A DNA stretch of 32,451 nt, taken from NCBI GenBank assembly GCA_947498025.1, contig CANMJR010000034.1, positions 1 through 32,451 on the forward strand, given 5' to 3'. Both the position numbers and the translations under genes were made by a program. The notes below the pieces were generated by a model. That model was given only the letters and a program-made list of their open reading frames with translations. It was not told where the DNA came from and made no database searches. Shown piece by piece: positions 1-32,451 of the stretch. Source of the stretch: Helicobacteraceae bacterium (GTDB lineage Bacteria > Campylobacterota > Campylobacteria > Campylobacterales > Sulfurimonadaceae). Each line of letters starts with the position of its first letter. Position 1 is the stretch's first letter.

Positions 1-171
1 GACGCATTATCTAAAGAGTTCGTAGGAAAAGATAAAATAAATACCTCTTCACACAACAAACATATACAAGCCGCAAAACCCGCAGTAGTAACACAACAAC
101 ATGCGAATGCAAATGTTAAAACAATCGCAGGTGCAAAAAAACATAATGGGGATGTTTGGGAGAACTTTTAG
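1..171 (+). CDS. Methyl-accepting chemotaxis protein, C-terminal tail (partial)
   Basis: An open frame enters from the left edge and ends at TAG 169-171, giving 56 residues. They begin DALSKEFVGKDKI, then run through a flexible stretch rich in Ala, Lys, Gln, His and Asn, and end in DVWENF. A low-complexity tail finishing in xWxxF is the layout of chemoreceptors that tether CheR/CheB through a C-terminal pentapeptide (NWETF in the enterobacterial Tsr and Tar receptors). The identification as a chemoreceptor is inferred from this tail alone, because the signalling hairpin lies outside the window. The gene converges on the efflux operon, with a small hairpin at 243-261 between them. Confidence 0.6.
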   Translation, partial: DALSKEFVGKDKINTSSHNKHIQAAKPAVVTQQHANANVKTIAGAKKHNGDVWENF

Positions 172-242
172 GGAGATGAGATTGCTTTAGGGCAGTCTTG
201 TTGTGATGAGGAGAGTGTGTGTCTGAAATAAATGGTCTTGGA

Positions 243-261
243 CATGTGGATATCCCACATG
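243..261. terminator. Hairpin between convergent genes
   Basis: CATGTGG (243-249) and CCACATG (255-261) form a perfect 7-bp stem with an ATATC loop. It sits between the chemoreceptor stop at 171 and the RND pump stop at 269. No U-tract follows on either strand, so it may be a 3'-end stabiliser rather than a strong intrinsic terminator. The same ATGTGG/CCACAT arms recur at 12288-12315 and 12753-12780. Confidence 0.4.
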
Positions 262-268
262 CCAATTA

Positions 269-3200
269 CTACTTTTTGAGTACAAATCTTTGGTATAAAA
301 TAGGCAGTAATACTAAAGTTAAAAAGGTAGATGAAATAAGTCCATTGATAATAACAATTGCCAATGGCTTTTGTATCTCAGAACCCGGTCCAGTTGCAAA
401 AAGCATAGGAATAAGCCCAAGCGCTGCTATAAAAGCAGTCATTAAAACCGGTCGAAGCCTTCTAATTGAACCTACGGTAACAAGTTCTAAAGAGTTCTTT
501 ACGCTATGCTTTAAAGAGTTAAAATAGTTAAGCATTACAACACCGTTGAGGACAGCTATGCCCATTAAAGCAATAAACCCGACAGTGGCCGGAACACTCA
601 TGTATTCACCTGTGATGTAAAGCCCAAAGACTCCGCCAATGAGCGCGAATGGAATATTAAGCAGAACAAGAAATGCTTGCAAAGAGGATTTAAATGTCAA
701 CAACAGAAGTATAAAAACAAGTCCTATACTCAACGGAATAATAAAAGAGAGTTTTTTAGATGCTCTCTGTTGATTTTTGTACTCTCCGGCAAACTCAATG
801 AAATAACCCTGCGGTAACTTTATGCCGCTCTCTATTTTTGCGCTGAGTTCATCCACAAAACTAACCAAATCGCGACCTACGACATTTGTCTGGACCAAAG
901 TTTTTCTCAAACCATTTTCATGATTTATCTGAACGGGTCCCTGCGTCATTTTAAACGATACCAACTCATTCAACTCAACACTGTTCCCATCTTCCAAAAC
1001 ATATTGCAGATTCATACTCTTTATCATGCTTGTTTGCATCTCTTTAGAGCCTTTAATCATAAGCGGTATTCTTCTTAAATCCTCTTGGATTATTCCTTCT
1101 TGAACTCCATTAATTGAACTCTGGAGATAGAGTGAAAGTTCATCTCTGCTCACGCCATAACGAGCCATAGCTTCATTTTTAAACTCTATCTCCCAGTATG
1201 CGACACCCTCATTTGCTTTTTTATAGACATCACTGCTCCCTTTTGTGGCTTCTGTTAGAGTGAAAATCTTTTTTGCAATCTCCTCTAGTTGTGCAGAATC
1301 CTCCCCATAGACATTGACAACGATATCGCCCCGTGAGCCACTGAGCATTTCTGATATTCTCATGGCAATCGGCTGCGTAAATCCATACTCAATTCCTACA
1401 AATTGATCCAATACCTTTCTAAATTCATCATGGAGCCACTCAGTTGATGGAACTCTCCACTCATCTTTAGGTTTAAGCACTAAAAATGTATCTGTGTCGT
1501 TTAACCCCATCGGGTCAAGCCCTATCTCATCGCTGCCGCCGCGGGCAATAATCGATAGAATCTCCGGAACTTCACGCATAAGTGCCTGCTGCAATTTAAT
1601 ATCAATATCACGGCTCGATTCAAGGGAGATAGAAGGATTTTTCTCTATACCGATGATTATATTTCCCTCATCAAGCGTTGGCATAAAAGTCTTACCGACT
1701 TGCGTGTAAGCGCCAAGGGCAAGTATCCATAAAATTCCTGCCGTGAAAAAAACAATTTTTTGATGCGACAGTGAGTATCTTAAAATCTTCTCATACCAGT
1801 GCTCTAAAAAAACCATCAGAGGAACTTTGGCATGCGGAACTTGCTTTAAAACATAAAAACTTACTATCGGGATAAAGGTAAGAGCCAATAGGAGTGATGC
1901 AGTAAGTGCGAAAACTATGCTCAGAGCTACAGGTACAAAAAGTTTTCCCTCTAACCCTTCGAGTGTTAAAAGTGGCAAAAAGAATATGATAATAATCAAA
2001 ATACCTGTAAAAACAGGACTTGCAACCTCTTTTGCCGATTTTAAAACCAAGTCAAGCTTTGGCTCACTCCTATATTTTTCATCTTGTAGATGCTCGCTTA
2101 TATTTTCGACCATCACAACACCGGCATCTACAAGCATTCCGATGGCTATTGCCAACCCTCCGAGACTCATCAGATTCGCACTTATTCCAAAATAACCCAT
2201 TGCTATAAAAGTCATCATAGCGGCAAAAGGGAGGATAATAGCAACACTGAATGCAGATGCAAAATTACCTAAAAATATAAAAAGAACTAAGACAATCAAC
2301 ACTAGAGCCTCTAATAGGGCTGACGAGACTGTTTTTATGGCTTTTGAAACTAAATTTGAACGGTCATAAAAAATATTTATGCTCGTTCCTTTTGGCAAAT
2401 CTTTTTCTATTTTTTGTATTTCAGCCTTTACTCTTGTTAAAAGACCTGAGGTATCGACACCTTTTCTTGAGAGCACAAGACCTTCAACTGCCTCATCTTT
2501 ACCATCTTTAGTTACAAAACCTGCCCTTGTTAATGAGCCTATCTGCACACTGCTTATGTCGGAGACTCTTATATTATTACCTTGCTCATGTTTTATTATA
2601 AGTTTTGAGATATCCTCTATATTTTTAAGTCTTCCCTCTGAACGGATATAGAGACTCTGTTCACCCAAGGAAAGTCTTCCGATACCGTCATTTTTATTAT
2701 TCTGAGAGAGGGTGTTTTTTAACATCTCCATAGTGATTTTATACTGATTCATCTTTGCAAAATCGGGAATAATCTCATAAGTTTTTACATATCCGCCAAG
2801 CGCATTTGTTTCAGCAACCCCGTCAATACTGCGAAGGCGTTTATTTATAACCCAGTCAAGCAGCGTTCTTTTTTCCATTAAGTCCATAGTGTCTGATTCT
2901 ATTGTAAACATCAGAACTTCGCCAAGAGGGGTGGTAATAGGTGCCAACCCTCCACTAACGTTCGATGGAAGTTCGCCCGTAACTTCCGAGAGTCTTTGAG
3001 CTACCTGCCCTCTTGCCCAATAAATATCCACTCCATCTTCAAAATCAATCGTTATATCGCATATTCCATACTTTGACAAAGAGCGAACAATTTTTTGATT
3101 TGGAATGCTCTGCATGTTCTGTTCAATAGGAATCGTAACCCTTGTCTCCATCTCTGCGGGTGTCATGCCGGAAGCTTTTAGAATCAACTTCACTTGCGTA

Positions 3201-3331
3201 GGTGCTACATCCGGATACGCATCTACAGGAAGTTTCCACATAGACCATGCACCGAAAAACAGTACACCGACAGCAAGAAAAAGTACTAAAACCCTCTGCT
3301 TAAGGGCAAAGCTAACAAAGTACTCACTCAC
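269..3331 (-). CDS. Heavy-metal efflux RND pump (CzcA/CusA family)
   Basis: Inner-membrane, proton-driven pump of a tripartite export system, 1020 aa, near the usual length for heavy-metal RND pumps. It shows the family's N-terminal helix followed by the KLPVDAYPDV segment, a large periplasmic loop, a TM4 motif reading AIGMLVDAGVVMVEN, and a second half beginning QKIVFFTAG. The TM4 aspartate (VDAG) and glutamate (VEN) are kept, but the extra upstream aspartate of classic CzcA is alanine, closer to CusA/CznA types, so the metal cannot be assigned. GTG at 3331 is preferred over an in-frame GTG at 3349 because AGGGAG lies 7 nt upstream of it. This start overlaps the adaptor's stop by 8 nt, which implies translational coupling. 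It is the last gene of the operon. Confidence 0.93.
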   Translation of the reverse strand: MSEYFVSFALKQRVLVLFLAVGVLFFGAWSMWKLPVDAYPDVAPTQVKLILKASGMTPAEMETRVTIPIEQNMQSIPNQKIVRSLSKYGICDITIDFEDGVDIYWARGQVAQRLSEVTGELPSNVSGGLAPITTPLGEVLMFTIESDTMDLMEKRTLLDWVINKRLRSIDGVAETNALGGYVKTYEIIPDFAKMNQYKITMEMLKNTLSQNNKNDGIGRLSLGEQSLYIRSEGRLKNIEDISKLIIKHEQGNNIRVSDISSVQIGSLTRAGFVTKDGKDEAVEGLVLSRKGVDTSGLLTRVKAEIQKIEKDLPKGTSINIFYDRSNLVSKAIKTVSSALLEALVLIVLVLFIFLGNFASAFSVAIILPFAAMMTFIAMGYFGISANLMSLGGLAIAIGMLVDAGVVMVENISEHLQDEKYRSEPKLDLVLKSAKEVASPVFTGILIIIIFFLPLLTLEGLEGKLFVPVALSIVFALTASLLLALTFIPIVSFYVLKQVPHAKVPLMVFLEHWYEKILRYSLSHQKIVFFTAGILWILALGAYTQVGKTFMPTLDEGNIIIGIEKNPSISLESSRDIDIKLQQALMREVPEILSIIARGGSDEIGLDPMGLNDTDTFLVLKPKDEWRVPSTEWLHDEFRKVLDQFVGIEYGFTQPIAMRISEMLSGSRGDIVVNVYGEDSAQLEEIAKKIFTLTEATKGSSDVYKKANEGVAYWEIEFKNEAMARYGVSRDELSLYLQSSINGVQEGIIQEDLRRIPLMIKGSKEMQTSMIKSMNLQYVLEDGNSVELNELVSFKMTQGPVQINHENGLRKTLVQTNVVGRDLVSFVDELSAKIESGIKLPQGYFIEFAGEYKNQQRASKKLSFIIPLSIGLVFILLLLTFKSSLQAFLVLLNIPFALIGGVFGLYITGEYMSVPATVGFIALMGIAVLNGVVMLNYFNSLKHSVKNSLELVTVGSIRRLRPVLMTAFIAALGLIPMLFATGPGSEIQKPLAIVIINGLISSTFLTLVLLPILYQRFVLKK

Positions 3332-4415
3332 TTTTATTCTCCCTTGCACTTAACAGTGCAGAGGTTGAACTAGCAGCCACTTCATCACCATCACTAAAAT
3401 CGCCTTTTACAACATAACAGCTAGGTCCTTCGCTTATAATCTTTACCTCTATCATTTCAAAACCCAGTGGAACTTTTTTGAAGAGATAGGATCTGTTTTC
3501 GTCAAACACTAAAGCATTTTTTGTAACTTTAAATGCACCGCTGATAGCATCCGTTAGGGTCACTTCATAGACTCTGTTTATCATAATGTCTTTAGCATTC
3601 TCTATGGTAGCCCTTACCTCAACCGATTGAGAAACACTATTTACTACGTTTGAGATGGCACTCACTTTTGCACTGTAGGAATCAAATGTACAGTTATCTC
3701 CAATCGATACGTTCTTTGCAATTTTCACAGGGAGTGTCAGCTGAATAAATCTTGTACCATCAGCATAAATCTCAATCATTTTGTGATCCGCTTGCACATA
3801 CTCGCCAATATTTACATTGACTTGATAAACAGTACCGTCTTGTGAAGCATAAATAGTTTTTTCCACAATCGGGCGGCTTGTTGCTTGAAGAGTTTTTAGC
3901 ATTGCTTCATTGAAGCCATTTGTTAAGAGCTGATTCGCTCTCAATCTAACATCTAAATCGCTGCTTCGTTTTAATTTTTCTGACTCTAAAAGCTTTTTAT
4001 TTGAAATAATTCCCTCTGCGTAAAGCTTTATATTTCTTTCATGATTGAGATTTATATTCTCACGCTCTAAGAGTGCTTGAATATACTCTTGTTGAAGCAT
4101 TAAAAGTTCATTACTTTTAAGTGTTAAAAGTTTTTGTCCCTTTTTTACATATTCTAATTTTCTTACATGTATCTCTTTTACAATGGACGCAACATTTGAG
4201 CTAACAAAAAGAATATCACTCTTATCAAGAACTACAACTCCATTGTATGGACCAAAAGAGATACTCTCAACTCGTGCGACCAATTGACATTTCACACCTA
4301 AATCTTTCTGTTGTTTTTGCGAAATTTCTATAATTTGCGCGCCAAAAAGAGCCAATCCAAGTAAATGTAAAGTGATGAATATTTTTAGCCCTAGGGCAGT
4401 TGTTTTACTGTGCAT
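3324..4415 (-). CDS. Efflux RND periplasmic adaptor (membrane fusion protein)
   Basis: Periplasmic adaptor that joins the pump to the outer-membrane channel, 363 aa. An N-terminal hydrophobic segment (KIFITLHLLGLALFG) acts as signal or anchor. Then come a split lipoyl/barrel-sandwich domain (first half around VKEIHVRKLEYVKKGQKLL, second half around DGTVYQVNVNIGEYVQ), with an alpha-hairpin between the halves (LLMLQQEYIQALLEREN onward). A beta-barrel region follows. ATG 4415 is chosen because GGAG sits 7 nt upstream; the alternative TTG at 4427 has no such site. It overlaps the end of the channel gene by 11 nt and the pump start by 8 nt, so the three are probably translated as a coupled unit. 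No His- or Met-rich metal-binding N-terminus is visible. Confidence 0.88.
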   Translation of the reverse strand: MHSKTTALGLKIFITLHLLGLALFGAQIIEISQKQQKDLGVKCQLVARVESISFGPYNGVVVLDKSDILFVSSNVASIVKEIHVRKLEYVKKGQKLLTLKSNELLMLQQEYIQALLERENINLNHERNIKLYAEGIISNKKLLESEKLKRSSDLDVRLRANQLLTNGFNEAMLKTLQATSRPIVEKTIYASQDGTVYQVNVNIGEYVQADHKMIEIYADGTRFIQLTLPVKIAKNVSIGDNCTFDSYSAKVSAISNVVNSVSQSVEVRATIENAKDIMINRVYEVTLTDAISGAFKVTKNALVFDENRSYLFKKVPLGFEMIEVKIISEGPSCYVVKGDFSDGDEVAASSTSALLSARENKSE

Positions 4416-5598
4416 TATTTTCTCCAAAATCTAAATCTGCTTTTTTGTATAGTTCAAAAAGTTCGTTGTAATAAGTTTTTTTAACTTCTAACATTCCTAA
4501 TAAATTATAAGAGTAGGAGCGGGTTGCGTCAAGGTATTCCATAATATTGCCCTCACCCTCATCAAAAGCTTTCTTTGAGAGGCTTGCGAGCTCTTCATTG
4601 AGCGGCACTATCTCATCTTTGAGTAAACTAAGCTCATCATAGAGGGATTCAAGTTTTGATACGAAAGCATTTGAAGAGTTTTGTATCTCAGATTCTAACG
4701 AAGCTTTTTCAAACGCATAGGATGAACTCATAAAGAGCTGCTGGGCTCTTAATTTCTCTTTTTGTGAACTCAGAGCATCCAAAGGAAAAGTTAAACCAAC
4801 TGTATATCTTTGTGTATTTAACTCTTTTTCATATAAAAATTCATATCCCAAAGAGGAGAAAGATGAATCATGCACTCCATAAAAAGCTTTAGATGCGTGC
4901 ATCTTATACTCTATTGATTTCAACTCATCATGCTCATGTATCGGTTTTAATTCCACATGCCGAGTTGGAGTAAGCAAGTCATTGCAATCGATATCATTGA
5001 TGGCAAGAGTATCCACTCTCTCCTGTAATCCTGCAAGCTCTGATACATACGTTCTCTTGTAGTTGTTTACATTTTGATGAAGTTTTGCTAAATCCAGCTT
5101 GTTAAAGAGTAGATCTTTTTTAGATATTTCTCCTAATTCATAAGCTTTTTGAATCTGTGCAACTCTTTTTGACTGCTCCTCATACAGAACTGTCGCTTTA
5201 TCTCTCATCTCTTTTGAGACACATGCATTGTGATACTTTGAGGCAACATCCAGAGTCAAGAGATGAAGTTCATGTTTTGTCTCCTGCTCTATTGCCTTAC
5301 TTAACTGCACAACACCTCTCTCTTTTTGAGATGCCGCGAATGGATGAGTGAGTTTTTGCGAAAAGCCTAGAGAGTACTCCGAACCCTTTTCTACACTCTC
5401 TTTGGCATGCGAAAGAGTTACTCCAAGTGCCGGTGCCTCATTCGTTGCATAAAGCTCATTTTGTGCAATTTGCGATTTTGTTTTTTCTAAAATAGATTTT
5501 GCTTTATTACTGACTTTTGACAATTTCAAAATTTCCGCTAAATTTTGTGCATAAACATTTATGGATATGAATAGAGTAAAAAATATTACGTATTTCAT
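4405..5598 (-). CDS. TolC/CusC-family outer-membrane efflux channel
   Basis: Outer-membrane factor of the tripartite pump, 397 aa, a typical length. It has a clear signal peptide (MKYVIFFTLFISINVYAQ, cleavage near residue 18) and long amphipathic helical repeats in two halves, as in the OEP family, such as the segment around ELGEISKKDLLFNKLDLAKL. The ATG at 5598 has AGG 8 nt upstream and places the signal peptide at the very N-terminus; an upstream in-frame start at 5670 would add 24 residues encoded by a repeat element and is rejected. A family A hairpin array with a C10 tract occupies its 5' side. Substrate cannot be read from this subunit. Confidence 0.88.
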   Translation of the reverse strand: MKYVIFFTLFISINVYAQNLAEILKLSKVSNKAKSILEKTKSQIAQNELYATNEAPALGVTLSHAKESVEKGSEYSLGFSQKLTHPFAASQKERGVVQLSKAIEQETKHELHLLTLDVASKYHNACVSKEMRDKATVLYEEQSKRVAQIQKAYELGEISKKDLLFNKLDLAKLHQNVNNYKRTYVSELAGLQERVDTLAINDIDCNDLLTPTRHVELKPIHEHDELKSIEYKMHASKAFYGVHDSSFSSLGYEFLYEKELNTQRYTVGLTFPLDALSSQKEKLRAQQLFMSSSYAFEKASLESEIQNSSNAFVSKLESLYDELSLLKDEIVPLNEELASLSKKAFDEGEGNIMEYLDATRSYSYNLLGMLEVKKTYYNELFELYKKADLDFGENNAQ

Positions 5599-5629
5599 TG
5601 ATAACCTTTTTTTTAATATATTTGATATT

Positions 5630-5716
5630 ATGCACCTAAACGAACGCGTCCGTTTAGGTGGCAGGGACAAATGTCCCTACCCCCCCCCCTAAAGCTACGA
5701 AAAACTCTATTTTTCG
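5630..5716 (+). repeat. Structured intergenic repeat, family A, copy 1 (A1)
   Basis: Three consecutive hairpins. First, a 28-bp near-palindrome at 5633-5660 with arms CACCTAAACG / CGTTTAGGTG around ACGCGT. Second, AGGGACA-AA-TGTCCCT at 5663-5678. Third, after a C10 run (5680-5689) and TAAAGCTA, CGAAAAA-CTCTA-TTTTTCG at 5698-5716. Similarity to copy 2 continues for about 15 more bases. It lies between the small leader gene and the channel gene of the efflux operon and would be part of their transcript. Confidence 0.85.
5680..5689. repeat. Homopolymeric C10 tract inside repeat A1
   Basis: Ten consecutive C residues, where the two other family A copies have five. Runs of this length are prone to slipped-strand mispairing and are the typical phase-variation substrate in Campylobacterota. 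This one is non-coding, about 80 nt upstream of the channel gene start, so any effect would be on expression. Confidence 0.8.
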
Positions 5717-5739
5717 AGAATTACAAGGCGTTATATGAA

Positions 5740-6063
5740 TTATACAAGTGGTGGGCGCTGAAGAACGGAATTGATATAAGAAATTGAAGCTATTTCTAAG
5801 GTATGTGGATTTATCTTTAAAGGAGCTGATACAATCGGTAGTTGTTGCGTTATATTTATTTCAAGCAGAGTGTGAATACTATTATGAATTTGAGATGCTA
5901 AATCTAAACTGCTTTCATTTAAAGACAAAGAGTAATCATTGCCCAAATAACAGAGCTCATGCTGTGTATCTGCATCAAAAAATTCTATCGCATAATCATG
6001 TACGACAAAAAATGTAAACAAAAGCAGCAGAGCCAAAAGTATATTGTTTTTATGTCTTTTCAT
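5740..6063 (-). CDS. Small membrane-anchored protein leading the efflux operon
   Basis: A 107-aa protein of unrecognised family. It has a positively charged start (MKRHKNN), one hydrophobic segment (ILLALLLLFTFFVVHDYAI, about residues 8-26), then a probably periplasmic part with a FFDADTQHELCYLG segment carrying Asp, His and Cys residues that could bind metal. The rest is rich in Ser, Leu and Ile, ending VLQRPPLV. ATG 6063 is chosen over an upstream TTG at 6084. It is the first gene after the presumed promoter and reads in the same direction as the efflux genes, 142 nt ahead of the channel gene. A role in metal sensing or delivery for the pump is inferred from position only. Confidence 0.65.
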   Translation of the reverse strand: MKRHKNNILLALLLLFTFFVVHDYAIEFFDADTQHELCYLGNDYSLSLNESSLDLASQIHNSIHTLLEINITQQLPIVSAPLKINPHTLEIASISYINSVLQRPPLV

Positions 6064-6072
6064 AGTGCCTGC

Positions 6073-6078
6073 ATTATA
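6073..6078 (-). promoter_or_regulatory. Candidate -10 box for the efflux operon
   Basis: TATAAT on the minus strand, 9 nt upstream of ATG 6063 (consensus -10). The implied leader is extremely short, so the first gene may be translated nearly leaderless, or the box may be incidental. No good -35 is visible. Confidence 0.35.
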
Positions 6079-6150
6079 GTGCAAAGTAGATAATGCATAA
6101 CTAAAATTATATTGTTAATCCTATTTCAAATTTTACAAAAGAAATTGAGC

Positions 6151-6156
6151 TACAAT
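6151..6156 (+). promoter_or_regulatory. Candidate -10 box for pssA
   Basis: TACAAT on the plus strand, 26 nt upstream of the pssA ATG, followed by the ribosome site AAGGG at 6171-6175. The -35 region is AT-rich without a clear hexamer. Confidence 0.4.
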
Positions 6157-6181
6157 TACGAATTAATTTTAAGGGTATTTA

Positions 6182-6739
6182 ATGAAATTTTTATATAACG
6201 CATCATCGCATTTTAACTTGGCAAATCTTTTTACATTTGTAAACATCACTGCAGGTCTTACAGCAACATACTTTATAACCCAAAACAACTTTTTTATAGC
6301 AATAATTCTCGCTTGGATTGGAGGTGCCTTTGATATTTTTGACGGGAAAATTGCTAGAAAATATAAATTATCAAATGAGTTTGGAATTCAACTCGATAGT
6401 TTTGCGGATTTCTTAAGTTTTGTACTTGTACCTGTGTTTCTGATTTTTCAGGCCGTTTATACGACTTCTCTCTCCGGCATGTGGATTATTGCGGCAGCTA
6501 TTGTAAGCATCTACTATGTTATCTCTGGGCTTAGAAGACTTATTCACTTCAATATCAACGCACATGTGGGTGAAGTTTCTAAATTTTTTACCGGCGTGCC
6601 GACACCGCTTGGAGCAATTTTTCTCTGGATTGTCTATCTTGCTCACACTTATGCACTTATTCCCGCTTTCGCAGTTATAGCACTTATGGCGCTCATCGGA
6701 TGGAGCTTAAACTCCACCGTTAAAGTTCCGCATCCATAA
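6182..6739 (+). CDS. pssA: CDP-diacylglycerol-serine O-phosphatidyltransferase
   Basis: Integral membrane enzyme that condenses CDP-diacylglycerol with serine to make phosphatidylserine, the precursor of phosphatidylethanolamine. The full CDP-alcohol phosphotransferase signature is present: Asp51, Asp54, Gly55, Ala58, Arg59, Gly68, Asp72 and Asp76 with family spacing (DIFDGKIAR, then GIQLDSFAD). Several hydrophobic helices surround it. The N-terminal NLFTFVNITAGLTATYF is typical of the PssA branch rather than PgsA. At 185 aa it is shorter than many PssA proteins, apparently lacking the last helices, although the catalytic part is complete. AAGGG lies 6 nt before the start. It appears to be a single-gene unit. 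Confidence 0.85.
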   Translation: MKFLYNASSHFNLANLFTFVNITAGLTATYFITQNNFFIAIILAWIGGAFDIFDGKIARKYKLSNEFGIQLDSFADFLSFVLVPVFLIFQAVYTTSLSGMWIIAAAIVSIYYVISGLRRLIHFNINAHVGEVSKFFTGVPTPLGAIFLWIVYLAHTYALIPAFAVIALMALIGWSLNSTVKVPHP

Positions 6740-6771
6740 ATCATGTGAGATGCCAAGATAAATTTTCTTGG

Positions 6772-6957
6772 CTACTTCTTTTTAAATCTGCAATTTCCAA
6801 CCGTTATAACTTTTCCGCCCTTGATTGCTTCTTTTATATATTCAAGTGTTCCTTTTGGATCAGCATCACCAATCTCTTCTTCTACCATTCTTAGCAAATC
6901 AGCCTCTCTTGTGTCACTCCATGTCTTCTCGTAGTTATATTGTGTCTGTATAATCAT
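6772..6957 (-). CDS. Small hypothetical protein overlapping rmuC
   Basis: A 61-aa, highly charged soluble protein (N-terminus MIIQTQYNYEKTW, C-terminus GNCRFKKK) with a central acidic helix (READLLRMVEEEIG) and a predicted second helix (PKGTLEYIKEAIKGG). It is not a family I recognise. It starts inside the last 23 nt of rmuC in another frame, with GGGAG 5 nt upstream of its ATG, so it is probably translated by coupling to rmuC. Convergent pssA ends 32 nt away. Strong ribosome site and sensible composition support it being real. Confidence 0.65.
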   Translation of the reverse strand: MIIQTQYNYEKTWSDTREADLLRMVEEEIGDADPKGTLEYIKEAIKGGKVITVGNCRFKKK

Positions 6958-8200
6958 CTTCGCTCCCGATTGCTAAAAGTTTTTTTGGTTTCAAGCCCAG
7001 CTCTCGCATGTTCTCGGCTCTTTTAATAATATTTCCTCTTCCGCTGCTCAACCTTTTCATAGCGCTCTCATAAGAGTTCTGGCTTCTTTGCAGATGCGTG
7101 CCGATATTTTGCATCTCCTCTACAAAGGAGACAAGCTTATCATACATGGCTTCTGCTTCATCCACTATTTTTTTGGTATGGTCTTGCTGTCTTTGCGTTC
7201 TCCAGATATGTTCTATAGTTTTAAGTGTCACAAGCAAAGTGGAAGGAGAAACAATCAAAATGTTATTTTCGTACGCCCGTTTAAAAAATTCACCATCCTC
7301 TGCGAGGGCGAGTAAAAATGCACCCTCAATCGGCATAAAAAGAAGTACATAGTCAAGTGTATTTATGCCTTCTAATTTTTCATACTGCTTCTCTTTTAGC
7401 CCTTTCACATGTGCTGAAATACTGAGGAGATGCTCTTTGAGTGCCAGAGATTTGGCTTGCAGATTATCTTCGCTCATAAATCTCTCATAGGCTACAAGGG
7501 AGACTTTTGCATCAATGATAATATCTCTGTTTTGGGGCATGTGAATGATTACATCCGGACGGTAAATTTTGCCGTCGCTTGATTTGAGAGTCGCTTGAGT
7601 TTTATACTCCATACCCTCTCGTAATCCCGACTCTTCTAAAATTCTCTCTAGCACTATTTCACCCCAGTTTCCCTGCGTTTTGTTCTCCCCCTTGAGGGCA
7701 TTTGTAAGATTGAGGGCATCTTCTGAGAGTCTGGCATTCATCTCTTTTAGTCTGATTAGCTCATCTTTAAGAAGATGTCTGTCTTTGGATTCTGTGTTAA
7801 ACTGCTCTTTGGATTGCATGGAAAAGTTGCTTATCTGTTCTCGAAAAGGTTTTAGAAGTATCTCAAACTGCTCTTTGTGTGTGTGATTGAACTGTTTTGA
7901 TTTATCTTCAAATATTTGATTCGCCAGTAGCTTAAATTCGTTGCTTAACTCATCTTTAGCATTTTGAAGTATTGACAATTTTTCGTTAGAAGATTGTATC
8001 TCATTTTCATAGCGGGTATTTAAAACAGCATGTCTAATTTCTAGCTCGCTCTTAGAATTTTGAAGCTCCGTATGCCGAGCCTTCAGCTCCTCATTTTCAC
8101 TAATGACCTTTATGAGAAGATCTTTTTTACTCAAAAGCAAATAGAGTAAAAACAAAATCACAACAAGAGCAACCATACTAAGTATCAAATATAAATCCAC
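6935..8200 (-). CDS. rmuC: DNA recombination protein RmuC homologue
   Basis: 421 aa. An N-terminal membrane anchor (LILSMVALVVILFLLYLLL, about residues 4-22), a long coiled coil to about residue 170, then the RmuC domain with GNWGEIVLERILEESGL and the PD-(D/E)XK-like core RPDVIIHMP...DIIIDAKVSL. E. coli RmuC limits inversions at short inverted repeats and is presumed a nuclease. The start codon is GTG at 8198-8200, with AGGG 7 nt upstream; the overlapping upstream ATG is in another frame and hits a stop after five codons. The 61-aa gene at 6772-6957 follows with an overlap. It is divergent from the hemerythrin-GGDEF gene. Confidence 0.88.
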   Translation of the reverse strand: MDLYLILSMVALVVILFLLYLLLSKKDLLIKVISENEELKARHTELQNSKSELEIRHAVLNTRYENEIQSSNEKLSILQNAKDELSNEFKLLANQIFEDKSKQFNHTHKEQFEILLKPFREQISNFSMQSKEQFNTESKDRHLLKDELIRLKEMNARLSEDALNLTNALKGENKTQGNWGEIVLERILEESGLREGMEYKTQATLKSSDGKIYRPDVIIHMPQNRDIIIDAKVSLVAYERFMSEDNLQAKSLALKEHLLSISAHVKGLKEKQYEKLEGINTLDYVLLFMPIEGAFLLALAEDGEFFKRAYENNILIVSPSTLLVTLKTIEHIWRTQRQQDHTKKIVDEAEAMYDKLVSFVEEMQNIGTHLQRSQNSYESAMKRLSSGRGNIIKRAENMRELGLKPKKLLAIGSEDDYTDTI

Positions 8201-8227
8201 ATGCCAACCCTAAATTAAAATACAAAA

Positions 8228-8233
8228 ATTATA
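8228..8233 (-). promoter_or_regulatory. Candidate -10 box for rmuC
   Basis: TATAAT on the minus strand, 27 nt upstream of the GTG start. A consensus hexamer in an AT-rich divergent spacer. Confidence 0.45.
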
Positions 8234-8250
8234 CAACATTACTATTATAA

Positions 8251-8312
8251 GTCCCGATTTTAATCTCATTAATATAGAATTAACTATATAATCTTTACTA
8301 TAAAAACGGGAC
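8251..8312. promoter_or_regulatory. Inverted repeat flanking the hemerythrin-GGDEF promoter
   Basis: GTCCCGATTTT (8251-8261) is mirrored by AAAACGGGAC (8303-8312), one base short of perfect. The arms bracket the TATAAT at 8287-8292. One arm lies upstream of the -10 box and one in the 5' leader, compatible with a two-site operator or a leader structure. The regulator is unknown. Confidence 0.35.
8287..8292 (+). promoter_or_regulatory. Candidate -10 box for the hemerythrin-GGDEF gene
   Basis: TATAAT on the plus strand, 31 nt upstream of ATG 8324, between the arms of the inverted repeat at 8251-8312. Confidence 0.45.
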
Positions 8313-8323
8313 GGTTACAATAG

Positions 8324-10489
8324 ATGATAGAGTGGAATGACGGTTTAAGTGTCGGCGTTGAAGAGTTAGACAATGACCATAAAAAACTTTTAGACATTAT
8401 CAATCAACTCTCAGAAGCGATAGATGCAAATGCATCAGAGAGTATTTTAGATACTATTTTTAAAGATTTGGAAGAGTATGCTCTAATACATTTTGCTCAA
8501 GAAGAGTCTTATATAAAGCAGTGCAATCAGGATGCTCTTGCCGGACATAAAGAACAGCATGACGATTTTATTTCTAAAATACCGCAACTCAAAGCTGAAT
8601 TTTTAAGCACAAGCGATTACATTGTTGCCCAAGATACAACTATCTATTTAATTGACTGGTTACTAAACCATATTATTACTGAAGACATACCATTAATAAA
8701 CTTCTTTGAAAACTGTAAACTTGCTAAAAATAAAAACAGCGACAAAAAATCTTTATTTCAACGATTAATAAAAAAAACAACCGATACCTTTAGTTTTACC
8801 AAGAGAATATTACTCTCCGTCCTTATTCCTCTTATTGGAATGTTCTTTTTTGGCTCAATAATTCTTTGGAACAATTATCAAAAATTTGAAGAGATGAAAA
8901 ATACTTCTAGTATAACATACACTATCGGCAACATTAATACGCTTGCCCACAATATCCAAATTGAAAGAGGTTTAAGCAGTGGATATCTGACATCTATAGA
9001 AAATAAATTTGATAATAGACTGCAAAGACAAAAAGAAATTGTGGATAATGATGTAGTCTCATTCGTAAATAAACTCAAAACAGTTCACAAAGAGAAGTTA
9101 ATTATAATACAGCCGTTTATAAATATATTTGAGGAAGATATGCTTACATTAAATAATCTTCGTAAGCAGATAAACGATAAAAAAATCTCTCAAATTGATG
9201 CGATAAATACTTATTCTACGATACTAAGAAATATACTCTCCATCACCCCAAGAATAGCCTTTCTCAATATTGATGGTGCAATCTCCTCCTCTATAGCAAC
9301 TTTATCGTCTATCTTACATCTAAAAGAGGCTCTAGGGCAAGAGAGAGCCTATGGAACAATGTTTATAGAGAAAAAAAGTACAACTAGAGATGAGGATATT
9401 TCATTCATGCAACTTCTTGGTACTCAAAAATCTTTTCTACTTATGTTTGAGCAAACAGCATCACAAAATCAAAAGAGCATTATGGAGACTATTTTTAATT
9501 CTATCATTGCAAAACGAATATCCAAATCTGAAGAAAAACTAAAAAACAGAGATTTTGAGAACTTAGATTCTGAAATTTGGTTCAATGCACTCACAGAACT
9601 AATAGATAGTGTAAAAAATTTTGAAGATCAGCTTTTGATTGGAATTAATGATTTAATTGACAATCGTATAAGTAGTACGATTCAAAATCTTTTTTTATGG
9701 ATTCTTTTCAATACCATTATACTGGCTACTACTTTTTTTATACTCTATACACTAAAAAAAAGCTCAACAAAGCAAATTACTCAGCTAACAGATGCTATGA
9801 AAGATTTGGCAAGTGGTGGCAGAAGTTTTCGACTCTCTCCAATTATGATTAACAGAGACGAAATAGCATGTATGTATGATTCTTATGAAACTACCAGGAT
9901 AAGGCTTCTAAAAGGAGATATATTCACACAATTATATAAAAATCAAAAAGATATTGAACTAAAAAGCAAACAAAGAGAAAATGTAAAACTTGAAGAGATG
10001 GCATTTCGTGACACATTAACAGGAATGTTAAATCGCCGTAAATTTGAAGAGTTATCAGCACTTGAAATAAAACAAGCAAACCGTTATAGCCGTGATTTAA
10101 CTCTATTAATGTTGGATATAGATTATTTTAAAAATATCAATGACACATATGGACATGCAAGTGGGGATGAAGTGTTAAAGCATTTTGCAAATATTTGCAA
10201 GAATATAGCAAGAGAAGCGGATATTGTTGCTCGAATAGGCGGAGAGGAGTTTGTGATTATCCTTCCCCAAACAGATATAGAGGGTGCATATAACTTCTCA
10301 GAAAGATTGCGTAAAGAAGTTTTTAACTCAAGTGTAACTATAGAATCCCAAACCATAAAATATAGTGTCAGTATTGGAATTGCAAGTTTAAAAGATGACA
10401 AAAACATAAAAACTATTTTGCAAAAAGCTGATGAGGCTTTGTATGAAGCTAAAAAAAGTGGAAGAAACAGTACCGTAGTGTATAAATAA
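8324..10489 (+). CDS. Hemerythrin-NIT-GGDEF diguanylate cyclase
   Basis: A 721-aa sensor enzyme predicted to make c-di-GMP. Residues 1-130 are bacteriohemerythrin with all seven di-iron ligands visible: His19, His56, Glu60, His75, His79, His116, Asp121. A helix at about 160-182 leads into a probable extracytoplasmic region resembling the NIT nitrate/nitrite-sensing domain (IERGLSSGYL near 215, LKEALGQERAYG near 330). A second helix (LFLWILFNTIILATTFFIL) and a HAMP-like segment precede GGDEF, with ARIGGEEF as active site and READ as an intact RxxD inhibitory site. O2 binding by hemerythrin is well known; nitrate sensing is inferred from the NIT resemblance. It is a single-gene unit. Confidence 0.88.
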   Translation: MIEWNDGLSVGVEELDNDHKKLLDIINQLSEAIDANASESILDTIFKDLEEYALIHFAQEESYIKQCNQDALAGHKEQHDDFISKIPQLKAEFLSTSDYIVAQDTTIYLIDWLLNHIITEDIPLINFFENCKLAKNKNSDKKSLFQRLIKKTTDTFSFTKRILLSVLIPLIGMFFFGSIILWNNYQKFEEMKNTSSITYTIGNINTLAHNIQIERGLSSGYLTSIENKFDNRLQRQKEIVDNDVVSFVNKLKTVHKEKLIIIQPFINIFEEDMLTLNNLRKQINDKKISQIDAINTYSTILRNILSITPRIAFLNIDGAISSSIATLSSILHLKEALGQERAYGTMFIEKKSTTRDEDISFMQLLGTQKSFLLMFEQTASQNQKSIMETIFNSIIAKRISKSEEKLKNRDFENLDSEIWFNALTELIDSVKNFEDQLLIGINDLIDNRISSTIQNLFLWILFNTIILATTFFILYTLKKSSTKQITQLTDAMKDLASGGRSFRLSPIMINRDEIACMYDSYETTRIRLLKGDIFTQLYKNQKDIELKSKQRENVKLEEMAFRDTLTGMLNRRKFEELSALEIKQANRYSRDLTLLMLDIDYFKNINDTYGHASGDEVLKHFANICKNIAREADIVARIGGEEFVIILPQTDIEGAYNFSERLRKEVFNSSVTIESQTIKYSVSIGIASLKDDKNIKTILQKADEALYEAKKSGRNSTVVYK

Positions 10490-10555
10490 AGAACATTATT
10501 AACTTAAATTATTTTAAATATATTTAACTTTAATTATTCTTTATGTATTTTTAGA

Positions 10556-10561
10556 TACAAT
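10556..10561 (+). promoter_or_regulatory. Candidate -10 box for the DEAD-box gene
   Basis: TACAAT on the plus strand, implying a leader of roughly 65-70 nt that contains the hairpin at 10577-10620. Confidence 0.4.
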
Positions 10562-10576
10562 TCGCAAAATATTCAT

Positions 10577-10620
10577 AGGAGAAGGTGCCATACTGCAAAA
10601 GTATGCTTGTATCATCTCCT
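10577..10620 (+). promoter_or_regulatory. Structured 5' leader of the DEAD-box helicase mRNA
   Basis: Outer arms AGGAGA (10577-10582) and TCTCCT (10615-10620) pair perfectly. An inner hairpin CATACT-GCAAA-AGTATG spans 10589-10605. The AGGAGA arm looks like a ribosome-binding sequence but has no gene after it; the likely real site is AAAGG at 10626-10630 just downstream. DEAD-box mRNAs often have structured leaders that respond to cold or to the helicase itself. That role is inferred here. Confidence 0.5.
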
Positions 10621-10636
10621 TAATTAAAGGTATATG

Positions 10637-12262
10637 ATGCAAGAAAATGCACAAACAAACACTCCAAAAGAAGAAGCGTTGATCACATTTGATGATTTAA
10701 ACTTAAAAAAAGAAGTACTACAGGCAGTTAAATATGCAGGTTTTACAGTTCCAAGTCCTATCCAAGCACAAGCAATTCCTTTCGTTTTAGCGGGTCGCGA
10801 CATTGTTGGTCAGGCGCACACCGGTACAGGTAAAACTGCAGCTTTCGGTCTTCCGGCTATTTCAAACATGCACTTAAAAGGCGGTGTTGAAGTTTTAGTT
10901 ATTACTCCAACGCGTGAACTTGCTACGCAAGTTTCTGATGAGCTTTTCAAGTACGGCAGAAATTTAGGTGTAAAAACTGTAACTGTTTACGGCGGTAGCT
11001 CATATAATAGACAAATTGACCTAATCGAGCGAGGCGGAAATATCGTTGTTGCAACTCCGGGTCGTCTTTTAGATATTCTTAAAAAGAATTTAGTAAAAAA
11101 TTTCGCTCCTACTTTAGTAGTTCTTGATGAAGCAGATGAGATGCTTGACATGGGATTTTTAGATGATATTAATGAAATATTTTCTTACCTTCCGACAAGT
11201 CGCCAAACTCTTCTTTTCTCGGCGACTATGCCTCAGCCTATCAAAACTCTTGCAAGCAGAATTCTTGATAATCCTGAATTTATCTCGATTACTAAGGGCG
11301 AAACTACAAATACGGATATTGAGCAACTCTACTATGTAATTGAAGAGAGTGAAAGAGATGATGCAATTATTCGTCTTATGGACTCAGAAGATACAGATAA
11401 ATCAATCGTATTTTGTAGAACGAAAAGTGAAGTGGATAGACTTTCCAATGTTCTCTCAAGTGCCGGTTATCTAGCAAATGGTCTCCATGGGGACATGGAG
11501 CAACGCCAAAGAGAGACAGTAATTAAAGGCTTCAAAAATAATGGCGTAAAAGTTCTTGTTGCAACAGATGTTGCAGCAAGAGGTATCCATGTTGACAATA
11601 TCTCACATGTATTCAACTACCATATTCCTTTTGACCCGGAGAGCTATGTTCACCGTATTGGAAGAACAGGTCGTGCCGGAACTAAAGGTAAGGCGATTAC
11701 ACTTTTAACTCCGCTAGAGTTTAAAGAACTTCAAAGAATCAAACAAAAAGTCGGAACTTCAATGGCACATGCTTTTGTTCCAAGTAAAAATGAGTTAAGA
11801 AAGACAACACTCACTGCTTTGGTTAAAAAGATAGAAGATCAACATATCTATGATGAGGCTCACAAAGTTTTAGACCTTCTTCGTTTAGATATTGATGAAG
11901 AAAAAATGGCTTATAAACTTATCTCCATGCTTTTAGATAATCAAGAGATAAAAGGACCAAATAACATCGGTATCCCTGCTGATAGAATTGAAGAAATTTT
12001 AGAGAGAGCCGGAAGAAGAAGAGACACAAGAGGCTCAGGCGGCGGATACAAAGGCAAAAATCGTTCTTCAAGCGGCGGAAGCCGTTCTGGCGGCGGTGCA
12101 AGTCGTAGCCGTGATGGTGGCGGTTCTTCAGCCGGTGGAACAGGCGGAGGAGCAACTCGTAGTCGTGAAGGCGGGAGCGGTGGCGGATACCGTGGAGGAA
12201 ACTCTGCCGGCGGAAGTAGAAGCAGTACTCCAAGAAGCAGCACACCTAGACACAGAGATTAA
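10637..12262 (+). CDS. DEAD-box ATP-dependent RNA helicase with RG-rich tail
   Basis: 541 aa, RNA-unwinding enzyme of the RhlE/CsdA/DeaD type, likely in ribosome assembly or RNA decay. Motifs in order: Q-motif (GFTVPSPIQAQAIP), Walker A AHTGTGKT near residue 61, PTREL near 92, DEAD near 165, SAT near 196, and HRIGRTGRAG near 340. From about residue 460 the tail is low-complexity Gly/Ser/Arg repeats (GGG, SRS, RGG), typical of RNA-binding, phase-separating tails. Of the adjacent ATGs at 10634 and 10637, the second is 6 nt from AAAGG and is preferred. A near-perfect hairpin at 12288-12315 follows the stop. Confidence 0.93.
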   Translation: MQENAQTNTPKEEALITFDDLNLKKEVLQAVKYAGFTVPSPIQAQAIPFVLAGRDIVGQAHTGTGKTAAFGLPAISNMHLKGGVEVLVITPTRELATQVSDELFKYGRNLGVKTVTVYGGSSYNRQIDLIERGGNIVVATPGRLLDILKKNLVKNFAPTLVVLDEADEMLDMGFLDDINEIFSYLPTSRQTLLFSATMPQPIKTLASRILDNPEFISITKGETTNTDIEQLYYVIEESERDDAIIRLMDSEDTDKSIVFCRTKSEVDRLSNVLSSAGYLANGLHGDMEQRQRETVIKGFKNNGVKVLVATDVAARGIHVDNISHVFNYHIPFDPESYVHRIGRTGRAGTKGKAITLLTPLEFKELQRIKQKVGTSMAHAFVPSKNELRKTTLTALVKKIEDQHIYDEAHKVLDLLRLDIDEEKMAYKLISMLLDNQEIKGPNNIGIPADRIEEILERAGRRRDTRGSGGGYKGKNRSSSGGSRSGGGASRSRDGGGSSAGGTGGGATRSREGGSGGGYRGGNSAGGSRSSTPRSSTPRHRD

Positions 12263-12287
12263 TTCTCAAACCTTCGTATTTCTTACT

Positions 12288-12315
12288 ATGATATGTGGGA
12301 ATTTCCACATATCAT
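12288..12315. terminator. Hairpin after the DEAD-box gene
   Basis: ATGATATGTGG (12288-12298) pairs fully with CCACATATCAT (12305-12315), an 11-bp stem with a 6-nt loop, 25 nt after the stop codon. No T-run follows, so it may protect the 3' end or pause polymerase rather than act as a classic intrinsic terminator. Confidence 0.5.
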
Positions 12316-12354
12316 ACCAATTCTACATACTAAATCAAACCACAAAAATTTCGT

Positions 12355-12360
12355 TATAAT
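12355..12360 (+). promoter_or_regulatory. Candidate -10 box for the HIT-family gene
   Basis: TATAAT on the plus strand, 23 nt upstream of ATG 12384. GGAG at 12371-12374 supplies the ribosome site. Confidence 0.45.
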
Positions 12361-12383
12361 TGTCAAAAATGGAGATTTCACAT

Positions 12384-12752
12384 ATGATAATCTATGAAGA
12401 CGATGTCCTATATATAGAAAAAGAGAGCAGTGAAATTCCTTGGCTAAAAATTTTCACAAAAGAGCCTTACAGAGAGTTAGGAGATTTACCAAAGAGTTTA
12501 AGAGTAAGACTTTGGGATGTCTATGACATTATAGAATTCGAGATGAAAAATTATTACAATCCAAAAAAAATAAACATGGCTTCATTTGCAAATATGCTCC
12601 CGAGAGTTCATATTCATGTAATGGCAAGATTTGAGGATGACAGTTATTTTCCAAATCCTATGTGGGGAGAGAAATTAAGAGAAGCTAAGCTAGATTTACC
12701 GGATGAAAATAAGTTTTATGAAAAAGTAAGAGAAGCTCTCAAGGGTGTTTAA
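12384..12752 (+). CDS. HIT (histidine triad) family protein
   Basis: 122 aa, a small nucleotide-binding protein of the Ap4A-hydrolase/nucleotidyl-hydrolase superfamily. The core VHIHVMARFEDDSYFPNPMWG matches the HIT branch with a PxLHWHVIPRF-type motif. His76 and His78 correspond to the nucleophilic and last histidines, while the first triad position is Arg (PRVHIH), so the triad is incomplete. KINMASFANMLP precedes it, as in HIT proteins. ATG 12384 is chosen because GGAG lies 9 nt upstream; the upstream in-frame TTG at 12360 lies within the -10 box. The substrate is unknown. Confidence 0.75.
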   Translation: MIIYEDDVLYIEKESSEIPWLKIFTKEPYRELGDLPKSLRVRLWDVYDIIEFEMKNYYNPKKINMASFANMLPRVHIHVMARFEDDSYFPNPMWGEKLREAKLDLPDENKFYEKVREALKGV

Positions 12753-12780
12753 ATGTGGCATGTAAAAATAAATTCCACAT
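12753..12780. terminator. Hairpin directly after the HIT gene stop
   Basis: ATGTGG (12753-12758) begins on the base after the stop codon and pairs with CCACAT (12775-12780) around a 16-nt A-rich loop. It is weaker than the other hairpins with these arms. Confidence 0.3.
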
Positions 12781-12836
12781 GTCGATATTAGAATATTAAT
12801 TTCATGCAGAAAAAAACTTCTTTTTAAAATTCTCTA

Positions 12837-12933
12837 TTTTGCTCTAGTTCAAGGCGAGTTATAATTTCTTTGAGGAGCATACTCTAGTATGTGACGAAAA
12901 TAAATTATAACTCAACGCAGAAATCGAGTAAAA
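12837..12933. repeat. Nested inverted-repeat element C between convergent genes
   Basis: A perfect 12-bp stem, GAGTTATAATTT (12856-12867) with AAATTATAACTC (12902-12913). Inside it is a small CATAC-TCTA-GTATG hairpin, and outside it are TTTTGCTC (12837-12844) and GAGTAAAA (12926-12933) as imperfect outer arms. It ends 3 nt from the fabH stop codon and lies between the convergent HIT and fabH genes. It could be a small palindromic mobile element or a bidirectional terminator. No coding sequence is inside. Confidence 0.65.
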
Positions 12934-12936
12934 GAG

Positions 12937-13938
12937 TTATTTTAGAGTGGGTGAGAATGGAACTAGGGCTGAACCCCATGTAAGTCCCCCGCCAAAAGCA
13001 TCAAGAAGCATCAACTCACCAGCTTTTAATGAGCCGTTTTCATATATTTCATTTATTGCCATTGGGATAGAAGCACCAGAAGTGTTTCCATACTTTTCAA
13101 CTGTTATAACAACTTGATTATCATTAAGTTTTAGTGCTTCACCAACAGCTTTAATAATTCTAAGATTTGCCTGATGCGGGATAAAATGGGTAATTTGCGA
13201 ACTCTCAATACTATTTGTATCTAATATCTCAACAACATCTTTTGTCAAAGTTCTTACCGCAACTTTAAAGGTTTCATTTCCCTTCATCTGCATAAAACAT
13301 GCTTTTGACTCTTGGTCTATAGAGTCATGAATCGAACCGCTACCGCCATTAGGAGTCATAAGTAAATCTGCATAGGTGCCGTCAGAACCTGTATGAATAT
13401 CTATGATAGCCTCATCTCTGTTATCGGTTGCACTAATTATTGCAGCACCGGCACCGTCACCAAAAAGTATGCAGGTTCCCCTATCTGTGTAGTCTGTAAT
13501 AGCAGAGAGCTTTTCAGCTCCAATAATAAGAACATTTTTTTTCATACCCGACTCTATGAATGCTTTAGCTATTGAGAGGATATAAACAAAGCCTGTACAT
13601 GCGGCAGAAATGTCAAATGCAGTTACATGTCCGAGGGAAAGTTTATTTGCAATAATTGTTGCAGTCGATGGCATACAAAAATAGTCAGGGGAGATAGTAG
13701 CACAAATCACCATGTCTATCTCAGATTTATCAATACCGCTTCGCTCTATTGCTTTTTTAGCAGCTTCAACACCCATATCGCTTGTTGTCTCATTTTTTTC
13801 TGCTATATGTCTCTCTTTTATGCCTGTTCTTTTCGTAATCCATTCATCAGTCGTATCAACCATCTTTGATAAATCTTCATTCGTTAATATTTTCCGCGGA
13901 GCATAAGCACCGATAGAACGAAAAGCTGCATAGGCCAT
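12937..13938 (-). CDS. fabH: 3-oxoacyl-ACP synthase III (KAS III)
   Basis: 333 aa, starts fatty acid synthesis by condensing acetyl-CoA with malonyl-ACP. The thiolase-fold Cys-His-Asn triad is complete: Cys114 in SAACTGF, His255 in IPHQAN and Asn285 in [10 protein letters not shown]. Length and the C-terminal [16 protein letters not shown] are standard. Its ATG overlaps the plsX stop by one base (TAATG), so translation is probably coupled. It is the last gene of the operon. Confidence 0.96.
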
Positions 13939-14936
13939 TAAACTTCCTTTTGCTTTAGTGCTGCAAGTCTTGAGATAATATGTTCATTTACACCCGTATC
14001 TACATATTTTATAGCTTGGTATATAGCATTTTCTATAGCTCTAGCATCACTTTTACCGTGACTTACAATAGCACAGCCCTTAATACCGATAAGTGGAGCA
14101 CCTCCAATTTCGGCATAATCAATCTCTTTTTTAAGAAGCTTAAAAACTTTTCTCATCAAAAGAGCTCCGGTAATTGCAATAGGTGATTTTCTGATATAAT
14201 CTTTAATGAGCTGACTTATCGTAGATGCAACACCTTCGCTTGTTTTAAGAACTAAATTTCCGATAAATCCATCACAAGTAATAACATCACAGCTGCCATT
14301 AAAGATATCTCCGCCTTCAACATTTCCCTTAAATCCTCTGTAACCTTTTAGCAATTTAAAAGCTGCTTTTGTTACTTCATTACCCTTTGAATCCTCTTCA
14401 CCATTTGCTAAAAGTCCAATTGAAGGGTTTTCTATTTTTAAAACATCTTCTGCGTAGCATCCACCCATTACAGCGAACTCTACTAGATGTTCAGGCTTAG
14501 AGTCAACATTTGCTCCAACATCCAAAACAACGGAACGACGACCTGTTTTTGTAGGCATAAGGGTTACGAGAGCAGGTCTTGAAACACCGGCTAAACGACC
14601 CAATCTAAGAGTTGCTAATGCCATTGTAGCGCCGCTATGTCCAGCCGACACGACACCGTCAGCTTTACCATCTTTAACTAATTCAACAGCTTTATATATG
14701 CTACTCTCTTTTCTTTTTACTGCTTCGGTCGCTGCTTCATGCATAGAGATAACATCGTGCGCCTCAATAATTAAAATCTTACCTCTATAACGCTTTGGTA
14801 ACAGAGGTAAAATTTCTGACGATTTACCTACAAGGATAGGCTCAAATGATTTTGTTTTAAGTGCAGCAATACAACCCTTAATAATCGGCTCGGGACCAAA
14901 GTCCCCGCCCATTGCGTCAATAGCAATCTTGACCAT
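13938..14936 (-). CDS. plsX: Phosphate acyltransferase
   Basis: 332 aa, makes acyl-phosphate from acyl-ACP for phosphatidic acid synthesis, acting at the membrane surface with PlsY. The N-terminus [15 protein letters not shown] is the PlsX hallmark. Further conserved blocks include [23 protein letters not shown] and [15 protein letters not shown]. It starts 3 nt after the rpmF stop and ends in a 1-nt overlap with fabH, the classical rpmF-plsX-fabH arrangement. Confidence 0.96.
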
Positions 14937-14939
14937 TGA

Positions 14940-15089
14940 CTATTTATACTCACCAGTTACTGGGTTGATATGGTGTGGAAGCTTGTAAGTTCCATCTTTA
15001 TCTTTAATCGGTTTAGCTAAAGTAATTTTGTAGTGAGTTCTTCTTTTAGCTGAGCGAGAGTGAGATACTCTTCTTTTAGGTACTGCCAT
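14940..15089 (-). CDS. rpmF: 50S ribosomal protein L32
   Basis: 49 aa with the typical L32 start [17 protein letters not shown] and the segment [14 protein letters not shown] at the end. AAAGGA lies 8 nt upstream of the ATG. This copy has no zinc-ribbon cysteines; the His pair sits where some L32 proteins carry Cys, so it is a zinc-independent form. It is preceded by 193 nt holding a terminator-like hairpin and a family B repeat, so it may have its own promoter. Confidence 0.95.
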
Positions 15090-15119
15090 AATCTATATCC
15101 TTTCTTTTTAATTAATACG

Positions 15120-15141
15120 AAAAAGGAACATATTCCTTTTT
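15120..15141. terminator. Bidirectional terminator-like hairpin upstream of rpmF
   Basis: AAAAAGGAA (15120-15128), CATA loop, TTCCTTTTT (15133-15141): a perfect 9-bp stem whose arms supply an A-run and a T-run, so it reads as an intrinsic terminator on either strand. It lies between yceD and rpmF, inside what is otherwise an operon, and may attenuate read-through. Confidence 0.55.
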
Positions 15142-15230
15142 CTACGCAAAGACCGCTTTGGTCACTTCTGAGTTAAAGTCCAATGCAAAGAAACCATTTA
15201 GTGATTTCTTGTAAAAGATTGTCTCTTTCG
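15142..15230 (+). repeat. Structured intergenic repeat, family B, copy 1 (B1)
   Basis: Aligns over about 85-90 nt with 18632-18716. Shared blocks include CTACGC, CCGCT, CACTTCTG, TAAAG, a TGATTT(C/T)TTGT stretch, and TCTCTTT versus CCTCTTT. Internal stems at equivalent positions are GACC-GGTC near 15151-15163 and GAAA-TTTC around CATTTAGTG near 15190-15208. It occupies most of the yceD-rpmF gap. Confidence 0.65.
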
Positions 15231-15282
15231 AAATAGAGTTTATGAACTAGAAATTTCAATCCATCAGTTCATTTTTACTTTT

Positions 15283-15642
15283 TTATCTAGAATCTTCGCA
15301 ATTATCGCAACAATGATAATCACTTTTAATAAGCTCAAGCTCAGAGTTTAGAATTTCATCTAAATCAGCCATAGAATCTAATGATTCTACTACATCAAGT
15401 TCTATATCTTCGCTATCCTCATAGATGCCATCGGAGATAAATATTTCCACCTCTTCATCTACAGGTAACTTAAAATCTTCACCGCACTGATTACACTGAA
15501 TGTCAAGCAAACCATTTAATCCTGCTTTGAGCAAAATTAATTTGCCGACATGATACTCTAAATAACCTTTAAAAGTTATTTCACTAAATTTTATATCAAA
15601 ATCTAATGGCGTGCTTGTTATTTTTCTTAGTGCTACTTTCAT
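15283..15642 (-). CDS. yceD: DUF177/YceD family protein
   Basis: 119 aa, the YceD/DUF177 family that almost always precedes rpmF in bacteria and is linked to 23S rRNA accumulation in plants and E. coli. CNQC at residues 50-53 and the C-terminal CC..C (111, 112, 115) give a possible zinc site. The middle is strongly acidic (DGIYEDSEDIELDVVE). It starts 7 nt after the ndk stop, so it is co-transcribed with ndk, and it is followed by an unusually long gap before rpmF. Confidence 0.8.
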   Translation of the reverse strand: MKVALRKITSTPLDFDIKFSEITFKGYLEYHVGKLILLKAGLNGLLDIQCNQCGEDFKLPVDEEVEIFISDGIYEDSEDIELDVVESLDSMADLDEILNSELELIKSDYHCCDNCEDSR

Positions 15643-15649
15643 TGTTTAC

Positions 15650-16063
15650 TTACGAAATTTCTCTCTCTGAGAAAAAGAATGCGATTTCAACAGCTGCATT
15701 TTCAACTGAATCACTTCCATGAACTGCATTTGCATCTATATTTTCAGCAAAATCTGCACGGATTGTGCCAGCCTCAGCCTCTTTAGGGTTAGTCGCACCC
15801 ATAAGATCACGGTTTCTTGCCATAGCATTTTCACCAACCAAAACTGAAACAACTACCGGACCGCTAATCATAAAATCAACTAAATCGTTGAAAAAAGGTC
15901 TCTCAGAGTGAACAGCATAAAAAGCTTCTGCCTCTGCACGAGAAAGTTGAAGTTTTCTTGTTGCCGCTATCTTAAGACCATCAGTCTCAAAACGATCTAA
16001 AATTTTGCCTATAAAACCTTTAGCAACTGCATCCGGTTTAATTATTGATAGTGTTCGTTCCAT
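15650..16063 (-). CDS. ndk: Nucleoside diphosphate kinase
   Basis: 137 aa, transfers the gamma phosphate of ATP to nucleoside diphosphates through a phosphohistidine. [13 protein letters not shown] at the start and HGSDS with catalytic His115 near the end are diagnostic, and the length is standard. ATG 16063 has GGAG 5 nt upstream; an in-frame TTG three bases earlier is rejected. It is followed at once by yceD. Confidence 0.96.
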
Positions 16064-16158
16064 CAAATCTCCTGTAAAATATAAAATTAGAGCGGAAGCA
16101 TATCAAAAGTTTAACTTATTTGAGTTTAAATATGGGGGATTTTATAAAAGATTGATTT

Positions 16159-16182
16159 GCAAAGTACCAAAAAGTACTTTGC
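16159..16182 (-). terminator. Terminator-like hairpin after the ferredoxin gene
   Basis: GCAAAGTAC (16159-16167), CAAAAA loop, GTACTTTGC (16174-16182): a perfect 9-bp stem, 10 nt downstream of the ferredoxin stop. The following sequence on the minus strand is AT-rich but has no solid T-run, so termination may be partial. Confidence 0.5.
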
Positions 16183-16192
16183 AGGAAGAAAA

Positions 16193-16477
16193 TTAATCTA
16201 CTACAGGCACTTTATTCGCGCGTTGTTCGTCTGTAATATCTTCACGGTGTGCCGGACTAGCACCGATTGCATCCCAAGTTATACAACCTTCTGTAGGACA
16301 TGCTGTAGCACATGCAGGTTCATCATGATGACTAACACACTCTACGCATTTATCATTATAAACATAGTATATCTCTTCGCCGGTTGGATTATCATCCTCA
16401 TCTACGATTGCTTCTACAGGGCACTCATCAATACAAGCACCGCAGTTGATACATGTGTCACTAATATGTACTGCCAT
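16193..16477 (-). CDS. 2[4Fe-4S] ferredoxin
   Basis: 94-aa cytoplasmic electron carrier. Cys9, 12, 15, 19 form the first CxxCxxCxxxCP motif. Cys44, 47, 56, 60 form a second motif with an eight-residue insert (CxxCx8CxxxCP), as in Allochromatium-type ferredoxins with low-potential clusters, and the C-terminal extension also fits that type. Cys65 is an extra cysteine. AGGAG lies shortly upstream of the ATG. It probably serves pyruvate/2-oxoglutarate oxidoreductases of the reductive TCA cycle, an inference from the lineage. Confidence 0.93.
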   Translation of the reverse strand: MAVHISDTCINCGACIDECPVEAIVDEDDNPTGEEIYYVYNDKCVECVSHHDEPACATACPTEGCITWDAIGASPAHREDITDEQRANKVPVVD

Positions 16478-16503
16478 TATTTTCTCCTATTTAAATTTAG
16501 ATA

Positions 16504-16509
16504 ACTATA
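16504..16509 (-). promoter_or_regulatory. Candidate -10 box for the ferredoxin gene
   Basis: TATAGT on the minus strand, 26 nt upstream of the ATG. A perfect tandem 13-bp repeat lies immediately upstream. Confidence 0.35.
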
Positions 16510-16532
16510 ACGAAAGATTTTTAAAGAGAGCT

Positions 16533-16558
16533 AAAAAACGATTTTAAAAAACGATTTT
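16533..16558. repeat. Tandem 13-bp repeat upstream of the ferredoxin promoter
   Basis: AAAAAACGATTTT occurs twice head to tail (16533-16545 and 16546-16558) with no mismatch. It sits about 25-50 bp upstream of the presumed -10 box, where activator sites or UP-like A-tracts lie. Confidence 0.6.
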
Positions 16559-16593
16559 CTGCAAAATAGTTACTTTTCTTATGCACAAAACAA

Positions 16594-16628
16594 ACTTCTA
16601 AATGGCGAAAAAACTGCCATAAAGAAGT
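16594..16628 (-). terminator. Terminator-like hairpin after metK
   Basis: On the minus strand, ACTTCT pairs with AGAAGT and ATGGC with GCCAT, separated by a TTT/TTT internal loop, with a T-rich apical loop. It lies 8 nt downstream of the metK stop at 16636. Confidence 0.4.
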
Positions 16629-16635
16629 CAGCGGA

Positions 16636-17811
16636 TTAAAGCCCTAGATATTCTCTTATCTCATCCACTCTATTTGTTTTTTCCCATGTAAAAGATGGTT
16701 CCTCTCTTCCGAAGTGACCATAAGCAGAGGTAAGTCTATAGATTGGGCGCAATAAATCAAGTGCTACAATAATTCCTTTTGGAGATAAATCAAAAAGCTC
16801 TTTTACACATGCTTCGATTTTTGCCTCATCCACTTTACCTGTTCCATGCGTATCTACCATGATAGAGACCGGTTGAACAACGCCGATTGCATACGCAACT
16901 TGGATAGTAGCCTTATCACAGGCACCTGAAGCTACCAAATTTTTAGCCACCCATCTCGCCGCATACGCCGCACTTCTATCCACTTTGGTCGGATCTTTCC
17001 CGCTAAACGCACCCCCGCCATGCGGGCAGCTTCCGCCGTAAGTATCCACTATAATTTTTCGTCCCGTTAGTCCAGCATCGCCTTGCGGTCCGCCGATTAC
17101 AAATTTTCCTGTCGGGTTAATGTGAAAAACTGTACTTTCGCTCATCATATCAGTAGGAATTACATGTCTGATAACCTCTTTGATAACATCTTCATGTATT
17201 TTTTCTTGAGAAACATCAGGCGCATGTTGCGTAGAAATAACTACTGTCTCAACTGAAACCGGCTTATCCCCTATATATTTAACACTTATTTGTGCTTTTC
17301 CGTCTGGTCGAAGATAAGGAATAATTCCATCTTTACGAACTTCAGCCAATCTTCTTGTAAGTTTGTGTGCCAAATAGATAGGAAGAGGCATCAAAACATC
17401 TGTTTCACGGCATGCATAACCAAACATCAAACCCTGATCACCTGCTCCGATTTCTCCATCTGCCTGAGAAACACCCTGATTTATATCCGGTGATTGTTCG
17501 CCAATAGCATTTAAGACTGCACATGAACGGTAATCAAAACCATAGGTTGCATCTGTATAACCTATCTCTTGAACAACTTTGCGAACTATCTCTTGCATTG
17601 GCGCGTACGCCGTTGTTTTCAGTTCGCCTGCAATTATACAAAAACCATTTGATACTAATGTTTCGCACGCTACATGCGCAGTAGTATCTCGTTCAATAAT
17701 ATAATCCAGAATTGCATCACTGATTTGATCTGCCATCTTATCAGGGTGCCCTTCTGTTACAGACTCTGAAGTGAATATATGCTCTTTGAGAGCTTTTGCT
17801 TCTTTTGTCAT
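16636..17811 (-). CDS. metK: S-adenosylmethionine synthase
   Basis: 391 aa, makes SAM from methionine and ATP. The ATP-binding EGHPDK motif is at residues 20-25, GAGDQG(L)MFGYA near 120 and the P-loop-like [16 protein letters not shown] near 265-280, all intact. The length is normal. GGA lies 8 nt upstream of the ATG. Transcribed away from the peroxiredoxin gene. Confidence 0.97.
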
Positions 17812-17859
17812 CGATTTTTCCTTATTGAAGTACAGAGTCCAGCCCCATAAATCGTGAAA

Positions 17860-17865
17860 ATTATA
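17860..17865 (-). promoter_or_regulatory. Candidate -10 box for metK
   Basis: TATAAT on the minus strand, about 49 nt upstream of the metK ATG, giving a leader of about 40 nt. No SAM-riboswitch fold is recognisable in so short a leader. Confidence 0.45.
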
Positions 17866-17966
17866 TCTTATTTGTATAAATATATCTTTATTTTTTAAAA
17901 GATAAAAATTATCCTTAAACTAATCTATTTATTTATTTTTTTGAGTTTGATTAATTCTTTTTTAGT

Positions 17967-17972
17967 TAAAAT
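17967..17972 (+). promoter_or_regulatory. Candidate -10 box for the peroxiredoxin gene
   Basis: TAAAAT on the plus strand, 30 nt upstream of the ATG, followed by AAGGA at 17991-17995. The region upstream is a long AT-rich stretch. Confidence 0.4.
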
Positions 17973-18002
17973 TCTGCAAATAAAAAATACAAGGAATGTA
18001 GT

Positions 18003-18599
18003 ATGATAGTAACGAACAAAGCTCCAGATTTCACGGCAACAGCAGTTTTAGCGGATGGTTCAATTGTTGGAGATTTCAATCTATACAACAATTTAGGTAC
18101 AAAGGGTGCAGTTCTATTTTTCTATCCACTCGATTTTACTTTTGTCTGTCCATCAGAAATTATCGCTTTTTCTCACAGAATTGAGGATTTCACAAGCCGT
18201 GGCGTCAATGTTATCGGTGTTTCGGTTGACAGTCAATTTTCACACTTTGCATGGAGAGAAACTCCAGTAAATCAGGGCGGTATCGGCAGAGTTAAGTTTC
18301 CTTTAGTCGCAGATTTAACAAAACAGATTGCAAAAGATTACGATGTACTTTTGAATGAATCAGTTGCTCTTCGCGGTTCGTTTTTGATTGATGCGGACGG
18401 CACGGTGCGTCATGCAGTTATAAATGATTTGCCACTTGGAAGAAACATCGATGAGATGATTCGTATGGTTGACACTATGCTTTTTACAAATGAGCATGGT
18501 GAGGTTTGTCCTGCCGGCTGGGTAAAAGGCGACGAGGGGATGAAAGCTTCTACTGAGGGTGTTGCCGAGTATTTGGCTTCTCACGCAGATAAGTTATAG
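18003..18599 (+). CDS. 2-Cys peroxiredoxin (AhpC/TSA family)
   Basis: 198 aa, reduces hydrogen peroxide and organic hydroperoxides in the cytoplasm. The peroxidatic cysteine is Cys49 in DFTFVCPSE and the resolving cysteine is Cys169 in GEVCPAGW, both standard for typical 2-Cys Prx. GGIG at 92-95 and a C-terminal extension (EYLASHADKL) resemble the overoxidation-sensitive type, with YL in place of YF. AAGGA lies 7 nt before the ATG. No dedicated reductase (AhpF/TrxB) is adjacent, so thioredoxin is the likely donor. Confidence 0.95.
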   Translation: MIVTNKAPDFTATAVLADGSIVGDFNLYNNLGTKGAVLFFYPLDFTFVCPSEIIAFSHRIEDFTSRGVNVIGVSVDSQFSHFAWRETPVNQGGIGRVKFPLVADLTKQIAKDYDVLLNESVALRGSFLIDADGTVRHAVINDLPLGRNIDEMIRMVDTMLFTNEHGEVCPAGWVKGDEGMKASTEGVAEYLASHADKL

Positions 18600-18631
18600 T
18601 TTTATACGCAAGATGAACTAAGTCCATTTTG

Positions 18632-18729
18632 CTACGCTTGCCGCTAGGGCACTTCTGCGCTAAAGCACAACGCAAAAAATCACTAAATGATTTTTTGTGA
18701 AAGCTTGCCTCTTTGAGGCAGATTTTTTT
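18632..18729 (+). repeat. Structured intergenic repeat, family B, copy 2 (B2), ending in a terminator
   Basis: Equivalent to the repeat at 15142-15230. Stems: TGCC-GCTAG-GGCA, then AAAAATCA-CTAAA-TGATTTTT, then TGCCTC-TTT-GAGGCA followed by a T-run (ATTTTTTT). The last stem with its T-run is a good intrinsic terminator for the peroxiredoxin gene. The repeat fills the gap to the convergent histidine kinase. Confidence 0.65.
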
Positions 18730-18762
18730 AGTTTCATAGGCTTTTGTCTATGGAATTTATAA

Positions 18763-20154
18763 TCAATCCACTCGCTCCATAATTCCCTCTTGGTTTTTTT
18801 CTAAAGCTACAATAAAACATGCACCGTCACTTTGGTTATACCACGTAAAGGTTCCTGTAAAATGTTTTTCTATGATTGTTTGAGAAATATACATGCCAAG
18901 ACCTGTGCCGATTAATTTTTTGGTTGTAAAGTAGGGCTGATTAATTTTATCAATTATCTCATTTGATATTCCGCCTCCGTTGTCACATATACGCAGTGCA
19001 ATCTTATTTTCTATTTCATCTACGCTTATACTAATTGCCGGCGACTCCACTTTTTTAAATATAAGTTGGTCTTTTGCATTTCCAATTATATTGAGCAGAA
19101 CTTGTACTAATGAATTTTTGTGAATTATGAGAGAAGTGGTACTATTGTTATAAATATGAATTGTAATGTTGTTTGCTAGCAAACTTTGACCGATAACCTT
19201 GAGTGTAATAGTTATAACATCTTCCATAGTCGCAAGCTCTTTTGGAGCATCAGGCTTGAAAAAATTTCTAAAATCATCAATAGTATCTGACATATACGCT
19301 ATATTTCCGGCAATAATTTCTGTATTTTCATCAATTGCCTCTTTGTCAAGCATCTGAAATGCCTGCTTTGTTTGAATATTTGCTATTGCTAATCCGATAA
19401 TATTGAGAGGCTGTCTCCATTGATGGGCTATCATAGAAATCATCTCGCCCATAGCTGCATATCGCGACTGCACAAGAAACATCTTCTCTTTATTCTTGAG
19501 TCTCTCTTCCATCATTTTTCGTTCATGTATATTATTGAGAACTAAGCGAAATATAGGGTTACCGTTACTATCTTTGTCTGCCGTAGCAGATACAATCATC
19601 CAAATAAGTACGCCATCATTATTTACAATACGAAACTCACATGTTTGTGGCTCACTTGACTCCATTATCTTTTGTTGGTGCAGATATAAAATATCTTGAT
19701 CCTCTTTAAAGATAAAATCTGTCATCTTTCTCATAAGAAGTTGATTCTCATCTAATCCGACTGTTTTGAGCGTTCTCTCATTCACCTCCATTATAATACC
19801 TTTCTCGCTCAGAGTACAGTAACAGACGGGAGCTTTGTTGTAGAGTTCATAATAGCGGGCTTTGGCGTCATAAAGCTCTTGATGTGTTTTACGCAGCTCC
19901 TCATTTTGCATCTCCAACTCTATCTGATGCACTTCAAGTTCATGGAACACCTTTTTCACTTCCGCAGATGAAAAGTCATGTAAATTTGCAAATGTTCCAT
20001 CCACCATCTTCTCTACCCTAGCTTCCAACGCACTCAAACCACCCGCTGAAGCACCCATACCAATAATAGGAAATTGAAAATCAACCGCCCCCTCTTCTTG
20101 TTTAAACGTGCTTAATATTTTTTTAGCATCTCTAAGTGTTAGTTTCTTTTCCAT
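18763..20154 (-). CDS. PAS-domain sensor histidine kinase with a vestigial CheB-like motif
   Basis: 463 aa, cytoplasmic, no membrane segment. Residues 1-45 contain FPIIGMGASAGGLSALE, which matches the serine-centred active-site loop of CheB methylesterases, but no other CheB sequence follows. Next come a coiled coil (HELEVHQIELEMQNEELR), a PAS domain (about 102-220), and the H-box HQWRQPLN with His244. The HATPase shows NIIGNAKDQ, DNGGGIS and GTGLGMYIS. ATG 20154 is chosen; the in-frame TTG at 20166 abuts AGGA and is unsuitable. No receiver is fused. The gene follows the helicase by 82 nt, and the REC-REC-GGDEF regulator divergent to the helicase is a possible partner (inference). Confidence 0.87.
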   Translation of the reverse strand: MEKKLTLRDAKKILSTFKQEEGAVDFQFPIIGMGASAGGLSALEARVEKMVDGTFANLHDFSSAEVKKVFHELEVHQIELEMQNEELRKTHQELYDAKARYYELYNKAPVCYCTLSEKGIIMEVNERTLKTVGLDENQLLMRKMTDFIFKEDQDILYLHQQKIMESSEPQTCEFRIVNNDGVLIWMIVSATADKDSNGNPIFRLVLNNIHERKMMEERLKNKEKMFLVQSRYAAMGEMISMIAHQWRQPLNIIGLAIANIQTKQAFQMLDKEAIDENTEIIAGNIAYMSDTIDDFRNFFKPDAPKELATMEDVITITLKVIGQSLLANNITIHIYNNSTTSLIIHKNSLVQVLLNIIGNAKDQLIFKKVESPAISISVDEIENKIALRICDNGGGISNEIIDKINQPYFTTKKLIGTGLGMYISQTIIEKHFTGTFTWYNQSDGACFIVALEKNQEGIMERVD

Positions 20155-20212
20155 ACTAAGCTTCAATCCTCTTCAATAATTTCAAATAATCCATAAAACT
20201 GCTGTTTAGCAT

Positions 20213-20218
20213 ATTGTA
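20213..20218 (-). promoter_or_regulatory. Candidate -10 box for the histidine kinase
   Basis: TACAAT on the minus strand in the helicase-kinase gap, about 58 nt upstream of the kinase ATG, suggesting independent transcription. Confidence 0.35.
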
Positions 20219-20236
20219 TCTATATTGTTAAAGAAT

Positions 20237-21493
20237 CTACTCTTTTACGAAATCCAAAGCTTTTTTGTTTACAAATGCCAATGCATGCCACTGCTTTTTC
20301 GGAGCGATGAGATTGAGCCTCAAAGGGTTGGAACTTCTTGAGAGTGCCACATAAAATTGTGAAGGCGCAAAAATCTCATTTGTCTCAATAATCAAATCCA
20401 TGATGCTCATCCCCTGCGACTTGTGAATCGTTATGGCAAAAGCAAGTTTTATAGGAAACTGATAGACGCTAAAAAGGCTCTCTTCCACCATCTCTTTTTT
20501 CCCATCCACCGTTTTTTCTTTCCACATGCTCTTGGATTGTGCAACTGCTTCGAGTTTGACCACCCGCTCATCGCTCTTTTGCACATAAACAAAATTAGAG
20601 TCCATGTTTACGATTACGCCTCGCTCTCCGTTAAAATAGTTCCACGAATTTCTGGTAAAAAGAACCGGCACGCCCACTTTTAACTCCAATTCCCTCTCTA
20701 TTCTCGCATCGCTCATGTATCGTTCAACCTCTAAATCTTTGACACTCTTTGCATGTTTGATAATTTGCGCCTCTTTTACAAAAAGTTCACTTTCAATAAA
20801 AGAGAGTTGTCTTTTGTTGTGCCATGAAGCGGACTCATTTTTGCCGAATAAAAAGGTAAACTCACTCAAATCTTCGCCGAGCGGTTTTATATATTCGTTG
20901 AGCCGGTTATGCGTCTGCTCGTCGATTTGCCCAAATCTGACAGAGTTTAAAAGCTCTATAAACTCCTTGTCGTCTGTTCTGTAAATGTGCGTCAGCTCTA
21001 TTTTTTCAAACTCAAACTCTTCCCATGCAGGAGATTCAAAAGCAAATTTGACTTCGCCCTGCCCACGGACAACCGGAGGGAGCTGTAAAAAATCCCCGAC
21101 AACAAGAAGAGAACCTTTAAAACCCGCTTGCACCAATCTAAGCTGAATCATCTCAAGCAGAGTATCGCTTACCATGGAGATTTCATCTATCACGACCAAA
21201 TCCATAACTGCTATGATTTTTTTGACTTTTTTGCTGATTGCAAGCTTTGCATTAAGCTCCAACTCTTTTAAGTTGGATGCTATGCCTAAATCTAAAAAGC
21301 TGTGAAGCGTCTGCCCGTCGATGAGCGTTGCTGCCATTCCGGTTGAAGCGAGTTTTGCAACTTTTTTTGCATCCTCCGCATAGGCTTTTATAACATCTCT
21401 CGTAATAGTTGTTTTTCCGACACCGGCACCGCCCGTCAAAAATACGTTCTGATTTGATTTTAATTTATCGATAGTAACATTTAAGTAATTCAT
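20237..21493 (-). CDS. PIF1-like SF1B DNA helicase
   Basis: 418 aa, 5'-3' helicase of the PIF1/RecD-like class. Motifs: GGAGVGKT (21-28), DEIS (103-106) in VVIDEISMV, GDFLQLPPV (133-141), HRTD-like TTHIYRTDD region, HKSQGMS near 360 and VALSRSSNPLRL near 385. It lacks the long N-terminal domains of RecD2. PIF1-type helicases resolve G-quadruplexes and blocked forks, and a similar role is inferred. It starts 82 nt from the divergent regulator gene. Confidence 0.87.
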   Translation of the reverse strand: MNYLNVTIDKLKSNQNVFLTGGAGVGKTTITRDVIKAYAEDAKKVAKLASTGMAATLIDGQTLHSFLDLGIASNLKELELNAKLAISKKVKKIIAVMDLVVIDEISMVSDTLLEMIQLRLVQAGFKGSLLVVGDFLQLPPVVRGQGEVKFAFESPAWEEFEFEKIELTHIYRTDDKEFIELLNSVRFGQIDEQTHNRLNEYIKPLGEDLSEFTFLFGKNESASWHNKRQLSFIESELFVKEAQIIKHAKSVKDLEVERYMSDARIERELELKVGVPVLFTRNSWNYFNGERGVIVNMDSNFVYVQKSDERVVKLEAVAQSKSMWKEKTVDGKKEMVEESLFSVYQFPIKLAFAITIHKSQGMSIMDLIIETNEIFAPSQFYVALSRSSNPLRLNLIAPKKQWHALAFVNKKALDFVKE

Positions 21494-21537
21494 GTCTTTA
21501 TATTATCGGTTTAAACTATAAATTTTGATAAATAGTG

Positions 21538-21543
21538 TAAAAT
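21538..21543 (+). promoter_or_regulatory. Candidate -10 box for the REC-REC-GGDEF gene
   Basis: TAAAAT on the plus strand, about 31 nt upstream of the preferred ATG, with AAGGAG between them. Confidence 0.35.
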
Positions 21544-21574
21544 TTTTACCATGAATAAACAAGGAGCTAAAATA

Positions 21575-22819
21575 ATGGAAAGAATCTTAATCATCGAAGA
21601 CAACAAAACACTGGCGAAGCTTATTGCAAAAAAGATAAGTGTTGAACTAAACTTTGCGGTGGATGTGGCGTATCAACTCTCTGAAGCCAAACTTTTTTTA
21701 CAAAGATATAAATATTTTGTTACCCTTACCGACCTCAATCTGCCGGATGCACCAGAGGGTGAAGTTGTAGATTATCTTCTTTCAAAAGAGTGCCGTGTGA
21801 TTGTTCTTAGCGGAAATATCGACAAAGATTTTAGAGAGAAGATACTGAAGAAAAACATTATAGACTACATCAATAAAAGCGGAGTAGAGGATATAAGCTA
21901 TATTATCCACACCATCAGAAGACTTCATATGAACCAATTACATAAAGTTTTGGTTGTGGATGACTCTATGGTTTTTCGCAAATCAATGAAAGCCATGTTG
22001 GAGAACCTCTTTTTTCAAGTACTGACAGTGGCACATGGAGAAGAGGCACTGGGAATGATTAGCTCGCACCCCGACATCTCTCTTGTTTTAACCGACTACA
22101 ACATGCCTGTTATGGATGGACTTGAACTCACAAAAGAGATTAGAAAATTGCATAACAAAAACGACATGAGTATCATCGCGCTTTCATCAAACGAAGATGA
22201 GCAGATAACCGCCATGTTTCTAAAAAGCGGTGCGAATGACTACATCAAAAAACCCTTCTCAAAAGAGGAGTTTTCCTGCCGTATAAACAATGCTATTGAA
22301 GCGTTAGAAAACATCTTTATCATCACCAACCATGCAAACAGAGATTTTTTAACAGGTCTTTATAACCGCAGATACTTCTTTAAAAATGCAGAGCCCTATT
22401 TTAACGATGCCACGCAAAACAACGAGAGCTTTGCAATTGCCATGATTGACATAGACAATTTCAAAAAGATAAACGACACCTATGGGCATGACATGGGAGA
22501 TAAAGTAATAGTGAGTCTTTCGGAAATTTTGCGCACAAGCATAAACCAAAAAGATATAGTCGCAAGATTTGGCGGAGAGGAATTTTGTCTTCTTCTCAGA
22601 GATATTTCAGCTCATAATGCACTTATCGCATTCGAGAGACTTCGTGCCAATATAGAAAGAAATGTGATCTTTTCCGAGGATAGAAGGGAGATAAGATTTA
22701 CAATCTCCATCGGCGTTTCAATCAGCCATGAAGATACATTCGAAGAAGATATCAATCAGGCTGATCTGCTACTCTACAATGCGAAGCAGAGCGGAAGAAA
22801 TCAGATAGTTCACAACTAA
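21575..22819 (+). CDS. Response regulator diguanylate cyclase (REC-REC-GGDEF)
   Basis: 414 aa. The first receiver (ERILIIEDNKTL... TDLNLPD ... VLSG ... INKSG) and the second (HKVLVVDDSMVF ... LTDYNMPVMDG ... ALSS ... KKPF) both keep acidic pocket, phospho-Asp and Lys. The GGDEF domain has ARFGGEEF and should be active. The inhibitory RxxD site reads NQKD, so product inhibition is probably lost. Two in-series receivers suggest dimerisation or two-input control, as in PleD-like proteins. ATG 21575 has AAGGAG 8 nt upstream; the earlier ATG at 21551 has none. Confidence 0.92.
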   Translation: MERILIIEDNKTLAKLIAKKISVELNFAVDVAYQLSEAKLFLQRYKYFVTLTDLNLPDAPEGEVVDYLLSKECRVIVLSGNIDKDFREKILKKNIIDYINKSGVEDISYIIHTIRRLHMNQLHKVLVVDDSMVFRKSMKAMLENLFFQVLTVAHGEEALGMISSHPDISLVLTDYNMPVMDGLELTKEIRKLHNKNDMSIIALSSNEDEQITAMFLKSGANDYIKKPFSKEEFSCRINNAIEALENIFIITNHANRDFLTGLYNRRYFFKNAEPYFNDATQNNESFAIAMIDIDNFKKINDTYGHDMGDKVIVSLSEILRTSINQKDIVARFGGEEFCLLLRDISAHNALIAFERLRANIERNVIFSEDRREIRFTISIGVSISHEDTFEEDINQADLLLYNAKQSGRNQIVHN

Positions 22820-22826
22820 CTAATAT

Positions 22827-22911
22827 TACGCACTAAAACGAACGCGTCCGTTTTAGTGGCAGGGACAAATTGTCCCTACAACCCCCTAAAGCTACGAAAA
22901 ACAAGTTTTCG
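22827..22911 (+). repeat. Structured intergenic repeat, family A, copy 2 (A2)
   Basis: Same orientation and module order as A1. Palindrome CACTAAAACG / CGTTTTAGTG around ACGCGT at 22831-22858, AGGGACA-AAT-TGTCCCT at 22861-22877, CCCCCTAAAGCTA, then CGAAAA-ACAAG-TTTTCG at 22895-22911. It starts 8 nt after the regulator's stop and precedes the promoter of the GGDEF-EAL gene. Confidence 0.85.
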
Positions 22912-22951
22912 AGATTCATAAGGTTTTAAACTTCTTCTTTTTTTTTGATGG

Positions 22952-22957
22952 TATAAT
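22952..22957 (+). promoter_or_regulatory. Candidate -10 box for the GGDEF-EAL operon
   Basis: TATAAT on the plus strand with TG six bases upstream and a T-rich tract before it. The start codon at 22976 is only 19 nt downstream, so the leader is very short. Confidence 0.5.
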
Positions 22958-22975
22958 TAAGAGACAAATTATACT

Positions 22976-25900
22976 ATGGATTACTGCTCAATGAAATTAA
23001 ATCTTTCTCACTTAAAGAAACTGACAAGTAAAAATTTTTACTACATTTTTTTGCCTATCTTTATTTTTACTCTTTTGGTTACTTTTTTTACCCTTTTTGT
23101 CATAGACAGCGAAAAATTGGAGAGTGTAAATACCCATTTTTCTACCAAAGTTGAAATAGCACAACAAGATTTTAACGATGCTATAAGCGAACATGCCATC
23201 GGAATGGCTATGGTAGCAACTGCAATTTCGCAAGAGAGTGAGGTAAGGCAGAGTCTTATAAACTCGAATAAAAATAGTCTGCTAGAAAAATACAGCGAAA
23301 CATTTTCAAAACTAAAATCTGCAAACTCCATAACACACCTCTACTTTTTAGATAAAAATCGTAAAACTATTCTAAGAGTTCATACGCCGGCTAAAGACGG
23401 GGACTATATAGATAGGTTTACCGCAAAAAAAGCAGAGTCTAGCCGTAACACTTCTTATGGGATTGAACTCGGTGTCATGGGCACTTTAACGCTCAGGGTT
23501 GTAGTTCCCGTTATAAAAGAGAACGAGCTTATCGGTTATGTGGAACTTGGCAAAGAGATAGAGGATATTTTAGAAAGAATTTCCAACAAGCATAATGTTG
23601 AACTGCTTTTGATGATAGCTAAGGGCAACCTTACCGAAGAGGGTTGGAAACAAGGTATGAAAATGCTTGAAAGGGAGGCGAACTGGAAGTTATTTGACAA
23701 ATTTGCCCTCACATATACAACACAAAAATATGTCTCGCCAAATCTTATCAAATTAATCAACAGCTCAGATAGGGAGGAGAGTGTCACCATTGATGAAAAA
23801 ATATTTATGCTCTCCCCTGACAAAATCAAGGATGTCTCAAGCAGAGAGATTGGTCAACTGATTTTTCTGCAAGATTTGACAAATATTTTAAAAGGGAGAG
23901 ACTCGTTTATAATTCACAGCATACTCTTTGGATTAGCAAGCATGACAATATTTTTGCTCCTCGTCTATTTTATACTGCGCAGAAGTGAAATAAACAGTGA
24001 ACTTCAAAATCAGGAGATACTCAAAAATGAGCAAAGAATACAGGAGCTTCAAAAACTTTCAAAAATTATTGCTTGGGAAGTCGACAAAGAGGGACTTTAC
24101 ACATTTATAAGCGACTCTGTCTATGAAATACTTGGTTATAAAGCAACTGAAATAGTCAATAAAAAATACTTTTATGATTTTTACCCCATAGAAAGAAAAG
24201 ATGCGTTAAAAAATATTTTATTCGATCGTTTATACAAAAAAGAGTCATTTACCGGAGTAGTTGTTCCTGTTTTAAATATAAACAGAGAAACAGTCTGGAT
24301 TTCAATAAACGGAATTCCGGTGTTAGACGACAATGGCGAACTGCTTGGATGTAAAGGTGCCGGCAGAGATATTACACAAGAAGTAGCAAAAGAAAAAATA
24401 GCACAAGAGGCAAACAATCTTTTTAAAAAAATCATCAATGCAATTCCTCAAAGAGTCTTTTGGAAAGACTCAGATTTGCACTATTTAGGGTGTAATGAAG
24501 CCTTTGCAAAAGATTCGGGAAACTTATTTTCCGATGATATAATAGGCAAAGATGATTATCAAATGGCTTGGGCAGAACATGCAAAAGAGTACAGAATAGA
24601 CGATAGAAAAGTTATAAACTCCGGAATTCCTAAACTATTTTATGAAGAGGAGATAAAAACCTCATCCGGGGAGAGCATGTGGATAAGCACATCGAAAATT
24701 CCTCTTGTAAATAATGATGGCGAAACGGTCGGCGTAATAGGAGTTTTTGAAGATTTCACAGATAAAAAAATCTCTGAAGACAAAATACACAAACTGGCAT
24801 TTTATGATACTTTAACATCGCTTCCAAATAGAATGCTCTTTATGGATATTGTAAAAGCAGCCATGAAAGAGGCGGCACTTTCACATGTTTATACTGCTCT
24901 CATATTTATCGACCTTGATAATTTCAAAATATTGAATGACACTTTAGGGCATGAGATGGGTGATATTTTACTCCAAAGCGTAGCTAAAAGATTGCAAACG
25001 CTTGCCAAAAATGGAAACGCTCTTGCAAGATTGGGTGGAGATGAATTTGTTTTGATTCTCAAAAACTTAAGCACGGATGAGACAAAAGCTACAAACGAAT
25101 GTATGCGCACTGCCACGCAACTGCTCACACTGCTTCAAGAGCCATACCGACTAAAATGGGCTGAACATAAATCGAGTGCAAGTCTCGGCATCACTCTCTT
25201 TAACTCAGAACACATATCCATCGATACTCTTATGAAGCAGGCAGAACTTGCCCTCTATAAATCAAAAGAGTGCGGAAGAAATGCATTTAAATTTTTTGAG
25301 CCTGCTATGGAGAGTTCACTCAAAGAGAGAGCCGAGATTGAAAAAGAGTTGCGGGAAGCTATAAACAAAGGGGAGTTTGTTCTTTTTTATCAAGCACAGA
25401 TAGATGAGTCAAAAAAAGTAGTGGGTGCGGAAGCATTGGTGCGATGGAATCATCCGACAAAAGGTCTCATTTCGCCTCTTGTTTTTATACCGGTGGCTGA
25501 AGAGTGTGACATTATTTTAAAACTTGGAGATTGGATTTTAAAGAGTGCATGCGATGAACTTCAGAGATGGTCAAGTATAGATGCCATGAAAAAGATTACA
25601 CTTGCCATAAATATCAGTGTAAAACAGTTCAGCCAAAGCAATTTTGTAAAAAACACTCTCTCTATTATAAAAGAGAGCGGAGCAAACCCAAGATTGATAA
25701 AGTTAGAGATAACAGAGAGCATGCTTGTTGAGGACAAAGAGGGTATTATAGAGAAGATGGGCAAACTCAAAGAAGTTGGAATCCGCTTTTCGTTGGATGA
25801 TTTTGGAACAGGATACTCTTCTCTCTCCTACCTCAAACAGCTTCCTCTTAATCAGCTAAAAATTGACAAAAGCTTTGTAAAAGATATTCTTACCGATAAA

Positions 25901-26095
25901 AACGATGAAATAATTTGTAAATCAACAATAGCCATAGCACACACCATGGGACTCAATGTTATAGCAGAGGGTGTTGAAACACAAGAACAAAGAGAGATGT
26001 TAAATTCTATTGGATGCGCAACATATCAAGGGTATCTCTTTAGCAAACCGATTCCAAGCAGAGAGTTTGAAATATTTGTAATAGAGCATGATTAA
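22976..26095 (+). CDS. Cache-PAS-PAS-GGDEF-EAL c-di-GMP signalling protein
   Basis: 1039 aa. TM1 at about 21-43, a periplasmic double-Cache-like sensor (LRVHTPAKDGDYIDR and TLRVVVPVIKENELIGYVELG, about 60-305), TM2 at about 312-334, PAS domains at about 360-475 and 485-600, GGDEF at about 615-775 with ARLGGDEF, and EAL at about 790-1035. The EAL domain keeps AEALVRW, NISVKQF, ITESML, DDFGTGYSSL, LKIDKSF and AEGVET, so phosphodiesterase activity is expected. The GGDEF inhibitory site is absent (KNGN). No convincing ribosome site precedes the ATG; an in-frame ATG at 22991 is an alternative. Its stop overlaps the next ATG (TAATG). Confidence 0.92.
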   Translation: MDYCSMKLNLSHLKKLTSKNFYYIFLPIFIFTLLVTFFTLFVIDSEKLESVNTHFSTKVEIAQQDFNDAISEHAIGMAMVATAISQESEVRQSLINSNKNSLLEKYSETFSKLKSANSITHLYFLDKNRKTILRVHTPAKDGDYIDRFTAKKAESSRNTSYGIELGVMGTLTLRVVVPVIKENELIGYVELGKEIEDILERISNKHNVELLLMIAKGNLTEEGWKQGMKMLEREANWKLFDKFALTYTTQKYVSPNLIKLINSSDREESVTIDEKIFMLSPDKIKDVSSREIGQLIFLQDLTNILKGRDSFIIHSILFGLASMTIFLLLVYFILRRSEINSELQNQEILKNEQRIQELQKLSKIIAWEVDKEGLYTFISDSVYEILGYKATEIVNKKYFYDFYPIERKDALKNILFDRLYKKESFTGVVVPVLNINRETVWISINGIPVLDDNGELLGCKGAGRDITQEVAKEKIAQEANNLFKKIINAIPQRVFWKDSDLHYLGCNEAFAKDSGNLFSDDIIGKDDYQMAWAEHAKEYRIDDRKVINSGIPKLFYEEEIKTSSGESMWISTSKIPLVNNDGETVGVIGVFEDFTDKKISEDKIHKLAFYDTLTSLPNRMLFMDIVKAAMKEAALSHVYTALIFIDLDNFKILNDTLGHEMGDILLQSVAKRLQTLAKNGNALARLGGDEFVLILKNLSTDETKATNECMRTATQLLTLLQEPYRLKWAEHKSSASLGITLFNSEHISIDTLMKQAELALYKSKECGRNAFKFFEPAMESSLKERAEIEKELREAINKGEFVLFYQAQIDESKKVVGAEALVRWNHPTKGLISPLVFIPVAEECDIILKLGDWILKSACDELQRWSSIDAMKKITLAINISVKQFSQSNFVKNTLSIIKESGANPRLIKLEITESMLVEDKEGIIEKMGKLKEVGIRFSLDDFGTGYSSLSYLKQLPLNQLKIDKSFVKDILTDKNDEIICKSTIAIAHTMGLNVIAEGVETQEQREMLNSIGCATYQGYLFSKPIPSREFEIFVIEHD

Positions 26096-26253
26096 TGCAT
26101 AATCTGAAATAAAAAATAATTTTTATTGTCACTTTTATAATCTTCATAGTTGCGTTTGTAGTTACGGGCTATACCGTAATCTATGAGAAAAAACAGAGCC
26201 GGCAAAGAATTGCGGATGCCCACAAAAGCGTTACAACCACCTATAAAGAAAGC
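26095..26253 (+). pseudogene. Interrupted N-terminus (TM1) of the following Cache-GGDEF gene
   Basis: ATG at 26095 overlaps the preceding stop as TAATG. It reads MHNLK, then TAA at 26110-26112, then continues in the same frame as KIIFIVTFIIFIVAFVV (a convincing membrane helix) and on without a break to the ATG at 26254. No ATG, GTG or TTG occurs in frame between the stop and 26254. The simplest reading is a one-base nonsense change in codon 6 (for example from AAA, CAA or GAA) in a gene of 603 codons. Confidence 0.75.
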
Positions 26254-27906
26254 ATGGATGAGATTGTAAACTTTTTTCATGCAAGAGCGAATGAGTTTAT
26301 AGCCGACAAAGAGATTTTCCAAGCCATCTTAAATAAAAATCACGATGCGCTTTACATGCTGACAAAAGAGAGATGGGCTGTGCTGCAGCAAGAAAATCCG
26401 CATCTCATTGTTTTGCAATTTCATAACTCTGACGGAACATCGCTCCTCAGAGTGCATCGACCAACCTTATATGGGGATAATATTGCAAAAAAAAGAGAGA
26501 CGCTCTCTGAAATTCATTCAAAACATAAGCTTCTTTCTGGGTTTGAAGAGGGAAGAGCCGGCTTTGTATTCAGGATTTTGGTGCCGATTTTTAATAATGA
26601 GGAGTATATCGGTGCAATCGAGTTTGGAGTCTCTGCTCAAAATTTGGCAAAGCTAATCAAACATGACACAAATCTTGATGCTCTCTTTTTTACCCATAAG
26701 AGCTACATTGGTAAGTTTCAAGAGCTAAAAGAGAGTACGGCGGTGGGCGATTTCACTTCACTCAACATGCCGGAGTCGCTGCTGCCGCTTTTTAACAGAT
26801 ATAAAAAAATCTACAATACGCTCGAAAACAATTTTATAGAATTTGGCGCTCATTTATACTACCTCTCCACAACTCAGATTAAAAATTATAAAGGCGACGA
26901 GATAGGTCTGCTTGTATTTTTAAATCAGATGGATGATTTTGAAGGCTATATAAAAGGTATTGCGCTATCCTCTCTCCTTATCACTTTAACCCTAATAATG
27001 ATTGTAGCAATATTCGTACATTTTTTATACAACAGAATAAGCGGTAAAATGAACTTTCAAGAGCTTTTCAACCAAACCGTATTAGACGCCATACCATCCC
27101 CGATTATCGTAACCGACGGAAAAGAACTAATATTAGCAAATCAAACTTTTTTACTCTATTTTAAATACAAGAGTATTGACGCTTTTAAAAAAGAGCATCA
27201 ATGTGTTTGTGAATACTTTGAGGAGGGTGATACGGATGAATTTCTTATGCCCAATAAAGACGATAGAATTTGGACAGAATATGTCTTTCACAATCCGGAA
27301 AAAAACCATAAGGTAAAAATCACCATAAATGATACAACAACTGTTTTTGATGTAAAACTCTCAGTACTTCAATACAATAATGCAGCACGATATGTTGTGG
27401 TTTTTACAGACATATCATCGCTCCAATCATTAAGCACAAACGATTCGCTCACCGGCATAGCGAACAGACTCCATTTTGGCATGGTTTATGAGCATTTGAT
27501 AAGCATGGCAAAAAGAGAGCACAGCGATTTAGGTGTTATATTCTTTGACATAGACCACTTCAAAAAGATAAATGATAATCACGGACACCTAGTGGGAGAC
27601 TCAGTTTTAAAAGGCATTTCTAGTCTTATAAAACACAAAACAAGAAAAAGCGACATCTTTGCAAGGTGGGGCGGAGAGGAGTTTATAATACTTCTTCCAA
27701 ATACTCCGCTGGAGAGTTGTGTAGCGATTGCAGAGGGAATGCGCCTCTCTATAGCAAATCAAGGTTTTGTCAACTCGCTCAAAGTTACCTGCTCTTTTGG
27801 CGTAGCGACTCTCAGAGAAAATGAGTCATCCCACGAACTCATAAAACGGGTAGATTCACTCCTTTATGAGGCTAAAGAGCTTGGCAGGAATCGAGTTGTC
27901 TCGTAA
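26254..27906 (+). CDS. Cache-GGDEF diguanylate cyclase, 5'-truncated by an in-frame stop
   Basis: 550 aa from the first usable ATG. The sensor region resembles the neighbour's Cache domain (LLRVHRPTLYGD and FRILVPIFNNEEYIGAIEFG). TM2 (SLLITLTLIMIVAIFVHFLY) is near 230-250, followed by a PAS-like region and GGDEF with ARWGGEEF and an intact inhibitory RKSD. Translated from 26254 it would lack TM1, leaving the Cache domain on the wrong side of the membrane. There is no good ribosome site before 26254. The enzyme may be inactive as a sensor, or the upstream stop could be a sequencing error or be bypassed. It is the second gene of the operon. Confidence 0.8.
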   Translation: MDEIVNFFHARANEFIADKEIFQAILNKNHDALYMLTKERWAVLQQENPHLIVLQFHNSDGTSLLRVHRPTLYGDNIAKKRETLSEIHSKHKLLSGFEEGRAGFVFRILVPIFNNEEYIGAIEFGVSAQNLAKLIKHDTNLDALFFTHKSYIGKFQELKESTAVGDFTSLNMPESLLPLFNRYKKIYNTLENNFIEFGAHLYYLSTTQIKNYKGDEIGLLVFLNQMDDFEGYIKGIALSSLLITLTLIMIVAIFVHFLYNRISGKMNFQELFNQTVLDAIPSPIIVTDGKELILANQTFLLYFKYKSIDAFKKEHQCVCEYFEEGDTDEFLMPNKDDRIWTEYVFHNPEKNHKVKITINDTTTVFDVKLSVLQYNNAARYVVVFTDISSLQSLSTNDSLTGIANRLHFGMVYEHLISMAKREHSDLGVIFFDIDHFKKINDNHGHLVGDSVLKGISSLIKHKTRKSDIFARWGGEEFIILLPNTPLESCVAIAEGMRLSIANQGFVNSLKVTCSFGVATLRENESSHELIKRVDSLLYEAKELGRNRVVS

Positions 27907-27915
27907 GAGTTACCC

Positions 27916-27956
27916 TTACGCACCTTTATCAAAAAGAGCGTAAAGTGTCAATTTTT
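27916..27956 (+). terminator. Terminator-like hairpin after the Cache-GGDEF gene
   Basis: TTACGC (27916-27921) pairs with GCGTAA (27938-27943) and is followed after a short gap by TTTTT (27952-27956), 9 nt after the stop codon. Confidence 0.4.
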
Positions 27957-27958
27957 CT

Positions 27959-28047
27959 CCCATATCCGACAGATATGGGTAGCTTTAGGGGGTTATAGGG
28001 ACAAAATTTGTCCATGCAACTAAAACGGACGCGTTCGTTTTAGTGTG
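27959..28047 (-). repeat. Structured intergenic repeat, family A, copy 3 (A3, inverted)
   Basis: Reverse-oriented relative to A1 and A2. Palindrome ACTAAAACG / CGTTTTAGT around a GACGCGTT centre at 28019-28044, GGACAAA-A-TTTGTCC at 27999-28013, TAGCTTTAGGGGG at 27980-27992, then a different third hairpin, CCCATATC-CGACA-GATATGGG at 27959-27979. It lies between convergent operons, 18 nt from the receptor stop. Confidence 0.85.
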
Positions 28048-28064
28048 TAAAATCAGATAAGCTT

Positions 28065-30191
28065 CTAAAATTTCTGTACATAACTTACAAAGTAGTTCGT
28101 GCCTTCTCTTTTAATTCCGCCTTGCGTATTGTAGTAGTAGCTAGGCTGTCTGACATCTGCGTTGAATATATTTTTGACACCTACTCTAGCCTCACTTGAA
28201 GGTGAGAATCTATACGTCAGAGTTTCATCAAAAATATGGACTTGTTGTACTCTAGAATCTGTATCCACCCATTGTAACTCTGTCTGTGTTGTTGGCGAGG
28301 AGTAGTGCCATGTTGTGCCGAGAGAGAACTTGTTTATCGGGCTATAAATATACATCGCTTTGAACATTATCTTTGAGATATCCGGCATAGATTGATCTAC
28401 AGATATTGAATCCTCTTCCGGCGGAGTTGTATAATCCGTATCAACATAAGTTGCATTAAAATAGAGAGAGTGTTCTTGTTTCGTATTAAAAGAGTACTCA
28501 AACTCTGCACCTCTGCTTCTTCTGTCATCGTAGTTTTGATAACCGGCAATTGTGGCTTGGTACTCTTCTAAGTCGATTACATTCGTTAACTCGGAGTAAA
28601 AAAGATTGAGCGAAAATTTATTGTAAAAATTCGGTGAATATATTGCAACAGCTTCATAGGTATCTGTCTCTTCAGGTTTTAGATTTTCATCCCCTGCACG
28701 ATAGTTTATATGTCCATTGGCATACGCTTCTGTAAATGTCGGTGCTCGAAAAGCCGAACCGTAAAGAAATTTAAAAACAATTTCATCTGTTGCTCTATAA
28801 ACCACAGCCGCTCTTTTACTCATTTTTGTTCCAAAATCCGAGTAGTTATCCGCCCGCAAACCAAGAATTAAATCAACATCCTGATTAAGCGATATTAAAT
28901 CTTGAAGATAACCGTAGGTAATTGTACGGCTAATGCCATCTTTTAAAAAGCTCGTTGTCGGATTTGCCCAGAATGCCGGCTCTTTAGGATTTTCTCTATA
29001 TCTAAAACTGCCGTAGTTGGGACTACTCAAAATTGTGTCCCTATTTTGCGTAATAGCATTTTCTACACTGTTGTAATAGTCATCGCTTGTTACCTCCACA
29101 TGTCTTGCTCCGGCTCCCGCTAAAATGTCATTCGACTCTATTTTTGGAAGGGTTAAGATAACCTCAGCTTCAAGATTTTGCTCCTGCTGTTTCTCATAAA
29201 AGAAAAATCCCTCACTCATATTTGGCACGCCGACAGCTGCAAACTTACTTGCTATACCTGTAATATCATCAATATTGGCACTCTCATCCAACTCACGGTG
29301 AGAAAAGTTGGCTTTTGTTTCAAGCTTATAATCATTTATATCTGTTTTATAGGAGAGCTGAGAAAAAAAGTATGAATTTTTATGCTCTTTTGGCTCTGTT
29401 GGGATTGGGTCAAGTTCGCCCTCAAAACTGTAAAAGTTTCCGGAGCCATTTTGTTTAAAGCGTGTCAAAAATTCAAAACCGCCGTTGACTGCCCTAAATC
29501 CTAACGATAAATCTTTCATGGCTTCATCTGTGCCAACGGAGCTTCCCTCAACAGGAAGTGATTTGCTGTTTTTTTGATGGTAGCCGTCTGCAAAAATTTT
29601 CCAATCTTCAGAGATATTGTAAATATTGGCTCCGCCCGTTATGTAACCGTAGCTTCCGCCACCCAGATAAACCTGATTCTCCTGTTTTGAGCTTCCAAGT
29701 TTTGTGATGATATTCACGGTTGCGTAAAATGCACCCGCGCCATAGAGTGTAGAGTTTGGTCCGCGAAGCACTTCTATTCTCTCAACCAGCTGCATTGGAA
29801 AATCTAGGAAAAAGCTACTCGAACCTGAGACTTCGTTGTTGATTGCAACCCCATCCATCAATATTTTGATTTTATCGGAGAGGTAAGCGTTAGGGTTTTT
29901 GAAACCTCGAACGGTAGTCGTGGAGTACCCCTTAGGACTTAACTGGATTTGAATCCCCGGCAGCATGCCCAAGGCTTCGCCTACATTTTGGATGCCTGCA
30001 TTCATGTAGGTTTGCGCATTTACTATGGATATGACGGAGGGCAAATACTCTATATTTAAAGACTTCTTTGTTGCAATATCACTTGCATTTTGTAAAAAAG
30101 ACTCAAAATCTTTTTCATTCTCTAACTCAGACGCACTTACTGCATTCAATATAAAAAACGATGCAACACTTAGTAAAAAAACATTTTTCAT
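28065..30191 (-). CDS. TonB-dependent outer-membrane receptor (second of tandem pair)
   Basis: 708 aa. Signal peptide MKNVFLLSVASFFILNAVSAS, then a plug domain (ALGMLPGIQIQL, TTVRGFKNPNAYL, LMDGVAINNE, VERIEVLRGPNSTLYGAGAFYATVNIITK). A 22-strand-type barrel follows, with FKFLYGSAFRAPTFTEAY and NLKPEETDTYEA, and a terminal aromatic residue (SYVQKF) typical of barrel proteins recognised by the BAM complex. These receptors import siderophores, haem, cobalamin or other scarce ligands using TonB. The ligand is not readable, and no classic TonB box stands out after the signal peptide. It starts 9 nt after the first receptor, so they form an operon. Confidence 0.92.
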   Translation of the reverse strand: MKNVFLLSVASFFILNAVSASELENEKDFESFLQNASDIATKKSLNIEYLPSVISIVNAQTYMNAGIQNVGEALGMLPGIQIQLSPKGYSTTTVRGFKNPNAYLSDKIKILMDGVAINNEVSGSSSFFLDFPMQLVERIEVLRGPNSTLYGAGAFYATVNIITKLGSSKQENQVYLGGGSYGYITGGANIYNISEDWKIFADGYHQKNSKSLPVEGSSVGTDEAMKDLSLGFRAVNGGFEFLTRFKQNGSGNFYSFEGELDPIPTEPKEHKNSYFFSQLSYKTDINDYKLETKANFSHRELDESANIDDITGIASKFAAVGVPNMSEGFFFYEKQQEQNLEAEVILTLPKIESNDILAGAGARHVEVTSDDYYNSVENAITQNRDTILSSPNYGSFRYRENPKEPAFWANPTTSFLKDGISRTITYGYLQDLISLNQDVDLILGLRADNYSDFGTKMSKRAAVVYRATDEIVFKFLYGSAFRAPTFTEAYANGHINYRAGDENLKPEETDTYEAVAIYSPNFYNKFSLNLFYSELTNVIDLEEYQATIAGYQNYDDRRSRGAEFEYSFNTKQEHSLYFNATYVDTDYTTPPEEDSISVDQSMPDISKIMFKAMYIYSPINKFSLGTTWHYSSPTTQTELQWVDTDSRVQQVHIFDETLTYRFSPSSEARVGVKNIFNADVRQPSYYYNTQGGIKREGTNYFVSYVQKF

Positions 30192-30200
30192 TTTGACGAT

Positions 30201-32258
30201 TTAAAGCCTTTTCTCGTATGTTAAGAGCCAATTACGTCCTTCACGTCGTAACCCATCATGATTCCCTAGATAGGATGGGTAAATCAGAGTTGCATCAAAA
30301 AGGTTTTTAGCACTCAACATCACACTCGAAGAATTATCGATATCATAAGCAATGGTTTCATCAATTATTATCGTTGCGCTGTATGTTGGAGTATGATTAT
30401 GGTTGCCATCGTCAAATCTATTTTTAGGTCCGCTGTAATACCAAGCCGTATTAATATTCAACACTTGCGTCAATGGATGGAGAAAATACCCTTTACTCAA
30501 CACTTCAGAAATTTCAGGACTTTGAAACTCCACCGGAGTATTGTAATCAGTAGTAAAATACTCTGTTCTGACATAGGATAAGTTTGCCATCAATTCTGAA
30601 CCATTGCCGAAACGATAGATAAACTCCATTTCTGCCCCTTTGGCATTACGCGCTTTATTGTTGGCATAATCACCGACAAAGGATAAAGGTTCATTATTCA
30701 CACCGTCAATCACATCTTCCATAATCGAGTAAAACAGGTTTGTTCTTAAAATCTTATTATTATTTTTATATGTATAAGCCAATTCGTAAGTATCCATCAA
30801 TTCCGGATTCAGATTCGGATTTCCGGCTTTTAATCCATCCTGCGTCGCTTGAAACGCTTCGACGTAAGCAGGCGCCCTGTAGGAGCGTCCGTAAACTGCT
30901 TTAATAATATTACAATCATCTAGTCGATAGACAGAACCGAAACGGTAACTGAACATTTGTTCAAACAGTGAATAATCATCTAGCCTGAAATTAGCAGAGA
31001 GATCAAAACTATCGTTAATTGAATAGATATCCTGAAAATAGACGGATTTGATCCACTGGTCATTGTCGCCATTTAAAAATCCATACTTTCCGTTGAGATA
31101 AACCAATGAATCAGAGATGACAGATGGTCCTCCATCCGTGTCAGTTCGCATCGTAGTGCCATAGGAATTTTTCAACGTATCAATTTTTTGCGCACCGACA
31201 CCGACCATCCACTCATTCTCTTTAATATTTTTTCCTTTGAGGTTCATGTCAATATGTGAGTTTAATTGCTGATAGGTTGGGTTTAGCCGCGCCGTCAAGC
31301 CGCTTCCTTTATAATCCTTGTACACAGTTGTGTCAAATGTAAAGGCGTAATAATTTACTCCGACTTTCGTCTCTAGACTCAAGTCATTATCGAGGTTGTG
31401 ATTGTTTTGCAGTTCGATGATACCGCTTTTATTAGACTGGTAACCACCCGGTACAGGTTCAAGTTCTTCGCCAAATCCGTAAAAGTTATCCGTTACCTCA
31501 GATTTGTATCGTGCTATTAAAGTAAAATCGTTGTTTTTAGCCGTAACACCGACAGAGTAATCTTCAAAACCTTCGAGGCTGTTATAGTCCGAACGCTCAT
31601 ATGATGCCTCATTGCTCGAGACAAACGCGCTGCCGGCATTTATTTTTTTATTATTATGCTGATGGTAGCCATCAAGTCCGATATTCCATCCATCGACATT
31701 AAGATGCTCGACAAAGCCGGCTTTGGTATAATTATAGCTCCCTGCCGAACCAAAAACTGCATCATTCGCACCCGTTTGCGAACTTTTCGTTATAACATTA
31801 ATCGCTCCGCTGAACGCCCCGGGACCATAAATAGTCGAAGCCGATCCGCGAAGCACTTCGATACGCTCAATAAGTTCAATAGGGAAATCAAGGTAATAGA
31901 AGCTAGTGCTATAAAGATCGCTTCCGACATCCACCCCGTCAATATAAAGCTTATACTTATCGAAAATAAATGTATCAGGGTTATAATTTCCGCGAATAAT
32001 CAGTTCCTTCGCTCCCGTATGCAGAATCGATGTTTCAATCCCCGGAAGCAAACCGATTGCTTCATACAGATTTCGAATACCGATTCTTTTAAGCTTATCT
32101 GCATGTAAAACGGAAACGACTGAGGGCTGATAATCTATATTGAGTTTAGTTTTTGTGGCGATACTCGACACTTCATCCAATAATGAAGTAAAATCGTCAT
32201 CCGCGACAACATTCCAAGATAAGAGAAGAATACCAATCACACTATAATAAAATCTCAT
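30201..32258 (-). CDS. TonB-dependent outer-membrane receptor (first of tandem pair)
   Basis: 685 aa, related to the following gene by tandem duplication. Shared segments include IATK(T/K)(K/S)LNI(D/E)Y.PSV near the mature N-terminus, LPGIE/Q, VLRG..STIYGPGAFSGAINVITK in the plug, YGRSYRAPAYVEAF and NLNPELMDTYELAY in the barrel. Signal peptide MRFYYSVIGILLLSWNVVA. ATG 32258 is preferred over the upstream ATG 32273 because GGGG lies 7-8 nt upstream of it. It ends in Leu (YEKRL) rather than Phe. The barrel loops differ from the sister gene, suggesting a different ligand. An IS end lies about 50 bp upstream. Confidence 0.92.
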   Translation of the reverse strand: MRFYYSVIGILLLSWNVVADDDFTSLLDEVSSIATKTKLNIDYQPSVVSVLHADKLKRIGIRNLYEAIGLLPGIETSILHTGAKELIIRGNYNPDTFIFDKYKLYIDGVDVGSDLYSTSFYYLDFPIELIERIEVLRGSASTIYGPGAFSGAINVITKSSQTGANDAVFGSAGSYNYTKAGFVEHLNVDGWNIGLDGYHQHNNKKINAGSAFVSSNEASYERSDYNSLEGFEDYSVGVTAKNNDFTLIARYKSEVTDNFYGFGEELEPVPGGYQSNKSGIIELQNNHNLDNDLSLETKVGVNYYAFTFDTTVYKDYKGSGLTARLNPTYQQLNSHIDMNLKGKNIKENEWMVGVGAQKIDTLKNSYGTTMRTDTDGGPSVISDSLVYLNGKYGFLNGDNDQWIKSVYFQDIYSINDSFDLSANFRLDDYSLFEQMFSYRFGSVYRLDDCNIIKAVYGRSYRAPAYVEAFQATQDGLKAGNPNLNPELMDTYELAYTYKNNNKILRTNLFYSIMEDVIDGVNNEPLSFVGDYANNKARNAKGAEMEFIYRFGNGSELMANLSYVRTEYFTTDYNTPVEFQSPEISEVLSKGYFLHPLTQVLNINTAWYYSGPKNRFDDGNHNHTPTYSATIIIDETIAYDIDNSSSVMLSAKNLFDATLIYPSYLGNHDGLRREGRNWLLTYEKRL

Positions 32259-32306
32259 TAGCAATCCCCACATCTCAAAAACAAAAAACTGTACCGAAAT
32301 TAATAG

Positions 32307-32451
32307 TAGACTTCTTGCAAAACTCCAAAAATAGGCACTAAAATTGCTGTTAAAGTAGCATGAGTAAATATGAGCAACTAACTAAAAAAGAACCAAAGAA
32401 TTTCAAGCGACTTATAGGTGTAAATAAAGAGACATTTGAAGCGATGATTGA
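32307..32451 (+). mobile_element. IS5-like insertion sequence, left end (truncated by window)
   Basis: TAGACTTCTTGCAAAACTCC at 32307-32326 resembles terminal inverted repeats of IS5-family elements (AGACYTYTTGCAAAA type). A transposase frame starts 34 nt further in. The right end and target duplication are outside the window, so the exact boundary is provisional. Confidence 0.55.
32360..32451 (+). CDS. IS5-family transposase N-terminus (partial)
   Basis: An open frame begins at ATG 32360 and runs off the right edge. The thirty residues read MSKYEQLTKKEPKNFKRLIG and on to VNKETFEAMI. The pattern YEQL...FKRLxGVxxETFExM is typical of the N-terminal helix-turn-helix of IS5-family (ISL2-like) transposases that carry a DDE domain. 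The DDE residues are not visible. The ribosome site is weak, as is common for transposases. Confidence 0.7.
   Translation, partial: MSKYEQLTKKEPKNFKRLIGVNKETFEAMI

Follow-up and report, generated by a model that had tools for sequence, protein, structure and literature searches.

A probable recent nonsense substitution at codon 6 of an otherwise intact two-helix diguanylate cyclase gene in a Sulfurimonas-type bacterium

Diguanylate cyclase genes interrupted by premature stop codons are already known from Shigella flexneri, in which dgcE, dgcQ and dgcN, although nonsense mutations precede their GGDEF domains, still raise the c-di-GMP level, and dgcM lowered it in E. coli (PMC11327459). The authors of that study discuss A-rich initiation sites as well as read-through and the use of several starts, and since the nonsense-bearing Shigella enzymes still make c-di-GMP, loss of activity cannot be assumed in a comparable case. 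The locus described here resembles dgcQ, dgcN, dgcM and dgcE in having a premature stop before an intact GGDEF domain, intact copies in close relatives and several other cyclases remaining in the genome (PMC11327459). It differs in the position of the stop, which lies at residues 56–366 in the Shigella genes and at codon 6 here, and in the distance to the next methionine, which follows almost directly in two of the four Shigella genes (dgcQ, stop 56/Met 59; dgcM, stop 177/Met 180), while here it comes 48 codons on; moreover, effects on c-di-GMP were measured for the Shigella genes (PMC11327459). The combination of a very early stop with the lack of a nearby canonical restart is particular to this case. 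A search of open-licence literature listings on Sulfurimonas found no report of this case.

The gene lies on the forward strand of the window, i.e., the whole analysed stretch of 32,451 nucleotides, which represents contig 34 of a 2.93 Mb draft genome in 102 contigs. The frame beginning at 26095 reads ATG CAT AAT CTG AAA and is closed by TAA at 26110–26112; codon-for-codon alignment with two intact relatives identified 26095–26112 as the original start, codons 2–5 and an in-frame stop in place of codon 6. The start codon (26095–26097) overlaps the TAA of the upstream gene (26093–26095) within the motif TAATG at 26093–26097. Behind the stop, 597 open codons run from 26113 to the next stop, which ends at 27906. 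A second reading of the letters confirmed what the earlier note had described, namely the ATG within TAATG, the five codons, the TAA at 26110 and the open frame after it, including the exact count of 47 codons (26113–26253) without ATG, GTG or TTG; the near-cognate codons ATA and ATT are present in this stretch at 26116 and 26119. The next in-frame ATG (26254–26256) is located 141 nt past the stop and corresponds to residue 48 of the 597-residue reading, designated P0001; judged by Shine-Dalgarno pairing and protein alignment, it is an internal methionine and not the ancestral start. The A-run past the stop was considered as a site of slippage giving phase variation, but this was rejected, because the ATG at 26095 and the codons past the stop share one frame as they stand; the other two frames have stops just ahead of the A-run, with no ATG, GTG or TTG in between.

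P0001 consists of a membrane helix, a dCache_3 sensor (residues 36–270, 26218–26922; Pfam PF14827, E 9.3e-23), a second membrane helix (residues 283–301, 26959–27015), a PAS domain and a GGDEF domain (27439–27894; Pfam PF00990, E 1.4e-42), in this order and all on the forward strand. The GGDEF domain has the catalytic motif GGEEF, preceded at a distance of five residues by an RxxD inhibitory site (RKSD-IFARW-GGEEF), so that both the active-type GG[D/E]EF motif and the RxxD site are present. The only NCBIfam model above its cut-off was that of the general GGDEF domain, and all 52 matches to solved structures were confined to the GGDEF part. The two most hydrophobic stretches of P0001 were found at residues 2–20 (hydropathy 2.83) and 283–301 (2.68). 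In the predicted structure (mean pLDDT 82.8, pTM 0.48) the second stretch belongs to a helix of residues 276–312, while residues 2–64 form a single helix, so that the start-free stretch 26113–26253 encodes the first membrane helix and at least the first two thirds of the long helix leading into the sensor; the ATG at 26254 falls within this predicted helix. The clear membrane helix reported earlier behind the stop is thus borne out by hydropathy, as well as by the N-termini of the orthologues. The sensor between two helices is not joined in one frame to a start codon, as the TAA at 26110 parts the start from helix 1.

The N-terminal 320 residues were used as the query against 228 genomes of the family, giving matches at E ≤ 1e-20 in 88 of them. 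The 30 best-matching loci were kept; one of these was the window itself, and in all 29 others the start and helix were open and free of stops, although six of the 29 (L137–L142) are only 27–31% identical and may be paralogues. The nearest relatives, G235 and G168, belong to the same genus (89 and 76% identity over the 320 residues, respectively), align with the present gene codon for codon and encode 603 residues each from an in-frame GTG or ATG aligned with the ATG at 26095. The comparison at codon 6 called for in the earlier note revealed leucine in both, with the codon of the nearer relative G235 being one substitution away from TAA. The stop therefore occupies the place of a sense codon, the mark of a nonsense pseudogene, and is specific to this lineage, since the 29 other loci are open and the two closest relatives have leucine at this position. 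An absence of the upstream helix from orthologues, which according to the same note would have spoken against its reading, was not observed: besides the 29 open loci, the helix was present in every one of 13 aligned proteins, which were picked from the available loci and include the window, and the head of the present gene aligned with the orthologue N-termini residue for residue. The latter also ruled out a mis-called start, that is, a gene beginning at 26254. The Sulfurimonas/Sulfuricurvum orthologues (G235, G168 and L033–L035) share the N-terminal helix and can be aligned over the whole length, but have a sense codon at position 6 instead of TAA.

Among the matches listed, in-frame stops were also seen in homologous GGDEF or sensor matches outside the 30 compared loci: one TAA each in the distant homologues G069:C15:128118-129044 and G222:C231:11065-11634, three TAG and three TAA in G036:C32:378-1376 and one TAG and one TAA in G006:C1:249385-250353. 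These are possibly other decaying copies.

The upstream gene (22976–26095, forward strand) encodes a dCache_3-PAS-PAS-GGDEF-EAL protein of 1039 amino acids. Its homologues are located directly upstream of the intact cyclase genes in G235 (83% over residues 253–1038) and G168 (80% over residues 754–1038), where in both cases a contig end cuts the gene, and the neighborhood is therefore as in the intact copies on the upstream side, which was the side compared in these two genomes. The junction itself differs: G235 and G168 have a stop-start overlap of 4 nt (GTGA/ATGA), while the TAATG of the present locus overlaps by 1 nt. Inspection by eye showed an EAL-like end ahead of L034 and L035 as well, and none was seen just upstream of L033. 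The gene pair is flanked by a palindromic intergenic repeat at 22820–22920 and, in a second copy spotted by eye, at about 27975–28047. The arms of 14 and 13 nt read ACTAAAACG.../...CGTTTTAGT, and the first copy had at least 39 further matches in the genome (at least 76 bp, 86–96%) with 40 of 118 candidates scored; the element looks REP/BIME-like.

The state of the gene past the stop was assessed from changes polarized with G168 over codons 7–603, comparing this branch with the sister branch. The ratio of nonsynonymous to synonymous changes was 31:43 here and 28:27 in the sister (Fisher p 0.37), with omega-like values of 0.19 and 0.28, respectively, and the nonsynonymous share on this branch was 0.42 (95% interval 0.31–0.54) against 0.79 of the sites. 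Thus, no relaxation of constraint and no decay is evident past the stop, which fits a recent event. Constraint over most of the branch implies one of three things, namely a recent stop, continued production of the protein or an erroneous base; because of this purifying selection, any loss of the gene would have to be recent. The first 53 codons had five lineage-specific amino acid changes here and none in the sister (p 0.06), or 4:0 without codons 1–5 (p 0.12), in a test from which codon 6 and the sites with three different bases (one in codons 1–53 and 32 elsewhere) were omitted. Although suggestive of relaxed constraint at the N-terminus, this excess is not significant, nor is it rare, since 51 of the 556 windows of 47 codons along the gene showed at least five changes here and no more than one in the sister.

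A background sample of 432 kb from the same genome, made up of the window and 20 stretches of 20 kb, was used to estimate how often such a structure arises by chance. Among 219 ORFs of at least 250 amino acids, an open start-free head of at least 47 codons was found in two, this ORF included, and the head of the other was longer, so that a long head was rejected as proof on its own. Of the 19 heads that could be scored for 19-residue hydropathy the present one ranked first (2.83 against 1.91 for the next). Chance is excluded by homology, because the head aligns with the orthologue N-termini. The sample contained 53 pairs of ORFs in the same frame parted by one stop. Start-free heads of 44–53 codons were also noted on the minus strand of L168 (9867–9998), L167 (2569–2706) and L157 (6856–7014; all in reverse-complement coordinates), which may represent broken genes or may be due to chance. 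In the whole genome there are 63 GGDEF matches, and at least four GGDEF domains are located in the 32-kb contig among the matches listed (10001–10468, 22334–22804, 24797–25282 and 27439–27894). The end of the contig (32300–32451) falls inside an IS-like element with an ORF beginning, as read by eye, with MSKYEQLTKKEPKNFKRLIGVNKETFEAM; the final 152 bases of the contig are repeated at 16 further sites in the genome with 99–100% identity, and 11 of these sites are at base 1–5 of a contig. Such recurrent IS-like contig edges suggest a short-read assembly.

With a probability of roughly 70%, we read the locus as the gene of a two-helix dCache_3-PAS-GGDEF diguanylate cyclase that is intact except for codon 6, where a nonsense substitution specific to this lineage has recently occurred. 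Among the four options of the earlier note (recent nonsense mutation, sequencing error, read-through and loss of sensor topology), the first is thereby favored, while read-through in a conserved or programmed form found no support. Ribosomes leaving the GGDEF-EAL gene would restart at the overlapping TAATG, read five codons and halt at 26110, and since no canonical start lies within the range of reinitiation, the full-length enzyme would probably be lost or reduced to trace amounts. The loss of one cyclase is plausibly tolerated in a genome with 63 GGDEF matches, and this enzyme may therefore be dispensable. Against the loss reading, an undecayed downstream gene would also be expected of an artefact or of continued expression.

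The main rival is a base-calling or assembly error, in which case codon 6 would be a sense codon in the actual genome and the gene would be uninterrupted; we regard it as possible, but distinctly less probable than a real substitution. The codon of G235 is one substitution from TAA and stands in an A/T-run context, the rest of the gene appears fully constrained and the genome is a draft in 102 contigs, all of which would fit an error. However, the change keeps the length of the gene and is therefore not a simple homopolymer indel, while the contig edges point to a short-read assembly, and in such assemblies consensus substitutions are rare. Furthermore, the gene family hit by the change is highly redundant, which is what a real and tolerated mutation would lead one to expect, and the nonsignificant N-terminal excess of changes hints, if anything, at relaxed constraint.

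An unlikely alternative is that the stop is real, yet a near-full-length enzyme is made at a low level, either by reinitiation at AUA 26116 or AUU 26119 or by basal read-through of the UAA. AUA and AUU are poor start codons. Shine-Dalgarno pairing is absent at both (+0.4 kcal/mol against −2.1 kcal/mol at the ATG 26095), and a protein begun there would presumably lack the N-terminal lysines that set the inside topology. On the other hand, both codons, 3 and 6 nt past the stop, are inside the short coupling range known from E. coli, where coupled reinitiation drops by 40–80% at +14 nt and is nearly abolished at +38 nt (PMC10666635). In the accessible text of PMC11497404 nothing on AUA or AUU as starts was found, and PMC4648390 deals with eukaryotic reinitiation and is not used as evidence here. 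For the full-length-size bands obtained from the prematurely stopped dgcQ and dgcN of Shigella, read-through is one option discussed, although the Results of the same study attribute the second dgcQ band to a restart methionine instead (PMC11327459). An anticodon reading UAA was absent among the 39 tRNA genes found in the present genome, a set that is incomplete in that no tRNA-Ile was called; ochre suppression was rejected on this basis. That the five-codon leader and near-cognate reinitiation just past the stop constitute a recently evolved down-tuning of a near-full-length cyclase by the upstream gene, rather than its loss, seems more doubtful still.

A shortened functional cyclase from ATG 26254, with one membrane helix or constitutively active, is as improbable as such down-tuning. 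The earlier suggestion of a cyclase without its first helix is weakly supported in that 26254 is the first canonical start, and PAS and GGDEF would stay intact in its product. Yet such a product is unlikely, because the ATG is inside a predicted continuous helix, which would be cut at residue 48, and 141 nt past the stop; in addition, methionine occupies this position in only three of the 13 aligned proteins, window included, and its anti-Shine-Dalgarno pairing of −0.9 kcal/mol equals the median of 1000 random positions. The pairing alone settles nothing, because the values of 12 further ORF starts scored in the window span −7.7 to +0.8 kcal/mol and two of these starts pair even more weakly. 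A protein started at 26254 would be missing helix 1 together with the greater part of the first sensor helix. Even with some GGDEF domain being made, it would therefore have lost sensing and topology. Conserved or programmed read-through finds no support, since none of the 29 other loci has a stop at the same place and no UAA-reading tRNA was among the 39 found.

The stop is thus most likely an ordinary and fairly recent mutation that silences the gene, and not a novel genetic mechanism. For annotation the locus is a warning, as calling the gene from ATG 26254 would hide the stop and yield a false one-helix sensor. Continued production of the protein, if it occurred, would add a further case to the Shigella observation that nonsense-bearing diguanylate cyclases can remain active, while a recent nonsense substitution, as favored here, would make the locus a clean case of a signaling gene at an early stage of loss that can be compared with intact relatives.
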